Below are positions 1 through 64,000 of a stretch of 64,000 nucleotides of DNA, piece after piece. The DNA comes from Terriglobia bacterium (GTDB taxonomy: Bacteria > Acidobacteriota > Terriglobia > Terriglobales > Acidobacteriaceae): assembly GCA_032252755.1 (NCBI GenBank), contig JAVUPY010000062.1, positions 1-64,000 on the forward strand, in the 5' to 3' direction. Every line of letters begins with the position of its first letter. Positions within the stretch are counted from its first letter, which is position 1. The position numbers and the translations under genes are program-made. The notes beneath the pieces are model-generated. The model was given only the letters and a program-made list of their open reading frames with translations. It had not been told where the DNA came from and ran no database searches.

Positions 1-40
1 ATGGGTGGTCGCCTCCAGGCATCCATCGTATACTGGGGCT

Positions 41-559
41 ATGTCGGTTGTGCGCAATATCGCGGCGATTGCCAAGGGGATGAGCATCACCTTCGGGGAG
101 ATGCTGCAACCCACAACAGTTGAGAATTATCCCGACGGCAAGGGCCCGATGCGGGGAGCCATTTTTGAGCAGCGCTTCCGCGGTGGACATGTCTTGCAGC
201 GCGATGAGAACGGCCTGGAAAAATGTGTGGCCTGCTTTTTGTGCGCGGCAGCCTGCCCGGCAAACTGTATTTATATCGAAGCGGCAGAGAACACCGAGGA
301 GCAGCGGATTTCGTCGTCGGAGCGGTATGCGAAGGTCTACAACATCGACTACAACCGCTGCATCTTCTGCGGCTACTGCGTCGAGGCCTGCCCGACCGAC
401 GCAATAACCCACGGCCACGGTTTCGAACTGGCAACGATGAATGCCACGAACCTGATCTATCGCAAGGAGCAATTGCTGTCGAATGCCCCTGCGCACCTCG
501 GCAACAACCAGCGCTTCAACGTCATGGACGTCGAAAAGTTCGAGCAGGAACACCGCTAA
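41..559 (+). CDS. nuoI: NADH-quinone oxidoreductase subunit I (2x 4Fe-4S ferredoxin-type)
   Basis: Peripheral-arm subunit of respiratory complex I that carries two [4Fe-4S] clusters (N6a/N6b) passing electrons toward quinone at the inner membrane. Two classical CxxCxxCxxxCP motifs are visible, at residues 62-72 and 107-117, in a 172-residue protein, close to the usual NuoI length. The ATG at 41 is chosen because the reading frame upstream (GTG at 5) is short and does not look like NuoI, and the conserved N-terminus (SVVRNIAAIAKGMSITF) begins here. Other nuo genes, if present, lie beyond the left edge; the next gene to the right is unrelated (metH), so this is probably the last or an isolated nuo gene. 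A second NuoI-like gene lies at 8818. Confidence 0.9.
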   Translation: MSVVRNIAAIAKGMSITFGEMLQPTTVENYPDGKGPMRGAIFEQRFRGGHVLQRDENGLEKCVACFLCAAACPANCIYIEAAENTEEQRISSSERYAKVYNIDYNRCIFCGYCVEACPTDAITHGHGFELATMNATNLIYRKEQLLSNAPAHLGNNQRFNVMDVEKFEQEHR

Positions 560-590
560 GACACAAAGTTCAAGGGAGGAAACAAAGCCA

Positions 591-686
591 AACGCGGATT
601 ACGCGGATTCTCGCGGATCAAAACTTAGAGCTTTCGGTGTATTTGTTTCTATCCGCGTCCATCTGCGAAAATCCGCGGTTCGCGGT
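591..686. repeat. CGCGGAT-type inverted repeat in the nuoI-metH gap
   Basis: The intergenic stretch carries three CGCGGAT units at about 591-619 and their inverted counterparts at about 649-686 (ATCCGCG and related). The arms could fold into one long imperfect hairpin around an AT-richer loop. No reading frame looks coding. Similar CGCGGAT arrays are common as dispersed intergenic repeats in soil bacteria; their role here is unknown. Confidence 0.6.
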
Positions 687-805
687 TCTCTTGCACCGCG
701 CACCTCATCCGTCATTTCCCGAACTCCACTCCCGCCCTGTAAAATCAAACTATCTCAATTCCGGCTGCAGCCAGTGTGAGCGCGGCACGGAGGTGCGTTT
801 TCCCG

Positions 806-3800
806 GTGAAGAGCTTCCTCGAGAGCGTGGCCGAACGGGTCGTCATTTATGACGGCGCGATGGGCACCAACATTCAGTTTCGTAATCCCTCCCCCGACGA
901 TTTCTGGGGCAAAGAGGGCTGCAATGAACTCCTCGTCCTCAGCCGCCCCGACATCATCAGCGACATTCACTCCGCATTCTTCACAGTCGGCTGCGATGTC
1001 GTCGAAACGAATACTTTCGGATCGACGCGAATTGTCCTCGCCGAATATCAACTCGAGGACAAAGTTGCCGAACTGAACCTCGCCGCGGCCAAACTGGCAA
1101 AGAAAGTCGCCACCGATTTTTCGACGCCCGACCGCCCGCGCTACGTCGCCGGTTCCATTGGCCCAACGACCAAGCTGCCCTCGCTAGGACACATCAGTTT
1201 CGACAACATGTCCGCAGCGTATCTCGAACAGGTCCTGGCGCTGATCGAGGGCGGGGTCGACGTGCTGCTCATCGAAACATCACAGGACATCCTGCAAACC
1301 AAGGCAGCGCTTGTTGCGGCTTTCGAGGGCCGCAAGCGGACAGGGAAAGAGGTCCCGATACAAGTTCAAGTAACGCTTGAGGCCACTGGGACCATGCTCC
1401 TCGGTACCGAAATCGGCGCTGCTCTGACCACCCTCGAAGTGTTCGACGTCGACGCAATCGGACTGAATTGTGCTACCGGACCGGCCGAGATGAACGACGC
1501 CGTCCGCTACCTGAGCGTCAACTCCCCGAAGCACGTTTCGGTTCTACCCAACGCCGGCCTACCGCAAAACGAAGGCGGCCGTGCCGTCTACAAGCTTCAA
1601 CCGCAAGACCTTGCGAATTATCACAAACACTTCGTGCAGGACTACGGTGTTCGCATTGTTGGTGGCTGCTGCGGCACCACGCCTGAGCACCTTAAAGCAG
1701 TGGTTGAGGCAGTAAGTGGCATTGAACCAGCGGGTCGCGATGTGAAACTCAACGCTTCCGCAGCGAGCGCCTACAGTTCCGTCCCGCTCGACCTTGAGCC
1801 AAAGCCGCTCATCGTCGCAGAAGAGATGAACACGACGACTCGCCTCGAGAACTTCCGCAATCTCGTGCGCTCGGGCAACTATGACGGCATTCTGACGCTT
1901 GCAAAAAAACTGGTCAGCGAAGGCTCGCACATGCTCGACCTCTGCTGCGCCGTCGTCGGCGAGGACGAAAAGGCTTACATGTCCTCGGTGCTGGAGAAAA
2001 TCGCAACGCGCGTACCCGCGCCGATCCTCGTCGACTCGACTGAAGCCGATGTAGTGGAAGAGGCTCTCAAGCGTATCCCCGGCAAGCCGATCATCAACTC
2101 CATCAACCTGGAAGACGGCGAAAAACGCACCAGCATCGTTCTGCCGATGGCGAAGAAGTACGGCGCGGCGGTCATCGCGCTCACCATCGACGAAGACGGC
2201 ATGGCCCTCACCGCTGAGAAGAAACTCGCGATCGCCAAACGCATCTTCGATCTCGCCGTAAACAAGTACGGCATTCGCCCGCAGGACCTGATCTTCGACG
2301 CGCTGACGCTCCCGATCTCGACCGGCCAGGAAGACTATCGCACCGCGGGAATCGAAACCCTCGAAGCAATTCGGTGTATCAAGAAGGAACTACCCGAGTG
2401 CAAGACGGTTCTTGGCGTCAGCAACATCTCCTTCGGCCTGAACGCTTATGCGCGTCGCGTGTTGAATTCGGTCTTTATGCACGAAGCGGTCGAGCGCGGC
2501 CTCGACATCGCCATCGTCAACTACAGCAAGATCTACCCGCTCTACAAGATTCCCGACGCCGAAGTTGAACTCGCGCGCAAGCTCATCTTCGCCGACCGCG
2601 CGAACGGCGATCCGCTGCAAATCTACATGGGCCACTTCGACAAGATGAAAGGGCAGCAGCAGGTCGCTCAGACGGCGCACGTTGACTTACTCTCCGTCGA
2701 AGACAAGCTGAAATTCTGCATCATCCAGGGCGAAAAGACGATCGGCGACGGCGCCCGGAAGCAGTCGCTTGCTCAGTTACTCGAAGATGCTCTCGTGAAC
2801 TATTCGCCGCTGGAACTGATCAACAACGTCCTGCTTGACGGGATGCGCACGGTGGGTGACCTCTTCGGCGCGCGCAAGATGCAGTTGCCTTCCGTCCTCG
2901 ATTCCGCTGGCGTTATGAAAGCCGCCGTTGCCTATCTCGAGCCCAAGATGGAAAAAGTCGAAGGGTCGCAGAAGGGAACGCTCGTTCTCGCCACCGTAAA
3001 AGGTGACGTGCACGACATCGGCAAAAACCTCGTCGACATCATTCTGAGCAACAACGGCTACAAGGTCGTGAACCTCGGCATCAAGCAGCCGGCCAACACC
3101 ATAATCGATGCCGCCATCGAGCACAAAGCCGACGCGATTGGGTTGAGCGGTCTGCTCGTGAAATCGACGCTCGAGATGAAATATGTCATCCAGGACCTGG
3201 AATTGAAAAAGCTCGACTTCCCGGTTATCTGCGGAGGAGCTGCTTTGACGCGCAAGTACGTCGAGGACGATCTCCGGCGGGAGTACTCATCGGCGGTCTT
3301 CTACGCTGACGACGCCTTCAGCGGGCTGCATTACATGGAGTCGCTCGTAGGCGAGGAGCGAGCCGCGGCAGTCGAACAGGGAAGAGTGGTAAAGGAATTC
3401 GCACGAGCCGCTGTGGCTACCGGCGAGAACACGGACACGACTCCGAGCGCGGTCGTTCACCCGGCGCCCGACATTCCTCAGCCACCGTTCTGGGGTGTGC
3501 GCGTGCGCCGCGATTTCGATTTGCGCACGCTCTTCCAGTACATCAACGAAACCGCCTTGTTCAAGAATCAGTGGCAGCTCAAGACGGCTTCGCAGCAGGA
3601 TTATGGCCGCATTGTTGAGGAGAAGTACCGCCCCATCCTGAATGGCCTCGAAGAAGAAGTGATGCGCGAGGGTTGGTTTGAGCCGAAGGTCGTGTATGGC
3701 TTCTTCCCGTGCCAAAGTGGAGGCAACGACATCATTGTCTACGAACCGGTGCAGGGCTTGCGCGCCGGATCGCAGGCACCCGCCGGTTTGAAAGAGATTC

Positions 3801-4294
3801 AGCGCTTCACCTTCCCACGCCAGCGCGAAGGCCGCAAACTCTGCATTTCTGACTTTTTCCTTCCGAAATCCTCTGGCCGCCTGGACGTCCTCGGCCTGTC
3901 CGTAGTTACAATCGGCGAGCGAGCCTCACACGAAACCCAAAAGCTTTTCGAAGGCGGCGAGTATACGAAGTATTTATACCTGCATGGCCTCAGCGTGGAA
4001 ACCGCCGAAGCGCTCGCCGAGTACATGCACAAGGTTGTTCGCGAAGAGATGGGTATAGGAAATGAGGATGCCGAGCGCACCAGCGATCTCTTCCACCAGA
4101 AGTATCGTGGCTCGCGATACTCGTTCGGCTACCCGGCGTGCCCGAACCTCGAAGACCAGACGAAACTATTCGCGCTGCTCAAGCCTGAAGAGGCAATCGG
4201 CGTGCGACTGACAACCGGGTTCCTGTTAGAACCAGAGCAGAGCACGAGCGCGATAGTCGTGCACCATCCAATGGCAAAATATTTTGTGGCCTAA
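806..4294 (+). CDS. metH: cobalamin-dependent methionine synthase
   Basis: Transfers a methyl group from 5-methyltetrahydrofolate via cob(I)alamin to homocysteine, giving methionine. All four modules are present in about 1162 residues. The N-terminal homocysteine-binding barrel has zinc-ligand cysteines near residue 221 (LNCATG) and 288-289 ([10 protein letters not shown]). A pterin-binding domain follows at about 335-600, then the cap and B12-binding domain with the DxHxxG signature (DVHDIG, about 733). The C-terminal AdoMet reactivation domain includes the SYGYPACP-like segment ([10 protein letters not shown]). Start: GTG at 806 is preferred over GTG 776 because a GGAGGT Shine-Dalgarno lies at 789-794 and conserved sequence begins right after 806. 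Monocistronic on the plus strand. Full length, no defects seen. Confidence 0.96.
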
Positions 4295-4349
4295 GGTCCC
4301 GTGAGGCGTACGGATAGATATTCCAGGCATACTGATCGAGGGATATGGA

Positions 4350-4793
4350 ATGCAGTCTTGCTCGGTGCAGATCCGCGAGTGCAGGCTTTCGGATGCCGAA
4401 AGTATCGCGCAGCTCAGCGCACAGCTCGGTTACCCCGTTCCCGCCGACGAGATGGAGCGCCGACTGCGGCATGTTACTGATGATCCCGGCCACGGCGTTC
4501 TTGTGGCTTGTATCGAGGACAGCCAAGTTGTCGGCTGGATCGACGTCGGGATTGTCTTCCATCTGCAGTCCGGCGCCTACTGTGAGATCGGCGGACTTGT
4601 CGTCGCGGAATCGGTTCGCAGCAACGGAATTGGCAGGGAACTGGTTGCCGCGGGGGAACGATGGGCCGCCTCGCGCGCTGTGAAGAAGGTGCTGGTGCGC
4701 TCCAATGCTATTCGCGCCGACGCGCATCGATTCTATCTTCGCGAAGACTACACGATGGTGAAGACGTCAGCGGTATTCGAGAAGCGCTTGTAA
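4350..4793 (+). CDS. GNAT family N-acetyltransferase
   Basis: A 147-residue single-domain GNAT acetyltransferase, expected to move an acetyl group from acetyl-CoA to an amine. The fold is recognisable from the N-terminal IRECRLSDAESIAQL segment, the central beta strand/pyrophosphate loop region (EIGGLVVAESVRSNGIGRELV, with the RxxGxG/A variant RSNGIG) and the C-terminal AHRFYLREDY strand. A GA-rich Shine-Dalgarno (GAGGGAT) lies just upstream of ATG 4350. It follows metH by 55 bases on the same strand but nothing ties them functionally. The acceptor substrate cannot be told from sequence. Confidence 0.8.
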   Translation: MQSCSVQIRECRLSDAESIAQLSAQLGYPVPADEMERRLRHVTDDPGHGVLVACIEDSQVVGWIDVGIVFHLQSGAYCEIGGLVVAESVRSNGIGRELVAAGERWAASRAVKKVLVRSNAIRADAHRFYLREDYTMVKTSAVFEKRL

Positions 4794-4892
4794 TGTCGTT
4801 AAAGATGCAGCAGCACAGGAACACGCAATAACTCATCCAAGTTTTGCGCGTCTTGATGCTCGGTGATAGGAGCTACAGCGGAAATATTTTTC

Positions 4893-4983
4893 TGGCGGAG
4901 AGGGAGGGATTCGAACCCCCGATACCCGTTAAGGTATGTCCGCTTTCGAGGCGGATCGTTTCAACCAGCTCACGCACCTCTCC
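4893..4983 (-). tRNA. tRNA-Ser(CGA)
   Basis: Read on the minus strand, the 5' acceptor GGAGAGG pairs with CCTCTCC at the 3' end, followed by discriminator G and an encoded CCA. The anticodon loop is CTCGAAA with anticodon CGA, flanked by a CCGC(C)/GCGG stem. A long variable arm (ACCTTAACGGGT type) and the T-arm GGGGGTTCGAATCCC are present, as expected of class II serine tRNAs. Length is 91 nt including CCA. Confidence 0.95.
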
Positions 4984-5069
4984 GCAGAGGAAGCTGCTGG
5001 TCCTGTTTTTCAGTTTAGCAAACTCCTGCCTGTGCGCGCTACGACGAGCGCCAATCTCGACACCGCTAA

Positions 5070-5157
5070 AATGTCGAATGACGAACGTCAAGAAGAAGAA
5101 TAAAAAGCAAGAAACAAGCAGCTCATTCGTCAATCCGACATTCGTCATTCGTCAATG
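5070..5157. repeat. dispersed CGTCAAT/ATTCG repeat, inverted pair
   Basis: An ATGTCGAATGACGAAC unit at about 5071-5086 is matched in inverted orientation by CGACATTCGTCATTCG at about 5136-5151. It belongs to a short family (CATTCGTCAATCGTCAAT-like) seen again near 23575, 28280, 34195, 36245 and 62530. It lies in the convergent gap between the tRNA-Ser gene and the VOC gene and could fold as a hairpin. Confidence 0.55.
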
Positions 5158-5165
5158 GCTTTCGC

Positions 5166-5633
5166 TCACGCCGTTTTCGCCATCGTCGCCATCCGCCGCT
5201 CCATCTCCTGTTTTGTGACTTCTTCCTTGTGAGTCGAGATCGTCCAGCGATGCCCGAACGGATCGAGGAACGTGCCCGTGCGATCGCCATAGAACTGGTC
5301 TTCGACTGGGCGTTCCGTCTTGATTCCGGCTGCGAGTGCTTGCGCCGCCACCTTGTCCACATCCTCCACGTAGATCATCAGGCCGACCGGCGTAGCGCCA
5401 TCCGGCGGCGGTGCGCTGTACCCCCGCTCCGGGAACGCGTCGGCAAGCATCACCGGCGAGTCGCCAATCTTAATTTCCGCGTGCATGATTTTTCCGCCCG
5501 GGCCCTCCATACGGAACAGTTCCTGTGCTCCAAACGCTTTCTTGTAGAAGTCGATCGCTTTAGCCGCGCCATTCACGATCAGGTACGGCGTTACGCTGTG
5601 ATAGCCCTCGGGAATTGGTTTCACTTTTGCCAT
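5166..5633 (-). CDS. VOC-superfamily (PhnB/glyoxalase-like) protein
   Basis: A 155-residue protein of the vicinal-oxygen-chelate fold, closest by eye to the PhnB/3-demethylubiquinone methyltransferase-like group. The conserved stretches are VTPYLIVNGAAKAIDFYKKAFGA near the N-terminus, MHAEIKIGDSPVMLAD in the middle and TGTFLDPFGHRWTIST near the C-terminus. The ATG at 5633 is preceded by AAGGAGTG and is preferred over the longer reading to 5705. The substrate is unknown; many such proteins lack demonstrated catalysis. The C-terminal tail EEVTKQEMERRM is typical of the subgroup. Confidence 0.85.
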   Translation of the reverse strand: MAKVKPIPEGYHSVTPYLIVNGAAKAIDFYKKAFGAQELFRMEGPGGKIMHAEIKIGDSPVMLADAFPERGYSAPPPDGATPVGLMIYVEDVDKVAAQALAAGIKTERPVEDQFYGDRTGTFLDPFGHRWTISTHKEEVTKQEMERRMATMAKTA

Positions 5634-5753
5634 GAAGTTCACTCCTTGAATTCGGAAATGACGTTGAGTTTCGATGGGTGAAGTGGTCGGCGACAGGTGG
5701 GACATTTTACTTCAGTTAGGGACGCTGCGGCACGGAGCCGCCCTGTTGCATCC

Positions 5754-6276
5754 GTGTTAATTGTGGAAAACGCACTGGGCGGTTTGTTCGCGCACTGGAA
5801 CCAGGATCTCGGGATAACAGCTCGGCTCATCATTGCTGCCGTTTTGTCTGGAGCCATTGGGTGGGAGCGCGAGAGGCAGGGACGCTCCGCCGGGCTGCGA
5901 ACTCACATGCTGGTAGGAGCCGGTGCCGCCCTGTTCATCGCTCTCGTGGGCCTTGCGATCGACACCTTCCCTCAATGAATCCGGAATCCATTTTGACCCG
6001 ACCAGGGTCATCCAGGGCGTAATCATTGGTATCGGGTTTCTCGGCGCTGGGATCATTTTCGTGGACCGCTCTACAGGCCGGATTCGAGGCCTGACAACGG
6101 CGGCCAGCATCTGGATCACAACCGGGATCGGACTAACCGTCGGCTTGGGACGCTATCTGTTGGCGGGCCTGGCAACCGCCCTGATCTTCATCGTGCTGCA
6201 CACCATGCGCGAGATCGAGCCACATCCAAAGCACGATTCCGAGACTCCGTCCAAGACTAGCCGCCGACCTTTGTGA
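5754..6276 (+). pseudogene. MgtC/SapB family membrane protein, broken by a frameshift
   Basis: The first part reads, in one frame, LGITARLIIAAVLSGAIGWERERQ..GLRTHMLVGAGAALFIALV and stops at TGA 5976-5978. The rest of the same family (DPTRVIQGVIIGIGFLGAGIIF, RIRGLTTAASIWITTGIGLTVG) continues directly in the +1 frame. Together they give the complete four-helix MgtC/SapB membrane domain, so a single indel near 5970 has split one gene. Whether this is a real mutation or an assembly error cannot be decided here. The start is unclear; GTG 5754 or GTG 5763 are possible and no good Shine-Dalgarno is seen. Family role: poorly defined inner-membrane protein linked to Mg2+ limitation and ATP synthase control. 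Confidence 0.75.
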
Positions 6277-6300
6277 GTACAACGCTTGTGCCAAGCGAAA

Positions 6301-6322
6301 GGCGGACCCTTTCAGGTCCGCC
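6301..6322. terminator. hairpin between MgtC and cspA, possibly bidirectional
   Basis: GGCGGACC at 6301-6308 pairs perfectly with GGTCCGCC at 6315-6322 around a 6-base loop. It lies between the convergent ends of the MgtC-like gene and cspA, so it can serve both. There is no strong U-tract on either side. Confidence 0.6.
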
Positions 6323-6358
6323 CAGTTTAAACTTGAGTTGCTTCAAATCGCTTACAGC

Positions 6359-6559
6359 TTAGAGAGGCTGAACGTTCTCAGCCTGCCAGCCCTTGGGTCC
6401 CTTTACGACGTTGAACTGAACCGCCTGACCTTCCTGGAGGCTGCGGAATCCGTTCGCCTGGATGGCGGAGAAATGGACGAAAACGTCCTCGCCATTCTGG
6501 CGGCTGATAAAACCAAAACCCTTAGCGTCGTTGAACCACTTTACAGTTCCTTGTTCCAT
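6359..6559 (-). CDS. cold-shock domain protein (CspA family)
   Basis: A 66-residue single cold-shock domain that binds single-stranded RNA/DNA, acting as an RNA chaperone. RNP1 (KGFGFI, residues 13-18) and RNP2 (VFVHF, about 26-30) are intact, as is the N-terminal GTVKWFN. Length is typical. AAGGAAC about 12 bases upstream serves as the ribosome binding site. The following 300 bases upstream hold no gene and may include a long 5' leader, as in other csp genes, but no leader element is assigned with confidence. Confidence 0.95.
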
Positions 6560-6864
6560 GTTACTGTTTGTTCCTTTTTTGTTGATCTTTGTTACGAGAG
6601 TGAATCGGAAGGACTGTTGCAGGAACTAGCTTGGTAAGCGAGAAGCTGCTGTACGACCGTATTCCCTACGTACAAACATATGATACCAGAACTTTAGCCC
6701 GGGGTGGCACGTTCGGGACACGAAATTTCAAGGGTATACTCGATCTCAGTATTCGGCCTTAGCATTCGGTTAAGGCCCCAAAATTGGCAGTTAGCCGATT
6801 GCGATATGGCTGGCTATCACCAGGCGTCCGTCGGGAATTAGCTAAGTACCTATTATCCAGCACT
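6560..6864. other. non-coding gap between tadA and the cold-shock gene
   Basis: No credible reading frame on either strand. It contains an inverted repeat GGCCTTA (6755-6761) / TAAGGCC (6771-6777) with a 9-base loop, which could end tadA transcription although no U-tract follows. The portion next to 6559 must contain the cold-shock gene promoter and leader. Confidence 0.5.
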
Positions 6865-7329
6865 TTACCGCCCGCGTCGCTCCCGAAAAAATCTCTGCAC
6901 CTGCTCCATGCAACGGCCTGCCAGCACCCCTGAGACGACTTCCACACGGTGATTTAGGGCAGGATTGTCCAGCACCTCCATTGTCGAAGTCACCGCACCT
7001 GCCTTGGGATCCTCCGCGCCATAAACGAGCCTTCCTATCCGGGCATGCACGATGGCTCCCGCGCACATCGCGCAGGGCTCAACTGTGACGTAGAGATTGC
7101 ACCCCGTCAGGCGATAGTTCCCAAGTCTCTGCCCGGCCTCTCGCAGCGCCAGGATCTCCGCATGGGCCGTGGGGTCGTTTGAAGTGATAGGCCGGTTGCT
7201 GCCGCGCCCAACGATCCTGCCGTCCGTAACGATGACGGCGCCAACCGGAACCTCTCCGGCGGCCTCGGCACGCTGGGCCTCCCGCAGGGCTTCTTCCATC
7301 CAGAATTCGTCGGTGTGAGGCGTGTTCAT
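6865..7329 (-). CDS. tadA: tRNA-specific adenosine-34 deaminase
   Basis: Zinc-dependent deaminase that converts A34 to inosine at the wobble position of tRNA-Arg(ACG). The catalytic HAE (residues 56-58) and PCxxC (PCAMC, 85-89) motifs are intact, and the surrounding [13 protein letters not shown] and [17 protein letters not shown] are diagnostic of TadA rather than of other cytidine deaminase-like enzymes. Length of 154 residues is normal. ATG 7329 is the first codon of the conserved N-terminus. Monocistronic on the minus strand. Confidence 0.94.
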
Positions 7330-7511
7330 CGTGGACGCAGGACACTTTCATTGTAGCGGGCCCGGGGATTGGCATGGCATTTTTGGGGCAAACCCCGCGC
7401 TATTAACTAATCTCTAAACACTAGTCCACCCCTGATCCCTACCGCCGGGGGTTGGGCCGCAGATTGTCAAATCGAACGCCCTACCGGGCAGGATCAATTG
7501 GAGGAAGCAGC

Positions 7512-8726
7512 ATGAAGAAAGCAGTATTTGTAACATCGGCGACATTCCTGTTGGCCGCAACTATGGCTATCGCACAGGACCAGTCACCCTCCTCCGGCAC
7601 GGCTAACACCCAGGACCCGAACGCGACGCAGACTCAGCAGCAACAGCAGCCTGCATCGCCTTCGACAACGACCCCGAGCACTGATCAGCAGTCTCAGACA
7701 CCGAGCAGCACCGATCAGCAAAGTTCCCAGAGTAGTTCCGCCATGGGTTCCGAATCGGGTTCGCAGACCATCCAGGGTTGCCTTAGCCAGTCGGGTGACC
7801 AGTACACGATTTCCGCAAACGGACAGACCTATAACATCACCGGGGATACTTCGCAGTTGAAAGATCACGTGAACCAGACGGTTGCAGTCACCGGGCAGGT
7901 AACTCCCGCTTCTGCATCGAGCGAAACTGGTTCCGGTAATGCCACCACAGGCAACAGCTCGAGCATGAACAACAGCACCATCGCTCTGCAGAGCGTCCAG
8001 ACGGTTTCGTCGACCTGCAGCCAGAACGGCAGCAGCTCGGCAAATCCGGGCATGGCCTCCACCACCACTCCGTCCAGCACTGACCAGGTGGGCGCACAGT
8101 CTGCAACTTCGACCAACTCAATGAGTGATCAGTCGGCGACGCAGAGCTCGACTATGCAGAACGGCACGGAATCAGCTCCCGGACAGTCGGTGCAGACTCC
8201 GGTAACCAGCCAGACTCCGAGCAGCACCGCTACCACGCCCGAGAGCAATCCACCGTCGAGCAGCACAACGACCACTCAGTCAACCACAACTACCACGACC
8301 GAGCCCAACGCCACCGCAGCTCCGTCGTATTCTCAGCCGGTAAGCCCCGACCAGAACGCAACTCAGAACCAGAATGCTACCGAGCAGAATCCTGCAACCA
8401 GCACGACTCCCTCGGACACCAATCCGAGCACGGCAACGCCGCCTCAGAGCATGAGCGACAACAGCACTGCGACCCAGTCCGACCAGACTGGTGCCGCTGC
8501 AACCACCTCTGACCAGAATGCCGCCAGCAACAGCGCGGTAAGCTCCGATCAGAATGCCAACGCTGCGGACCAGGCCGCTGCGGCCGAGAACAATGGCCAG
8601 GCCAGCACCGAGGCCGCGCAGAAAAAGCTGCCGCAGACTGCTTCTCCGCTGCCGTTCCTGGGCCTCCTGGGCATGGGATCGCTAATGGGTGGCGGACTGC
8701 TCGCCCGCATTCGCGGCCGTAAATAA
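7512..8726 (+). CDS. secreted low-complexity Ser/Thr/Gln-rich protein with LPQTA C-terminal sorting-like tail
   Basis: A 404-residue protein. Residues 1-21 (MKKAVFVTSATFLLAATMAIA then QDQ) form a signal peptide. Most of the rest is an S/T/Q/N/P-rich disordered chain. One small folded segment at roughly 80-160 (TIQGCLSQSGDQYTISANGQTYNITGD..LKDHVNQTVAVTGQV) resembles the DUF5818-type domain of Acidobacteria. The C-terminus has LPQTA at about residue 373, then a hydrophobic stretch rich in Leu/Gly, then RIRGRK, the three-part layout of an LPxTG-type sorting signal. ATG 7512 follows GGAGGAAG; it is preferred over the upstream 7452 start. Function unknown, probably a surface or envelope protein. 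A terminator follows at 8746. Confidence 0.8.
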   Translation: MKKAVFVTSATFLLAATMAIAQDQSPSSGTANTQDPNATQTQQQQQPASPSTTTPSTDQQSQTPSSTDQQSSQSSSAMGSESGSQTIQGCLSQSGDQYTISANGQTYNITGDTSQLKDHVNQTVAVTGQVTPASASSETGSGNATTGNSSSMNNSTIALQSVQTVSSTCSQNGSSSANPGMASTTTPSSTDQVGAQSATSTNSMSDQSATQSSTMQNGTESAPGQSVQTPVTSQTPSSTATTPESNPPSSSTTTTQSTTTTTTEPNATAAPSYSQPVSPDQNATQNQNATEQNPATSTTPSDTNPSTATPPQSMSDNSTATQSDQTGAAATTSDQNAASNSAVSSDQNANAADQAAAAENNGQASTEAAQKKLPQTASPLPFLGLLGMGSLMGGGLLARIRGRK

Positions 8727-8745
8727 CCGATACTTTCACCTTGGG

Positions 8746-8770
8746 ACGCTGCCTTCGGGCAGCGTTCTTT
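8746..8770 (+). terminator. rho-independent terminator after the LPQTA protein gene
   Basis: ACGCTGCC (8746-8753), tetraloop TTCG, GGCAGCGT (8758-8765), then TCTTTC. A perfect 8-bp GC-rich stem with a UUCG loop and a short pyrimidine tail, 20 bases after the stop codon. Confidence 0.85.
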
Positions 8771-8817
8771 CATTGCGGCGAATGTGGTGTTATGCTGCAC
8801 CCACTCGGGTGAGGACC

Positions 8818-9279
8818 ATGGCGCTTTCCGGAATCGTTCGCAAGATGCTGTTCGTGGACTTGATTAAGGGCTTGGGCGTGACCTTCCGCTACCAGGCTCC
8901 CAAGGAAGTCATCACCGAGCAGTATCCGCTCCAGCGGCCGCAAGTGGCCGAGCGATACCGTGGCGCGCCACGTCTCAACGTCAATCCTGACAATGAAGAA
9001 TCGATGTGCATCGCCTGCGACCTCTGCGCCCTGGCCTGCCCCGAGAACCTCATCGTCGTAGGCAGTGAGCGCAACCCCGTCACCCGCCGCAAAGAGCTAA
9101 CCCACTTCACTTACGACCTCTCGCGCTGCATGTTTTGCGGCCTCTGCGAAGACGCCTGTCCCACCGACGCGCTCGAACTCACCCAGGATTTTGAACTCGC
9201 CGCCTACTCGCGCGAGGGCGCCATCTGGAACCGCGAGCAGTTGGAGAAGGGCCCGGAACCCGTCAAATATCACCGTTAG
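8818..9279 (+). CDS. NuoI-like 2x[4Fe-4S] ferredoxin protein, second copy
   Basis: A 153-residue NuoI paralogue. Two CxxCxxCxxxCP motifs occur at residues 64-74 and 104-114, and the N-terminal IKGLGVTFRYQAPKEVITEQYPLQRP segment is typical of NuoI. It differs clearly from the copy at 41-559, so it is not a recent duplication. ATG 8818 is preceded by GAGGACC. No other complex I gene flanks it. It could serve as an alternative subunit I for a second complex I set, or donate electrons elsewhere; the sequence does not decide. Confidence 0.88.
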   Translation: MALSGIVRKMLFVDLIKGLGVTFRYQAPKEVITEQYPLQRPQVAERYRGAPRLNVNPDNEESMCIACDLCALACPENLIVVGSERNPVTRRKELTHFTYDLSRCMFCGLCEDACPTDALELTQDFELAAYSREGAIWNREQLEKGPEPVKYHR

Positions 9280-9429
9280 ACTCTCTCCATGTGCCGCTTT
9301 TGCTTTCTACTCCGCGTCCTTCGCGGCTTTCTTCCCTAATCCTTTTCGTTCACTAAGTGACGTGCCTCACAGACCGCCTGTTCAGGGCCTCGTTATCCTG
9401 TCACCCATCTTTTATCGCGAGGCCGTTTC

Positions 9430-10971
9430 ATGGCTGAAGCCATCCAGACCCCCACCCGTGTGTTGAACCCCACCTTGGCTCAGAAGATCATGTCTGCTGA
9501 TGAAGCCGCGGCGCTCATTCGCTCCGGCGACCAGATCGGTATGAGTGGCTTTACTGGCTCAGGCTATCCAAAAGAAGTCCCGGTCGCTCTGGCACGCCGT
9601 ATGGCCGATGCCAATTTCCGAGGCCAGAAATTCCAAGTCAGCGTCTTCACCGGAGCCTCCACGGGGCCTGAACTCGATGGAGCACTTGCGATGGCCGGTG
9701 GCGTGCATCTCCGCCTCCCGTACCAGTCAGATCCGGAAACCCGCAAGCGCATCAACGCCGGCGAGATGGAGTATATGGATATCCATCTCAGCCACGTTGC
9801 GCAATTCGTTGATTACGGATTCCTTGGCAAACTCGACGTCGCATTGATCGAAGTCGCCGCAATCCTGGAAACAGGCCTGCTCCTGCCGAGTTCGTCGATC
9901 GGCAACAACAAGACATGGATCCAGCAGGCCGAGCGTGTCATCCTCGAAGTCAATTCGTGGCAACCCGAGGCTCTGGAGGGCATGCACGACATCTACTACG
10001 GTCTGCAACTGCCGCCGAATCGTGGACCCATTCCACTCGTGCACCCCGGACAGCGCATCGGCTCTCCATACCTGGAGGTTTCGCCCGACAAGATCGTCGG
10101 CGTTGTGCTCACCAATTCTCCCGACCGCAACAGCCCGTTTAAAGCTCCCGATGAGGCGTCGAAGAAGATTGCCGGACACATCCTCGAATTCCTCAGCTGG
10201 GAAGTGAAGAAAGGTCGCATGCCGGAGAATCTTCTTCCGCTGCAATCCGGCGTCGGCAACATCGCCAATGCCGTCCTCTTCGGTCTCGAGGAAGGTCCGT
10301 TTGAAAACCTGACCTCATACACGGAAGTCATTCAGGATGGAATGATTCGCCTCCTGAAGTCCGGCAAACTCACCTCCGCTTCGGCGACCGCGTTCTCACT
10401 CAGCCCCGAGATGCTGTTGGAAGTGAATGCCAATATGGCCGATTACCGCGATCGCATCGTGTTGCGCCCGCAGGAGATCTCCAATCATCCCGAGATCATT
10501 CGCCGCCTCGGCGTGATCGCCATGAATGCCATGATCGAAGCCGACATTTACGGCAATGTTAACTCGACCCATGTGATGGGATCGCGCATCCAGAACGGCA
10601 TTGGCGGCTCGGGCGACTTTGCTCGCAACGGGTACCTCTCGATCTTCATGGCTCCGTCGATGGCGCAGAAGGGAAGTATCTCCACCATCGTTCCGATGGT
10701 CTCTCACGTAGACCACACTGAGCACGACGTGCAAGTTATCGTAACCGAGCAAGGCCTGGCCGATCTCCGAGGGCTCTCCCCACGCCAGCGCGCTCACCTG
10801 ATTATCGAAAAGTGCGCCCATCCGGACTATAAGTTTTTGCTCGTCGATTACCTGAATCGTGCAGAGCGCCTGTCCTACGGAAAGCACACGCCGCATCTGT
10901 TGACGGAATCGCTGGGATGGCACAACCGCTATCTCCGCAATGGCAACATGCGACCGCGGGAAGAGAACTGA
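9430..10971 (+). CDS. acetyl-CoA hydrolase/transferase family protein (succinyl-CoA:acetate CoA-transferase type)
   Basis: A 513-residue class I CoA-transferase of the AarC/SCACT/Cat1 group that shuttles CoA between succinate, acetate or related acids. The N-terminal IRSGDQIGMSGFTGSGYPKEVP is a family hallmark. The segment near residue 283-300 (LFGLEEGPFENLTSYTEV) holds the position of the catalytic glutamate. The C-terminal GNGVGGSGDF-like segment (IQNGIGGSGDFARNG) and TEQGLADLRGLSPRQRA complete the fold. In a TCA-cycle context it would substitute for succinyl-CoA synthetase or assimilate acetate. Monocistronic; the exact acceptor is not readable from sequence. Confidence 0.88.
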   Translation: MAEAIQTPTRVLNPTLAQKIMSADEAAALIRSGDQIGMSGFTGSGYPKEVPVALARRMADANFRGQKFQVSVFTGASTGPELDGALAMAGGVHLRLPYQSDPETRKRINAGEMEYMDIHLSHVAQFVDYGFLGKLDVALIEVAAILETGLLLPSSSIGNNKTWIQQAERVILEVNSWQPEALEGMHDIYYGLQLPPNRGPIPLVHPGQRIGSPYLEVSPDKIVGVVLTNSPDRNSPFKAPDEASKKIAGHILEFLSWEVKKGRMPENLLPLQSGVGNIANAVLFGLEEGPFENLTSYTEVIQDGMIRLLKSGKLTSASATAFSLSPEMLLEVNANMADYRDRIVLRPQEISNHPEIIRRLGVIAMNAMIEADIYGNVNSTHVMGSRIQNGIGGSGDFARNGYLSIFMAPSMAQKGSISTIVPMVSHVDHTEHDVQVIVTEQGLADLRGLSPRQRAHLIIEKCAHPDYKFLLVDYLNRAERLSYGKHTPHLLTESLGWHNRYLRNGNMRPREEN

Positions 10972-11098
10972 TATAGCTAACTTCGAAGTCGCACACCGAT
11001 ATTTTTCATTGGAGCATCCGCGGTCGCCAGCTATCGCCCTTCCATTAGGGCAGCTGCTGCGGTGCGCCCGGCATTACTATGTACTTAGGAGCGTTCGG

Positions 11099-12184
11099 AT
11101 GAAGCATTCCGTTCGATTTTGCGCCGTTTTTGTCTTCCTGCTTTTCGCGCTTACCGCGCTTGCGCAGCAGCCGGCGGTTCCAAAACCAACAGAAGGTGAA
11201 TTCACACTTCATAACTTTCACTTCCAGTCCGGAGAAACCCTTCCCAACTTGCGAATTCACTATTACGCTCTCGGGAAGCCGGTCAAGGATTCTGAAGGCA
11301 AGACCAAGAACGCTGTTCTGATCCTCCACGGTACTACCGGCTCCGGCCGCCAGTTTCTGAATACGATCTTCGCAGGCGTGCTCTTCGGCCCCGGACAGCT
11401 TCTCGACGTAAGTCGCTACTACGTCATCCTCGTCGACAACATCGGGCACGGAAAATCAAGCAAGCCGAGCGATGGCATGCATGCGCATTTCCCGCGCTAC
11501 GATTACGACGACATGGTAAAAGCTCAGCACGACCTGCTTGTCGACGGCCTTGGTGTCAACCATCTCCGGCTCGTTATGGGCACCTCCATGGGTTGCATGC
11601 ACTCTTTTGTCTGGGGTGAGACGTATCCGGAATTCATGGATGCGCTCATGCCGTTAGCCTGTCTTCCCGTGCAGATTGCCGGGCGAAACAGGATATGGCG
11701 ACAAATGACCATCGACGGCATCCGCTCCGATCCCGAATGGAAAGACGGCGACTACACCACTGAGCCTCGCGCAGGACTGCAGCTTGCCGCCGATTTCCTG
11801 CTCATCGCCGGAAGCGCTCCCCGCGTCATGCAAAAGAACCTGCCGACTCGCGATCAAGCCGACCAGTACCTCGAAAAGTTCTACCAACGAGTTATCCCCA
11901 CGCTCGACGCCAATGACTTTCTCTATGCCGTCGACTCTTCCCGCAACTACGATCCCTCTCCAGACCTCGACAAGATCGTTGCGCCGCTAATGTGGATCAA
12001 CTCGGCCGATGACTTCATCAACCCGCCCGAACTGGGAATCGCCGAGCAGGAGGTGAAGAAGATCAAGAAAGGAAAATTTGTCCTCCTGCCCATCTCTGAT
12101 AAAACCCACGGCCACGGTACACACACCGACGCCGCTGTCTGGCAGGAATATCTGAAAGAGTTGTTGGCCGAAACCGAGCGATGA
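11099..12184 (+). CDS. exported alpha/beta-hydrolase of the homoserine O-acetyltransferase-like group
   Basis: A 361-residue protein with an N-terminal signal peptide (MKHSVRFCAVFVFLLFALTALAQQ). The rest is an alpha/beta hydrolase: HGTTGSGRQF oxyanion region, nucleophile elbow GTSMGC (Ser near 162), then acid near WINSADDFINPPE (about 300) and base near THGHGTHTD (about 335). The fold resembles MetX but the exported location argues against methionine synthesis, and the elbow has Cys instead of the second Gly of GxSMGG. ATG 11099 follows AGGAGC. Probably an exported esterase/acyltransferase of unknown substrate. Confidence 0.8.
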   Translation: MKHSVRFCAVFVFLLFALTALAQQPAVPKPTEGEFTLHNFHFQSGETLPNLRIHYYALGKPVKDSEGKTKNAVLILHGTTGSGRQFLNTIFAGVLFGPGQLLDVSRYYVILVDNIGHGKSSKPSDGMHAHFPRYDYDDMVKAQHDLLVDGLGVNHLRLVMGTSMGCMHSFVWGETYPEFMDALMPLACLPVQIAGRNRIWRQMTIDGIRSDPEWKDGDYTTEPRAGLQLAADFLLIAGSAPRVMQKNLPTRDQADQYLEKFYQRVIPTLDANDFLYAVDSSRNYDPSPDLDKIVAPLMWINSADDFINPPELGIAEQEVKKIKKGKFVLLPISDKTHGHGTHTDAAVWQEYLKELLAETER

Positions 12185-12199
12185 TCCGCCAGTGGTGCG

Positions 12200-14014
12200 C
12201 TATTTCGGCGCCGTTGTCGGCAGAACGATCGTCCGGGACAATCGCTCTTTCGCGCGAATGATATGTGGCGTGACTACGATCAACAGTTCGGTATTTTCTG
12301 AAGAAGTACTTTCAGTACTGAAGAGTTTTCCCAGCCCAGGGATGCGCGACAGCAGCGGCAGTCCGGTCAGGTTTTTTTGTTCTGAACTCGTAAGCAGCCC
12401 GGCGACCACAATCGGTTCCCCATCCCGGGCCGAAATGAATCCCTTGTACTCACGGTTATTGATGATCGGGATTCCATTTACGCTTGTCGATCCCAGCGAC
12501 CGTATTTCGAGATTGAAATCCAGGGCGACATCGTTCTGGCGGACCTGCGGCTTCGTCTTTAGCAGAATTCCCAGGTCTTCGTAGGTGAACGATGGAACCG
12601 GGGGAATATATGTCTCGTTCTGCAGCACTTTGTTAATCGCCGAACTGCTATAGATTGGCGCGTAGCTCGCATTGACGATGGGATACCGTGTCCCAATCCT
12701 GAAGTCTGCGGTGTCGTCGTGCGCTGCGTGCAAGGTCACGTGTTGCAGCAGGCGAAGTTGGCTGGTGTTCAGATTCAAGTGAAATGTCGTGCCCGGCAGC
12801 GTAAGGGCGCTCAGCGTAGTGCCGCCGCCAAAAAGTAGAAACGGCTGCGAGAAAATTGAATTCTGGCCGCTGAGCCCCTGTGCGATAAGCGCCGCTATTG
12901 CGGTACTTGTCGCCTGGTTGATCTGCCCTGACGAGATCAACTGGTTGATGATGTCCTGCACGCTCTGGTTCCCGAGCAGTTTCTGCGCTTCTGTCGGAAC
13001 GTTGAATGCCGTGAAGTCATTCGGGAAATCGGTCCCGATCTGCTGGGCCGCTGTGCGCGAAACTTGGTACGCCTTCACATCGAGGAGAACCTGCGGCCGC
13101 CCGGTTGAAAGCTCGTCCAGGAATTTCGTCGCGGCATCCATCACCGGCTGCGGCGCGCGTACCACGATGCTGTTACTCGCCGGTTGTAGCGTCAGGTATC
13201 GAATGTCGAAGAGCACCCGCAGCGTTTGCGCAACTTCGTTCAGCTCCTGCGTCGTGCTCACGTTCGGAATGTAGAAAGTGCGCAGCGACATTCGCTGGAA
13301 ATCGCGCCGGTTCTGCGGGTCGTCGTTGATGAACATTACCTGCTTTGGCGACAGCGCAATCCAGAACACCTTGCACATCTTCGCCATCAGCGAGGCCGCC
13401 GTCGGCCAGTCAACATCCCCGACCTCAAAGCGGACGTTCGCGTTTTTGACGGACTGATCGATGATCGGCGTCAGGCCATACGCCTGCGCAACCTGTTCGA
13501 GAATCTGCCGCGAGCTTCCGCGAAACTTAAATGTATGTACCCCAGGATTGGGCTGTAGATGGATTTCGTGCGACCCCGAAAACGAATCGATCTTATCGGA
13601 ATGTTCCACCTGCGGCAGGTCGGGAAGGGAATCGCGCAGCCGTTGCCTTGCGAACTCGTTGCTCGGGTCAAGGTCGAGCGCCGACCGAAACGCGCCCATA
13701 GCCTGGATCTGATTCTTCGCAAGCAGCGCCGCATTGCCTCGCTGGATGTCGTCATAAACAACAATCTGCCGCAGCACCTCGCGCGCGGTCAGGTAATCAA
13801 TGTTGCGCGGATCCAATTCAGCCGCCCGCTTGAAATGCCGGAATGCTTCATCGTTGTGCCCATCCTTTTTGTTGTTGACGCCTTCCTTGAACTCCCTGGC
13901 TGCCAGTTTCCTGTCATGCGCAGACGCAGCCGTCGGCACTGTCGCCACTGGTTGTGACGATTGCGCCCACACGGTCACTGCAAACAAGAGAACTGCCAGG
14001 AGGCTTTTCCGCAT
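12200..14014 (-). CDS. TPR-containing secretin (GspD/PilQ-like outer-membrane channel protein)
   Basis: 604 residues with a signal peptide (MRKSLLAVLLFAVTVWAQ). Two TPR-like repeats (about 36-130) are followed by a secretin N-terminal (STN) domain (about 155-200: FKFRGSSRQILEQVAQAYG), further N-domains, and the C-terminal secretin domain with the hallmark GLPLLSRIPGLGKLFST near the end and TELLIVVTPHIIR. Secretins form multimeric gated pores for type II secretion or type IV pili. No pilus or secretion genes flank it, so its machine is encoded elsewhere. It ends only 15 bases from the convergent hydrolase gene. Confidence 0.9.
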   Translation of the reverse strand: MRKSLLAVLLFAVTVWAQSSQPVATVPTAASAHDRKLAAREFKEGVNNKKDGHNDEAFRHFKRAAELDPRNIDYLTAREVLRQIVVYDDIQRGNAALLAKNQIQAMGAFRSALDLDPSNEFARQRLRDSLPDLPQVEHSDKIDSFSGSHEIHLQPNPGVHTFKFRGSSRQILEQVAQAYGLTPIIDQSVKNANVRFEVGDVDWPTAASLMAKMCKVFWIALSPKQVMFINDDPQNRRDFQRMSLRTFYIPNVSTTQELNEVAQTLRVLFDIRYLTLQPASNSIVVRAPQPVMDAATKFLDELSTGRPQVLLDVKAYQVSRTAAQQIGTDFPNDFTAFNVPTEAQKLLGNQSVQDIINQLISSGQINQATSTAIAALIAQGLSGQNSIFSQPFLLFGGGTTLSALTLPGTTFHLNLNTSQLRLLQHVTLHAAHDDTADFRIGTRYPIVNASYAPIYSSSAINKVLQNETYIPPVPSFTYEDLGILLKTKPQVRQNDVALDFNLEIRSLGSTSVNGIPIINNREYKGFISARDGEPIVVAGLLTSSEQKNLTGLPLLSRIPGLGKLFSTESTSSENTELLIVVTPHIIRAKERLSRTIVLPTTAPK

Positions 14015-14064
14015 TGGTGGAAAGATTCTACAGCGAAGAGCAGGTGGAAAGTAGGATTCCGAAC

Positions 14065-14811
14065 TCAGGCAGTGAACAGGTCCGCGCAGCAGAGAACGCT
14101 GAATTCAGGCTCCAGTTTCGACAGTTGCTCCAGAGAGTAGATTCCCGTTGCTACGGCGATAATCGGGCAGCCATTGGCCTTGGCCGCCGAAACATCGGTC
14201 GGGGTATCGCCGACAAAGCATACCGTCGCGGCCGCTCCCAATCGACGTCGCGCCTCGGCAACTGCATTGGCGAAGATTTCAGCCCGCTGCTCGTACCAAG
14301 GTTTATCGGCCACCGCCGGCAAGGGAGAACGGTCGCTAAACGATCCAAAGTTAAAGTATTGCTTTAATTCCCCCGCGGCCAGCTTCGGCCATCCAATTTC
14401 GGCCAGGTTTCCCGTCGCCACGCCCAGCAGTTTCTCCCGCCGCCGCAATGTCTCCAGTACCCGCGGAATCGCTGGGCAGACCTCAATGCGGAAGTCCATC
14501 GTATTGGCATGTGCACTGCGACGCATCACCGTCAGGGCCTCGGGCACTCGCCGCTCGAATGTTTCTTCGTCAATCCCGCCGAGTTGCACCGTTGCCCTGA
14601 GAATTCCGATGTCGGTATTTCCATGCACCGGAACTTCACTGACGTCCCGTTTGCATCCGTAGACCTCCAATAAGGCCGCCTGGAAAGCGCGATAGTGCAC
14701 CAGGTCGCGACTGTTCAGCAGGGTCCCATCGATGTCGAAAACGTACGCGTCATAGGCAAGCCATGGCGCCTCGCGAACCGTCTGCCGCGAATTAATTTTG
14801 CTGGTACTCAT
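14065..14811 (-). CDS. HAD-superfamily hydrolase (phosphoglycolate-phosphatase-like)
   Basis: A 248-residue haloacid dehalogenase-type phosphatase. Motif I is DIDGTLLNS (Asp26, Asp28), motif II region GVATGN (about 137), and motif III/IV VGDTPTDVSAAKANG near residue 205. The cap domain lies between. It lies upstream of the secretin gene on the same strand with a 50-base gap. The substrate is unknown; the Gph-like label reflects general resemblance only. Confidence 0.85.
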   Translation of the reverse strand: MSTSKINSRQTVREAPWLAYDAYVFDIDGTLLNSRDLVHYRAFQAALLEVYGCKRDVSEVPVHGNTDIGILRATVQLGGIDEETFERRVPEALTVMRRSAHANTMDFRIEVCPAIPRVLETLRRREKLLGVATGNLAEIGWPKLAAGELKQYFNFGSFSDRSPLPAVADKPWYEQRAEIFANAVAEARRRLGAAATVCFVGDTPTDVSAAKANGCPIIAVATGIYSLEQLSKLEPEFSVLCCADLFTA

Positions 14812-14845
14812 TGTCTAAGTGAGATGCGCCCGAAGTGCGTCAGAG

Positions 14846-15649
14846 TCAGGCCGTGTCGGTAACCATGATTCGCTGGATCGATCGCGCACGTCCCGTCTTG
14901 TCGTCCGCGTCAATCAGCGCCGCGCAAAACCGCACGTCTCCCGAGGCCGCCTCGAACCGCACCGGAAGGTTCGTCAGGAATCGATTGATGATCAATTCCT
15001 TCTGTACGCCAATCACGCTGTCATAAGGGCCGGTCATTCCAACGTCCGTCTGATATGCCGTTCCCTTTGGTAAGACGCGCTCATCGGCCGTCGGCACGTG
15101 CGTATGCGTCCCCACCACCGCCGTAACGCGCCCGTCCAAGTAGAACCCCATCGCGACTTTTTCCGAGGTCGCCTCGGCGTGGATGTCTACCAGGATGACC
15201 TTCGCCGTGACCTGTTGCAGCAGTTCATCCGCCACATGAAACGGGTCGTCAATCGCCGTCATAAATACCCGGCCCTGGAGGTTCAGCACGGCGTAAGGCA
15301 CGCCGGCCTTGGTCGTTCCCTGGTAAAGTCCTACCCCGGGTGTTCCCGACGGATAGTTCGCCGGGCGCAAAACCCTCTTCGCCGGACTGTAAGGTTCATT
15401 CGATGCCGAGTTGAAGTACTCGATGATCTCGCGCTTGTCCCAGATGTGATTGCCGGTCGTCAGCACGCTGATGCCAAGTTCGAAAAATTCTTCGGCGATC
15501 TGCGGTGTGAGCCCGAATCCGCCGGCCGAATTCTCGGCGTTGGCAATAACCAGATCGATCTTGTGCTCGTCGACAAGATGCTGCACCCGGTGACGGACAA
15601 TGGTCCGACCGGGACGTCCAAAAATGTCTCCAATGAAGAGCAGGCGCAA
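14846..15649 (-). CDS. YmdB-family metallophosphoesterase
   Basis: A 267-residue dinuclear-metal phosphoesterase of the YmdB/TIGR00282 type, known in Bacillus as a 2',3'-cyclic-nucleotide phosphodiesterase. Metal-binding motifs are GDIFGRPG (Asp8), NAENSAGGFG, TTGNHIWDK, VDIHAEATSEK and GTHTHVPTADE, all intact. The start is TTG 15649, with GGAG eight bases upstream; no in-frame ATG gives the conserved MRLLFIGD start. It lies upstream of the HAD gene on the same strand with a 34-base gap, so the two may be co-transcribed. Confidence 0.92.
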   Translation of the reverse strand: MRLLFIGDIFGRPGRTIVRHRVQHLVDEHKIDLVIANAENSAGGFGLTPQIAEEFFELGISVLTTGNHIWDKREIIEYFNSASNEPYSPAKRVLRPANYPSGTPGVGLYQGTTKAGVPYAVLNLQGRVFMTAIDDPFHVADELLQQVTAKVILVDIHAEATSEKVAMGFYLDGRVTAVVGTHTHVPTADERVLPKGTAYQTDVGMTGPYDSVIGVQKELIINRFLTNLPVRFEAASGDVRFCAALIDADDKTGRARSIQRIMVTDTA

Positions 15650-15716
15650 CGAGTGGCTCCGCGTTTCTGAAGCTGTTTATGGTATCACGACAAGGAATCG
15701 AAGACCGTGAACTCGC

Positions 15717-16178
15717 TCACGACTTTCCCGCAGCTCGCGTAAAGAGCGCTCCGGGTTCCGCCGGTACCGCAAATCGAAAACCGGCCAACAGGGAAGCAAA
15801 CATAGGCAACCACCGCAAGACAAATTCCGCAAATGGGGAGAGGTGGCCGACTCGAATAAACGACTCGATTCCCAGCACCACAAAAACGACAAAGATCATC
15901 ACGACCAGTCCCCGAGCCAGGTTCTTCAGCTCAAGGTGCCGGGTCGCCGCCAGGTAAAGAGCCAGCCCAACCCACAACACGAGCGTCAGCACCGCCAGGT
16001 AAGCCGCGGTCCTGAACAGCAGCGCCAGTGCCCAGTTGAGATGCTCACCGCGATTCACCAACGTCTCCAGTTGTGTGCTCGCTGTAACGTAGTTCCAGCC
16101 TGCCGAAAGCACGGCCGCCCAAACCGCCGCAAAGATGGCGCGGCCCTTATTCGAACTCAGCGTCATTCTAAGGCTCAC
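15717..16178 (-). CDS. hypothetical membrane protein, four predicted helices
   Basis: About 153 residues from GTG 16178 (GGGAG six bases upstream); ATG 16166 is an alternative. Hydrophobic segments are visible at AIFAAVWAAVLSAGWNYV, LLFRTAAYLAVLTLVLWVGLALYL, LVVMIFVVFVVLGIESF and FVLRWLPMFASLLAGFRF. No catalytic motif recognised. It starts 11 bases after the stop of the peptide-binding lipoprotein gene, so it is the distal gene of the nagZ-anmK-SBP run. Function unknown. Confidence 0.65.
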   Translation of the reverse strand: MSLRMTLSSNKGRAIFAAVWAAVLSAGWNYVTASTQLETLVNRGEHLNWALALLFRTAAYLAVLTLVLWVGLALYLAATRHLELKNLARGLVVMIFVVFVVLGIESFIRVGHLSPFAEFVLRWLPMFASLLAGFRFAVPAEPGALFTRAAGKS

Positions 16179-16188
16179 AGGCTCTCCC

Positions 16189-17808
16189 TTAGTGCCCGTC
16201 GTCCAACTCGGCCGTCGCCAGGAAGTCGTAATCACCCGGCAACCCCAGCTTCACGTTCTTAAGCCGCTTTGAATGGACAAGGATGTTGTCGAAGTACCAG
16301 AGATTGATATACGGCAAATCGTGCGCAAGGATCCGCTGAATCTCAAAATAGTCTTTGCGCCGCGCTTCCTCGTCCACCGTACCGCGTCCGTCGGCGATCA
16401 ACTTATCCACCTCGGGATTCGAATAGTAACTCCGGTTCGCTCGCTTTGGCGCAAAGCTCGCGCTATCGAAGACGTTTTCGAAAATATCCGGATCTTGATT
16501 CCCGCCGATCCACCGCATCGAGTACAACTGGAACGACCCCTTCACCACGTCCGCATAGAAGGTCGCGAATTCATAACTCCGAATATCGAGCGCGATCCCA
16601 ACATTCCGCAACTGCTGCTGCAGCACCGCCGCGAACAGCCGCGTCGACTCCTCTGTCGACGTCTTCATCGTCAAATGGAAACGAATGCCATCCGGCCCAG
16701 GTTTATAACCGGCCTCATCGAGCAACTGCCGAGCCCTGGCCGGATCGTGCGGGTAATGCTCAACGTCTCCGTTATAGGCCCAACTCTGGGGCGGAAGAAT
16801 GCTGTCTGCCGGACGAACCTGGTCGCGCCATAGATACTTGATGAGCGGTTCGCGATTAAGCGCATATGCAATCGCCTGCCGCACTAGCAGATGCTTCAGG
16901 ATCGGATCGCGAAGATTCATCGTGAGATACGCATATATGGTTCCCGGCGCACGCTCCGTCACCAGGTCCGGGTCGTGCTCCAGAGTCACGACAGTATCGG
17001 GCGTGAGCGCGTTGATCTCCGCATCGGCGCTGCCCTTGCGAAGTTCCAGTGCCCGCGTCGTAGGATCCGGCACCACCACGAACCGCACCCGCGGAATCTT
17101 CGCCGGTGTGCCCCAGTAATTTGGATTGCGCTCGACGATGACGTCCTTATCCTGCGCCATGCTCACCAGCCGAAATGGGCCGCTGCCGATAGGGTGCCGG
17201 CTGAAATCCGCCCCGGCCCCATTTGGCACGATTCCGAACGCGCCATCGGAAAGATTCCAAAGCAACGTCGCGTACGGCTGTTTCAGCTTGATGATAAGCG
17301 TGTACGGGTCCGGAGCCTCGACATGATCGATGAACTGATATGTCGCCGCCTTCGCTGTCCTGATCTTCCCGCGCATGATCGAATCCAGCGTCCACTTCAC
17401 GTCTGCCGAGGTCAGCGGCCGCCCGTCAGAAAATCCAACGTCGTGCCGCAGGTGAAAGATGTACGTCAGCGGATCGGGAATCTCCCAGCGCTCGGCCACC
17501 CACGGTTGCAAATTCAAATGCTCATCACGCCGCACCAGCGAGTCGAACATCAACTTGTCGATACGTTCCGACTGCGCATCCGTTCCAACCCGCGGATCGA
17601 GATTCGTCGGACTGCTCTCGATGATCATGACGGCGGTGTTGACAGGAGGCTTGCTCGAGCAGGATGTAAGAAGAAAAATGAGACCTAAAACAAAGACCGC
17701 GAGCAGGCGGCAAATTACGCAAAAGGCTTTGTCATCCTGGCCCTGAGTGAAGCGAATGGGAAGGTTCCCTTCGGACACGACGACCGTCTTCTCCCATCCT
17801 TCACACAT
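16189..17808 (-). CDS. ABC-type peptide/oligopeptide substrate-binding lipoprotein (family 5)
   Basis: A family 5 (DppA/OppA-like) periplasmic binding protein. A lipobox LTSC follows a hydrophobic segment (LLAVFVLGLIFL), so the mature protein is a lipoprotein. Characteristic segments: NLDPRVGTDAQSERIDKLMFDSLVR, HLRHDVGFSDGRPLTSADVKWTL, and the C-terminal DLPYINLWYFDN. No permease or ATPase gene lies nearby. The ATG at 17808 overlaps the anmK stop, suggesting coupling, but it places about 30 extra residues before the signal peptide, and part of that extension is encoded by a repeat-like sequence, so the start is uncertain. Context after nagZ-anmK suggests murein-peptide uptake (inference). Confidence 0.82.
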   Translation of the reverse strand: MCEGWEKTVVVSEGNLPIRFTQGQDDKAFCVICRLLAVFVLGLIFLLTSCSSKPPVNTAVMIIESSPTNLDPRVGTDAQSERIDKLMFDSLVRRDEHLNLQPWVAERWEIPDPLTYIFHLRHDVGFSDGRPLTSADVKWTLDSIMRGKIRTAKAATYQFIDHVEAPDPYTLIIKLKQPYATLLWNLSDGAFGIVPNGAGADFSRHPIGSGPFRLVSMAQDKDVIVERNPNYWGTPAKIPRVRFVVVPDPTTRALELRKGSADAEINALTPDTVVTLEHDPDLVTERAPGTIYAYLTMNLRDPILKHLLVRQAIAYALNREPLIKYLWRDQVRPADSILPPQSWAYNGDVEHYPHDPARARQLLDEAGYKPGPDGIRFHLTMKTSTEESTRLFAAVLQQQLRNVGIALDIRSYEFATFYADVVKGSFQLYSMRWIGGNQDPDIFENVFDSASFAPKRANRSYYSNPEVDKLIADGRGTVDEEARRKDYFEIQRILAHDLPYINLWYFDNILVHSKRLKNVKLGLPGDYDFLATAELDDGH

Positions 17809-18940
17809 ACGAAACCTTGCCCAGGATCATCGCCCGCCGTGCTCCTGTCGCCGACGGAATATTCGAGGGCTGCCTTCGCCACGTCTGGTACCCCAGCAAC
17901 GCAAATGCCACCGCCTCTTTCGCGTCCACCGGGAGCCCGACATTCGCACTGGTCTGAATCTTCAGCTTCATCGGAGCCAGTTGCTCTTCGACCATCCGCA
18001 TCAACGTCGGGTTCTTTGCGCCACCGCCCGAGACAATGAAGTCGCGATACCTGTTCCGCTTCATCACCATCTCGACCGAGGTTGCGATCGTCCGCGCCGT
18101 GAGCGCCGTCGCAGTCGCCAGGACGTCGTTCTTTCCCGCCCGCCCGCAGCGCCGTTGAAACCAGGTCACGAAATCTTCCCCAAACTGCTCTCGCCCCGCC
18201 GTCCGCGGAGGCTTCTGCCAGAAGAACGGTGACGCCAGCACCTGGTGAATCACTCGCTCGATTGGTTCGCCCTTCATAGCCGCCTTGCCATCCACGTCGT
18301 AGCGCTTGTTTAGAAGCCGAGTCGCCAGTGCATCGATGACCATGTTTCCTGGCCCCGTGTCGAACGCGACAACCTGCTCTGGTTTCGCTCGTGCGGGAAT
18401 CGCCGTGAGATTCCCGATCCCGCCAATGTTCTGCACGATCCGTCCGCGCCGCCGATGCCGAAACAGCACATAGTCGAGGAAGGGAACCAGCGGTGCCCCT
18501 TTTCCTCCCGCAGCCATGTCCGCCGGACGGAAATCCGAAACCACCGGAACACCCACCCGCGCGGCGATGAGCGACCCGTCTCCCGTTTGCCACGTCACCG
18601 CAAGCTTTCGTCCGAGAAAATTCTGCGCATCGCCCTGGTGATATAGCGTCTGCCCGTGACAGCCGACGAGTTCGCATTTAAGTCGGGCAGAGCGCTGCGC
18701 GGAAAGAATTGCTTCAGAATAGAGTTCCGCGAGAAGAAAATTCAGCCGTGCGAGGTCAGCCACCTTGGCCGACTTCGCGTCCATCGCCGCCAGCACCGCT
18801 CGCCGCACCGGAGAGGGATACGGAAATGCCTTGTGTGAGAGCAGTTCGAATCTCGTCCGGAAGCCGCGACCCATCACCCGCACTAGGGCAACGTCGATTC
18901 CGTCCGCCGAAGTTCCGCTCATCACGCCGGCAACGATCAT
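17801..18940 (-). CDS. anmK: anhydro-N-acetylmuramic acid kinase
   Basis: Phosphorylates and hydrolyses 1,6-anhydroMurNAc released in peptidoglycan recycling to give MurNAc-6-phosphate. The N-terminal GVMSGTSADGIDVAL signature (residues 5-19), GCHGQT, AFDTGPGNMVIDAL and VSGGGAKNPTLM are all present. Length of 379 residues is typical. It begins 7 bases after the nagZ stop and overlaps the next gene at its 3' end, so the three are probably one operon. Confidence 0.95.
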   Translation of the reverse strand: MIVAGVMSGTSADGIDVALVRVMGRGFRTRFELLSHKAFPYPSPVRRAVLAAMDAKSAKVADLARLNFLLAELYSEAILSAQRSARLKCELVGCHGQTLYHQGDAQNFLGRKLAVTWQTGDGSLIAARVGVPVVSDFRPADMAAGGKGAPLVPFLDYVLFRHRRRGRIVQNIGGIGNLTAIPARAKPEQVVAFDTGPGNMVIDALATRLLNKRYDVDGKAAMKGEPIERVIHQVLASPFFWQKPPRTAGREQFGEDFVTWFQRRCGRAGKNDVLATATALTARTIATSVEMVMKRNRYRDFIVSGGGAKNPTLMRMVEEQLAPMKLKIQTSANVGLPVDAKEAVAFALLGYQTWRRQPSNIPSATGARRAMILGKVSYV

Positions 18941-18947
18941 CGCGCGC

Positions 18948-20060
18948 TCACATGGCCAGCCGGCGATTCGCCGACAGCCGGACCTCTTCTGTGAATGTCC
19001 AGTTCTTCTGCCGTAATCTGTCGATCGTCTCTTGGGCGGGCGCTGGCGCCATCTTGCGCTTCAGTGCCGGCGAGCGCTTCTTGATTGCAATAGTGCGCTT
19101 CGCTGCCGTCTCCACCATTGCCCGGAAACGCCGGTCGCGCTCCGCCTCGCGCAGCACCGCCTCATACGCCCGCTCGACCGATTCTTCTTTCTGACAAACC
19201 AGGAAGCTATCCGCACCCGCTCGAATACAGGCGACCGCAGCATCCTCGATCGACGCCGCCGCCAGGACGCCACCCATGTCGAGATCGTCCGACAGGATGA
19301 TTCCCCGGTATCCAATCTTCTTCCGCAGAATATCCGTCAGCCACTTCTTGGAGATCGACGCCGGAGCCCGGTCCTTCGTCACCGCCGGATACGCGCAATG
19401 CGCCACCATCACGAATGGCATTTGCGCCTTCAGCTTTCGATAGGGCAGCAGATCTTCTTCCCACAACTGCTTCCACGAACGATCCACAGTGGGCAAATCG
19501 ACGTGGGAGTCGAGGTTCGACCCGCCAAGCCCCGGGAAATGTTTCCCGCTCCCCAGGACATGACAATCTTTCAACCCTTGCAGCAGCTCTTTCGCGTACT
19601 CAATTGTATCCTTTGGAGATGCGCTTACGGTTCGAGAGCTAAGAACCTTACTCGAAGCCGGCAGTCCGAGATCGAGCACGGGCGCAAAATCAACGTTAAA
19701 CCCCAGCGCCCGAACCTCCGCTCCCAGAAGCCGGCCATGGTCACGATAGAGCTTTCGCACCCCGGTCGCCGCCACCTGCGACACTGGCGGTACCGGCGCA
19801 ATCATGTCTCTGAGTCGATCGACCACGCCCCCCTCCATATCGACACACAGAAACATGGGTATCGCAACCGCACGCTGTGATTCCCGCAACAGCGAGTGCG
19901 TCTGCTCGGGAGAGACGAGGTTACGCTTGAAAAGAATGATTCCGCCCGGCTGCATCACCGAAAGACGGTTGCAGAGCTGTGGCGTGAACTCCGTACCATC
20001 GAAACCGCAGATGATCAGTTGTCCAACTTGCGATCGAACATCTTTCGAAGCTTTTTTCAT
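18948..20060 (-). CDS. nagZ: beta-N-acetylhexosaminidase (GH3)
   Basis: Glycoside hydrolase family 3 enzyme that removes GlcNAc from anhydromuropeptides. The signature KHFPGLGGSNLDSH contains the catalytic His and the conserved Asp; VMVAHCAYPAV and ILSDDLDMGGV (catalytic Asp nucleophile) follow. The protein has 370 residues and no signal peptide, fitting cytoplasmic NagZ. It directly precedes anmK, reconstructing a wall-recycling step: NagZ makes the substrate that AnmK uses. Its C-terminus runs about 30 residues past the usual GH3 end. Confidence 0.92.
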   Translation of the reverse strand: MKKASKDVRSQVGQLIICGFDGTEFTPQLCNRLSVMQPGGIILFKRNLVSPEQTHSLLRESQRAVAIPMFLCVDMEGGVVDRLRDMIAPVPPVSQVAATGVRKLYRDHGRLLGAEVRALGFNVDFAPVLDLGLPASSKVLSSRTVSASPKDTIEYAKELLQGLKDCHVLGSGKHFPGLGGSNLDSHVDLPTVDRSWKQLWEEDLLPYRKLKAQMPFVMVAHCAYPAVTKDRAPASISKKWLTDILRKKIGYRGIILSDDLDMGGVLAAASIEDAAVACIRAGADSFLVCQKEESVERAYEAVLREAERDRRFRAMVETAAKRTIAIKKRSPALKRKMAPAPAQETIDRLRQKNWTFTEEVRLSANRRLAM

Positions 20061-20188
20061 GACAATGTGCCGATGAATTATCGCCTGTCCGAAGCGAACT
20101 TAAAACCCGTAGTCACCTAGAGAGTTATAGAGACGAAGCCAGGGAACGCAAAGGAGCGCTAACCCTCAGCGTCCTCTGCGTTGATCCT

Positions 20189-22912
20189 TCAATCTACCTG
20201 CTTCTTCAACTCGTGCAGCAGATTCAGCGCTTCGAGCGGCGTCAGGTTGTTGAGATCGGTCTCCCGCAACCGGTCAACGAGAGTATTCGACAGCGGCGTG
20301 AAGATCGTCAGCTGCATCGAGCGCTGCGCCGATTCCTGCCCGGAGAGATGTTCCGTCGCCCGTTGCTCTGCCGTTTCGTGCTCCACCAGCACCTCGCGCG
20401 CGCGCTGTATGACCTCGGCCGGCAGCCCCGCCAGTTTCGCGACCTCTATGCCGTAGCTCTTATCTGCCGCGCCCTTCTCCACCTTTCGCAGGAAGACGAC
20501 ATTGCCGCCCTTTTCCTTCACCGAGACGTGATAATTCTTCACGCCTTCGAGCAGCGTCTCGAGGTCGGTCAACTCGTGGTAGTGGGTGGCGAACAGTGTC
20601 TTCGCTCGGGTGCGCGCGTGAATGAATTCGACAGCTGCCCAAGCGATCGCCAGCCCATCATAGGTCGCCGTCCCGCGCCCGATCTCGTCCAGCAGAATCA
20701 GCGACTGCCGCGTCGCCGTATTGAGGATTGCAGCTGTCTCTGTCATTTCCACCATGAACGTCGACCGCCCGCGCGCGAGATTATCCGCGGCCCCGATGCG
20801 GGTAAAAATGCGATCCACAATGCTGAGCCGAGCTGAACGCGCCGGAACGAATGCTCCCATCTGCGCCATCAGCACAATCAGCGCCGTCTGCCGCAAATAC
20901 GTCGACTTGCCGCCCATATTGGGCCCTGTAAGCACCAGTACTGAATGCGAGCTGTTGTTGAGATAGAGATCGTTCGGTACGAACCGGTCGTTCGAGCCCG
21001 TCAGTTCCGGCTGCTCGATCACCGGATGCCGCCCCTCCAGCACCTCGATATCGCCGCTCTCATCGAACTTCGGCCTGCAATAGTTTTGGATGGCCGCCAG
21101 ATGCGCCAGAGCCGCGAGCACGTCGACCTCGGCCAGCGCGAGCGCCGTTTGCCGAATCCGCTTCGCCTCAGCGGCAATCGCCCCGCGCAACTCCACAAAC
21201 AGCCGCCGCTCAATCTCGACAATCTTCTCCTGCGCATCGAGAACCTTAGTCTCGTATTCCTTCAACTCAGGCGTAGTGAAGCGTTCGGCCCCGACCAGCG
21301 TCTGCTTGCGCTCATAGTCCGGCGGCGCCAGGTGCAGGTTCGCCTTGCTGATCTCGATGTGGTAGCCAAACACATTGTTGAACTTCACCTTCAGCGAGTT
21401 GATCGTCGTGCGCTGCCGCTCGCGTTCTTCAATCTGCGCAATGTACTGCTTGCTGTTCCGGCTCAGGTCGCGCAGTTCGTCGAGACTGGAGTCGATCCCC
21501 GGCTGAATCACTCCGCCATCGTTCAAAGTCAGCGGCGGTTCGGGGACAAGCGTCCGTTCAATGCGCTCGCGAATGTCCCCAAGATCATCCAGCAGCGTAT
21601 GCAGGCTTGCGAAACGTTCGGACTTCAACCGCGCCAGCGCCCCTCTCGTCGCGGGCAGCTTTCCGAAAGACGCCGCCAGCGCAAGCAAATCTCGCGGATT
21701 CGCCGCCTCCAGCGTCACCCGGCTCAGCAGCCGCTCGATATCGAGAATGCCCTCCATCGACCGTCGCAGCTCTTCGCGCGCAACGATGTCCCCGACACCG
21801 GCTTCCACCGCATCCAGCCGCGCATTGATTTCACCGACATCGATCGACGGCCGCAGCATCCACGCCCGCAGCAGTCGCTTGCCCATCGGCGTCACCGTGC
21901 GATCAATCGCGCGGAAAAGCGTCACGTTATCGCTGGTTCCCGCGAACAACGGCTCAACCAGTTCGAGATTGCGCACCGTCACCGCGTCCAGCACCAGACA
22001 GCTCAGCCGCTCGTAGTACCCGATTCGGTCGATGTGCACCAGCGAACCGCGTTGTGTGCTTTGGGCGTAATGAAGAATCGCCCCAGCCGCACTCGCCGCC
22101 GCCGCTCGCCCCGCCAGACCGAATCCCTCGAGTGAAAGAACCCCAAAATGATTCTCAACCAGGGGAATCGCGTAATCCGGCGCGAATACCCAATCTTCCA
22201 GCGGTGTTTCCGCCCAACTGATCCCCGGGGCAATCTCGCAACTCGCAATGCGCGGAGCGGCCGCCGTCAACGGCGCACTCCCGGAAACGTGGTCCTTTGC
22301 CAGCTTTGCCGTAGTCGGCGCTTCCGTCTCCGGCAACCGCAACGCCCGGCGCGACTGCGGAAACAGGGGCAGGGAAGAGGCGTACAGAAGTTCACGGGGA
22401 CGCAACGTCTGTAGCTCTTCCTGTATCCGCCGGTCGGCGTCCGCTCCTTGGAACTCTGTCGCGCGAAACTCCCCAGTCGAGAGGTCCAGCGCCGCAAATC
22501 CGACAACGTCTCCATGCCGCGCGACGGCCGCCAGGAAATTGTTTTCCTCCGACCCCATCTGGCTGTCGATTGCCGTGCCCGGCGTGAGCACGCGCGTCAC
22601 CTCGCGCCGCACCAGCTTCTTCGCGAGCTTCGGATCCTCGACCTGATCGCAAATCGCGACCTTGTATCCTTTGCGAATCAGCCGCGCGATGTAGCCCTCC
22701 GCGGCGTGGTAGGGAACTCCACACATCGGCACATGAATGCCTTTTTCCTTGCTGCGTGCCGTCAGCGTAATCTGCAGTTCGCGCGCCGCAACCACAGCGT
22801 CATCAAAGAAGAGCTCGTAGAAATCGCCAACCCGGAAAAACAGCAGAGCACTGGGATGTTCTTTTTTGATCGCGGCGTGCTGCCGCATGAGTGGGGTCGA
22901 CGGCTCGGACAT
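20189..22912 (-). CDS. mutS: DNA mismatch repair protein MutS
   Basis: Recognises base mismatches and small loops and recruits MutL. The N-terminal mismatch-wedge motif FYE is at residues 31-33 ([12 protein letters not shown]). Connector, lever and clamp regions follow, then the ATPase with Walker [13 protein letters not shown], Walker [12 protein letters not shown] and the ATHYHELT segment. About 907 residues, slightly above E. coli MutS length. ATG 22912 is chosen over 22942 because conserved sequence begins here. A TATACT hexamer (complement of 22933-22938) could be the -10, but no good -35 was found. Monocistronic. Confidence 0.96.
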
Positions 22913-23094
22913 TGTCTTAGGAGTGCGGCGAAAGTATAGCAAGCGCAGGGTTGAGGGTGTGTGTGGAAAAAGTGAGTAATCATTTAGGCGCAGAGGACGC
23001 CGAGATTGCTAATGCGTAAAGAGACTCATCGACCTTCGGATTGATTACTTCTATCCGTGTCGCCCTCACCGCGCGTTCTTTATAATCCATCTCC

Positions 23095-23554
23095 ATGAAA
23101 ACGACCCTGCTGTTTGCCCTGGTCCTGCTTGGTTCCCTCCGACTCGCCGCTCAAACCGAATTCATCAATCCGAAGGGTCTCGCTGCGCCGCACGGCTACA
23201 CGCACGTCATCACGACGGCCGGGTAAGATGGTCTTCATCTCCGGCCAGGTTGCGATGGACAAACAAGGGCACCTCGTCGGCAAGGACGATCTCCGCGCCC
23301 AAACCAAGCAGGTTTTCGAAAACCTGAAAACCGCGCTCACCGCCGCCGGTGCGACCTTCGACGATGTCGTAAAGATCACCTGGTACGTGAAGGGCTACAA
23401 CCCGCAACTGTTGCCGATCCTGCGGGATGTTAGGGATGAATATGTCAAGAAGGAGGCCCCGCCTACCAGCACGCTGGTGGGAGTGGCGTCATTGTTCCAG
23501 AATGACTACCTGCTGGAGGTGGATGCCGTCGCCGTCATCCCGCAGAAGCAATAA
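23095..23554 (+). pseudogene. exported RidA/YjgF-family protein, broken by a frameshift at a G-run
   Basis: ATG 23095 opens MKTTLLFALVLLGSLRLAAQ, a signal peptide, then TEFINPKGLAAPHGYTHVITTAG and a stop (TAA 23224-23226). The remainder of a RidA domain (KMVFISGQVAMDKQGHLVG to VASLFQNDYLLEVDAVAVIP) continues in the +1 frame to 23554. The shift falls in GCCGGGTAAG, where one extra or two missing G would restore the frame. RidA proteins hydrolyse reactive enamines/imines; this exported subfamily is of unknown role. The downstream part could start at ATG 23229 but would lack the N-terminal strand. Confidence 0.8.
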
Positions 23555-23568
23555 AGGGCCTTTCACTC

Positions 23569-23596
23569 ATCAATGTGAAAATCGTCAGTGCGGCGG
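23569..23596. repeat. dispersed TCAATGTGAAAATCGTC repeat copy
   Basis: CATCAATGTGAAAATCGTCAG between ridA and galT matches the unit seen near 62601 (CATCAATGTGAAAATCATCA) and, in part, near 28280 and 34210. Followed by GGCGG/CCGCC inverted repeats up to 23655. No coding potential. Confidence 0.5.
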
Positions 23597-23673
23597 TGAT
23601 CTCCGCCGCCCCCTCCGCGTTGATCTTTCCGCCGGGTTGACTCCGCCGTCTGGCGGTGTTCTTCTATTCTCGT

Positions 23674-24684
23674 ATGGAGTTGCGGAAAGACCCCATAACG
23701 CGCTCATGGATCGTCACCGGCGACGATAGCGAAGCCGGGCCGCACAGTGAGCCATTCTGCCGTTATTGTCCCGAGTCGCCCAAGCAGGCCCAGGTGATCT
23801 CGTCCATGCCGTCGGTCGACGGTGGCCCCTGGGCAGCGCGCGCGGTAGTGCATCCCGCTCCCCTTTACCATGTCGAGGGTGATCCCACTCGCCGCGGTGT
23901 TGGCCTCTACGACACCATGAAATCTGTCGGTGCGCACGAAGTCCTCGTCGAGAACCCACGCCACGACCGCCATCTCTGGGTCGCCTCCGACGCTGAAGTC
24001 GAACAGTTCCTCGTTCTCTGCGCGCAACGGATCCAGGATCTCAAGAAAGATCGCCGCTTCAAGTACGTCTCCGTCTTCAAGGATTACGGTACTATCGCTG
24101 GGCAGGAATTCGACCACCCGACGTCGCAGATCATCGCCACGACCTTCGTTCCCCGCCGCGTCCTCTATGAACTCCGCGCCGCCCGCGAGCACTACCTGAG
24201 CAAAGAACGCTGCGTTTTCTGCGATATCCTTTCGCAGGAACTCCAGCAGAAGACACGCATCGTCGAAGTGCGCGGTGACTACGTCGCCTGCTGCCCCTTC
24301 GCGCCTCGCGTCCCATTTGAAACCTGGATACTGCCGTGCCACCATGACGCACATTTCGCGCGCAGCGGACTCTCTCGCTTCGGTGTGCTGCGCGACTGCG
24401 CTGCCATCCTGCGCCGTACCCTGAACCGCATCCGCTCCATCACTGACAGCTTTCACCTCGTCCTTCACACCTCGCCCAACACCCTGCACAAGTCGCAGGT
24501 GCTGAACTACTGGAAGACGATTGACGAGGACTACCACTGGCACATCGAAATCCTGCCGGTGATTGCGAGTAAGGCGAAGTCCTATACATTCAAAGAGGTG
24601 TACTACTCGGCGATATCGCCTGAGACAGCCGCCGCCCGCCTCCGCGAAGCCCCGACTGACTTCCGCCCCGGCTACATGCCCTAG
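23674..24684 (+). CDS. galactose-1-phosphate uridylyltransferase-like protein (GalT family), altered HxH motif
   Basis: A 336-residue member of the GalT branch of the HIT superfamily. N-terminal ELRKDPITRSWIV, zinc-type cysteines CRYC and CVFC, GAHEVLVENPRHD and the C-terminal HWHIEILP are characteristic. However, at the nucleophile site, where HPHxQ is expected, it reads DHPTSQ: the second (nucleophilic) His is Thr. Either a variant enzyme or a non-transferase. ATG 23674 is the first codon of the conserved N-terminus; there is no clear Shine-Dalgarno. Monocistronic, followed by a hairpin of the CCCCAC-type family. Confidence 0.82.
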   Translation: MELRKDPITRSWIVTGDDSEAGPHSEPFCRYCPESPKQAQVISSMPSVDGGPWAARAVVHPAPLYHVEGDPTRRGVGLYDTMKSVGAHEVLVENPRHDRHLWVASDAEVEQFLVLCAQRIQDLKKDRRFKYVSVFKDYGTIAGQEFDHPTSQIIATTFVPRRVLYELRAAREHYLSKERCVFCDILSQELQQKTRIVEVRGDYVACCPFAPRVPFETWILPCHHDAHFARSGLSRFGVLRDCAAILRRTLNRIRSITDSFHLVLHTSPNTLHKSQVLNYWKTIDEDYHWHIEILPVIASKAKSYTFKEVYYSAISPETAAARLREAPTDFRPGYMP

Positions 24685-24694
24685 CGCCTTGGTG

Positions 24695-24726
24695 CCCCAC
24701 GTCTGCGCTCTTTTCGCAGATGTTGG
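24695..24726 (+). terminator. post-galT hairpin of the CCCCACRTCTGC family
   Basis: Left arm CCCCACGTCTGCG (24695-24707), loop CTCTTTT, right arm CGCAGATGTTGG (24715-24726), ten bases after the galT stop. Arms pair with one G-U and one or two mismatches. It lacks a clean U-tract but shares sequence, not only shape, with hairpins at 28216, 32828 and 47627. Confidence 0.65.
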
Positions 24727-24763
24727 TCCTCTCCGCTGGGCCAATTAGCCAATCCTAAAATAT

Positions 24764-24781
24764 CAACTAAAGTTTTAGTTA
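24764..24781 (+). promoter_or_regulatory. BlaI-type operator upstream of blaI
   Basis: CAACTAAAGTTTTAGTTA: a perfect dyad AACTAA-N4-TTAGTT (24765-24780). It lies 47 bases before the blaI start, where a promoter is expected. The same 16-bp dyad recurs at 26609-26624 before the HtrA gene. BlaI/MecI/CopY repressors bind short palindromes at their own promoters, so autoregulation is likely. Confidence 0.75.
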
Positions 24782-24827
24782 CTTTTCCCGAATTATTGCG
24801 TCTAATACGGCTAGGAGGCCAGAACCG

Positions 24828-25226
24828 GTGCCCAGGCGACCATCCGCGACCTTGACCGAAGCCGAGCTTCGAATCATGGAAGTCCTCTGGCAGCGGCAGT
24901 CGGGTACCGTTCAACAGGTCCTTGAAGCCCTGCCACAGCGCCCCGCATTGGCCTATAACTCCGTCTTAACTATCATTCGCATCCTGGAGAAGAAGGGCTA
25001 CGTCGAGCACGTTAAGGACGGTCGCGCGCACATTTACGCTCCTCTCGTCGGAAGGGAAGATGCCCGCCGATCCGAAATTCGTCACCTGGTCAGTCGCTTT
25101 TTCAAGAACTCTCACGAACAACTCGTGTTGAACATTCTGGAAGAGCGCGGAGTCGACCGCGAAGAGTTGAACCGGCTCAAAAAGATGTTGGAGGCCAGCG
25201 AAATGAAGGAGGCCGAAAAGCTGTGA
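24828..25226 (+). CDS. BlaI/MecI/CopY-family transcriptional repressor
   Basis: A 132-residue winged-helix repressor. The recognition helix region is LAYNSVLTIIRILEKKGYVEHVKDGRAHIYAPLV, typical of BlaI, and the C-terminal dimerisation helices (RHLVSRFFKNSHEQLVLNILEER) follow. The start is GTG 24828 with a strong AGGAGG at 24813-24818. It overlaps the M56 peptidase gene (TGATG), the standard BlaI-BlaR arrangement in which the membrane peptidase triggers repressor cleavage. No beta-lactamase gene adjoins; the likely target set is itself plus the HtrA gene. Confidence 0.93.
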   Translation: MPRRPSATLTEAELRIMEVLWQRQSGTVQQVLEALPQRPALAYNSVLTIIRILEKKGYVEHVKDGRAHIYAPLVGREDARRSEIRHLVSRFFKNSHEQLVLNILEERGVDREELNRLKKMLEASEMKEAEKL

Positions 25227-26590
25227 TGGGCTTTCTGGTCTCCACTCAATGGATCGCGGAGCGGGTACTGAACTCCATCCCCGAAGGCCTTTTGATTGCC
25301 GCATTCGCCTGGCTGCTGCTCTGGTTGGTAGGTCGACAGAATTCCGGAACCCGCTTTGCCGTCTGGTTTGCTGCCCTGCTCGCAATCGCCGCAATCCCGT
25401 TCGTTCCCGCAGTCCCTGTAGGTGGCTCGGTTGCCCGCGCCGTTCATGCCGAAGTGAATTTACCCGGTTCGTGGGCTGCCGGAATCTTCGCCGTATGGGC
25501 ACTGATTGCATTACTCGCGGCTGTTCGCCTGACGCTTGGCTTGTGGCGCCTGCGTTCATTGCGTCGAAACGCTTCTCCAATATCCACGGACGATCCTCTA
25601 ATCCTCGCAACGATCGAGCATTGCAGGTCCATTCGCCCAGTTGATGTTTGCGCATCATCTGAAGTCCGCGTTCCGACCGCCATCGGATTTTTCCATCCTG
25701 TAATTCTGATCCCCGAATGGGCCGTTGCAGAACTTCAGGCGGAAGAACTTCGTGCCATCGTCCTTCATGAGTTCGCGCATCTGCGCCGCTGGGATGACTG
25801 GACCAACCTGTTGCAGAAGATCGTCGGCACCTTTTTCTTTTTCCATCCCGCCGTACTTTGGATCGAGCGACGTCTCTCCCTCGAACGCGAGATGGCCTGC
25901 GACGATGCCGTTCTCGCCGAAACCGGCAACCCACACCTTTACGCCCGCTGCCTCGTATCGCTCGCGGAGCGCAGCTTCCTTCGTCGCAGCATCGCAATGG
26001 CGCAGGCCGCGATCACTCGGACTAAGGACACATCCCTGCGTCTCGCGCAGATTCTCGATCTCGAGCGCCCCAAGGCCACTCGCGTATTAAGCCCGGTGGT
26101 TGCGGCCGTAGCTGTCTTTGCTGGGCTTTGCATTTATGCGTTTCCCAATGCCCCGCAACTCGTCGCCTTCGACCAACCGGTAGCGCCCGCCCTCACTATG
26201 CCCACTGTTCCAGCCACCCTCGCCTACGACTCTGCTCCTGTAGTGCCGAAATCTATGGTGATTGAAGCGTCAGCCCATCTCGACCGAGTTTCAGTGACGA
26301 AACGAGCAGCGAGAGAAATGCAACAGGGCAAGGTGATACTTGCGACGCACAAGACTCTGTCCGCAGGCCAGCCACGCGAGATTCTACTGCGAGCTAAGCA
26401 GGCACAGCATAGGCCCCTGGTAGTGCAGGCCATTGTGAAACGGCCTACGCCACTTCCGCCGCAATTCGTGGTCTTCACACAATCAACGGAATATTTTCGC
26501 AAGGGTTCTTCAATCATGTCCTATTCGGTATGGCGCGTAATGCTCGTAACGGCGAAGCCGGTGAGCAATAAGCCACCGAATCAAACGTAA
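25226..26590 (+). CDS. BlaR1/MecR1-like M56 membrane metallopeptidase
   Basis: A 454-residue sensor-protease. Three N-terminal membrane helices are visible (GLLIAAFAWLLLWLVG, FAVWFAALLAIAAIPFV, WAAGIFAVWALIALLAAV), then a cytoplasmic zinc-protease domain with HEFAHLRRWD (near 181-190) and the downstream EREMACDDAVL glutamate motif, and a fourth helix (VVAAVAVFAGLCIYAF). The extracytoplasmic tail is about 150 residues and has no penicillin-binding SxxK/KTG domain, so the signal is not obviously a beta-lactam. ATG 25226 overlaps the blaI stop. It probably inactivates the upstream repressor upon an envelope signal. Confidence 0.9.
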   Translation: MGFLVSTQWIAERVLNSIPEGLLIAAFAWLLLWLVGRQNSGTRFAVWFAALLAIAAIPFVPAVPVGGSVARAVHAEVNLPGSWAAGIFAVWALIALLAAVRLTLGLWRLRSLRRNASPISTDDPLILATIEHCRSIRPVDVCASSEVRVPTAIGFFHPVILIPEWAVAELQAEELRAIVLHEFAHLRRWDDWTNLLQKIVGTFFFFHPAVLWIERRLSLEREMACDDAVLAETGNPHLYARCLVSLAERSFLRRSIAMAQAAITRTKDTSLRLAQILDLERPKATRVLSPVVAAVAVFAGLCIYAFPNAPQLVAFDQPVAPALTMPTVPATLAYDSAPVVPKSMVIEASAHLDRVSVTKRAAREMQQGKVILATHKTLSAGQPREILLRAKQAQHRPLVVQAIVKRPTPLPPQFVVFTQSTEYFRKGSSIMSYSVWRVMLVTAKPVSNKPPNQT

Positions 26591-26607
26591 AAAATTTTTA
26601 CCCCAAG

Positions 26608-26625
26608 CAACTAAATGCTTAGTTG
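26608..26625 (+). promoter_or_regulatory. second BlaI-type operator, upstream of the HtrA gene
   Basis: CAACTAAATGCTTAGTTG: the same dyad AACTAA-N4-TTAGTT (26609-26624), 43 bases before the HtrA ATG. Fourteen of 18 bases match the copy at 24764, including every arm base; only the spacer and the last base differ. This ties the protease gene to the BlaI repressor. Confidence 0.75.
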
Positions 26626-26667
26626 AATGACAAAACGATTTCGGACTTTCAAAGGAGAAAGAAGAAA

Positions 26668-28185
26668 ATGAACCAGGGAATCGAGAACAAAGTTAGAAAA
26701 CTCACCCGCGGCGCCATCGTTCCCGCACTCGCGGTCGCGATAGCCGTGGGCGTTGGAGCCTATGAGTTGGCCAAGCCTGCATCGGCGGCTTCGCCGTCGC
26801 CCACGGCACCGGCGCCGGCTCTCACTGCAACTAGCGTCGAACCCCTCATTGCTTACGATCACGCCATGGAAGTGCTCGCGGCACGCGTTACGCCCGCTGT
26901 CGTGAACGTCACCGTCACCTCGAAGACGAAGGGCGGCGATGAGGAGGGCGGGCTTCCGCCGGAAATCCAGCACTTCTTCGGAAACCAGTTCGGCTTCCAG
27001 TTCCCGCAGCAACAGCAGGGACCGCGGATCGAGCACGGCCTTGGTAGCGGCGTCATCATTTCGCCCGACGGCTACATCGTCACCAACAACCACGTCATTG
27101 AGAACGCGACCGACATCCGCGTCACGATGAAGGACCGCCAGGTGATGAGGGCCAAACTCATCGGCGCCGATCCCCTCACCGATCTCGCCGTCATCAAGAT
27201 CAACGGCACAAACCTGCCCAGCGTTCCCTTCGGCGACTCCACGAAGCTCGAGCCCGGACAGACCGTGCTCGCGTTCGGCAACCCATACGGCTTCCGCTTC
27301 ACCGTGACGCGTGGAATCGTCAGCGCGCTCAACCGGCCAAATCCGGAAACGGATCGACGCAAGCCCGGCGAGTTCATTCAGACCGACGCAGCCATCAATC
27401 CCGGCAACTCCGGGGGCCCGCTCGTCGACGCCCGCGGCCAGGTCATCGGCATCAACACCTTCCTGATCTCCGGCACCGGTTCTTTCTCGGGCATGGGCTT
27501 CGCCATCCCAACCCAGATCGTGAAGCCGACGGTCGATGCTCTCATCAAGTACGGCAAAGTGAGCCATGGCTACATGGGAATCGGCATCACCGACGTCACC
27601 CCTGAAAACGCGAAGTTTTTCGACATGCAGAAAGCCGAAGGTGCTCTTGTCGATCAGGTTGAGCCCGATACTCCGGGCGCGAAAGCTGGTCTAAAGACTG
27701 GCGACGTCATCACGGCACTCAATGGTAAACCGATCAACGACGCTGGACAGCTCCAGGTCGAAGTCGGACAAACTGCGCCCGGTACGACCATTCAGTTAGG
27801 CGTCGTTCGCAATGGAAAGAACGAAACTATTCCGGTCACCCTCGAAGCCATGGGCAAGAAGGCCGGCGAAGTTTCCGCCAGCAACGAAAACGGTAAGCCG
27901 CGCTGGGGTCTTGGTCTTGCCGATCTCACACCCGACATTCGCCAGCAGATCCAGGCTCCGCAGAATGTAAGTGGCGCCGTCGTCGGCAGCGTTCAGCCCG
28001 GCAGCCCGGCCGATAACGCCGGCATCCAGAAGGGCGACGTCATCGTCTCCGTCGATCGCAAACCGGTCAGCAACGCCGAACAGGCTTCGCAAGCGCTGAA
28101 GAGCATCCCCGCCGGACAGGACGCCCTCATCCTCGTCTGGTCGCAGGGTGGCAACACCTTCCGCGTCCTGCACCCCAACGGCTGA
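26668..28185 (+). CDS. HtrA/DegP-like periplasmic serine protease, two PDZ domains
   Basis: A Do-type trypsin-fold protease/chaperone of about 505 residues that handles misfolded envelope proteins. The N-terminal hydrophobic segment (GAIVPALAVAIAVGVGAYELA) is a signal anchor/peptide. Catalytic triad: His in TNNHVIENA (about 141), Asp in DPLTDLAVIKI (about 171), Ser in GNSGGPLVD (about 247). Two PDZ domains follow (roughly 300-390 and 410-500). ATG 26668 follows AAAGGAGAAAG. It follows the M56 gene with its own operator, so it is the likely effector of the BlaI-M56 pair. A strong terminator follows. Confidence 0.95.
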   Translation: MNQGIENKVRKLTRGAIVPALAVAIAVGVGAYELAKPASAASPSPTAPAPALTATSVEPLIAYDHAMEVLAARVTPAVVNVTVTSKTKGGDEEGGLPPEIQHFFGNQFGFQFPQQQQGPRIEHGLGSGVIISPDGYIVTNNHVIENATDIRVTMKDRQVMRAKLIGADPLTDLAVIKINGTNLPSVPFGDSTKLEPGQTVLAFGNPYGFRFTVTRGIVSALNRPNPETDRRKPGEFIQTDAAINPGNSGGPLVDARGQVIGINTFLISGTGSFSGMGFAIPTQIVKPTVDALIKYGKVSHGYMGIGITDVTPENAKFFDMQKAEGALVDQVEPDTPGAKAGLKTGDVITALNGKPINDAGQLQVEVGQTAPGTTIQLGVVRNGKNETIPVTLEAMGKKAGEVSASNENGKPRWGLGLADLTPDIRQQIQAPQNVSGAVVGSVQPGSPADNAGIQKGDVIVSVDRKPVSNAEQASQALKSIPAGQDALILVWSQGGNTFRVLHPNG

Positions 28186-28215
28186 TAGACTCTCCCCACA
28201 ACGGTGTTAACCGTG

Positions 28216-28252
28216 CCCCACATCTGCGGCTGTTAGCAGATGTGGGGTTTTT
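28216..28252 (+). terminator. rho-independent terminator after the HtrA gene
   Basis: CCCCACATCTGC (28216-28227), 8-base loop, GCAGATGTGGGG (28236-28247), then TTTTT. A perfect 12-bp stem with U-tract; best member of the CCCCACRTCTGC hairpin family of this window. Confidence 0.93.
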
Positions 28253-28261
28253 GCATTCGTC

Positions 28262-28318
28262 CTTCTGATTGGCTTTCAATCGTCAGTGTGAAAGTCCTCC
28301 ATCGTCAATCTGGCCCAC
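28262..28318. repeat. dispersed TCAATCGTCA repeat copy
   Basis: TTTCAATCGTCAGTGTGAAAGTCCTCCATCGTCAAT (about 28273-28309) matches the dispersed family seen near 34195 and 62530-62621. It lies directly after the HtrA terminator and before the next small gene. Confidence 0.5.
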
Positions 28319-28339
28319 AAGGGTTGCTACAATCTCGCC

Positions 28340-28690
28340 ATGCTCCGACGCGTCAAGACCTACACCGCCCAGACCGGCCTCGTCTACGAGTACTACTTTG
28401 TAGGCCAGCGTCAGGCAATCGGTGAGGTTCCGGCCACCGAGTACATCTTTGACATCATCAGCGACCGCCGGGCCCGATACTCCGTCAGCGTCTTCATCCA
28501 CAAGGACGGCCTCGATTCCTGGGCCGCGAGTCATGCTCGCCGCCTCAGCGATTCCGAGCAGTACGCCCTCGCTAAGTTACGGCTACAGCAGGGCTTCGAC
28601 GAAACAGGCGACATGCTCGCCGAGGGGCGTAGCCTGAACGTCGGTCCCGGCAATATCGAAGAACTCCTCGCCCCACTGGACCTTTCCTGA
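28340..28690 (+). CDS. conserved-looking hypothetical protein, 116 aa
   Basis: A compact 116-residue mixed alpha/beta protein without signal peptide or membrane segment. Charged and aromatic-rich N-terminus (KTYTAQTGLVYEYYFVGQRQ) and a helical C-terminal half. I do not recognise a family. Codon usage matches its neighbours and it sits between the HtrA terminator and the heme operon promoter. ATG 28340 is the only sensible start. Probably real. Confidence 0.6.
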   Translation: MLRRVKTYTAQTGLVYEYYFVGQRQAIGEVPATEYIFDIISDRRARYSVSVFIHKDGLDSWAASHARRLSDSEQYALAKLRLQQGFDETGDMLAEGRSLNVGPGNIEELLAPLDLS

Positions 28691-28707
28691 ACCCAGACGT
28701 TCTGAGT

Positions 28708-28773
28708 TTTGTGATGTCAGTCACAAATACCTGTGATTCACATACTTAGCTCCGATACAAGCGGCTTTATAAT
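28708..28773 (+). promoter_or_regulatory. heme operon promoter with CRP/FNR-like palindrome
   Basis: TTTGTGA-N6-TCACAAA (28708-28727) is a perfect dyad of the CRP type (TGTGA-N6-TCACA). A perfect TATAAT stands at 28768-28773 with only a poor -35 (CTTAGC region). If transcription starts about 7 bases after the -10 (near 28780), the dyad centre is near -62, the classical class I activator position. A second overlapping dyad TCACA-N6-TGTGA spans 28721-28736. Inference: activator-dependent transcription of hemX-hemA-hemC-hemD. Confidence 0.65.
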
Positions 28774-28830
28774 CAATAGGTCTGGTGGGGAACTCTGGGC
28801 AACCGCTGGGTCCTGCGCCGGAAACCAGTT

Positions 28831-29643
28831 ATGCCTTTGCTTTGGCTCAGGGTCGCCATTTTCCTATACGCCGTCGGGCTTATCCACGCGTTGCTCCTCC
28901 TTCTCAAAAAAGAGTGGCTTGCGCACGTTGCCGTTCCCGCCGTCGGCTTGGGGATGGTTTTCCATTTCGTCTCGCTCACCGAACTGGCTCTGACGGAAAA
29001 CTACCTCTTCCTGCTGACCATCCGTCACGCCGAATCCGCCATGGCGCTGCTCATCGGTTGCGTGTTCATGTACCTGTTCGTGCGCTATCGCACAGTGTCG
29101 CCGGGAATCTTCATGTTCCCGCTGATGTTCCTGCTGACATTCGCCTCGGAGATGGCGCAGCGGCCACCGGCCACGAATTCACCGCTCATTCATAGCTGGC
29201 TCATTCCGGTTCACGTTTCGCTATTGCTCATTGGCTACGCAGCGTTATTCCTCAGCTTTGTCGCTAGCCTTCTTTATCTTGTTCAGTCGCGTAACCTGAA
29301 ACGAAAATCGCCGGCTAATCAGTTCAGCCGCCTGCCCGCACTCGAAGTCATCGACCAGATCGGCTACAAATCGTTGATTTGCGGTTTTCCATTCATGACC
29401 TTTGGCCTGGTAGCTGGTTCCATCGTCGCGCAGGCCAAGATAGGCCCCGATTATTTTCTCGACCCCAAGGTTCTGCTCTCTTTCCTGATGTGGGGCGTTT
29501 ACATGGTGCTGCTCTACACCCGGTGGAGTTCCGGTTGGCGCGGACGCCGCGCCGCTTATCTCGCGACCTTTGCATTTGCCGCCGCCGTTTGCGCGTGGGT
29601 GGCCAATTCCATCAGCACCGTGCACAGGTTCATCGCCCCATGA
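28831..29643 (+). CDS. HemX/CcsA-type cytochrome c assembly-family membrane protein
   Basis: A 270-residue polytopic inner-membrane protein with about eight hydrophobic segments, of the cytochrome C assembly (CcsA/HemX) family. Conserved-looking elements are RHAESAMALLIG and SWLIPVHVSLLLIGYAALFLSFVASLLYLVQ. The WGxxWxWD heme motif of true CcsA is absent, which points to HemX, a protein found beside hemA and thought to affect glutamyl-tRNA reductase levels. The TGA overlaps the hemA ATG (ATGA), so translation is probably coupled. First gene of the heme operon. Confidence 0.82.
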   Translation: MPLLWLRVAIFLYAVGLIHALLLLLKKEWLAHVAVPAVGLGMVFHFVSLTELALTENYLFLLTIRHAESAMALLIGCVFMYLFVRYRTVSPGIFMFPLMFLLTFASEMAQRPPATNSPLIHSWLIPVHVSLLLIGYAALFLSFVASLLYLVQSRNLKRKSPANQFSRLPALEVIDQIGYKSLICGFPFMTFGLVAGSIVAQAKIGPDYFLDPKVLLSFLMWGVYMVLLYTRWSSGWRGRRAAYLATFAFAAAVCAWVANSISTVHRFIAP

Positions 29644-30977
29644 ACTTCTTCGTCATCGGCGTGAATCACAAGACGGCTCCGGTTGAAGTCCGCGAGCGCT
29701 TCGCCATTCCTGAGGCGCAGCTGCCCGACGCTCTCCGCCAACTGACTGAGGTTCCCGGTATCGAAGAAGGCATGATCGTTTCCACCTGCAACCGCGTCGA
29801 AATCATCGCGCGCACAATGAATGGAAACTGCGATCTTCGCGGTTTTGTGAATAAGTACTACGGCTTCGAGCCCGGCCAGTACGATCGCTACGTTTTCGAG
29901 CATCGCGGCAAAGACGCCATCCGTCACCTGTTCCGCGTCGCCTCAAGCCTCGACTCCATGGTCGTCGGCGAACCGCAGATCCTCGGCCAGGTTAAAGAAG
30001 CCTACGCCGTCGCCCGCGCCGTAGGCGCTGTGCAATCGCATCTCGATGCGTTGCTCACCCGATCCTTTGCCGTCGCTAAGAAAGTTCGCAGCGAGACCGC
30101 CGTCGCATCCTCGTCCGTCTCCGTGGCTTCGGTTGCCGTCGAACTCGCCCAGAAGATTTTCGGCGAACTCAACGGCAAAGCCATCTGCCTCGTCGGCGCC
30201 GGCAAGATGTGCGAACTCGCCGCCCGCCACCTGATCGCCCACGGAGCAGGGAAGATCTACGTAGCGAATCGCACCTTCGAGCGCGCCGTCGCCCTCGCGC
30301 GTAAGTTCAACGGCGACGCGGTCTCCTTCGACAAGCTCTACGAGACCGTCGAAAAAGCCGACATCATCATCAGTTCCACCGGCGCGCCCCACGCGATTTT
30401 CCGCAAAGAGCATGGCGAGCACTTCCTCAAGGTTCGCAAGAACCGGCCCATGTTCTTCATCGACATCGCCGTACCCCGCGACATCGATCCCAAGATCAAC
30501 GACCTCGACGGAATCTTCGTCTATGACATAGATGACCTGCAACAGGTCGTCTCCTCCCACCTTGGCGACCGTAAGCGTGAAGCCGATCGAGCCGAAGCCC
30601 TCGTTGCCGACGAGGTAGAACGGTTCGAATCACGTCTCCAGACCCTGAACGTGGTTCCGACCATCGTGTCCTTGCAGGAGCATCTCGAGACCGTGCGCCA
30701 GGCCGAAATCGACCGTCTCCGCGGGCGCCTCGGTGAACTCACCCCCGAGCAGGAGATGGCAGTCGAGGCGCTCACCAAGGGGATTATTAACAAGATCATG
30801 CACACGCCCATTACTACGTTGAAGAGTGCAGCGCGTGATCACGAAGCCACGACCGTTGTCGAACTCATCCGCAAGCTCTTCAACCTGAGGACGGCGCCCG
30901 ATGGACGGTCCGAACAGGCCATGGGCGCAGCGGCAGGAACAAGTGACGAAGAAAGCGATAACACCTCCGAGGGATAG
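29640..30977 (+). CDS. hemA: glutamyl-tRNA reductase
   Basis: NADPH-dependent reduction of glutamyl-tRNA to glutamate-1-semialdehyde, the first committed step of C5-pathway tetrapyrrole synthesis. The catalytic Cys50 sits in STCNRVE. GVNHKTAPVEVRE at the N-terminus, EPQILGQVKEAY, the NADPH-binding GAGKMCELAARHL and the C-terminal dimerisation helices are all present. Length of 445 residues is normal; the last 30 residues are a poorly conserved acidic tail. The start at 29640 overlaps hemX. Confidence 0.97.
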   Translation: MNFFVIGVNHKTAPVEVRERFAIPEAQLPDALRQLTEVPGIEEGMIVSTCNRVEIIARTMNGNCDLRGFVNKYYGFEPGQYDRYVFEHRGKDAIRHLFRVASSLDSMVVGEPQILGQVKEAYAVARAVGAVQSHLDALLTRSFAVAKKVRSETAVASSSVSVASVAVELAQKIFGELNGKAICLVGAGKMCELAARHLIAHGAGKIYVANRTFERAVALARKFNGDAVSFDKLYETVEKADIIISSTGAPHAIFRKEHGEHFLKVRKNRPMFFIDIAVPRDIDPKINDLDGIFVYDIDDLQQVVSSHLGDRKREADRAEALVADEVERFESRLQTLNVVPTIVSLQEHLETVRQAEIDRLRGRLGELTPEQEMAVEALTKGIINKIMHTPITTLKSAARDHEATTVVELIRKLFNLRTAPDGRSEQAMGAAAGTSDEESDNTSEG

Positions 30978-30986
30978 GACGTATAC

Positions 30987-31922
30987 ATGGCCCGGTTAAG
31001 AATCGGTTCACGCGGATCACAACTCGCACTCTGGCAGGCCAATCACATTTCGGCACTGTTGCGCGAGAAGGGCCATGAGGTCGAACTCGAGATCATTAAG
31101 ACGACAGGCGACAAGATCACCGATGTCGCGCTGGCCAAGGTAGGCACAAAAGGCATGTTCACAAAGGAGATCGAAGAAGCTCTCGCTGCCGGGCGCGTCG
31201 ACCTCGCCGTGCACAGCCTCAAGGACCTGCCCACCGATCTGCCCTCCGGATTCGAAATCGCCGCTATCACCACGCGCCAGAACCCGCGTGATGTCTTTCT
31301 CTCGGTTAAGTACGACAGCATCGACGCCCTCCCGAACGGCGCCAAGGTCGGTACCAGCAGCCTTCGCCGTCAGGCGCAACTAAAAGCGATCCGGCCCGAT
31401 CTGTTCATCTTCCCCCTGCGCGGCAACGTCGATACGCGCATGCGCAAGCTCGAAGAAGGGCAGTACGACGCCATCATTCTTGCCGCCGCCGGTCTCTTCC
31501 GCCTCGGCAAAACGCAGTTGGTAAAGCAGTTAATTGAAGAAGACACGATGTGTCCCGCCGCCGGCCAGGGCGCCCTCGGCATTGAAATCCGCCAGGATGA
31601 CACCCGTATGCGGGAGTTGCTCGCGTTCCTCGACGACGAAGACGCGCGTGCAACGACAGTTTGTGAACGAGCACTACTCAATAAGCTGGGCGGTGGTTGC
31701 CAGGTGCCCATCGGCGCTTTTGCCGAAAAGGACGGAAGCGTCCTGCGCCTGACCGCCATCTGCGCACGCCCGGATGGTACGGAAGTTATTCGCGAGGTTC
31801 AGACCGGCAACGATCCGGTCGAATTGGGCGAACGCGTCGGCGAGACAATTTTGCGCCGCGGCGGCGACCAGATCCTTCGCGAAGTTTATGGCACGGCTGC
31901 GGTTGTGCCGAGCGAACCATAG
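30987..31922 (+). CDS. hemC: porphobilinogen deaminase (hydroxymethylbilane synthase)
   Basis: Condenses four porphobilinogens to hydroxymethylbilane. Signature segments [37 protein letters not shown], and the dipyrromethane-cofactor cysteine in [10 protein letters not shown] (about residue 238) are intact. 311 residues, the usual size. It begins 9 bases after hemA and precedes hemD by 9 bases, so it is in the same transcription unit. Confidence 0.97.
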
Positions 31923-31931
31923 GATTGTGAT

Positions 31932-32804
31932 ATGAGCAGTATGGTTTCCACTTTGACAAAGGCGAAATCCCCACTCCCTCACAGCAAACGGGGCAACGGC
32001 CAACTGCCACTTGATGGCTTTCGTGTACTTGTCTCCCGCGCCCGTCAACAGGCCGGATGCCTTTCAGAACTTCTCCGGGCTGAAGGCGCCGACGTCCTCG
32101 AGATTCCGTTCATCGAAATCCGCCCGCCGCGCTCCTACAAGTGCATGGACGACGCGCTGCGCCTCATCAGCGAATACGAGTGGCTGATCCTGACCAGCGT
32201 CAACGGCGTCAACGCCTTGTTTGAGCGCATGGAAAAGCTCGGCATTCCCAAGCGCCGCCTCATACCGCTGAACATCGTCGCTATCGGCCCTGCGACCCGC
32301 GCCGCCATCGAAAAGCACGGATTGCCGGTGGCGCTCATGCCGAAGGAGTATGTCGCCGAAGCCGTCGTGCAGGCCCTCGATGGCAAGGTCCGGGGAAAGC
32401 GTGTGCTCCTCTGCCGCGCCAAGATCGCCCGCGACGTCATTCCTCGCGAACTCCGTCTGCTCGGCGCTTTCGTCGACGTCGTCGAAGCCTACGAAACCGT
32501 GATCCCGGCGGCCTCGCGCATCAAACTGCGCCGCGTTCTTCGCGACCAACTGCAGCGGCCGCACGCGATCACCTTCACCAGTTCCTCTACCGTGAAGAAC
32601 TACGTGAGCCTGCTCGGAATTCGCAGCGGCAAGTCGAAACTCGTTCAGGGAGTCTGGAACGCATCGATAGGTCCCGTAACGTCGGAGACATTGCGCGAGT
32701 ACGAACTCAACGTCGACGTTCAGGCCACCGAGTACACAATCCCCGGCCTGATCAAGGCGCTGTCCGAGTACGCCGCCAAGAACCGACCGGGAAAGCCCTC
32801 GTAG
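31932..32804 (+). CDS. hemD: uroporphyrinogen-III synthase
   Basis: Cyclises hydroxymethylbilane with ring D inversion. Family conservation is weak, but FRVLVSRARQQAGCLSELLRAEGADVLEIPFIEIRPP, LILTSVNGVNALFERM, VAIGPATRAAIEKHGL and ITFTSSSTVKNYV, together with the position after hemC, make the call secure. 290 residues; the first 25-30 form a poorly conserved extension, so a later start is possible. Last gene before a hairpin at 32828. Confidence 0.92.
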   Translation: MSSMVSTLTKAKSPLPHSKRGNGQLPLDGFRVLVSRARQQAGCLSELLRAEGADVLEIPFIEIRPPRSYKCMDDALRLISEYEWLILTSVNGVNALFERMEKLGIPKRRLIPLNIVAIGPATRAAIEKHGLPVALMPKEYVAEAVVQALDGKVRGKRVLLCRAKIARDVIPRELRLLGAFVDVVEAYETVIPAASRIKLRRVLRDQLQRPHAITFTSSSTVKNYVSLLGIRSGKSKLVQGVWNASIGPVTSETLREYELNVDVQATEYTIPGLIKALSEYAAKNRPGKPS

Positions 32805-32827
32805 CGAAGTTCCCAAAACGTCCTTGA

Positions 32828-32857
32828 CCCACATCTGCCTCTTTCAGCAGATGTGGG
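32828..32857 (+). terminator. hairpin after hemD (CCCCACRTCTGC family)
   Basis: CCCACATCTGC (32828-32838), 8-base loop, GCAGATGTGGG (32847-32857). A perfect 11-bp stem but followed by CATTCC rather than a U-tract. Nearly the same sequence as the HtrA terminator stem. Confidence 0.75.
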
Positions 32858-32913
32858 CATTCCGCACTCATGACAACCCGCGCACCTCATCTTGATACAC
32901 TCTGACTTTCACT

Positions 32914-33963
32914 ATGTATCGTACTGACGATCTTCGCATCAAGTGGACCAAGGTCCTGCTCCCTCCGGCGTTTCTCGAAGAGGAACTGCCGACCACCGAG
33001 AAGGCTTCCGCCGCTGTCCATCAATTCCGCAGCGAAATCGTCGACATCCTCGACGGCCGCGATCGCCGTCTCCTCGTCGTAGTCGGTCCATGCTCGATTC
33101 ATGACACAAAGGCCGCGCTCGATTACGCGCAGCGCCTGAGATCCGCCGAAAGGGAACTGTCGAAAGAGTTGCGCCTCGTCATGCGCGTCTACTTTGAGAA
33201 GCCGCGCACGACCATCGGCTGGAAGGGCCTCATCAATGACCCGCATCTCGACGAGACGTTCAACATCAATGACGGCCTGCGCATCGCGCGTCGCCTGCTC
33301 GTCGATCTCGCCGAACTCGGCGTACCCGCCGGAACCGAATTCCTCGACATGGTGACGCCGCAGTATCTTGCCGGACTCGTCAGTTGGGGCGCCATCGGCG
33401 CGCGTACTACCGAGAGCCAGGTACACCGCGAACTCGTCTCCGGCCTTTCCTGTCCCGTCGGCTTCAAGAACGGAACCTCTGGCAACGTCCAGATCGCCGT
33501 CGAAGCCGTGCTCTCCGCCGCGCACCAGCACAGCTTCCTCGGACACACCAAGTACGGCCAGTCCGCCATCTTCAATACGACGGGAAATCCCAACTGCCAC
33601 GTCATCCTTCGCGGCGGCCGCACCACCGTGAATTACGACGCCGAATCCGTCGCACAGGCCAGCGCGCTTCTCGAGAAATCCAAACTCCCGGCGCGCCTCA
33701 TGATCGACTGCAGCCACGCCAACAGCAACAAGGACTACCGCAAGCAAGCCTTGGTCTGTCGCGACGTCGCCGCGCAAATCACAAAAGGGAACCGCAACAT
33801 CATCGGCGTAATGCTCGAAAGCAACCTCGTCGCCGGCGCCCAAAACCTCACCCCGGGGCAGCCGCTCACTTATGGCCAAAGCATCACCGACGCCTGCCTT
33901 GGGTGGGACGAGACGCTGCCACTGCTGAAGGAGTTGGCGACAGCGGTTAAGGATGGACGGTAG
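32914..33963 (+). CDS. 3-deoxy-7-phosphoheptulonate synthase, class I (DAHP synthase)
   Basis: First enzyme of the shikimate pathway, joining phosphoenolpyruvate and erythrose-4-phosphate. Type I-alpha (AroF/G/H) hallmarks: VVGPCSIHD near residue 50, MRVYFEKPRTTIGWKGL, GFKNGTSGN and DCSHANSNKDYRKQ with metal and substrate residues in place. 349 residues matches AroG/F/H length. The specific isozyme (and so the feedback inhibitor) cannot be assigned by eye. Monocistronic. Confidence 0.95.
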   Translation: MYRTDDLRIKWTKVLLPPAFLEEELPTTEKASAAVHQFRSEIVDILDGRDRRLLVVVGPCSIHDTKAALDYAQRLRSAERELSKELRLVMRVYFEKPRTTIGWKGLINDPHLDETFNINDGLRIARRLLVDLAELGVPAGTEFLDMVTPQYLAGLVSWGAIGARTTESQVHRELVSGLSCPVGFKNGTSGNVQIAVEAVLSAAHQHSFLGHTKYGQSAIFNTTGNPNCHVILRGGRTTVNYDAESVAQASALLEKSKLPARLMIDCSHANSNKDYRKQALVCRDVAAQITKGNRNIIGVMLESNLVAGAQNLTPGQPLTYGQSITDACLGWDETLPLLKELATAVKDGR

Positions 33964-34492
33964 ACTTGTTCGCTCTGTGTCGTGCTCCAGAGCTGCCGGC
34001 AATTTCGAACTCCGCATTGTTTATTTGTCGGTAAACCTTAGACGGAGCAGGTACCCCCTCCCCCCTGGCCGAAACTTTAGAATCAATCGCTTAAGTTAGA
34101 AATGCTGATTAAATACTTTGAAATCAGCAGATACAGGGAAGAAATAGATTCCAAAGGACTTAGCCCGCAAAACTGACTGTTCTGGCCCCGGATTGACGAT
34201 TGACGATTTTCACATTGACGATTGAAAAGCGTCGATTCCGGGTGGAAGGTGCCGGTTGCCGCACCTGGCGAAGTTTACAAAGAGCTAACGCAAACGGCGC
34301 CCGAAAGAGGGCGCCGCTGGTGGACTGATCCATGTTGAGAATGTGGGGTGAGGGGAGTGCGTGTCTGTGATGTCAATGGAAAAAGTTTTGGCTTATTCCC
34401 GAATCGGGAAAAAGGCGCAGACTCGGCCCTGTTCCCAACAACAATCCGTTGATACTATTCCTGCGAATGTTCCGTACAAGCCGGAGCTTTCC
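33964..34492. other. non-coding, repeat-rich gap after DAHP synthase
   Basis: 529 bases without a gene. It contains GGTACCCCCTCCCCCC near 34052, a hairpin GCTGATT/AATCAGC at 34108-34132, three ATTGACGATT units at about 34193-34228 and a GGCGCCC-GAAA-GAGGGCGCC hairpin at 34297-34315 that begins a longer repeat shared with 49690-49795. A longer reading of the downstream membrane protein from 34361 would overlap this repeat and is not preferred. Confidence 0.6.
34296..34395 (+). repeat. long dispersed repeat, copy 1
   Basis: Starting at the GGCGCCC hairpin, the sequence ACGGCGCCCG..GGGCGCCGCT, TGGACTG, then GTGGGG, GGGAGTG, TGTCTGTGATG and AAAAGTTTTGG is matched in the same order at about 49690-49795. 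About 100 bases, roughly two-thirds similar by eye. Confidence 0.55.
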
Positions 34493-34942
34493 ATGACTCC
34501 ATCCGAATCGTCGGGAACCACAAAGCCCACGCAACTAATCATCACTACCGCATTGATGGCTTTTGCGGTCATCGCTGCGCTCGTTGGAGCGATTTGGCTT
34601 TGGTCAACTCTTCCGCATCCTCTCACGGGCTCAGTACTTCTGTTGGGCTGTTCGAGTGTTTTGCTTTGGTTCTATTGGCAGGGATACGGTGCGGCGCGAT
34701 GGACGGTCTTGGTGCTGAGTGTGCTTCTCATTATTGACGCACTGAACGTACTCTTCCGACTGCCGCTCCTTGCGCCATTTTCAGCAGAGCCAGACCTAAC
34801 CTTTGGCAAAGCGAAGTATGTGATCCAACTGTGCATCTGCACATACGTTGTCGGTTGGCTAGTCACAAGAAACGCAGCTCGTTATTTCAGTGCAGACGCC
34901 CGGCGAGAGCGCAATTCGCTGCTTGTCGCGAGAAGCCGATAG
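34493..34942 (+). CDS. hypothetical membrane protein
   Basis: About 149 residues from ATG 34493 (GGAG nine bases upstream). Four hydrophobic segments are visible: LIITTALMAFAVIAALVGAIWLW, GSVLLLGCSSVLLWFYW, WTVLVLSVLLIIDALNVLF and YVIQLCICTYVVGWLV. No family recognised. Base composition is less GC-rich than the flanking core genes, as for the next gene, which suggests an accessory patch. Confidence 0.6.
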   Translation: MTPSESSGTTKPTQLIITTALMAFAVIAALVGAIWLWSTLPHPLTGSVLLLGCSSVLLWFYWQGYGAARWTVLVLSVLLIIDALNVLFRLPLLAPFSAEPDLTFGKAKYVIQLCICTYVVGWLVTRNAARYFSADARRERNSLLVARSR

Positions 34943-35000
34943 AGATTGTTGTTGATATATCGGCTCACCCTAACCTATCCAGAGTAGCCGGAGTACAGCC

Positions 35001-35483
35001 GTGAGCAAGACCAAATACGTCAGCTATCGTGAGCGCGGATTCTACGTCTACGACGTTGCTTTGGGCGTGTTCCTCCAACAATTTTTCGATGCCGCAGAAG
35101 CCAGTGAGCACGTGAACACAGAATGGCTGATGAGTGCCGTTTCGGATTGGCGCGTCTCCGCTTGCATTCAAGATATTGGGATGACTCTTGATGAACGCTG
35201 GTCAACGTCGCAGTGCCAGACGATTGTCGCATTGGCAGAGGAAGCCTGTAGAACGCTAGAACAGAGAGACTCGATTCCTGCCAAAGAAATAGTTCAGTGG
35301 CGCATTTTGGACGACGAACATATCTTTCCTCGTGGTGCGATGGAAGTCTCCACAGCACCAATTATCGAACTGGGACGTGCAATCATTGCGCTGGTCGAAG
35401 GCAACTTGCCCATCGCACCTGAGGGCAAGGCTTGGTTCTACGGCACGGAAAAAGGCCGTCAGATACTGGCATTGCGACCTTAG
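35001..35483 (+). CDS. hypothetical protein, 160 aa
   Basis: Starts at GTG 35001 with GGAG about eight bases upstream. The soluble 160-residue sequence is rich in acidic residues and has no signal peptide or recognised motif. Codon use is lower in GC than in core genes. It lies 58 bases after the hypothetical membrane protein on the same strand, so the two may be co-transcribed. Function unknown. Confidence 0.6.
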   Translation: MSKTKYVSYRERGFYVYDVALGVFLQQFFDAAEASEHVNTEWLMSAVSDWRVSACIQDIGMTLDERWSTSQCQTIVALAEEACRTLEQRDSIPAKEIVQWRILDDEHIFPRGAMEVSTAPIIELGRAIIALVEGNLPIAPEGKAWFYGTEKGRQILALRP

Positions 35484-35520
35484 TTGTCGAGAAATCGTCA
35501 TCGCATAATCTATCTGTGTC

Positions 35521-35595
35521 TGTCGTCGCGCAAGGCACGACTTGAGAATGTCAATTGGATCGCTACCCCGGACTCACGTCCGTGGCTACTTTCTC
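35521..35595. repeat. 75-bp dispersed repeat, copy 1
   Basis: TGTCGTCGCGCAAGGCACGACTTG at the left end and ACTCACGTCCGTGGCTACTTTC at the right end match, at the same spacing, the element at 53401-53475. The middle is diverged. It lies just before the DUF1990 gene. Confidence 0.65.
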
Positions 35596-35622
35596 GGCTC
35601 GTTGGTGCCGTAAAATCCACCT

Positions 35623-36216
35623 GTGTTCTTCCTGTCCGCACCACCGCGTGCTGTCGTTCGAGATTTCATCGAGCAGCAGAGTCAATCTGAATTTTCCTAC
35701 TCGGAGGTGGGCACGACGGCTGGCGCGATGCCGAAGGGATACAACCTGGATCACCATCGCATCCAGCTTGGCTCCGGCGCGGCGTCGTGGAATGACGCGC
35801 TGAACGCGTTCCGCAGATGGCAGGTGTTCGATATTCCATGGGTTCGGCTGTATTGGCCCAATTTGCGCATGCATGTCGGCGTCACGGTTGCGCTGCAGGT
35901 CCGGCACTACGGTTTCTACTCCTTAAATGCGTGCCGGATCGTGTACGTGATCGATGAAGTGGAGCCTCTTCGGCGCTTCGGCTTCGCGTATGGAACCTTG
36001 CTCGATCATGCCGAGAGCGGCGAAGAGCGGTTCGTGGTGGAGTGGAACCGCGCTGACGATGGCGTCTGGTACGACATCACGGCTTTTTCACGACCACGAC
36101 ACGCTCTCGCGAAATTGGCGTATCCCGTGTCACGCTCACTTCAAAAGCGATTCGCAGCGGCATCCGCCGCCGCTATGCAACGAGCCACTTTTCCACGCGC
36201 TGAAGCGCGTGGCTAG
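35623..36216 (+). CDS. DUF1990 family protein
   Basis: A 197-residue protein matching the DUF1990 layout: start near SEFSYSEVGTTAG, the central LDHHRIQLGSGAASWNDALNAFRRWQVFDIPWVRLYWP, and the C-terminal YGTLLDHAESGEERFVVEW..DITAFSRP. The start is GTG 35623, as no ATG precedes the conserved region. The family's role is unknown. It stands alone between two dispersed repeats. Confidence 0.82.
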   Translation: MFFLSAPPRAVVRDFIEQQSQSEFSYSEVGTTAGAMPKGYNLDHHRIQLGSGAASWNDALNAFRRWQVFDIPWVRLYWPNLRMHVGVTVALQVRHYGFYSLNACRIVYVIDEVEPLRRFGFAYGTLLDHAESGEERFVVEWNRADDGVWYDITAFSRPRHALAKLAYPVSRSLQKRFAAASAAAMQRATFPRAEARG

Positions 36217-36275
36217 ACATGGCGTGCTCGCTCCGCGAGCGAAATCGTCAATCCGACATTCGTCAATCGTCAATT
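36193..36275. repeat. intergenic repeat: hairpins plus CGTCAAT units
   Basis: CCACGCGC TGAA GCGCGTGG (hairpin, overlapping the DUF1990 3' end), then CTCGCTCCGCGAGCG (hairpin), then ATTCGTCAATCGTCAATT. These are the same unit types as in other gaps of the window. It fills the convergent gap between DUF1990 and the cytochrome gene and may end both transcripts. Confidence 0.55.
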
Positions 36276-37068
36276 ATTCTTTGAAGTGCGGTCTCGGCTG
36301 CTTCGTAACATACGCTGCGACATCGTAAGCCTGGTCGACCGAGAGGTCCGGGGTTCCTTTTGGCATGTTGGCATGCACGAAGGATGCGAACGTTTCCAGC
36401 TTCGCCATTCCGGCGCCATCGTTGAATGATTGTGGGCCCCACAGCGGCGGAGCCTGCACGGTTCCGGCGCCATCGGCTCCGTGACAGAGCGCGCATCGCA
36501 CTGCGAAGATACTCTGGCCGTTAGCGCGATCGGGATCACGCGTCGGCTGCACGCGCTTCACGCCGAGCCACGGAACATCTGAGTAGATGGGAGTGCCGCG
36601 CGAGATCCACGCGAAATACGCTTGCAGCGCCTGCATCTCGCGGCTCGTCACCGGGGCGGCGCGGCCGTTCATGCTGCGCTCGAAGCACTCGTTGGTTCGC
36701 GCCACCAGGTCCGTCGCGTAGTTGGTACGTTTGCGGTACTTGGGATAGGTCGCCGCGACTCCGACCAGCGGTATGCCCTCGTCGACCAGTCCCGCCGCGA
36801 AATGGCAACTGCTGCAATTGAGCTTGTTCCCGGTGTAGGCCGGAGCGTAGGTCGCGGTGTGCATCATGATGTCGTAACCGAGCAGCACGGCGGGACGCAG
36901 TTGCGGCGGAGCGTCTTCGGGATTCGGCGCCTTGAAGCGCGGTGCCTTGGCAGAGACAGCAGGCGGAGCGGGGGCGCGATATTTTTCCATGAACAGATAG
37001 ACGATCCCGACGTAGAGCAACACCACGGCCACGACCATCGAAGCGAGGATGACGCTCAATTTCCGCAT
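36274..37068 (-). CDS. diheme c-type cytochrome, SoxA/TsdA-like
   Basis: 264 residues with an N-terminal membrane anchor/signal (SVILASMVVAVVLLYVGIVYLF). Two heme-binding motifs: CSSCH at 85-89 and CALCH at 192-196. The first domain reads GNKLNCSSCH..PLVGVAATYPKYRKR..NECFERSMNGR, the pattern of SoxA/thiosulfate dehydrogenase (TsdA) N-domains including the conserved CFxRSMNG. The second is an ordinary cytochrome c domain. Likely periplasmic thiosulfate or related sulfur-compound oxidoreductase; distal heme ligands were not determined. ATG 37068 follows GGGAGC. It lies downstream of a binding protein and a DsrE-family gene on the same strand. Confidence 0.82.
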   Translation of the reverse strand: MRKLSVILASMVVAVVLLYVGIVYLFMEKYRAPAPPAVSAKAPRFKAPNPEDAPPQLRPAVLLGYDIMMHTATYAPAYTGNKLNCSSCHFAAGLVDEGIPLVGVAATYPKYRKRTNYATDLVARTNECFERSMNGRAAPVTSREMQALQAYFAWISRGTPIYSDVPWLGVKRVQPTRDPDRANGQSIFAVRCALCHGADGAGTVQAPPLWGPQSFNDGAGMAKLETFASFVHANMPKGTPDLSVDQAYDVAAYVTKQPRPHFKE

Positions 37069-37109
37069 CGCGATGCTCCCGCAATGTCTCCGAGACAACA
37101 GCAGTGTCC

Positions 37110-37180
37110 CCCAGGGGCTAAAGCCCGAACTCTCGGGGACCCTCTTCGGCACGGCTGAAGCCGTGACCCTTCAAAACCGA
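37110..37180. repeat. GGGGCTAAAGCCC / ACGGCTGAAGCCGT dispersed element
   Basis: Two short perfect hairpins, GGGCTAAAGCCC and CACGGCTGAAGCCGTG, separated by CGAACTCTCGGGGACCCTCTT, lie between the binding-protein gene and the cytochrome gene. From memory this two-hairpin layout is a familiar dispersed element of Acidobacteria (not checked). Confidence 0.6.
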
Positions 37181-37204
37181 TGCTGTCGCCGATGCCCTCG
37201 TTCC

Positions 37205-38164
37205 TCAGTGCTTCACCTCCTGCGGCGGCCCTGAAAATCCATACTTGCTGAAGATGGCCTGCGCCTTGTCACTCAGCAGAAACTTTGCAAAGGCCCGCGC
37301 CGCTTCGGCGTGAGGCGCGTCCTTGAAGATGCCCGCCTGGTAGATGCCGTTCATGTTCTGCTCCGGCGGAATCTCCACCATGGCAATCGGGTTTCCGATC
37401 ATCTGCTGAAACGGGGCTTCGGAATACCACACCACCCCGGCATCTGATTCGCCCAGCATAATCCGGATCGGCGTCTGCCGGTGGTGAATGTGGGTGAGGA
37501 ACGTGGTTCCATCCTGCACCTTCGTCTTCATGATCCGGTTCACCAGTTCGTCCCCGCCTGCCTTTTTGTACGACGCAGTAATCAGGTTTGCCACGCCCTC
37601 CCACTCCGGATTCGGCATGGAGATCCGCACATCATTGCGTGCGAGATCCTTTAATGACCGTATCCCCTTCGGATTCCCTTCGCGCACCATGATCGCCAGT
37701 TTGTTCTGCGCATACGTTTCGACGCTCTCAAATCGGTCTTCCTTCTGGAACTGCTGAATGCGCCGCGCACCCGCCGTGTAGATATCCGGCTTGATCGCTA
37801 TCCGCAAGTTCCCGATAATCAGCGCTCCCTGGTCGATCTGCTTCGCCAAAATACCGGGCGGCAGCGTCTCCCAGTAGATTCGCTGAACTTCCGGGTGCTC
37901 CTGCCGGAAAGCCTCCATCAGTTCGTGCGTCGCCATGAACTGGTTCCCGGCGAAAAAGATCACCAGTTGCGGATCGACAATGTCGCCATGCAGGTCGGGA
38001 ACGTCGTCGATCTGCGGAACCGTGAAATTCAGGCCATTGGTCGGTGGCGGACTCCATGGTGGCCAAACCTTCGCAGCCTTGGGTGGGGTCGGATTCTGGG
38101 CAAGAACCGTGGCGGCGAGGCACACCGCCACGCTTAACAACAGCAAAACTATCTTGCTGGACAT
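37205..38164 (-). CDS. periplasmic substrate-binding protein (ModA-like, type II fold)
   Basis: 319 residues with a signal peptide (IVLLLLSVAVCLAATVLAQ). Type II binding-protein features: LVIFFAGNQFMATHELMEAFRQEHP, KLAIMVREGNPKGIRSLKDLARNDVRISMPNPEWEG, ESDAGVVWYSEA, and the C-terminal HAEAARAFAKFLLSDKAQAIFSKYGF, which is typical of molybdate/oxyanion-binding proteins. No permease or ATPase adjoins. It sits between dsrE-like and diheme cytochrome genes, so a sulfur-oxyanion ligand is possible (inference). Confidence 0.82.
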   Translation of the reverse strand: MSSKIVLLLLSVAVCLAATVLAQNPTPPKAAKVWPPWSPPPTNGLNFTVPQIDDVPDLHGDIVDPQLVIFFAGNQFMATHELMEAFRQEHPEVQRIYWETLPPGILAKQIDQGALIIGNLRIAIKPDIYTAGARRIQQFQKEDRFESVETYAQNKLAIMVREGNPKGIRSLKDLARNDVRISMPNPEWEGVANLITASYKKAGGDELVNRIMKTKVQDGTTFLTHIHHRQTPIRIMLGESDAGVVWYSEAPFQQMIGNPIAMVEIPPEQNMNGIYQAGIFKDAPHAEAARAFAKFLLSDKAQAIFSKYGFSGPPQEVKH

Positions 38165-38183
38165 GATCTTTCCTCGGCTTCCG

Positions 38184-38771
38184 CTAGAACGGCATCAACG
38201 CATAACCATCGTTCTGATACATCGCGAGAACGATCAACGCCGAGGTAGCTAATTTCACGTCTGGAAGCATGTCTTTTTCGTTTAAGTTGAGCCCATGCAG
38301 GGCCTGCCCGCACAGCAGCAGCTTCACGCCCGCAGCCCTCAGTTCCTGGATGACCCTTAGATTCGGATTATCGACTCCGAATTTCGCCTTGTAGACCTCA
38401 TTGCTCATTGCTGCGTAGGATGCTGCTGGCCCGTGAAACACCCCTACGACCTTCAAATTCTGCGGGGGCACTCCCCGCGTGGCGAACACGTTGAACATTC
38501 TCGCCATGTGATCGAGGCCCGGCATAACCTCGTCCGGTTTTTCCGCCGGATGCGAGAGACTGAAGAGCACCTTGTATGTCCGTCCCTTTTGCGGCTGCGC
38601 CTCGGCATCCGGCAGATTCCAGGCATCTCCATAGCCCTTGATCACCGGATACGTCCACCCACTCGCAGCCTGGTTAGTCGCACCCTGGTCGGCCTTCTTC
38701 TCTTGCGCAGCCACCATTGTCACAGTGCCCGACACGAGCACCAGTAAAGCAATCCACACCCCACGTACCAT
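38184..38771 (-). CDS. exported DsrE/DsrF-like family protein
   Basis: 195 residues with a signal peptide (GVWIALLVLVSGTVTMVAAQ). The mature part is a DsrE-type alpha/beta domain: YKVLFSLSHPAEKPDEVMPGLDHMARMFNVFA, LKVVGVFHGPAA, and NPNLRVIQELRAAGVKLLLCGQAL with the conserved cysteine. Cytoplasmic DsrE proteins relay sulfane sulfur; periplasmic forms are less understood. ATG 38771 follows AAGGAG. The first gene of the three-gene set, 19 bases before the binding-protein start. Confidence 0.85.
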   Translation of the reverse strand: MVRGVWIALLVLVSGTVTMVAAQEKKADQGATNQAASGWTYPVIKGYGDAWNLPDAEAQPQKGRTYKVLFSLSHPAEKPDEVMPGLDHMARMFNVFATRGVPPQNLKVVGVFHGPAASYAAMSNEVYKAKFGVDNPNLRVIQELRAAGVKLLLCGQALHGLNLNEKDMLPDVKLATSALIVLAMYQNDGYALMPF

Positions 38772-39174
38772 GTGAATCTCCTTTTCCAATTTTTCGATTA
38801 TCCAGTGTGCTACCCCATGGCTACCCCGGATACACTTCAGGCGCCGTTAATGGATGGGACGGCAAATGCAAAAGTCGAACCCCGCCGGATATGTTACAGA
38901 ATATTTTCGCCCGAACGAACGGAAGGTCGTTCCCCGGCCATTTGATGTAAAACAACTGGAAATCTTGAGATGTTCTAAACGATTGCCGAGATATTAGCAT
39001 GGCCGTAAGGTGCTCAGGCGCTATGCGGATAGCGATGGCCCCACAAAGCACAACAATTCAACAAACACTTTAAGAGTGGCAGGGAAGCATCGTCACATCC
39101 TCCAAGCCGGCGGACAGGCTTCTCCCAAACCCGCCGAACATCAAGCCGCCATGCGCCTCCAGGCGGGTTTAAGC
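38772..39174. other. non-coding gap upstream of the dsrE-like gene
   Basis: About 400 bases with no plausible gene on either strand. The part next to 38771 must hold the promoter of the dsrE-like operon; no convincing -35/-10 pair was identified. GCC/GGC inverted repeats near 39135-39170 may end the VOC gene. Confidence 0.45.
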
Positions 39175-39534
39175 CTATGTGTATTGCCAAAGGCTAATTT
39201 CATTGCCGTCCGGATCGTTGAAGAACGACAGCAGCCCGCCGGGTTTCTTCTCAACGGGCATAGTCTTCACGCCCTTTGCTTCTAACTCACGCGTCGCGAG
39301 GCGAATGTCGTTCATCCCCAGGCACAGGCGCGCATTCCCATCTCCGGGCAGGGTATGTCCGGGCGGATTCGGAACAAGCTCAAACAGCACGCCGTCCAGA
39401 TCGAAACGCGCAACGTAATCCCGCGACACAAGCTGGAATCCCAAAACATCGCGATAGAAAGCAATCGACCGCTCCATGTCGGAGACGTGGTAGTAGACGG
39501 CATCAAATCGAAACTTGAGTTCTGAATGATCCAT
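39175..39534 (-). CDS. VOC-superfamily (glyoxalase-like) protein
   Basis: A 119-residue single VOC domain: FDAVYYHVSDMERSIAFYRDVLGFQLVSRD at the N-terminus and LLSFFNDPDGNEISLWQY at the C-terminus, with His and Glu in the usual metal positions. Could be a glyoxalase, dioxygenase or antibiotic-binding protein; by-eye assignment stops at the superfamily. Monocistronic. Confidence 0.85.
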   Translation of the reverse strand: MDHSELKFRFDAVYYHVSDMERSIAFYRDVLGFQLVSRDYVARFDLDGVLFELVPNPPGHTLPGDGNARLCLGMNDIRLATRELEAKGVKTMPVEKKPGGLLSFFNDPDGNEISLWQYT

Positions 39535-39681
39535 GGCGCAAGCCCCCGATGAATTTGAACGCGGTAAGGGTGCTCCCAGGTAGGGTCACGCGTCAGTGAC
39601 GAGCGTGATTGCTGGTCGTAGCAATAACATTTGTGGATTGAGAGTCGGGAATATCAGTAATGTCCGATAACAGATATTCTG

Positions 39682-40107
39682 TTAAATACACTTGCCTGCG
39701 TTTCCAGTTTGCGCACGCAGCTCTTGCAGACGCCTTCGATGGCCACAATATGGTTGCGCGTAAGAGGCAAAGTCCCCTTCCGGCAGAACTTCGGCAAGTG
39801 CCGGTACCCCGTCCCAGACTGATTGGGCATTCTCGAGATCCGGGCACGCTTCGACAGAACATTCGGCGCAGTTGAGAAAGGCTTTCGACCGGCAACAGGC
39901 CCGAGCATTGCAATTGCGGCTCGTATGGAAGAGTTCCTCGTCCGGCCCCAGGCAACCGCCGCAGGAGATGTTTTCCGGCGTTTCTTGCAGCCCGTAAATC
40001 CTCCCCCAAGCGGCCGCCGTTTGCCGCTGGTGCGCAACGCCCTTCACCTCGCCAAGATAGGCCGGACAATCCGAGCACAGCACTCCGCACACCGAAACCA
40101 TTCTCAT
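39682..40107 (-). CDS. cysteine-rich DUF3795-like protein
   Basis: 141 residues from ATG 40107 (GGAGG about ten bases upstream). Cysteine pattern: CGVLCSDCPAY near the N-terminus, CGGC, CNARACC, and CAECSVEACP. This is the DUF3795 zinc-finger-like layout. Function unknown; probably binds zinc or a metal cluster. The longer reading to 40269 overlaps the SDR gene tail and is not preferred. Confidence 0.75.
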   Translation of the reverse strand: MRMVSVCGVLCSDCPAYLGEVKGVAHQRQTAAAWGRIYGLQETPENISCGGCLGPDEELFHTSRNCNARACCRSKAFLNCAECSVEACPDLENAQSVWDGVPALAEVLPEGDFASYAQPYCGHRRRLQELRAQTGNAGKCI

Positions 40108-40189
40108 GGTCCTGTGCCTCCAGCTAACATCATCCCCGAAAGGCAACCCGGTAGTCTGTGAGTTTGGTAATCCTGAATTGGGGATTTCT

Positions 40190-41149
40190 CTACAGCCGAT
40201 GCCCCGCCGCATGCTCGCGATAGTGTCTCCCCAGTTCCGACGCATAGGTCGTTCCCAGGTTCCGAGCATTCGCGTAAATCCAATCGTGCAGGCTCGTGTG
40301 TCCTGTGGGCGGCCCGTGTGAAACGAGTAGATCCGCCGTCAATCCCTTGATTTCGTCTCTCGTGAGCACCACGTCATCGACGATCAATCCGAGGATCTTT
40401 GACGCCAGCCGAATCAGCGGCGCCGGCTGATATGTAATTCGTGCCCGGCTGCCAATGGCCTCTTGAATCATTCGCACCAGCGCATCATAGGTGTACGTCT
40501 CCGGACCCACGGCATCGCTGACACCATTTTCCTTTGCGCGTCCGCTCGCGACCGCCAGTTCCGCCAGGTCCTCCACGAAGATGGGCTGTACGCGGTATTC
40601 GCCCATGCGCGGCACCGCGAATACCGGAAAATTCCGCAACATCCAGGCGATGTTGTTGATCAGAATGTCGCCCTGGCCAAATAACACTGCAGGCCGCAGG
40701 ATGGCGTAGGACAGCTTTGAGGCACGAATGCTCTCCTCCACCTCGGCCTTCCCGCGGAAATACGGCAGCGGCGATTCCAGCGACGGATTCGTAATGCTGA
40801 CGTGAACGATTTTCTTCACCCCGGCTGCTTCCGCCGCGCGAATCAGCCGCTTCGTGTTCCGGATCGCCAGTTCATGGCTAGCCCCTCCGTACGCAAAACG
40901 CACCCAGTACGTGTTGAAGAGAACGGTTGCACCTGCCAGAGACCGCGCCAGCGTGGCCTCATCTTCGAAATCGAGACGCGCAATTTCCATGCGGTCGTAC
41001 AGAGCCGAGGCGGTATCCGGATGATTCGTCAGCGTGCGCACCCGTTCTCCCCGCATCAGCAGCTTCTGCGCGATGCATCTTCCGCTGAACCCAAATCCTC
41101 CGGTTACAACGCTCACCGGTGAATCTTCCCGCCTCCCGACCCACTCCAT
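40190..41149 (-). CDS. NAD(P)-binding SDR-family protein (NDUFA9/NmrA-like)
   Basis: About 319 residues of an extended/atypical short-chain dehydrogenase. The Rossmann motif GGFGFSG is near residue 20, followed by VHVSITNPS, ILRPAVLFGQGD and VEDLAELAV, close to NDUFA9-like and complex I-associated reductases. The catalytic YxxxK is not in its canonical place (YFRGKAEVEE gives a Y-x3-K). ATG 41149 follows GAGG. It lies downstream of a GbsR-like regulator on the same strand and behind a direct repeat, so it may be that regulator's target. Confidence 0.82.
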   Translation of the reverse strand: MEWVGRREDSPVSVVTGGFGFSGRCIAQKLLMRGERVRTLTNHPDTASALYDRMEIARLDFEDEATLARSLAGATVLFNTYWVRFAYGGASHELAIRNTKRLIRAAEAAGVKKIVHVSITNPSLESPLPYFRGKAEVEESIRASKLSYAILRPAVLFGQGDILINNIAWMLRNFPVFAVPRMGEYRVQPIFVEDLAELAVASGRAKENGVSDAVGPETYTYDALVRMIQEAIGSRARITYQPAPLIRLASKILGLIVDDVVLTRDEIKGLTADLLVSHGPPTGHTSLHDWIYANARNLGTTYASELGRHYREHAAGHRL

Positions 41150-41218
41150 AACCACCTCACCGCAAAATTCTGTTGTGCGACTTCCCTATGCATCCTCATC
41201 TCATGCTAAGCGCCTGTG

Positions 41219-41238
41219 AAGTATAACTTTAAGTATAA
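41219..41238 (-). promoter_or_regulatory. direct repeat in the promoter region of the SDR gene
   Basis: AAGTATAA occurs at 41219-41226 and again at 41231-41238 (12-base period). On the minus strand each contains TATACT, a good -10. The spacing suggests either a tandem promoter or an operator for the adjacent GbsR-like protein. Confidence 0.5.
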
Positions 41239-41257
41239 TGAGCTACACGATTGCAAG

Positions 41258-41788
41258 TTATGATCTTACTTGTCCGATAAATAGCTTTCTAAATTTTCCC
41301 CGCGCCCTTATTGCTCCCCTCAATGCCGGTATCGGAACCCCCCGCATTTCCGTATACAGCGCATCGATCTCGGCGAAGAATTCATGTAGTTCCCTTAGAC
41401 GTTCCCGCGTGTATTTGTCATTCGGCCCTAGTTCGGCAATGCAACTCTTCAACAGATCGAGTGTCGGGTCCACCTCGCGCCGTTTTCGCTGCTCGAGAAT
41501 GATCTTAAACATTTCCCAGACATCTTTGATGGAATCAAAGTGCTGCCGCCGATCTCCCAGGACGTGCACGGCCCGCACCAATCCCCAACCCTGCAACTCG
41601 CGCAAGCTGGTGCTGACGTTCGACCTCGCCACGCTGAGCGTTTCTGCGATCTCTTCGGCTGTAAGCGGGGTCGGCGAAACATGTAGCAAGGCATGAATCT
41701 GGGCCACTGTACGGTTGATTCCCCACCGATTGCCCATCTCGCCCCAGTGGAGAATGAACTGTTTCTTGGTCTGGCTGAGTTCCGTCAT
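41258..41788 (-). CDS. GbsR/MarR-type transcriptional regulator
   Basis: 176 residues. A winged helix-turn-helix (INRTVAQIHALLHVSPTPLTAEEIAETLSVARSNVSTSLRELQGWGLV) is followed by HVLGDRRQHFDSIKDVWEMFKIILEQRKRREVDP, the pattern of GbsR-family proteins. The C-terminal helices probably dimerise. It precedes the SDR gene by about 108 bases on the same strand. The ligand is unknown. Confidence 0.88.
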   Translation of the reverse strand: MTELSQTKKQFILHWGEMGNRWGINRTVAQIHALLHVSPTPLTAEEIAETLSVARSNVSTSLRELQGWGLVRAVHVLGDRRQHFDSIKDVWEMFKIILEQRKRREVDPTLDLLKSCIAELGPNDKYTRERLRELHEFFAEIDALYTEMRGVPIPALRGAIRARGKFRKLFIGQVRS

Positions 41789-41886
41789 ACGTTTATTTCA
41801 GTCATGACAGAAATAACAGAAAACATCGCCATCGTCAACGAGAGGGCTCAGCCGGAGTCATCGCTGGATTCATTTGTCTTGGGTCT

Positions 41887-43818
41887 TTAGTCCGCGCTCA
41901 AACTCGCCGCCTCTTCCGGTTGAAAGTCTGTACTCCGAGGCAAAATTACCGAGAACACCGTTCCGTGCCGCGCCGCCGTCTGGTTCGTGCGAACCCGGAT
42001 ATGGCCATTGTGTTTCTGCACAATTCCGCGCGTCACCCACAGCCCTAACCCGCTACCGCGGCTGCTCTTGGTCGTATAGAAGGGTTCAAATATCCGCTGG
42101 ACCGTTTCGCCAGACATTCCACTGCCATTATCGCAAACAGAAATGAGGACAGTTCCCGGGTCGCCCGGCAGGTCCCTCACGCGCACCCGAATGCGTCCGC
42201 CCTGATCCACCGCATCGATCGCGTTCTCCAGCAGATTTGACAATACTTGTCCCAACTCCCCTGCCAGGCCCCAAGTCCTGCCGTTGCCGTTCACTTCCGT
42301 TTCCAGCTTAATTCCCTTCTCTGCCACGCGCTGTTTTTTTCCGCGCAGTATGGTGTCCAGTTGCTGCCCTATGTCGACCTCGCCCGGCAGGTTCGGACTG
42401 CGATAGAACGAGAGGGTTCGTCGCGTGATTTCGCTTGCGCGCTCAACTTCCCGCAGCAACAGGCCAGCGTAGTAACTGGCTTTCTCCGACAGCCCGGAAT
42501 CGCATGTCAGCAGGTACGCCAGGTTCATGATTGATTCCAGCGGATTGTTCACCTCGTGCGCGATTGCCGCCGCCATGCGTCCCGTCGCCGCCAGCTTTTC
42601 TTTTTCGATCAGCGCTACTTCCGCCCGCTTCCGTTCGGTGATATCCCGCGCAATCTTCGACGCCCCAATTACTTTTCCCGTTGAATCCTTGATCGGCGAG
42701 ATTGTCAATGAAACATCAATCAGTTCGCCGTTCTTCCGTCTACGCTTCGATTCGTAGTGATCTATCCGCAACCCGGCGCGCAGACGCGAAAGAATCATCG
42801 GCTCTTCATGGTGGAGTTCCTTGGGAATCAGCCGCAGCACCGAGTGGCCCACGATTTCCTCTGCCTCATACCCGAAAATCTGCTTCGCGCCCGAATTCCA
42901 ACTTGTGATCACTCCGTCCAGGTCTTTGCTGATAATTGCATCGTCGGATGATTCCACGATTGCCGCCAGGCGCATCTGGGTCTCCTCTGTGCGCCGCCGC
43001 TCCGAAATGTCTCGCGCGATCTGCGATGCCCCTATCACCTTTCCGGCAGTGTTAAGGATGGGCGAAATGGTAAGCGCTACATCAATCCGTTCTCCGTCTT
43101 TTCGCAGCCTTTCTGTCTCAAAATGCGTGATTTTCTCACCCTGCAGCAGTCTTTGCATCGTCTCCAGTTCTTGATGCTGGAGATCCGGCGGAACCAGCAT
43201 CGTCATCGAGTGGCCCAGGATCTCGCCGGCGGCATATCCAAATATCCGTTCGGCACCCGTGTTCCAACTCGTAATCCTCCCATCCAAATCCCGGCTAATG
43301 ATGCCGTCGTTCGAGGAGTCAACAATCGCCGCTAATCGCCGGCGCGCGTCCTCAATTTGCGTATCTCCTTGAAGATCCCTGGCAGTCTTAACTAGTCCTA
43401 TAATCGCTCCGTCGGGGCCGGAAATCGGCGCCAGGTTCACGGCCACATCAACACGTCCGCCGCCCTTCATCAACATCTGCGAGAGAGCGCCCCCGATTCG
43501 ACGCCCAGCCAGCACATCGGACTGCAGCTGCTTCGCTTGTTCGTGCAGGTCCGGTGGAATCAGCAGCAAATTCGGCAGCCCGATGATCTCGCCGGCGTTG
43601 TACCCGAAAAGCCGTTCCGCCGCCCTGTTCCAGGTAACAATCGTGCCATCGCGATCAGTGCTGAGAATCGCTTCGCCCGTCGAATCCTGAATGGCCGCCA
43701 GGTACACGGCAAGTTCATGCGCGTCCCGCAGTTCAATCCTGTCCGACTTCTGCATAGGTGCGCCTTGGTTTTGCGTGGGATCTACTTGTTGGGCCCGGGC
43801 GAATTTGTTGTAGGTCAT
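41887..43818 (-). CDS. sensor histidine kinase with three PAS domains
   Basis: 643 residues, no membrane segment seen, so probably cytoplasmic. Three PAS/PAC units follow one another (about 40-160, 165-285, 290-410), each with an ILSTDRDG/IISRDLDG/IISKDLDG-type core and the WN..AERIFGY motif. Then HisKA with the phospho-accepting His in AIAHEVNNPL (about 420) and HATPase_c with N-box NLLENAIDAV, G1 DNGSGMSG and G2 GSGLGLWV. NtrB-like class. No response regulator adjoins, so it is an orphan kinase. The internal PAS similarity indicates duplication. Confidence 0.93.
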   Translation of the reverse strand: MTYNKFARAQQVDPTQNQGAPMQKSDRIELRDAHELAVYLAAIQDSTGEAILSTDRDGTIVTWNRAAERLFGYNAGEIIGLPNLLLIPPDLHEQAKQLQSDVLAGRRIGGALSQMLMKGGGRVDVAVNLAPISGPDGAIIGLVKTARDLQGDTQIEDARRRLAAIVDSSNDGIISRDLDGRITSWNTGAERIFGYAAGEILGHSMTMLVPPDLQHQELETMQRLLQGEKITHFETERLRKDGERIDVALTISPILNTAGKVIGASQIARDISERRRTEETQMRLAAIVESSDDAIISKDLDGVITSWNSGAKQIFGYEAEEIVGHSVLRLIPKELHHEEPMILSRLRAGLRIDHYESKRRRKNGELIDVSLTISPIKDSTGKVIGASKIARDITERKRAEVALIEKEKLAATGRMAAAIAHEVNNPLESIMNLAYLLTCDSGLSEKASYYAGLLLREVERASEITRRTLSFYRSPNLPGEVDIGQQLDTILRGKKQRVAEKGIKLETEVNGNGRTWGLAGELGQVLSNLLENAIDAVDQGGRIRVRVRDLPGDPGTVLISVCDNGSGMSGETVQRIFEPFYTTKSSRGSGLGLWVTRGIVQKHNGHIRVRTNQTAARHGTVFSVILPRSTDFQPEEAASLSAD

Positions 43819-43995
43819 GGGTTAACTGCGAGAGACAGACTCCGCGCGCGGACAGCGTAAGTTGCCTTAGGGAGAGATGCAAATGTCTCAAGTAAGGTTG
43901 TCACTTCTGTGTCGTACTCTGCTCCGGGGTGCTTCTTCACCTTCCCGTGCCCCGCATTCGCCGACATCAGCAGTGGTGGGTAAAGTCGCTCTTAC

Positions 43996-44029
43996 CAAAA
44001 AAAAAGTACCGGGCTCTTTCGAGCCCGGT
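43996..44029 (-). terminator. rho-independent terminator after the S46 peptidase gene
   Basis: On the minus strand ACCGGGCTC / GAGCCCGGT (44008-44029) with a 4-base loop is followed by a run of T (the A-run at 43997-44005). Classic intrinsic terminator. Confidence 0.92.
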
Positions 44030-44045
44030 AAGTCTATCAAAGCTT

Positions 44046-46124
44046 CTACTTACTTCCGCCTGCATTAGGCTTCGAGACGCCCATCAACTCATCCGCCAGC
44101 GCGGGCGCATTGTATATCTTCCGCAGCGCCTCAACGACTGCCGTCGAATTCGTGATTACCGAGCGTCCTACCTTATCTTCGTACTGGAAATTCCACGGCA
44201 ACGACTCGATGTTCCCATCGAAGATGATTCCCACAACTTCGCCCTTCTTGTTCACCGCCGGAGAACCAGAGTTCCCGCCGATGATGTCGGTCGTATTCAC
44301 CGAGTCATACTGTGTCTTCAGGTTGAGCGTGCCCTTCGCTTTCATCCAGCTATCCGGCAGCTTGTACGGATCCTTGTTCCCGTGCTGCGCGGCATACTCA
44401 AAGGCATCGCCGAGCGTCGTGTAGTACCGGACCTTCTTCGTACCTTGCATGTAGCTCTTCGCAGGCCCATAGCTCAGACGAAGGGTGTTCGTCGCGTCCG
44501 GAGGAATTTCCGTCCCGTACAGCTTGAACCGCGCCTTCGCGATGTATGCCCCGTTCCGACGCACCACTGAATTGACGTTGTCCTCCACGTCCTTGCGAAC
44601 CGCCCGCGCATCCGGATCGATCTTGCGGATCAGAACCAGCATGGGATCGGTTGATGCCTCGACCGCTTCCTTGCCACCCGCCAGCAGTTCCTTGCGGTAA
44701 GCCAGGTCGCCGAGTTTCGTACCGCTCACCAGTTCAGCCGCACGCTCTGCGGGAGACTTCCCTGCCAGCACCGTCTGCACGAACGGATCGTTCGCGCCCA
44801 ACTTTTCCTGCATCATCTCGAACGCCAATCGCAGCTGCAATTCTTCCAGTCCGGGGACTACTGGCTGCGTTGACTCGACAACCTGTTCCAGCCGCATCGG
44901 CCCTTGCACGTTCCTATCTTCCGGGCTGCCCGAGGTCAGCCGGATCAGCGCCCGCGCCGTCATCGCCAGCCGTCCCGGAACCCCATTGTCACCCATGAAA
45001 GTAACTCGATTGAAGTTGTCGCGCTGCCACTGCATCGCCTTCGCGATCGCATCCCACGCTCCGCCGTACTCCTTCGCCATCTCGGGATCTTTCATCACGG
45101 CATCCCGCAGCGCTTTCTCGTCGGCGGCCTTCTTCGCCATGACGGCCTTGTCCAGCAAGCCCGACTGGTATCCGGTGATCGCCTTATAGCTGTTCTGCGC
45201 GCCGAAGATGTAGTTCTCAGCCTCGCGCTTGTTCTCCGCGCTCTTGTCCGCATACTCGAAGTATGCCTTGACCTGTTTTTGCAGCGTGTTCAGCCGCCAC
45301 GGATAAGCAAGGTCGCGCAGATACTCCAACTGCGCCATTGTCTGCAACCGCCCCGTCGAGCCCGGATGCCCGGAGACGAAGATTAGTTCGTTCTCTTTGA
45401 TCGGCTTATCGCTAAACTTCAGGTAGTCCTTGATAACCGCTGGCTTGTCGTTCTCGTATGCCCGCAAGAACGTGATATCGAGGTCATACCGCGGATACGT
45501 GAAGTTATCCGGATCGCCACCGAAGAACGCAATGTCGTACTCCGGCGCCATCACCATCCGGATATCTTTGTAGATTTTGTACTTATAGAGCTGATACATC
45601 CCGCCCGAGTAGAGCGTAACCATCTGGCAGCGAATATTGTGCTCTGCATCGCTGCAATCCTTTTCCAGCTTCGCGATCTCTGACCGCTGTGCCGCGCCAA
45701 CTTCCGCATCGCTCATGCCGGCCTTTGCCGTACCTTCGATGTCCTTCGTCACGTCCTTGATTTCCTGCAAGGTCATGACTTCCAACCCCGGACACTTCGG
45801 CTCGGCATCGCGCGTCTTCGCGTAGAAGCCTTCTTTCATGTAGTCATGCTCGGCTGTCGAAATCGCATGCGTGCAGCCACGCCCAATGTGGTGATTGGTG
45901 AAAATCAGTCCGTCCGGTGAAACGAACGACCCCGAACCTCCCGGAAACTTCACCGACGCCAACTGAAGATGATCGAGCCAGGCCTGTGTCAGGTCGACCC
46001 CATACTTCGCCTTGATTTTGGCCTTCGGAACCGCGTTATAAGGCCACATTCCTTCGTCCGCAACCGCCATGATTGCAGACAAAATCAACATTACGATAGC
46101 AACACAAAATAAAACTTTCTTCAT
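44046..46124 (-). CDS. S46-family dipeptidyl peptidase (DPP7/DPP11-like)
   Basis: About 692 residues with a signal peptide (KKVLFCVAIVMLILSAIMAVA). Chymotrypsin-fold S46 peptidases release dipeptides from the N-termini of oligopeptides in the periplasm. Catalytic residues lie in FTNHHIGRGC (His), PDNFTYPRYDLD (Asp) and GGNSGSPAVNKKGEVVG (Ser, near 625). EGMWPYN at the mature N-terminus is a family hallmark. ATG 46124 follows GGAG; the longer reading to 46193 is not preferred. DPP7 versus DPP11 specificity not resolved. Confidence 0.93.
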   Translation of the reverse strand: MKKVLFCVAIVMLILSAIMAVADEGMWPYNAVPKAKIKAKYGVDLTQAWLDHLQLASVKFPGGSGSFVSPDGLIFTNHHIGRGCTHAISTAEHDYMKEGFYAKTRDAEPKCPGLEVMTLQEIKDVTKDIEGTAKAGMSDAEVGAAQRSEIAKLEKDCSDAEHNIRCQMVTLYSGGMYQLYKYKIYKDIRMVMAPEYDIAFFGGDPDNFTYPRYDLDITFLRAYENDKPAVIKDYLKFSDKPIKENELIFVSGHPGSTGRLQTMAQLEYLRDLAYPWRLNTLQKQVKAYFEYADKSAENKREAENYIFGAQNSYKAITGYQSGLLDKAVMAKKAADEKALRDAVMKDPEMAKEYGGAWDAIAKAMQWQRDNFNRVTFMGDNGVPGRLAMTARALIRLTSGSPEDRNVQGPMRLEQVVESTQPVVPGLEELQLRLAFEMMQEKLGANDPFVQTVLAGKSPAERAAELVSGTKLGDLAYRKELLAGGKEAVEASTDPMLVLIRKIDPDARAVRKDVEDNVNSVVRRNGAYIAKARFKLYGTEIPPDATNTLRLSYGPAKSYMQGTKKVRYYTTLGDAFEYAAQHGNKDPYKLPDSWMKAKGTLNLKTQYDSVNTTDIIGGNSGSPAVNKKGEVVGIIFDGNIESLPWNFQYEDKVGRSVITNSTAVVEALRKIYNAPALADELMGVSKPNAGGSK

Positions 46125-46467
46125 GCAACACTCCGTGGGCAGAGCCCCTTGCATACTTCCGGGGGCGATTTGATTACCAGAAATACACGCCACTATAGTC
46201 CCAGCCCCGAACCCCGTCCACGAACTTCATTCACTCGAAGAATCGACACTTAGACATGTCATCCTGAGCGGAGCGTAGCTGTATCGCACGGAACCGGAGG
46301 CCTTCTGTTTTTCCTTTGTGTTCCTTCGTGTCCTTCGTGGTTAGCTCTCCCTTCCCTTCCCATTCCCCCCACTGCGGTTTAGAATTCCCTTAGCGCGTGT
46401 GGGCGCATCCTACTTAGTAGTTACGCGTAGTAGTTACAGCAGTTATTTCAATTTCTGAGAGCGATTC
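46125..46467. other. non-coding gap between S46 peptidase and citrate synthase genes
   Basis: Holds two phrases typical of dispersed repeats: GTCATCCTGAGCGGAGCG near 46258 and TTTGTGTTCCTTCGTGTCCTTCGTGG near 46315-46340. Next to the citrate synthase gene is a direct repeat TAGTAGTTAC (46415-46424 and 46428-46437). GAGAG upstream of ATG 46468 is the probable ribosome binding site. Confidence 0.55.
46415..46437 (+). promoter_or_regulatory. direct repeat TAGTAGTTAC upstream of citrate synthase
   Basis: Two identical 10-base units with a 13-base period, 31 bases before the ATG. It could be an operator for a regulator that binds direct repeats, or lie in the 5' leader. Confidence 0.45.
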
Positions 46468-47601
46468 ATGCCAACCACCGAGACCACCAAGGGACTCGAA
46501 GGCGTAGTTGCCGCGAATTCCTCCATTTGTTACATCGACGGTGACCGTGGAATCCTTGCCTATCGCGGCATCGACATCCACGAACTCGCCGATCATTCCA
46601 ATTTCGAAGAAGTCTGTTACCTGCTCTGGTTTGGGAAGCTGCCGTCCCGCTCCGAGCTAGCCGACTTCCGCATGCAGCTCATTCGCGAGCGCAAGCTCGA
46701 TGCCCAGATCATCAGCTTCATTCGGCAGACGCCCAAGCACGCCCTGCCCATGGACATGCTGCGGACAATCGTCTCTGCCCTGGCTCTCTTCGATCCCGAG
46801 GAGAAGTCCAATGACGCCGACGCGAACCTGCGCAAGTCCACCCGCGTGACCTCGCAGATCGCCATGATCGTCGCCGCTTACGATCGCATCCGCAAGAACC
46901 TCCCGATCGTCGAGCCTGACCGTTCCCTCTCGCACGCCGGCAACTTCCTGTACATGCTGAACGGCCAGGTCCCGAGCGAAACCGCGACACGTGCCCTCGA
47001 CATAGCGCTCATCCTGCACGCCGATCACGAATTCAACGCCTCTACTTTCGCCGCTCGCGTCACCGCCGCTACTCTCAGCGACATGCACTCGGCAATTACC
47101 TCCGCCATTGGCGCACTCAAGGGTCCCCTCCACGGCGGAGCCAACGAAGCCGTCTTCCGTATTCTCGAGGAGATCAACAACAGCGGCGCCGACCCGGTCG
47201 ACTACGTCAAGGGAATGCTGGCGCAGAAGAAAAAGATCCCCGGTTTCGGACACCGCGTTTACACGACTGAAGATCCGCGCGCAACGCATCTCCGCCAGAT
47301 GTCACGCGACCTTGGCTACTCCAGTGGCCAGTCCAAGTGGTTCGAGATCTCACACAAGATTGAGGGGTACATCAACGCCGAAAAGAAGCTCAATGCCAAC
47401 GTCGACTTCTACTCCGCCTCGACCTACCACACGCTCGGCATCGATATCGACCTCTTCACCCCGATTTTCGCCGTCTCCCGTATCAGCGGCTGGACCGCGC
47501 ACGTAATGGAGCAACTCAACGACAACCGCCTCATCCGCCCGCGTGCCGAATACGTCGGTCCGGCCTACCCGAATCGTTACGTTCCGATAGAGAAGCGTTA
47601 G
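46468..47601 (+). CDS. citrate synthase (type II-like short form)
   Basis: Condenses oxaloacetate with acetyl-CoA. 377 residues, the length of Gram-positive/archaeal-type and methylcitrate synthases rather than the long E. coli GltA. Catalytic segments: SHAGNFLYMLNG, GPLHGGANEAV (His), PGFGHRVYTTEDPR (His) and NVDFYSASTYHTLGI (Asp). Methylcitrate synthase activity cannot be excluded. Own promoter region with a direct repeat; terminator at 47627. Confidence 0.95.
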   Translation: MPTTETTKGLEGVVAANSSICYIDGDRGILAYRGIDIHELADHSNFEEVCYLLWFGKLPSRSELADFRMQLIRERKLDAQIISFIRQTPKHALPMDMLRTIVSALALFDPEEKSNDADANLRKSTRVTSQIAMIVAAYDRIRKNLPIVEPDRSLSHAGNFLYMLNGQVPSETATRALDIALILHADHEFNASTFAARVTAATLSDMHSAITSAIGALKGPLHGGANEAVFRILEEINNSGADPVDYVKGMLAQKKKIPGFGHRVYTTEDPRATHLRQMSRDLGYSSGQSKWFEISHKIEGYINAEKKLNANVDFYSASTYHTLGIDIDLFTPIFAVSRISGWTAHVMEQLNDNRLIRPRAEYVGPAYPNRYVPIEKR

Positions 47602-47626
47602 CTTCTGTTTCCGTCCTGTTTCCGTG

Positions 47627-47663
47627 CCCCACGTCTGCCGCAGTCAGCAGACGTGGGGTTTTT
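47627..47663 (+). terminator. rho-independent terminator after citrate synthase
   Basis: CCCCACGTCTGC (47627-47638), 8-base loop, GCAGACGTGGGG (47647-47658), TTTTT. Perfect 12-bp stem; member of the same hairpin family as 28216. Confidence 0.93.
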
Positions 47664-47737
47664 CAATTGGGGCGTCACTTGTCCGTTGACACCTCCCCCA
47701 CCTTCGTGACAGCATTCCCGCCGTGTGAGGTGAGGGC

Positions 47738-48514
47738 ATGAAGAAGTTCCTCGTGTTGGCCTACGGCGTAGCTGTCTACGTCTTCTTCTTTGTCACGTTT
47801 CTCTACGCCATCGGTTTCGTCGGAGACCTGTTCGTTCCCAAAAACATCGACAACGGTCCTCTCTCCAGTACGACCGGGGCGATCATCATCGATCTCCTGT
47901 TGCTTGGCCTCTTCGCCATCCAGCACAGCGTCATGGCGCGTATGGGATTCAAGCGTGTAATGACGAAATTGATCGCGTGGCACATCGAACGCTCAACGTA
48001 TGTTCTCGCCGCGACGATTTGTCTCGCCGTCCTCATGTGGCAGTGGCGTCCCATACCCGGAATCGTCTGGCAGGTCCAGAACCCCACCGGAGTCCTCGCA
48101 CTTCAAGCCCTCTATCTGCTGGGCTGGCTTGGAATCCTGATCAGCACTTTCCTGATCAATCACTTCGACCTGTTCGGCCTCCACCAGGCCTATCGCTACT
48201 TCCGCGGCGAACCGCTCAAGCCCATTCCCTTCAAGACGCCGGCACTTTACAAGATGGTGCGCCATCCCATCTATCTCTGCTTCCTGGTTTCCTTCTGGGC
48301 AGCTCCAACGATGACCGCCGGGCACCTGCTCTTCTCCGTTATGACCACCGGCTACATTTTCGTAGGGATCTTCTTCGAGGAGCGCGACCTGGTCCATCAC
48401 TACGGCGAGCAGTACCGCAAGTACCGCCAAATGGTCCCAATGATCATTCCATGGTTCTTCCGCCGTGCGTCGCAACCCACGGACGAGCCCAAGAAGATGC
48501 GCGGCGCCGCATAA
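47738..48514 (+). CDS. mddA: MddA-like methanethiol S-methyltransferase (NnrU-related membrane protein)
   Basis: 258 residues with five or six membrane helices. The N-terminal FLYAIGFVGDLFVPKNID and the central HSVMARMGFKR, then LYKMVRHPIYLCFLVSFW and EERDLVHHYGEQYRKYRQMVPM, match MddA, which methylates methanethiol with S-adenosylmethionine to dimethyl sulfide. The PEMT/ICMT-like RHPIY and EE motifs for SAM binding are intact. Known MddA proteins have been reported from aerobic soil bacteria. Monocistronic. Confidence 0.8.
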   Translation: MKKFLVLAYGVAVYVFFFVTFLYAIGFVGDLFVPKNIDNGPLSSTTGAIIIDLLLLGLFAIQHSVMARMGFKRVMTKLIAWHIERSTYVLAATICLAVLMWQWRPIPGIVWQVQNPTGVLALQALYLLGWLGILISTFLINHFDLFGLHQAYRYFRGEPLKPIPFKTPALYKMVRHPIYLCFLVSFWAAPTMTAGHLLFSVMTTGYIFVGIFFEERDLVHHYGEQYRKYRQMVPMIIPWFFRRASQPTDEPKKMRGAA

Positions 48515-48584
48515 TCCGGTCCAAATAACGCTCCATGCCTTACGTCTGCCTTGTGCAGGCTTGGGCTCTGATCGCCGAGGAGAG

Positions 48585-48700
48585 ATGGCAGTGCAGTCAG
48601 TTTGATTACCGGAACAAGCAAAGGCATTAGGTATGAAACCGCGTTAGCCTTCGCACGCGCGGGCTATCGAGTACATGCGACCATGCGCAATCCAGCGTGA
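48585..48700 (+). pseudogene. decayed 5' fragment of a short-chain dehydrogenase gene
   Basis: ATG 48585 with a GAGGAGAG ribosome binding site opens MAVQSV; after one missing T the other frame continues ITGTSKGIRYETALAFARAGYRVHATMRNP to TGA 48698-48700. This is an SDR Rossmann N-terminus (TGxxxGI, here GIR instead of GIG). Nothing of the rest of the enzyme is visible downstream. A remnant, not a functional gene. Confidence 0.7.
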
Positions 48701-48772
48701 GCCTCTCACCTTGGAGACTCCAGAGCCGCATGCTTCATCTGTGCTCACATCGGCCTGAAGGTACGTGGGTTG

Positions 48773-49234
48773 TCAGACGCGGCCGACATCCATGAAGCTG
48801 AGGTCATGTGCTTCGTCCTGTACAGAACTCAGTGCGACTTTCACCTCGGCGATATAGAAGGCGCAACAGACAAGCAATGACATCATAGAGACGACGAAGA
48901 CAATCGCCGCGCAGACTGCGGCAGCGCTCCAGTAAAGTCCAAGTCCCAACAGCAGGCATGACAACAACGTTCCGGCGAGCGCGAGCAGCGCGAACAGGAA
49001 CGCGCGGCGAATCATCTCGGCGCGATGCTCGATCGAGGCGATCTGCGCTGTGTATGCGTCTGCTTCTGCATTCCGGGAGTTCCTGGTTGCGTCGTGTTTC
49101 GCGTGAACATATTGCCGAAGACGGCTGACAATTCCCATCAGTCGGACGTTGATGGAGAGAATCAAGAGCGCAGTCGCGGAGACGAAAATCGCAGGAGAGA
49201 CGAATGCTTGAAATAACCGAGCAACATCATTCAT
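48773..49234 (-). CDS. DUF2721-like membrane protein
   Basis: 153 residues from ATG 49234. An N-terminal helix (AFVSPAIFVSATALLILSINVRLMGIVSRLR), a cytoplasmic loop with charged helix (AQIASIEHRAEMIRRAF) and two more membrane helices (LFALLALAGTLLSCLLLGLGLYW, AAVCAAIVFVVSMMSLLVCCAFYIAEV). This matches the DUF2721 layout. Function unknown. ATG 49282 (16 residues earlier) is possible. Confidence 0.7.
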   Translation of the reverse strand: MNDVARLFQAFVSPAIFVSATALLILSINVRLMGIVSRLRQYVHAKHDATRNSRNAEADAYTAQIASIEHRAEMIRRAFLFALLALAGTLLSCLLLGLGLYWSAAAVCAAIVFVVSMMSLLVCCAFYIAEVKVALSSVQDEAHDLSFMDVGRV

Positions 49235-50160
49235 AGGATTCTCTACGAGACTATGATTCTTTATCGGATGCCAATGTCTCAACAGCTATTCTTCGGTAAT
49301 TTGGTACCCCCCTTGTTTCGCCCGTCCTGTTTTCAACGAGTTACGGAAATTTCCCTTGTAGCGCGATGGAAAGAAAGAACTTAAATCTGAAAATATCCCA
49401 GCGGCGTTTGTTTTCAGAATTTTGGGAAGGAAAATTGTCGTTTTGTCTGCGTGTTGTCGGACGCTGTTGCCGCTGGACGTTCTTCTTTCTTTGTTAAGGG
49501 AAAGGGCGCCGCGACATTTCAGCCGAGCGCGAAACAGAGTGCAGAGTCACTAAGACGTGCAGCAGGCTAGGGCGCTCTCGGTCCTGGGTGGGCGTCGGCG
49601 CGGGTAATACGGCAGCGACGAGTCGGGATGTGAAAGACCGTTGTTCGTTCCCCGCACCAAAGCCCGCGATAAGGTTAAGGCCCGAAAAACTTACGGCGCC
49701 CGCTGGGGGCGCCGCTTGATGGACTGTGTCCGGAACAATTGTACAACGTGGGGTCAAGGGTGTCGGTGGTTGGGATGAGGAAAACTTTCGGGCAGTTCCG
49801 AAATGGGAGGCAACTGAAAAGCTGTGTGCGCAAAGCAGTGGACTGTGTAGTGGGTGCGATGAAGCGATTACCGACTAGTGACAACGCGCAGCAGGGAGCG
49901 GAAGACGCTCTCGCGAGGGGCTGTGTATCGTTCAGTCGGGCATCGGTGGTGACGGATGATGTCGGTCATATGGTTAGCCTGTTCGCGGATGACCGTAAGC
50001 CGGGAGTTGGCTTCAGCACAGTTTGTATCCTGCAAGAGTTCGCATTCGCCAAGGACGACGGTAAGGGCTATTGAGGAGATCGTGCAGGAGGGAGCATTTG
50101 AGGGGGTCCACTTTGTTGACCTCGATATCAAGTATGCCATTCAGTCGGCGCGCAGATGTA
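49235..50160. other. gene-poor, repeat-bearing stretch
   Basis: About 0.9 kb without a convincing gene. It has GGTACCCCCCTTG at 49307 (compare 34052) and the second copy of the long dispersed repeat at 49690-49795. Several overlapping ORFs of 90-110 codons exist on both strands around 49740-50260, but none shows a recognisable domain, a good ribosome binding site, or clear codon bias. Confidence 0.5.
49690..49795 (+). repeat. long dispersed repeat, copy 2
   Basis: ACGGCGCCCGCTGGGGGCGCCGCTTGATGGACTG, then GTGGGGTCAAGGGTG and GGATGAGGAAAACTTTCGGG, in the same order as at 34296-34395. The GGCGCCC hairpin loop differs between copies, keeping the stem, which suggests a conserved structure. Confidence 0.55.
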
Positions 50161-50168
50161 CTGAATGT

Positions 50169-50250
50169 GTCACAAGTGACGGTGACGTCAGTCACCTCTT
50201 TAGTGGGGGGATGGGCCAATCGAGCGAGTTTGTTCCGAATTCAGAACAAA
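50169..50250 (+). promoter_or_regulatory. cluster of operator-like palindromes upstream of the Sel1-like gene
   Basis: GTCAC-AA-GTGAC (50169-50180) is followed at once by GTGA-CGTCAG-TCAC (50182-50195), which matches the CRP/FNR-like site of the heme promoter in 13 of 14 bases. Further on, TTTGTTC-C-GAATTC-A-GAACAAA (50229-50250) is a 22-base palindrome with one mismatched pair. All lie within 125 bases of GTG 50290. Confidence 0.55.
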
Positions 50251-50289
50251 TTCAGCCACCTTGATTCAGGTCATTCAAGAAGTGGTAAC

Positions 50290-50607
50290 GTGGCGGTTGT
50301 GGGGGACATTGCTGTGGGGGACAAAAGGCTGGGCGACCCAGAGATTAATCCGGGTGGCAAGTTGCACAGGCTCATCACATCGGACGAAGAGATCCTCAAG
50401 GCGGTGGTGAACCATGTTGGGCTGGACAGTTCCGAAGAGGCCCAAGCGATCTATGCGGAAGCCAGAAGAGGAAACCAGGTAGGGCAGTTCATTGTTGGGA
50501 TGGCGCTTCTAAAGGCAGGGCGCGAAGAGGCGGCAACGCCCTGGTTTGATCTGTCGGCTGCGCAGGGGTTCGAACCGGCGAAGCAACATTTAAGGAAAGC
50601 CGGGTAG
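50290..50607 (+). CDS. small Sel1/TPR-like repeat protein
   Basis: About 105 residues from GTG 50290. The C-terminal half reads SSEEAQAIYAEARRGNQVGQFIVGMALLKAGREEAATPWFDLSAAQGFEPAKQHL, two Sel1-like helical repeats. The N-terminal part is not recognised. The start is uncertain: the frame is open from 50071 and there is only a weak AAGAAG upstream. Sel1 repeats mediate protein-protein contact. Possible regulated accessory gene given the palindromes upstream. Confidence 0.55.
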   Translation: MAVVGDIAVGDKRLGDPEINPGGKLHRLITSDEEILKAVVNHVGLDSSEEAQAIYAEARRGNQVGQFIVGMALLKAGREEAATPWFDLSAAQGFEPAKQHLRKAG

Positions 50608-50678
50608 GACGGGGACACGAGGAAGACGGAATCGGTGGTTTGATCGGACTGGCGGGCCCACCCTGGAGCAAGAACAGA

Positions 50679-50879
50679 GTGATCGAGCGGTGGCTATTTT
50701 TCGGGCTGATGATTGAAATAGTCGGAATAGTGATTCTATTCCGTCTGCTGCATCGGAAGTTGAAGGCCCGACATCGCTCGCGGAACGAACTGATTAAGCG
50801 GATTTACACAGCGCGGGTTCTATCCCAACCATCTACCCCACGCAACCCAAATCGACAGCGGCACGGCTACTTTCAATAA
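50679..50879 (+). CDS. small membrane protein, doubtful
   Basis: From GTG 50679: about 66 residues, one clear membrane helix (WLFFGLMIEIVGIVILFRLLHRKL) followed by a basic tail. No family recognised. Start also possible at TTG 50640. It could be a real small membrane protein but codon evidence is thin. Confidence 0.35.
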   Translation: MIERWLFFGLMIEIVGIVILFRLLHRKLKARHRSRNELIKRIYTARVLSQPSTPRNPNRQRHGYFQ

Positions 50880-50999
50880 AGAAACGTTGGGGTTGTGACG
50901 GCGTGCTTTCTATGCCGTTAGCTGTCCTTGTGATACCGTCCGCGACACACTTACCGTTGCGACTGCGGAGCGGCATCCCGCCGCCGTGCTCACCTCGGT

Positions 51000-51371
51000 T
51001 TAAACGATCGATTGCAGGTGTTCTCGGATGGCCTGCACCGTTTTCATGAGGCTGTCGCCTGGCTCGATTCCAACGGATATGTGTCCTCTCTTCAGCGGTT
51101 GCACGAACTCGAAGAAGTTCCCGTACCGGATCAGGACATACTGCAATCCACCGCAATCGATCTCTCCTCTCTGCTGGACCAATTTCAACAGCGTCGGATT
51201 GACAATCAACTCCTCGTACTTGTCCGACTCCGACGCACTCGCGTTTGCCAGCGCCGCCCGCTGCCGCGACGTCAGCTTCCCATCCACATAAACCGCCACA
51301 TACCGAACCGCAGCATCAATGCCAAAAACGCTATCGATAATTGAGTTCGATACAGAAGGTGCACTCGCCAT
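51000..51371 (-). CDS. hypothetical protein, 123 aa
   Basis: ATG 51371 follows GGAGG at good spacing. Soluble alpha/beta protein: IIDSVFGIDAAVRYVAVYVDGKL, a helical middle, and GGLQYVLIRYGNFFEFVQPLKRGHISVGIEPG. The alternation of strand and helix recalls Roadblock/profilin-like folds but I cannot assign a family. Isolated on the minus strand. Confidence 0.6.
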   Translation of the reverse strand: MASAPSVSNSIIDSVFGIDAAVRYVAVYVDGKLTSRQRAALANASASESDKYEELIVNPTLLKLVQQRGEIDCGGLQYVLIRYGNFFEFVQPLKRGHISVGIEPGDSLMKTVQAIREHLQSIV

Positions 51372-51617
51372 ATCTGCCTCCGATCGCTCCACGATCCATG
51401 ATCAGGATAGAGGGTCATGTGGGCGGCTGTCAGTGTCTCCGAAGAGGCATGCCCCCAGTCGTGGGTGGAAAGATTGAGCAATGTTGAACAGACGCGGTCT
51501 TGATATCTTCTTACCCTTTGGTGAGTGCTTTGGGTAAGCTCAGCTATTCAGGAGTTACCAAAGCCCAGTCAAGCAGCGAGCCGGTCGCACCCGCTCTATT
51601 GAAAAGGAATCTCACTC

Positions 51618-52148
51618 ATGTTGAAGCAGGTCTTATATGTCGCATTCGTGTATGGTGCCATGTCTGCCGCTTCTGGCGATTCGAAGCCGCCGCTGCAGAC
51701 CGTGGGCAAAGTTGATCTTCAACGCTATGTCGGCAAATGGTATGAGATCGCTCGGTATCCCAACCGCTTCGAAAAGCGCTGCGTTTCCGATATCACAGCA
51801 ACTTACACCGCACGGCCGGACGGCAAGATCACGGTGCTCAACACATGCCGGAAAGCTGACGGTCAGATGAAGTCATCGCGGGGCCTCGCCAAAAGCGTCG
51901 ATCAGCGGACGAACGCCAAATTGAAAGTAACCTTCTTTTGGCCTTTATACGGCAAGTACTGGGTGATTGGACTGGATCCCGAATACCGGTATGCAGTGGT
52001 CAGCGAGCCGAGCCGCAAATACTTGTGGATTCTGAGTCGCACACCGAAGCTGGATCCCGAGCTTTACCAGAGGGCAGTGGACACGGTCCGGCAGCAAGGT
52101 CTCGATCCTTCTCGTCTGATTCGACCGCTGCAGGCTGAGAGGCCATAG
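51618..52148 (+). CDS. bacterial lipocalin (Blc-like)
   Basis: 176 residues with an N-terminal signal-like segment (LKQVLYVAFVYGAMSAAS) but no lipobox cysteine. The lipocalin signature VDLQRYVGKWYEIARYPNRFEKRC is textbook, followed by ATYTARPDGKITVLNTC, FWPLYGKYWVIGLDPEYRYAVVSEPSRKYLWILSRTP, all Blc features. Outer-membrane/periplasmic lipid-binding protein, often induced by envelope stress. AAGGAA precedes the ATG. Confidence 0.92.
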   Translation: MLKQVLYVAFVYGAMSAASGDSKPPLQTVGKVDLQRYVGKWYEIARYPNRFEKRCVSDITATYTARPDGKITVLNTCRKADGQMKSSRGLAKSVDQRTNAKLKVTFFWPLYGKYWVIGLDPEYRYAVVSEPSRKYLWILSRTPKLDPELYQRAVDTVRQQGLDPSRLIRPLQAERP

Positions 52149-52277
52149 GTCTCAGTTGACAATAATGATCCTCAATAGGTGAGGAACCGATGTCAGTTGG
52201 CAGGATTGAATCCTGCCACGCCGCATGCGCATACCGAGTTGCGGCGATGGACTCGAGTGATGGAATGTCATTGTGTG

Positions 52278-52973
52278 TCACACGACTGTTCCGAACAGCG
52301 CCCCGACGCCAGCGGTTACGGCCATCGCAATTGCACCCCAGAACGTGACGCGCGCTGCGCCTATCACGACCCCGGCACCGCCCACGCGCGCCGCCAACCC
52401 GCCCAGAATCGCCAGAAATACCAGTGAAGTTCCGGAGACGAGCGGGATCAGAGCACCAGACGGAGCGAAGACGGTGACCAGGAGAGGCATGGCTGCTCCA
52501 ACCCCGAAGCTGCCGGCTGAAGTCAAGGCAGCTTGGATCGGACGTGCACGGAAAGTCTCGGAGATGCCAAGCTCGTCCTGGGCGTGCGCGCCTATCGCGT
52601 CATGGGCCATCAACTGCTCGGCAACCTGTTTCGCAAGCGCCGGGTCTAGCCCGCGAGCGACATAGATTGCCATCAGTTCCTTTTGTTCACCCTTACGGTC
52701 AGCTTTGAGTTCCTTCCGCTCAAGCTCAAGTTCGGCCTTCTCGGTGTCTGCCTGTGAATAGACGGACACATACTCGCCGGCGGCCATTGACATTGACCCA
52801 GCCACCAATCCGGCAACCCCTGCGACCAATACGCTACTGTGAGTCGCATGTGCGGCTGCGACACCGAGTACCAGGCTTGATGTCGAAAGGATACCGTCGT
52901 TCGCGCCCAGTACTGCCGCACGCAGCCAGCCGATGCGTCCCGTGCGATGTTGTTCAATGTTGCCTGAAGGCAT
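52278..52973 (-). CDS. VIT1/CCC1-family divalent-metal transporter
   Basis: About 231 residues with five membrane helices: GWLRAAVLGANDGILSTSSLVLGVAAA, VLVAGVAGLVAGSMSMAAGEYVSV, a cytoplasmic helical metal-binding domain (LERKELKADRKGEQKELMAIYVARGLDPALAKQVAEQLM), then three more helices. This is the CCC1/VIT1 architecture, with the GANDGILST and SMAAGEYVSV motifs intact; likely Fe2+/Mn2+ export or storage. Start: ATG 52973 or TTG 52991. Confidence 0.88.
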   Translation of the reverse strand: MPSGNIEQHRTGRIGWLRAAVLGANDGILSTSSLVLGVAAAHATHSSVLVAGVAGLVAGSMSMAAGEYVSVYSQADTEKAELELERKELKADRKGEQKELMAIYVARGLDPALAKQVAEQLMAHDAIGAHAQDELGISETFRARPIQAALTSAGSFGVGAAMPLLVTVFAPSGALIPLVSGTSLVFLAILGGLAARVGGAGVVIGAARVTFWGAIAMAVTAGVGALFGTVV

Positions 52974-53029
52974 ACTCGAAGCGTCTCGCAAAAAGGATCA
53001 AGCAACAACAAAGTCAGGCGGGGGGATGC

Positions 53030-53110
53030 TTACCCGCGCCAACGAGAGTATCCCCATCCACCGCCACCGAGAACAAGCAGCACCAGGAGAACAATCAATA
53101 TGGTTGTCAT
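53030..53110 (-). CDS. DUF3309-like 26-residue membrane protein
   Basis: Reads MTTILIVLLVLLVLGGGGWGYSRWRG from ATG 53110, with GAGGTACAAC upstream. The Leu/Val-rich helix followed by GGGGWGYSRW is the DUF3309 small-protein pattern, usually found under stress or envelope control. One membrane helix. Directly upstream of (same strand as) the VIT1-like gene, separated by about 57 bases, so possibly co-transcribed. Confidence 0.8.
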   Translation of the reverse strand: MTTILIVLLVLLVLGGGGWGYSRWRG

Positions 53111-53577
53111 GTTGTACCTCACTTTCCATGAGGAAGTTAGCGGCCTTTGTAACGATCGCTCACGTCTTCATTCAATATCCTAGAAGTTGTGGAGACACCT
53201 GTCTGGTCACAATGGATCACATTGGAGCGGTACCTTTGCTCTTCGCGGATGTATTCTCGCTTTTGTTATGAATTGGAACCGTGAGGCGGCGCTCGGGACA
53301 GGTGGATCCGAATGACGGGATGGAGAATCCTCGAGGAACTACCCCGCCCCAGCGAAGCCAGGATGGCAACCCGGCTACAGCGAGGGCTTTTGTTCAGATA
53401 TGTCGTCGCGCGAGGCGCGACTTGGCGGGTCTCGGCGACGGTAGACCCCTTACTCACGTGCGAGGCTACTTTCCCGGGTGGGATGGGTGACTAAGGGTCG
53501 ACAATTTCTGGAAAAAATCGGTTCGCCTGAAGCTTTCCATTACTCTCAACCACTCGTTTTCAGCTATCCTGCGATTG
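53111..53577. other. non-coding gap with repeat copy
   Basis: No convincing gene. It carries the promoter region of the DUF3309/VIT1 genes (left side) and the second copy of the 75-bp element at 53401-53475. Confidence 0.5.
53401..53475. repeat. 75-bp dispersed repeat, copy 2
   Basis: TGTCGTCGCGCGAGGCGCGACTTG at the left and ACTCACGTGCGAGGCTACTTTC at the right match 35521-35595 at the same spacing. The left end forms a small hairpin (CGCGCGAGGCGCG type). Confidence 0.65.
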
Positions 53578-54822
53578 ATGGCTCCTTTCGCACTTTCCGA
53601 TCTTCTTGGTCAGCCGGTTTACGACAATTCCGGCGGAAAAGTGGGACGTGTGCGCGAAATCGCCATTGTTCCGCAGGACGATCCGAATCATGTTGCGGCC
53701 TTCGTCGTGAAGACCTCCGAAGGCGATCGGCTGCTCTCCAGTCACAGGGTGAAGAGCGTCAACGGCGGAGTTAGGAGCCTCGGCGCGCTCAGCGACCTGA
53801 CACCTTATAACGGTTCGGAAGGCATGTTGTTGCTGGAGCGCGACCTGCTCGATCAGCAGATCATCGACGTTCACGGCCGCAAGGTGGTTCGTGTCAACGA
53901 CGCGGTGCTGCTCGGCGAGGAAGTCAAGGACGGAACGGTCTCGCTGCGCATCGAGTCGGTCGATGTCGGCGCTCGCGGCGCGTTGCGGCGCCTGCTGCGC
54001 GGAGTGGTTCCGCACATTGCTCTGCGCGGACTGCTGGAGAGGATTCCGCCGAAGCCGATTCCGTGGGAGTTCGTGAACCTGATCGAGACCGATCCCGCGC
54101 GTCGCGTGCGCCTGAAGATCTCCTCCGATCGTCTGGCGAAGCTGCATCCAGCGGACATCGCGGACATCATCGAGGAACTCGCGCCAGCCGAACGCGACGC
54201 CGTCTTCCAGACCCTGGACGAGGAAGTCGCAGCGCAGGCACTGGAGGAGATCGACCCGAAGCTGCAGGTCTCGATCGTCAACTCGATGGGAAGCGACAAG
54301 GCCGCGGACATCGTCGAAGAGATGGACCCGGACGCTGCGGCCGACCTGCTCGCCGACCTGACTCCAGAGCAGTCGGAAGAGATACTGGAGGAAATGGAGC
54401 CGGAAGCGGCGTCCGAAGTCGGCGAACTGCTGGAGTTTCCCGAGGACACAGCCGCTGGCCGCATGACCACGGACTACATGTCCTTGGCTCCGACTGCTAC
54501 CGTGCGCGACGCGGTCTCCATGCTGAGGACCTTCGAAGGCGGCCTGGAGAGCATGAGCACCATCTACCTTGTGCGCGACGGTGAATACCTGGTGGGGGCT
54601 GTGCCGCTGGCGAAACTGGTGCTCTCAGATCCGGAAACAAAACTTCATTCGCTCGGGACCGATCCATTGATCTCGTGTCCTCCGGGAGCGGAAGAGAACG
54701 AAGTCGCGGAACTGTTTGACAAGTACAACCTGCTCACGCTTCCGGTGGTGGATGAAGAAGGAAAGCTGACAGGTGTGATCACCGCGGACGATGTGATCAG
54801 CATCCTTCGAGCGAGGCTGTAG
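53578..54822 (+). CDS. PRC-barrel / MgtE N-terminal / CBS-pair protein without transporter domain
   Basis: 414 residues, no membrane helices. The N-terminal PRC-barrel-like segment (LLGQPVYDNSGGKVGRVREIAI, about 1-75) is followed by a second similar unit, then an MgtE N-terminal superhelical domain (LAKLHPADIADIIEELAPAERDAVFQTLDEEVAAQALEEI..MDPDAAADLLADL, about 190-290) and two CBS domains (about 300-414). MgtE normally adds a C-terminal membrane channel; here only the sensor half exists. Such proteins often stand next to Nramp transporters, but none is in view. Start: ATG 53578 rather than TTG 53575. Confidence 0.88.
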   Translation: MAPFALSDLLGQPVYDNSGGKVGRVREIAIVPQDDPNHVAAFVVKTSEGDRLLSSHRVKSVNGGVRSLGALSDLTPYNGSEGMLLLERDLLDQQIIDVHGRKVVRVNDAVLLGEEVKDGTVSLRIESVDVGARGALRRLLRGVVPHIALRGLLERIPPKPIPWEFVNLIETDPARRVRLKISSDRLAKLHPADIADIIEELAPAERDAVFQTLDEEVAAQALEEIDPKLQVSIVNSMGSDKAADIVEEMDPDAAADLLADLTPEQSEEILEEMEPEAASEVGELLEFPEDTAAGRMTTDYMSLAPTATVRDAVSMLRTFEGGLESMSTIYLVRDGEYLVGAVPLAKLVLSDPETKLHSLGTDPLISCPPGAEENEVAELFDKYNLLTLPVVDEEGKLTGVITADDVISILRARL

Positions 54823-55215
54823 TTAAAGAACCTTTCCTGCGGCAATTTTCTCCACGAACGCCTTGTCTGCTTCCAGGAAGTCGAATTGCGGCAAGGTGCC
54901 TCGCTCGACCCAGCGAACGTCCTTGAAGATGCGGTTCTCGATCTCGCCTTCGTAGGCTTCGACGAGGAAGAAGTGGAGTTCGACGCCGTTTCCGTTGCGG
55001 TAGGTGTGAGCGATGGTCGCGACTTCGGGACCGACGGCCGCGCGGATTCCCAGCTCTTCCTCGAGTTCCCTTTCCAGCGCGGCTGGCGGCTCTTCGCCGG
55101 GCTCGATCTTGCCGCCGGGAAACTCCCACTGCAAAGGCATTGGCTGATGCTTCGTGCGCTGACAAATCAGCATCTGGGAGCCGCGAACGATCAATCCTGC
55201 GACGACCTGCTTCAT
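54823..55215 (-). CDS. Nudix hydrolase (MutT-like)
   Basis: 130 residues. The Nudix box is complete at residues 34-57 (GGKIEPGEEPP then AALERELEEELGI). The small size and VVAGLIVRGSQMLICQR start resemble MutT/8-oxo-dGTP diphosphatase, and REL..EEELGI fits. ATG 55215 overlaps the stop of the upstream cobalamin-binding gene (TGATG), so the pair is coupled. It ends immediately after the convergent MgtE_N gene stop. Confidence 0.9.
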   Translation of the reverse strand: MKQVVAGLIVRGSQMLICQRTKHQPMPLQWEFPGGKIEPGEEPPAALERELEEELGIRAAVGPEVATIAHTYRNGNGVELHFFLVEAYEGEIENRIFKDVRWVERGTLPQFDFLEADKAFVEKIAAGKVL

Positions 55216-56048
55216 CAGCTCGCTTTGACCTCTCTGATCTCCTCGATCTTGCGAACGCCTGGCGGTTGGTCGAACCTCTCGGGATGAAGAGCCCATGCGA
55301 TGGCTCGCAGGCCGCCTATCAGGGTTGTTGCGGGAGTATTGAGCAGTTCGTCGGCGACGCAGAAGACGCGACCGTTCTTCCCCGCATTGGTTTCGAGCCA
55401 ACCTCGATCGCGGACGATCTTCTCCAGCGGGACGCGATCTCCGGCGCCGCACCACGCGGCAAGAGTCACGTCAGGATTCATGGCGCGCACTTCTTCCGCG
55501 GCGGTCTGCGCGCCCGGAATTCCGACGAACTCTCCGCCCGCGGCTTCGACCAGCTCAGCGACCCACGTTTGCGAGGCGATTAGAGGTTTTCCCCATTCCT
55601 CGGAGAAGACTCGCAGCCTGGGGAAGAACGCGGTTGCGCGGCGAATGCGGTTAATCTCCCACTGCATCTCGCGCACTACTGCGTCGCCTCGAACGGATGC
55701 TCCCGCGATCCGAGCGATCATGCGGATATCGTCGTAGATATCTGCGAGGGTGTGCGGAGCGAGAGCGAGGAAGCGAACGCCAGCCTTCATAATCTGAAGA
55801 ACGGCTTCTTTCTGGTACGGGACCGAGGCGATTACGATGTCGGGCTTCGCCTCGAGGATCTCGTCGGCGCGAGCAGTCCAGGAGTCCTGGACGATAAGCT
55901 TCCCTCCCGTGACAACCTCGGGACAGACGTCGGCGCAGTACCTGGTGCAGGCGACGAGTTGGTCGAGTTCGCCAATATCAGCCAGCGTGAGAGTCACACT
56001 GGGCTGCAGCGACGCTATGCGGAGCTTTGCCACCTCACCATCGTCCAT
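55215..56048 (-). CDS. cobalamin/iron-siderophore-type ABC binding protein (BtuF-like)
   Basis: Helical-backbone metal/cobalamin-binding protein (COG0614-like): LRIASLQPSVTLTLADIGELDQLVACTRYC, KPDIVIASVPYQKEAVLQIMKAGVRFLAL, TWVAELVEAAGGEFVG and NAGKNGRVFCVADELLNTPATTLIGGLRAIAWALHPERF. About 277 residues from ATG 56048, which leaves no signal peptide; longer readings to 56153 or 56231 exist but would overlap the divergent gene's signal region. Because metH here needs B12, a cobamide role is plausible (inference). No transporter genes adjoin. Confidence 0.78.
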   Translation of the reverse strand: MDDGEVAKLRIASLQPSVTLTLADIGELDQLVACTRYCADVCPEVVTGGKLIVQDSWTARADEILEAKPDIVIASVPYQKEAVLQIMKAGVRFLALAPHTLADIYDDIRMIARIAGASVRGDAVVREMQWEINRIRRATAFFPRLRVFSEEWGKPLIASQTWVAELVEAAGGEFVGIPGAQTAAEEVRAMNPDVTLAAWCGAGDRVPLEKIVRDRGWLETNAGKNGRVFCVADELLNTPATTLIGGLRAIAWALHPERFDQPPGVRKIEEIREVKAS

Positions 56049-56156
56049 GAGCGATGCGGGTTTCGTCAATGCGGAGAGGCACTCGCGCAGGCGTTCGGGT
56101 GTAAGATTGGCTCGTTCAAGGAGCATCTTCCCGGGGGGTGCGATACGAGCCATCGT

Positions 56157-56696
56157 ATTGTCAGAGTTCTCGGATTCGCTTTCATCGCGGTCGTATTCCT
56201 GTTCGCGACCACGACCTTTTCTTACGGCCAAGACTCGTCGCAGACTACCTCTGCGAAAGCAGCCTCAGCGAAGTCGAAGAAAGTCGCGCAATCGGGAAAG
56301 CCTGAGGAGAGCAAAAAAGTGGCACAGCCGGGCGAAGCAGGCAAAGCCGAAGCAAACGGCACTAATAAGTCTCAGCCGGCAAAGAGCGACGAAGCGAAGA
56401 AGGAAGAAGCTCCGCCGCCACCGCCCAGCCCGAAGCTGATCGAGGTTCCGCAGGACAGCGCAACCTACACGCCGCGCCCGAAGGTCGTGGCGATATTCGT
56501 GTTCACGAACGGCAACCGGATTGAGTCCGATGATTACCTGATCACGAAGGACGCGCTTTTCATCAACAAGGATGGGCAGAAGACGCGGTATCCGATCAAC
56601 ACGGTCGACCGCGCCGCGACTAAGGCCGCTAATGAGGGTCGCGGAGTGGATATCGTTTTTCCTAAATCGAGGAGCGAGTTTAATCTCGATTTCTGA
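56157..56696 (+). CDS. exported hypothetical protein with lysine/alanine-rich linker
   Basis: About 179 residues. VRVLGFAFIAVVFLFATTTFSYGQ is a signal peptide; then an Ala/Lys/Ser-rich chain and a small C-terminal domain (RPKVVAIFVFTNGNRIESDDYLITKDALFINKDGQKTRYPINTVDRAAT). No standard start codon fits the frame: ATT 56157 is the only near-start, and an upstream GTG reading (55752) runs across the divergent gene. AAGGAG is at about 56118. An ATT start or a nearby indel is possible. Function unknown. Confidence 0.55.
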   Translation: MVRVLGFAFIAVVFLFATTTFSYGQDSSQTTSAKAASAKSKKVAQSGKPEESKKVAQPGEAGKAEANGTNKSQPAKSDEAKKEEAPPPPPSPKLIEVPQDSATYTPRPKVVAIFVFTNGNRIESDDYLITKDALFINKDGQKTRYPINTVDRAATKAANEGRGVDIVFPKSRSEFNLDF

Positions 56697-56723
56697 ATTT
56701 CAAGCCTCAGCTAAAATCGATCC

Positions 56724-57080
56724 ATGTATTCGGCGCTGCTGCTCGATCATTTTCAAAATCCACGTTACGCGGGAGAATTGCCGGACGCTGATTTCACAGT
56801 CCGGCAGGAGAACCCTGTCTGCGGAGACATTCTTGAACTGTGCGCGAGAGTTCGCAAGGGAGTGATAGAGGAGATTCGGTTTCGTGCGAAGGGATGTGTT
56901 CCGACCATGGCGTGCGGTTCGGCAGCCTGCGAGTTAGCGGCAGGGAAGCCGATCTCTGAGATTCGAGAGATAAGTAAAGAGGATGTCATCGATGCGGTCG
57001 GAGGGGTTCCCAACGGGTCTGATCATGCGGCGCAGTTGGCCTTGGATACCCTCAAGAGTTTGCTTGCCGAAGTGAAATAA
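56724..57080 (+). CDS. IscU/NifU-like iron-sulfur scaffold protein, third cysteine missing
   Basis: 118 residues with the IscU-type fold: LLLDHFQNPRYAGEL, PVCGD (Cys33, Asp35), KGCVPTMACGS (Cys58) and the C-terminal H-x-x-x-LA region. At the third canonical cysteine (HCSxLA) it reads DHAAQLA, so His101 is kept but Cys is Ala102. Two extra cysteines (64 and 69) occur in the middle. It may still hold a cluster using these or may not be a scaffold. No isc or suf genes adjoin. Starts 27 bases after the preceding gene, so possibly co-transcribed. Confidence 0.82.
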   Translation: MYSALLLDHFQNPRYAGELPDADFTVRQENPVCGDILELCARVRKGVIEEIRFRAKGCVPTMACGSAACELAAGKPISEIREISKEDVIDAVGGVPNGSDHAAQLALDTLKSLLAEVK

Positions 57081-57192
57081 ACCGCAAATTCAATTTTGAA
57101 AAGATCCGGACATATTCTGACTACCCCACCCAAGACAAAGGACGGACCGGATGGGCTAACCGATGTTGCGCACGGAGAGAACTGCTAATCTC

Positions 57193-57396
57193 TTACGGCC
57201 AAACCCTCTTGGCTGAGTCCGAGCGCGGAGCTTCCACGGGCTTCGGGATCGAGGCGGCGCGGACGGGTTCTTCGACGACGCCGAGCGGGTTTTCGTCTTC
57301 GAGGATCTGGGCGGCGCAGCGGAGTTTGTCGATCTGCTCCATGAGCTGCCGGACCTGCTGTTCTTTTTCGCGAATGACTGCGTGAATATCCTTCAT
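57193..57396 (-). CDS. small coiled-coil protein
   Basis: 67 residues from ATG 57396 with GGGGAGAACG upstream. Residues 5-35 (HAVIREKEQQVRQLMEQIDKLRCAAQILEDE) form a probable coiled coil; the rest is Pro-rich. No family recognised. The longer reading to 57738 is composed of poor sequence and is rejected. Plausible small real gene. Confidence 0.55.
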   Translation of the reverse strand: MKDIHAVIREKEQQVRQLMEQIDKLRCAAQILEDENPLGVVEEPVRAASIPKPVEAPRSDSAKRVWP

Positions 57397-57737
57397 CGTT
57401 CTCCCCTGAAACTTACTTGCATAGCCATCGATAGCGCGGCTCAGATCGAGCCACCGAGCCATAGGGCCATCGTGCCATCGGAAATCAAAACGGCCCGGGC
57501 ACCGGATCAGTTCATCCCCTAGGGCTGAACGACCTACGCCGACCCACTGGCCAAGTTTCGCGCCGAATTGGATTTCCGGCCAATTACTAATGGCCAATCG
57601 CAGGGTGCACTTCCGATTACTGATGTTCTTCGGTTTCAGGAGCTTAGCGCTGATAACCGTGACATGATTGGGCACAAGCCTCCTCAAACACCCAGCGGTG
57701 TTTGCAGCGGGCGCGTCACTTTCAAAGGGAGTGCACA
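57397..57737. other. non-coding gap before the GAF-TonB gene
   Basis: About 340 bases. Contains short repeat-like phrases (GGCCAATTACTAATGGCCAATCG, GCCATAGGGCCATCGTGCCATCG) but no gene. It must include the promoter of the divergent GAF-TonB gene; no confident -35/-10 found. Confidence 0.45.
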
Positions 57738-59615
57738 ATGGCTACGACGGCCAGTCACACGGCCATGGATGAATCTCTTCCAGATTTCTCCAGCCAATTT
57801 CTGAGCGATTTGCAGGGGCTGCTCGAAAAGGCGGGACGCTTCACAGGCGCTACCAGCGCAGCGATGGCTTTTGTTGAGGGCGAAGAACTCGTCACCAAGG
57901 TAAGCATGGGAGAATGCGCGCCGGATCCCGGCTCGCGCAGCCCGATCTCCGGTAGTTTCACCGGACTCTGCGTACAGCAGCACGATGTGCAGCGCTGTGA
58001 CGACGCCTCGAAGGACGAGCGCGTCGATTCCGCGGCGTGCCAGGCACTCGGCATTTCGTCGATGGTGATCGTACCGATTTCGGAAAAGCGCAGGGTGCTG
58101 GGAGTCCTGGCAGCGTTCTCGCCGAAGCCGAATGCGTTTTCGCCAACGCACGTTGCCCTGTTGCGGACGATTGCGGACATCGTGATTGAGTTGCGAAAGC
58201 GTTATCCGGCAGATCCGCATCCGGCGGGATTCGGTGCGACGCGGAGCGACGAGCCGATCAAGGCTGCGCCGCAGGTCGATTCGCCATTGGTTCACTCGGC
58301 GCCGGACATAGCCGCGGCCGAAATCGAGCCAACCCTCGTCAAAGCACCTGAAACCAGGGCTGCGGTGACGACCGTGCTGCCGACATTCGCTTCGGCACTG
58401 CCAGAAAAGAAATTGGAGCCGGCGGCGAGCTCTTCAGTTGAGAAGTCGGACGTGGCAATGAACCCGGCCGCCGAACTGCATGCCACGATGGCGGCGATTC
58501 CGGTACCGGAACAGAATAAGCAGGAAAAGGTCGAGCCTTTGAAGGTCGAGGTTCCGAAGCAGGAAGAAATTCGAATCACAGAGGCCAAGCCGGCAGCGGA
58601 GAAGAAACCTGTTCTCGGTCCGGTACTGGTGAAGCCTGAAGCAAAACCGAAGGTGGAGCACAGTGTCGAACTGTGGAAGCGTGAACCGCTGGTCATCAAC
58701 AATGCCGAGGAAGCGGACGAGTACGCCCGGGTGGTTCCGGACGAGCCGAAGAAGGAATCAGAAGTGGTTTCGACGGCAGCCGACATAGGTTTTACTCCAG
58801 TGACGAACGATGCCGAAGCTAATGCGCATCAGCCGATGTTTGGCTACGGATATAGCGCGAAATCAACGAGGACGGGCGGCCGCTCCATTTCGATACTTAA
58901 GGTAATCGTCGCGGTACTTGGCCTCGCGGCTTTTGCCGCAGCAGCCACCTGGTTCTTCAAATATCACTCACCGGTCGAGCAGCCGCATGCTGTACAGGCA
59001 GCGGCGCCAGGGGTTCAGCCCGCCGCGCCAGAAGCGCAGACGCTAGCGCCACGGGTCACGCCGGACGCTGCCGATGCGCAGGCGTCAACGGGCCCGGAGG
59101 TCGCAATGGTCCTGAAGAAAACGGACCTGAAACTGCCGGGCGGAAAGCATGACGCCAAGATTCCCGATTCTGAAATTGTTCCGGACCAGACGATCATTCT
59201 CAACGGTGGTACGGTTCCGAAACGGATTGGTGCAGAGGAAGCAGTAGCACCACCGAAAGTTGCGGCAGATGGAACCCCTGGTATGAGTAACATTCTGAAT
59301 ATGGTGAAGCCGACCACGCAACCTAAAGCCGATTTCCAAGCTTCGACGATTTCGGCACCAGTATTGATCAAGCAGGTGGCGCCGCGATTCCCTGCCTTTG
59401 CCCGGCAGATGCATATCCAGAGCGACCGGGTGATCCTGAATGGGACTGTTGGAAAGGACGGTTCGGTTACCAGCATCAAAGTTATCCGTGGAAACCAGGT
59501 ATTCGTTGGGCCCGCGATAGCGGCAGTAAAAGAATGGAAATACAAACCGGCCATACTGAACGGCCAGCCCACGCCCTCGACGGTTGAAATCGTAGTGAAC
59601 TTCGTGGATCGCTGA
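57738..59615 (+). CDS. GAF-transmembrane-TonB C-terminal fusion protein
   Basis: 625 residues. A GAF domain occupies about 15-160 (LLEKAGRFTGATSAAMAFVEGE..GSFTGLCVQQ..GISSMVIVPISEKRRVLGVLAAFS). A long Pro/Glu/Lys-rich linker follows to about 385, then one membrane helix (KVIVAVLGLAAFAAAATWFF, about 389-408), a second linker, and a C-terminal TonB domain (about 540-625: RFPAFARQMHIQSDRVILNGTVGKDGSVTSIKVIRGNQVFVGPAIAAVKEWKYKPAILNGQP). The GAF would be cytoplasmic and the TonB part periplasmic. ATG 57738 follows AAAGGGA. Terminator at 59638. Possibly signal-gated energy coupling (inference). Confidence 0.85.
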   Translation: MATTASHTAMDESLPDFSSQFLSDLQGLLEKAGRFTGATSAAMAFVEGEELVTKVSMGECAPDPGSRSPISGSFTGLCVQQHDVQRCDDASKDERVDSAACQALGISSMVIVPISEKRRVLGVLAAFSPKPNAFSPTHVALLRTIADIVIELRKRYPADPHPAGFGATRSDEPIKAAPQVDSPLVHSAPDIAAAEIEPTLVKAPETRAAVTTVLPTFASALPEKKLEPAASSSVEKSDVAMNPAAELHATMAAIPVPEQNKQEKVEPLKVEVPKQEEIRITEAKPAAEKKPVLGPVLVKPEAKPKVEHSVELWKREPLVINNAEEADEYARVVPDEPKKESEVVSTAADIGFTPVTNDAEANAHQPMFGYGYSAKSTRTGGRSISILKVIVAVLGLAAFAAAATWFFKYHSPVEQPHAVQAAAPGVQPAAPEAQTLAPRVTPDAADAQASTGPEVAMVLKKTDLKLPGGKHDAKIPDSEIVPDQTIILNGGTVPKRIGAEEAVAPPKVAADGTPGMSNILNMVKPTTQPKADFQASTISAPVLIKQVAPRFPAFARQMHIQSDRVILNGTVGKDGSVTSIKVIRGNQVFVGPAIAAVKEWKYKPAILNGQPTPSTVEIVVNFVDR

Positions 59616-59637
59616 ACCTCTGATGAACGCATGACCG

Positions 59638-59661
59638 CCCCGGCACTCTGCCGGGGTTTTT
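59638..59661 (+). terminator. rho-independent terminator after the GAF-TonB gene
   Basis: CCCCGGC (59638-59644), loop ACTCT, GCCGGGG (59650-59656), then TTTTT. Confidence 0.93.
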
Positions 59662-59770
59662 CACTGTCGTTGACATTTTCACTGTGCAACGTGCAAACTA
59701 ACGACTCCCGGGTGATAGCGGATTTTTCCGCTCCGTAGCGGTCTGCGCGGCGCACGGAAGACATTAACTG

Positions 59771-60217
59771 ATGAACGCGACCAGGGTCTCATACACGCTG
59801 GACTCCTCGTTGGAGAGCGTGAACAAGGCGGAAGAGACTGCCACAGAGTTCGCCACCAAGACCGGATTCGATCCGGAGGAGGTGCAGCGGATCTCGATGG
59901 CGGTTCGTGAAGCCACGGTGAATGCCGTCCTGCATGGTAATTCATATGACCCTCGCAAGAAGGTGCATATCGCGTTTGAGGCCGCAGGCGATGCCCTGAC
60001 GGTTACGGTTCGGGACGAGGGCAAGGGACTGGATCAGGAAGAAATTCCCGATCCTCTCGCCCCTGAGAATCTTTTGAAGCAGTCAGGACGTGGCATTTTC
60101 CTTATTCGGGCTTTCATGGATGAAGTCCGCTTCCGTAACATGGAACCCGGCACAGAAGTTACTTTGATCAAGAGGCTGTCCGGTGACTCCCGCGACGGCA
60201 AGGAGGCTTCCCAGTGA
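59771..60217 (+). CDS. RsbW-like serine kinase/anti-sigma factor (HATPase)
   Basis: 148 residues of the GHKL ATPase type found in anti-sigma regulatory kinases. N-box RISMAVREATVNAVLHGN, G1 VRDEGKGLD, and G2 SGRGIFLIRAFMDEV are intact. These phosphorylate STAS antagonists and hold a sigma factor. Its stop overlaps the next gene's GTG start, a partner-switch pair. No sigma factor gene adjoins. Confidence 0.9.
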   Translation: MNATRVSYTLDSSLESVNKAEETATEFATKTGFDPEEVQRISMAVREATVNAVLHGNSYDPRKKVHIAFEAAGDALTVTVRDEGKGLDQEEIPDPLAPENLLKQSGRGIFLIRAFMDEVRFRNMEPGTEVTLIKRLSGDSRDGKEASQ

Positions 60218-60558
60218 CGATGAAAGCAAGCACCCGGCAGGTGGATGGCGTCACCATCATTGATTTGAGTGGGCGCATCACTCTCGGCGAAGGCAGCGTG
60301 GTTCTTCGCGATACCATCCGCAACTCGGTCGGACAGGGGATCAAGAAGATCGTCCTTAACCTAGGTGATGTGACCTATATCGACAGCTCGGGAATCGGCG
60401 AGCTGGTCAGCGCCTTCACCAGCGTTCGCAACCAGGGCGGCGAACTGAAGCTGCTGAACCTGACGAAGAAGGTTCATGACCTGCTCCAGATCACGAAGCT
60501 CTATACGGTCTTCGACGTGAAGGACGACGAGGCGAGCGCCATCAAGGCATTCAAGTAA
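60214..60558 (+). CDS. STAS-domain anti-anti-sigma factor (RsbV/SpoIIAA-like)
   Basis: 114 residues, a single STAS domain: VTIIDLSGRITLGEGSVVLRDTI, VLNLGDVTYIDSSGIGELVSAF with the target Ser58/Ser59. The GTG at 60214 is 7 bases from AAGGAGG and overlaps the RsbW-like stop; ATG 60220 is less well spaced. Phosphorylation by the neighbour would block its release of the sigma factor. Confidence 0.93.
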   Translation: MTMKASTRQVDGVTIIDLSGRITLGEGSVVLRDTIRNSVGQGIKKIVLNLGDVTYIDSSGIGELVSAFTSVRNQGGELKLLNLTKKVHDLLQITKLYTVFDVKDDEASAIKAFK

Positions 60559-60590
60559 TGCTTTAGCTTTTTGTCTATAAGTTGATCTCT

Positions 60591-60614
60591 AACGGCTGCC
60601 TGCGGGTAGCCGTT
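60591..60614 (+). terminator. hairpin after the rsbV-like gene
   Basis: AACGGCTGCC (60591-60600) pairs with GGTAGCCGTT (60605-60614) with one G-U pair around TGCG. No U-tract. Confidence 0.55.
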
Positions 60615-60642
60615 GGTGCTTATGGGCCATTCGTCATTCAGT

Positions 60643-62103
60643 TCACTTCCCTTCCTTTGCTTTCTTAGCGACCAGCGCCTGAACCATCTGGCCGGCGAAG
60701 TCGGCCGCGGGCGGATCCTGGTTGGCAAGCGCCACAATGGTGTATGGCGAGTTGAGCACGATGTACAACTCCGTATTCACGCCGGGATATCCGCCGCCGT
60801 GACCGACCACGGTCTCACCTTGAACATGCTCGATTTGCATGGCGTAGCCGTATTCGCCACCCCAGGGCGTTTTGCCGTGCGGCTGGGCCATTCTCTCGAA
60901 CGTAGCCTTGCTGACCAGCTTTCCATTGCGCAGGGCGGCGGCGAAGCGGATGAGGTCGTTGGCGGTGGAGAGGGCGCCGCCGGCGGGGCTGCCGATATCG
61001 GGCTTGGCGGCATGCCATGCGGCCGAAGGCCCGTTCTCGCTCATCTGCGTGTAAGGCGTCACCATGCGCGCGTCGTGATGCGGAATGTTATTGGGATCGC
61101 TGTTCTTCATTCCGGCGGGTTCGAAGATATGCTTGCGGAGGTAGTCGGGATAGGCTTCACCGGAGACCTTCTCCACAATGGCGCCGGCGAGCGTCAAGCC
61201 GGCGTTGCTGTAAGACCAACTGCTTCCGGGTTCGAATTTCGGCGGGACGTTTTCGAAGAGCGGCACGAATTCCGATGCGCGCTTTACGCCATCCTTCATC
61301 ATCTCTGGCGTACGCTTGTCGAGGAAATCTCCAAGACCGCCGGTGTGCGATAGCAACATTCCGACCGTGACTTTTTCGCGAATGGTTTGATTGCCGTACC
61401 GGGGGAAGAACTTGCCGACAACGTCGTTGTAGGAGAGCTTGCCTTGATCTACCAGCTGGCCGACGGCGGCGGCGGTGAACATCTTGCCCATGGAGCCGAG
61501 CGTGAACTGGGTATCGGCTGTGATCGGCGTTTTGTTCTCGCGATTGGCAAATCCACCAGTCGCGATGGCGATGGGCTGCGTTCCGCGCGCGACCATTACG
61601 ATGCCGGAGAAGAGGCCGGAGCCGGAGAGGCGCGCTACGGTCGACTCCACTTCTTTCTTTACGACAGCGTCACTGACGTCGTTGGGCAGTGCGGAGTCAG
61701 GAATTTCGGCGGGGCGGAAACCTATGCCGCCGAGTTTGCCGTTGCTTACCCTGAATTCGAGTCCGAGAAAGATGCCGCTCTTCTTGCCCTTCGCCGTTAG
61801 CTGGAGGTGATCCGGAGCCGACTCGTTGACCTTCACAACATCGAAGCCACCTTGCTGCGTGCATTCCTGTAACTGGGTGTCAGCTACCTCGTCGGCACTG
61901 TGCTCCTTCAGAAACGCTTCTTCACGGTTCGCGGCATTCCACTTGGCAAGGGCGTCATGATTTGGCGCGTTGCACAGGGTGAGCCATTCAGAGGCCAGCT
62001 TTCCGGTCTCTGTTTGGGGCAATTGCGCGGTTTGGGGAAAGGCAAGAACGGCAGTGAACAGGACGGAAAATGCAGCTCCTGGCAAGGAACGAAGGACTCT
62101 CAT
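60643..62103 (-). CDS. exported serine hydrolase, class C beta-lactamase-like
   Basis: 486 residues with a signal peptide (LRSLPGAAFSVLFTAVLAFPQ). An N-terminal DUF-like region is followed by the penicillin-binding fold: SMGK (SxxK; Ser near 202), YSNAG (YxN) and HGGGYPG (HxG in place of KTG). This is the beta-lactamase/esterase EstB group, more often esterase or peptidase than lactamase. GGAG precedes ATG 62103. Monocistronic. Confidence 0.88.
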   Translation of the reverse strand: MRVLRSLPGAAFSVLFTAVLAFPQTAQLPQTETGKLASEWLTLCNAPNHDALAKWNAANREEAFLKEHSADEVADTQLQECTQQGGFDVVKVNESAPDHLQLTAKGKKSGIFLGLEFRVSNGKLGGIGFRPAEIPDSALPNDVSDAVVKKEVESTVARLSGSGLFSGIVMVARGTQPIAIATGGFANRENKTPITADTQFTLGSMGKMFTAAAVGQLVDQGKLSYNDVVGKFFPRYGNQTIREKVTVGMLLSHTGGLGDFLDKRTPEMMKDGVKRASEFVPLFENVPPKFEPGSSWSYSNAGLTLAGAIVEKVSGEAYPDYLRKHIFEPAGMKNSDPNNIPHHDARMVTPYTQMSENGPSAAWHAAKPDIGSPAGGALSTANDLIRFAAALRNGKLVSKATFERMAQPHGKTPWGGEYGYAMQIEHVQGETVVGHGGGYPGVNTELYIVLNSPYTIVALANQDPPAADFAGQMVQALVAKKAKEGK

Positions 62104-62205
62104 CTGGATCTCCTGGACATTGGACGGAGGTGGCTCAAAATCGTGAAGGAGTATACGAAGAAAATCAGTGAAGAGTTCGAATAGCTTGGCAGAAATATTC
62201 TGAAG

Positions 62206-62517
62206 CTACGCTGTCGGCGTGAGCAGGCTCTTCAACTCTTCGCCAAAACGTGCAAGTTCGTGGAGACGCTCGGGAGTGGCTTCGATGATTTCCGACTTGG
62301 ATTGAAAGACCTTTTGGCCCCGGACTTCGGTGAGCACGCCGAGAACTTCGCCCATTTTCCAGCCCGGGGCGCCGATCGTTGTGAGTCCTGTTGGGGTGGG
62401 CGTCAGCAGCGCGATGCAGTTCCCTTTCACGACGCCGATGGCCCTGGGAAAGCGGTCGAAGGTCTGGAGTTCGAAGCCGGCGAGGTAAATGCGCTGGAGC
62501 TGTTCGGAAAGGTCCAT
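62206..62517 (-). CDS. hypothetical protein, 103 aa
   Basis: Compact soluble protein from ATG 62517: DLSEQLQRIYLAGFELQTFDRFPRAIGVVKGNCIALLTPT.., GWKMGEVLGVLTEVRGQKVFQSKSEIIEATPERLHELARFGEELKSLL. Family not recognised. A longer reading to 62589 runs through the inverted repeat upstream and is not preferred. Codon use matches core genes; it lies downstream of the bifunctional nuclease gene on the same strand. Confidence 0.6.
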   Translation of the reverse strand: MDLSEQLQRIYLAGFELQTFDRFPRAIGVVKGNCIALLTPTPTGLTTIGAPGWKMGEVLGVLTEVRGQKVFQSKSEIIEATPERLHELARFGEELKSLLTPTA

Positions 62518-62529
62518 AGAAGAAATTGA

Positions 62530-62621
62530 TTCATTGACGATTTTCTGATTGACGATTGAAAAGCCAAATCGAATGCTTTTGCAGTTCAATCATCAATGTG
62601 AAAATCATCAATCGTCAATGC
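62530..62621. repeat. inverted pair of TCAATCGTCAAT-family repeats
   Basis: Left arm TTCATTGACGATTTTCTGATTGACGATTGAAAAGCC (62530-62565) is answered by right arm AATCATCAATGTGAAAATCATCAATCGTCAATG (62588-62620). The two arms can pair as a long imperfect hairpin in the gap between two minus-strand genes. Confidence 0.6.
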
Positions 62622-62623
62622 GG

Positions 62624-63112
62624 TCACATCTTGTATCCACCCGTCTCCTCATCGCTCAGGCCTTCCAGCCACTTTTTCAAGTCGTCGCTGGTGATGCGTT
62701 CACTGGCGGCGGAGGCAACCTTGGAGATGCGGAGAACTTCGTCGTCAACAAAGATGGGGCAGTCGACGCGGAGCGCGAGCGCGAGGGCGTCGGATGGTCG
62801 CGAATCGAGGCTAATGGTCTGGCCATCGCGTTCAGCCCAGATTACGGCGTAGAACGTATCATCCTTGAGTTCCGTGACGACCACCTTGTTCACGCTCGCG
62901 CCGAACCCGGTGAGCATGTTCTTGAGGAGGTCGTGTGTCATCGGGCGCGGCGTTGTGACTTTCTCGATCTCGAGGGCGATAGCGTTGGCTTCGTAGACAC
63001 CAACCCAAATGGGCAGAATCGACTCGCCTTCGACGTCCTTCAGGACCACGATGGGCATGTTGGTTACGGGATCCATCATGAGTCCACGAATTCTCATCTC
63101 GACTTCGGCCAT
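62624..63112 (-). CDS. bifunctional nuclease (BFN/DUF151) family protein
   Basis: 162 residues, the DUF151 pattern: RIRGLMMDPVTNMPIVVLKDVEGESILPIWVGVYEANAIAL, TTPRPMTHDLLKNML and ISLDSRPSDALALALRVDCPIFV. Plant homologues have RNase/DNase activity; the bacterial role is unclear. It lies 9 bases after the miaB stop, a common neighbour pair, so probably the same operon. Confidence 0.93.
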   Translation of the reverse strand: MAEVEMRIRGLMMDPVTNMPIVVLKDVEGESILPIWVGVYEANAIALEIEKVTTPRPMTHDLLKNMLTGFGASVNKVVVTELKDDTFYAVIWAERDGQTISLDSRPSDALALALRVDCPIFVDDEVLRISKVASAASERITSDDLKKWLEGLSDEETGGYKM

Positions 63113-63121
63113 GGTCAGCTC

Positions 63122-64000
63122 CTAGGTACTAGGTGCGAGGTACGAGGTCAACCCAACCATCTCGCCGACGAGACTGTTGGGCAAGGTTTTTGTGACGCGC
63201 GCGTACACATACTCTCCGATGCGTGGAGCGGAGCTACCGTTCGCGACCGTGAAGTTTAATGTCTTATTCTGCGAGGTACGGCCGATCCACTGGCCGCGTG
63301 CTGCGTTCTCACCTTCAACCATTACTTCGATTGTCTGGTATAAATGCCTGTTGTAATTGGTTCTCTGGATTTCTCGCTGGCGTTCCATGAGGATCTGCAG
63401 GCGGCGCGACTTCTCCTCTTCGCTGATACTGTCGTCATACTTCAGGGCCGGGGTGTTCGGCCGGGCGGAGTACTTGAAGCAGAAGGCGCCGTCGTAACGA
63501 ACTTCATCCATCAGTTGAAGTGTTTCCTCGAACTCCGATTCGGTCTCTCCCGGGAAGCCGACGATAATGTCGGTCGTGATGGAGATGTCGCGGTTGCGAG
63601 TTCCCCTCATCCATGCGATCCGCTCGAGGTACTGCTCGCGAGTGTATTCGCGGAACATGGCGGCCAGGACGCGGGTGGAGCCGCTCTGGACGGGCAGGTG
63701 AACGTGATCGCAGAGGGTTGGGACTGAGTCGATGACGTCGACGATGTCACGCGTGAAGTCGCGGGGATGCGAGGTCGTGAAGCGTACGCGGCGGATGCCC
63801 GGGGTCTCTCCTACGGCTGCGAGGAGTTCGGCGAAGGATTTTTTGGCCAGCGGATCCTTGTAGGAATTTACGTTCTGGCCAAGTAACTGGATGTCTGTGT
63901 AGCCCGCATCGGCCATCTGGCGGGCTTCGGCGAGCACGGAATCCGACGTCCGGCTGCGCTCTTTGCCGCGCGTGTACGGCACCACGCAATAGGCACAGAA
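63122..64000 (-). CDS. miaB: tRNA-2-methylthio-N6-dimethylallyladenosine synthase, 3' part (runs off the window)
   Basis: Radical-SAM methylthiotransferase that modifies A37 of tRNA. The visible part starts at FCAYCVVPYTRGKERSR, the C-terminal half of the CxxxCxxC radical-SAM motif, and continues through IQLLGQNVNSYKDP, RVRFTTSHPRDF, HLPVQSGSTRVL, DIIVGFPGETESEFEETL and the C-terminal TRAM domain (GRTSQNKTLNFTV..VKTLP-like). The 5' part with the UPF0004 domain lies beyond 64000. The last codons overlap a GGTACTAGGTGCGAGGTACGAGG repeat phrase. Confidence 0.93.
   Translation of the reverse strand, partial: FCAYCVVPYTRGKERSRTSDSVLAEARQMADAGYTDIQLLGQNVNSYKDPLAKKSFAELLAAVGETPGIRRVRFTTSHPRDFTRDIVDVIDSVPTLCDHVHLPVQSGSTRVLAAMFREYTREQYLERIAWMRGTRNRDISITTDIIVGFPGETESEFEETLQLMDEVRYDGAFCFKYSARPNTPALKYDDSISEEEKSRRLQILMERQREIQRTNYNRHLYQTIEVMVEGENAARGQWIGRTSQNKTLNFTVANGSSAPRIGEYVYARVTKTLPNSLVGEMVGLTSYLAPST

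Follow-up and report, generated by a model that had tools for sequence, protein, structure and literature searches.

GAF-helix-TonB_C proteins of the Acidobacteriaceae lack the ExbB-contact signature of TonB helices and may serve as envelope tethers

Organization of the locus

The window analysed here, the first 64,000 nucleotides of a contig (contig 62, JAVUPY010000062.1) of a Terriglobia bacterium of the family Acidobacteriaceae, carries on its plus strand an open reading frame (57738..59615) that begins with an ATG at 57738, preceded at a short distance by AAAGGGAG, and ends with a stop at 59615. The encoded protein of 625 residues has a GAF domain, a linker, a membrane helix, a second linker and a TonB C-terminal domain (TonB_C) in that order, all coordinates below being on the plus strand unless stated. 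Pfam places the GAF domain at residues 25-148 (57810..58181), where GAF_2, with a cut-off of 28.6 bits, scores 50.8 (E 2.5e-13) and the GAF model, with a cut-off of 22.4, scores 37.8, and TonB_C (PF03544) at residues 548-622 (59379..59603) with 51.9 bits against a cut-off of 24.6 (E 1.1e-13); the NCBIfam tonB_Cterm model scores 28.7 bits against 27.1. Hydropathy has a single maximum (2.42), which gives one helix between the two domains at about residues 384-402 (58887..58943), flanked by low-complexity linkers: linker 1 (58182..58886), presumably cytoplasmic, and linker 2 (58944..59378), presumably periplasmic, in which Pro, Ala, Glu, Ser, Lys, Thr, Gln, Gly and Asp make up 69% and 71% of the residues, respectively. 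An N-inside orientation is likely because the net charge is +3 directly N-terminal to the helix and 0 directly C-terminal to it. Pfam and hydropathy thus agree with the preliminary description, which had read a GAF domain, long linkers, one internal helix and TonB_C in one chain, and by its GAF_2 score the N-terminal region is a real domain rather than a mis-called linker.

A profile of the family's GAF domains matches solved GAF structures (3e0y, E 1.1e-9), including those of phosphodiesterases and sensors, and the corresponding TonB_C profile matches solved TonB C-domains (2k9k, E 8.4e-16; 1u07, E 5.1e-12); judged by these matches, the TonB_C domain of the family is an ordinary, intact one, similar to the solved TonB domains. 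The GAF region of the window protein gave a low-confidence single-sequence AlphaFold prediction (mean pLDDT 44.7). Among the family sequences, its Cys 78 is shared by 92 of 109, Cys 87 by 99 of 109 and Cys 101 by 76 of 108, and putative redox or metal sensing by these residues is possible. A GAF domain of the free methionine sulfoxide reductase kind was considered, since 3mmh and 1vhm were matched in the PDB, but just one Cys aligns by eye.

Directly 3' of the stop codon, a scan found a terminator-like hairpin followed by a T run (59637..59657), one of 4 such sites in the stretch where 3.1 are expected by chance; because of this site the gene is probably transcribed alone, as its own transcription unit. 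Directly downstream, at 59771-60558, lie genes for an RsbW-like HATPase_c_2 protein and a STAS protein, a partner-switching pair. A conserved operon with these genes was rejected, as the terminator-like site separates them from the GAF-TonB gene and they are not kept beside its relatives, a HATPase homologue adjoining only relative L044, where it lies upstream and is 33% identical.

On the minus strand, divergent from the GAF-TonB gene, lies a small gene (57193..57396, -) for a protein of 67 residues, coiled-coil by eye and ending in Arg-Val-Trp-Pro, with a ribosome-binding site of its own, AGGGGAG, ahead of its ATG. The mechanically called reading frame 57193-57738 places the start too far upstream and was not adopted. 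The 341 bases between the two divergent start codons (57397..57737), in which no consensus promoter was found, form a probable control region common to both genes.

The membrane helix compared with those of TonB proteins

'Energy transducer TonB' is a frequent annotation of proteins that carry TonB_C, and the preliminary description had offered either a ligand-gated TonB or a TonB fold that does another job. The helix was compared with those of 20 hand-picked control TonB proteins from the same phylum (L160-L179), 19 of which have ExbB and ExbD within the fetched 5-6 kb (L174 does not). A profile of the control N-termini scores 47-124.6 bits on held-out controls and at most 10.7 bits on the helix regions of 57 GAF-TonB proteins (see below), none of which is control-like; among the TonB proteins of the window genome itself, the exbBD-linked L056 reaches 88.3 bits and L057 20.5. 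The profile, which the GAF-TonB proteins do not match, also spans the stretch of the ExbD-binding D-box, and the D-box is covered only in this way. The contact motif SxxxH, to which the preliminary description had pointed, taken here together with its local Q/N form (SxxxH/Q/N), is absent from the window helix and occurs near the helix, outside its core, in 1 of 57 relatives. The N-terminus profile is nonetheless the better test, because the strict motif is also missing in 12 of the 20 controls.

In E. coli, according to PMC10907165, the helices of TonB and TolA carry 'SHLS' and TonB has an ExbD-binding D-box after the helix. The polar helix residue, assigned by eye, is asparagine in 11 controls, histidine in 5, glutamine in 3 and glutamate in 1; it is glutamine in L056 of the window genome and histidine in the E. 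coli motif. By eye, 19 of the 20 control helices also close with a 'PL' motif, mostly of the IPL type.

No exbB or exbD match was found on contig 62; ExbB/ExbD-type matches lie on contigs 70, 2, 10 and 80 of the same genome. The three ExbB-type matches belong to a Ton cluster (contig 70), a Tol-like cluster (contig 2) and MotA (contig 10), so that the motors of the genome are one Ton, one Tol-like and MotAB, and the exbB cluster includes its own tonB. The third match was rejected as a motor for the GAF-TonB protein, being by eye a MotA beside MotB and CheA.

The preliminary reading thus divides: its anatomy stands, a ligand-gated, energised TonB is dropped as first choice on the helix comparison and on the lack of an exb gene nearby, and the alternative of a TonB fold put to another job is now favoured, with the function proposed from sequence. 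The genome has 18 TonB_C matches in all. Four TonB_C proteins of this genome (L053, L061, L062 and L064) are short, with 127-147 residues and a hydrophobic, by eye signal-like N-terminus, and look like one more role for the fold where no TonB helix is present.

Distribution of the family and exchange of modules

The window protein served as query against 298 genomes of the order, and a profile built from 19 of its full-length relatives was run against 297 genomes of the phylum and 398 of the family. The order GAF-helix-TonB_C was assigned to 57 open reading frames in 54 genomes, all of the window's taxonomic family, a lower bound in that the loci were picked among the best-scoring matches (60 regions, 20 more and automatically chosen loci). 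The phylum sample comprised 266 genomes from outside the window's family and 31 from within it, with at most 4 candidates scored per genome; among the matches listed, all those spanning GAF and TonB_C came from within the family and none from the 266. Recurrence in 57 reading frames and 54 genomes rules out a chance or assembly fusion, and extends to its relatives the architecture that the preliminary description had noted once.

The same GAF subfamily was found in 109 distinct reading frames, which carry beyond the GAF domain TonB_C (57), AMIN-Amidase_3 (16, a label that also covers long frames cut before the amidase, several of the 16 ending with the fetched stretch), AMIN (2, one of which, L140, is cut by a contig end) or Sel1 (10); of the remainder, 10 have a helix at the very end, 11 have no helix and 3 are classed as other, including L108, which is truncated by the end of its contig shortly before TonB_C would be expected. 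These labels derive from our own profiles and phmmer, with Pfam applied to examples. A PilZ domain ahead of the GAF domain is labelled in 11 of the TonB_C proteins and was confirmed by Pfam in 4 of the 5 examined; in the fifth, L110, Pfam finds no PilZ.

On a tree of the GAF domains, the TonB label needs 9 changes, and starred branches force at least 3 of them, a pattern suggestive of swapped periplasmic outputs among GAF-helix proteins. On the TonB_C tree, the GAF-TonB domains need 5 label changes and starred branches force only 1, which is compatible with a single origin of these domains as well as with several; both trees were made by a 'quick' method from few alignment columns. A paralogue in the window genome, L078, has the order GAF-helix-AMIN, its AMIN match of 20.0 bits lying just below the Pfam cut-off of 20.5.

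Several of the other architectures deserve description in their own right. The AMIN-Amidase_3 proteins, of which L015:1207-3648 and L133:643-3177 were checked with Pfam and 14 further ones are labelled, join a cell-wall amidase to a cytosolic GAF domain through one helix. PilZ-GAF-helix-Sel1 genes adjoin a gene for a soluble GAF protein in L014, L030 and L144 (checked with Pfam) and in L049 and L052, where the N-terminus of the soluble protein is zinc-ribbon-like by eye. Proteins of the order PilZ-helix-TonB_C, with no GAF domain, are encoded beside the small gene in L194:393-1316, L198:391-1287, L200:2086-2952 and L202:295-1191, and are possibly c-di-GMP-controlled TonB_C proteins.

The small coiled-coil neighbour gene

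Relatives of the small gene adjoin 29 of the 109 GAF-subfamily genes, lying upstream in 27 cases. They stand beside all 11 genes labelled PilZ-GAF-TonB_C, 12 of the 46 other GAF-TonB_C genes, 1 of the 2 AMIN genes, 2 of the 3 'other' genes, 2 of the 10 end-helix genes and 1 of the 11 helix-less GAF genes, and are absent beside 34 of the 57 GAF-TonB_C, all 16 GAF-AMIN-amidase and all 10 GAF-Sel1 genes. None occurs at the 20 control TonB loci or at 17 TonB_C loci of the window genome. All 29 small proteins end in Trp-Pro or Phe-Pro, an ending that is part of the search model, so that relatives with another ending could be missed. The small proteins that were run against Pfam and NCBIfam had no above-threshold match in either.

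The window genome has three small-gene matches, each adjoining a GAF-helix gene of this subfamily, namely the window gene, a GAF-helix-AMIN gene on contig 80 and, on contig 18, a gene whose GAF-helix product has a short tail; these are the only three GAF-helix genes of the subfamily among the 30 fetched of 40 GAF matches in that genome. The profile denoted A4 includes the three rows from this genome; profile A5, which leaves them out, again gives three matches there, contigs 62 and 80 being among those listed. Profile A5 has matches in 70 of 150 genomes searched in the family, where at most 40 candidates per genome were scored. Of its best 30 loci, 15 have a GAF reading frame within about 1.5 kb, 5 a PilZ-helix protein with no GAF domain, of which 4 end in TonB_C, and 10 neither. 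Twenty-two of these 30 loci lie outside the rows used for the profile, and 12 of the 22 have such a neighbour (7 GAF, 5 PilZ), one of the 7 GAF neighbours scoring only 29 bits and one being a near-copy of rows used.

The small gene is therefore not obligatory, as it is absent beside 34 GAF-TonB_C genes and 10 of the best 30 loci have neither a GAF nor a PilZ-helix neighbour. The ten small proteins with no such gene in the fetched stretch (L192, L196, L204-L207, L209, L210, L212 and L216, with L192, L205 and L209 truncated at the ends of their contigs) all belong to a subtype ending in AKRWP, which elsewhere also adjoins GAF and PilZ proteins.

Three features are new here, being absent from the preliminary description: the exchanged modules, the versions with PilZ and the small coiled-coil gene next to some of the GAF genes. 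What is said below of their function is a proposal.

Comparison with known systems

Canonical TonB proteins (L056 and the 20 controls) share with the window protein a homologous TonB_C domain and a proline-rich periplasmic arm; what sets them apart is the lack of a cytosolic domain, a helix at the N-terminus in which a polar residue was seen by eye in all 20 controls, and the ExbB/ExbD genes that accompany 19 of the 20. TonB proteins in general are described as having no cytoplasmic domain (PMC8262864).

The closest anatomical parallel is GltG (PglI) of the Myxococcus xanthus gliding machinery, described as a protein of 640 residues whose FHA domain lies in the cytosol and is followed by a helix and, at the C-terminus, by a PF03544 domain (PMC3169522). 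The plan of a cytosolic signalling domain, a helix and TonB_C is thus already known from that description, both proteins being bitopic, with a cytosolic signalling domain, one helix and a periplasmic TonB C-domain. In the window protein, by contrast, GAF replaces FHA, no FHA domain having been found with Pfam at E values up to 1, no motor gene lies close by, and AglRQS-type motor genes are missing, as the genome's MotA/ExbB matches, three in number, belong to Ton, to the Tol-like system and to the neighbour of MotB. Among the NCBIfam matches listed for the window protein there is none to the AgmX/PglI C-terminus either. By these comparisons the window protein is like GltG in anatomy but is not a member of that group, having neither an FHA domain nor such motor genes.

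A second Myxococcus protein, GltJ (AgmX), has a cytosolic switch region and is not a nutrient-uptake TonB. It shares with the window protein a cytosolic control region, a helix and a TonB-like periplasmic C-domain, while the cytosolic domains differ. Its C-terminus is reported to be TonB-like (PMC8262864) and the protein to be an effector of MglA (PMC12288465). The TonB-like proteins of Anabaena, SjdR among them, are likewise annotated as TonB, though they are described as not being siderophore-uptake TonBs (PMC8262864, PMC8597729); unlike the window protein, SjdR is short and is said to have no TonB-like periplasmic domain, and the account of it in PMC8262864 mentions no GAF domain. A search of the open-access literature at the level of titles and abstracts, which covers few subscription journals, found no description of the GAF-helix-TonB_C architecture.

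Proposed role of the GAF-TonB proteins

Taken together, the sequence data show a genuine, conserved and non-canonical TonB_C protein, which we propose, at about even chances, to be a bitopic, motor-independent tether of the envelope under cytosolic control. The GAF domain, joined or replaced in relatives by PilZ, would sense a signal in the cytosol, perhaps jointly with the small protein encoded alongside; the single helix would transmit the state of the sensor across the inner membrane through changed clustering or position; and TonB_C, at the tip of a long disordered periplasmic arm, would bind a partner in the envelope, either an outer-membrane protein with a TonB box or peptidoglycan. A flow of signal from cytosol to periplasm is suggested by the constant cytosolic sensor, the exchangeable periplasmic part and the amidase of some relatives. 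Since the helix has no sign of motor contact, TonB_C is most likely a binding module, which would act as anchor or regulator rather than as an ExbBD-driven energy transducer. Possible TonB-box partners exist in the genome, given its 22 Plug-domain matches, and contact of the GAF-TonB protein with TonB boxes or with ExbB is possible.

The same Plug-domain proteins could serve an opposite, outside-in scheme, in which TonB_C would read loaded outer-membrane receptors through their exposed TonB boxes, and GAF and the small protein would signal to the cytosol in the style of cell-surface signalling. Beyond these possible targets, such a receptor would have candidates close at hand: the partner-switching kinase and STAS protein encoded downstream and, by eye, an Oar-like receptor gene that neighbours 4 of the 7 loci of genus g11 first examined (L035, L037, L038 and L039 of L034-L040), with a partial match in another g11 genome (L125). 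Outside g11, however, the receptor was matched in one neighbourhood, and more weakly (L142), many of the fetched stretches being only about 5 kb long, and this kind of gene is too common for its presence to be given weight as a meaningful neighbour. The downstream genes, which lie past the terminator-like site, do not recur next to the relatives of the GAF-TonB gene, PilZ and GAF domains usually act as receivers in the cytosol, and the amidase or Sel1 that relatives carry past the helix looks like an output. The outside-in scheme is accordingly regarded as unlikely.

An unusual true TonB, in which GAF would gate an energy transducer driven by ExbBD by way of different contacts in the helix, is less likely still. 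Its TonB_C is intact and like the solved TonB domains, and the helix and long arm are as in TonB; the domain sequence still matches energised TonBs well, so that the protein might couple to ExbBD in trans. The FHA-bearing GltG, moreover, is reported to interact with the ExbB-like AglR in two-hybrid assays (PMC3169522). Against this, the helix signature is missing in 57 of 57 proteins, the exb genes are not nearby and the exbB cluster has a tonB of its own. A scaffold organizing peptidoglycan, with TonB_C as a wall-binding module equivalent to the AMIN of paralogues, fits the GAF-helix-AMIN paralogue L078, the many GAF-helix-AMIN-Amidase_3 relatives and the reported shaping of septal peptidoglycan by the TonB-like SjdR of Anabaena, but is similarly doubtful, because the periplasmic part of SjdR is said not to be TonB-like (PMC8262864), wall binding by TonB_C is putative and the scheme overlaps with the tether, from which it differs only in target.

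Fifty-seven conserved proteins keep TonB_C without the helix signature of motor contact and behind cytosolic sensors; if the preferred tether reading is true, the TonB fold would be a general envelope-binding module under cytosolic, possibly c-di-GMP, control. Extended to the whole family, and put forward only tentatively, the scheme would be an undescribed one of modular envelope control, in which GAF sensors, PilZ sensors or both act through one helix on a motorless TonB_C, AMIN, AMIN-amidase or Sel1, one branch being steered by the small partner, whose Trp/Phe-Pro end the sensor would read. The small gene with its fixed end would then offer a ready test case for sensor read-out.

Further genes in the window

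Some 1.5 kb upstream of the GAF-TonB gene, a Peripla_BP_2 match (E 1.5e-24) lies on the minus strand at 55218-56231; the Peripla_BP_2 family includes siderophore and vitamin B12 binders. Farther upstream, a single plus-strand reading frame of 415 residues (53575-54819) combines PRC-barrel, MgtE_N and CBS domains.
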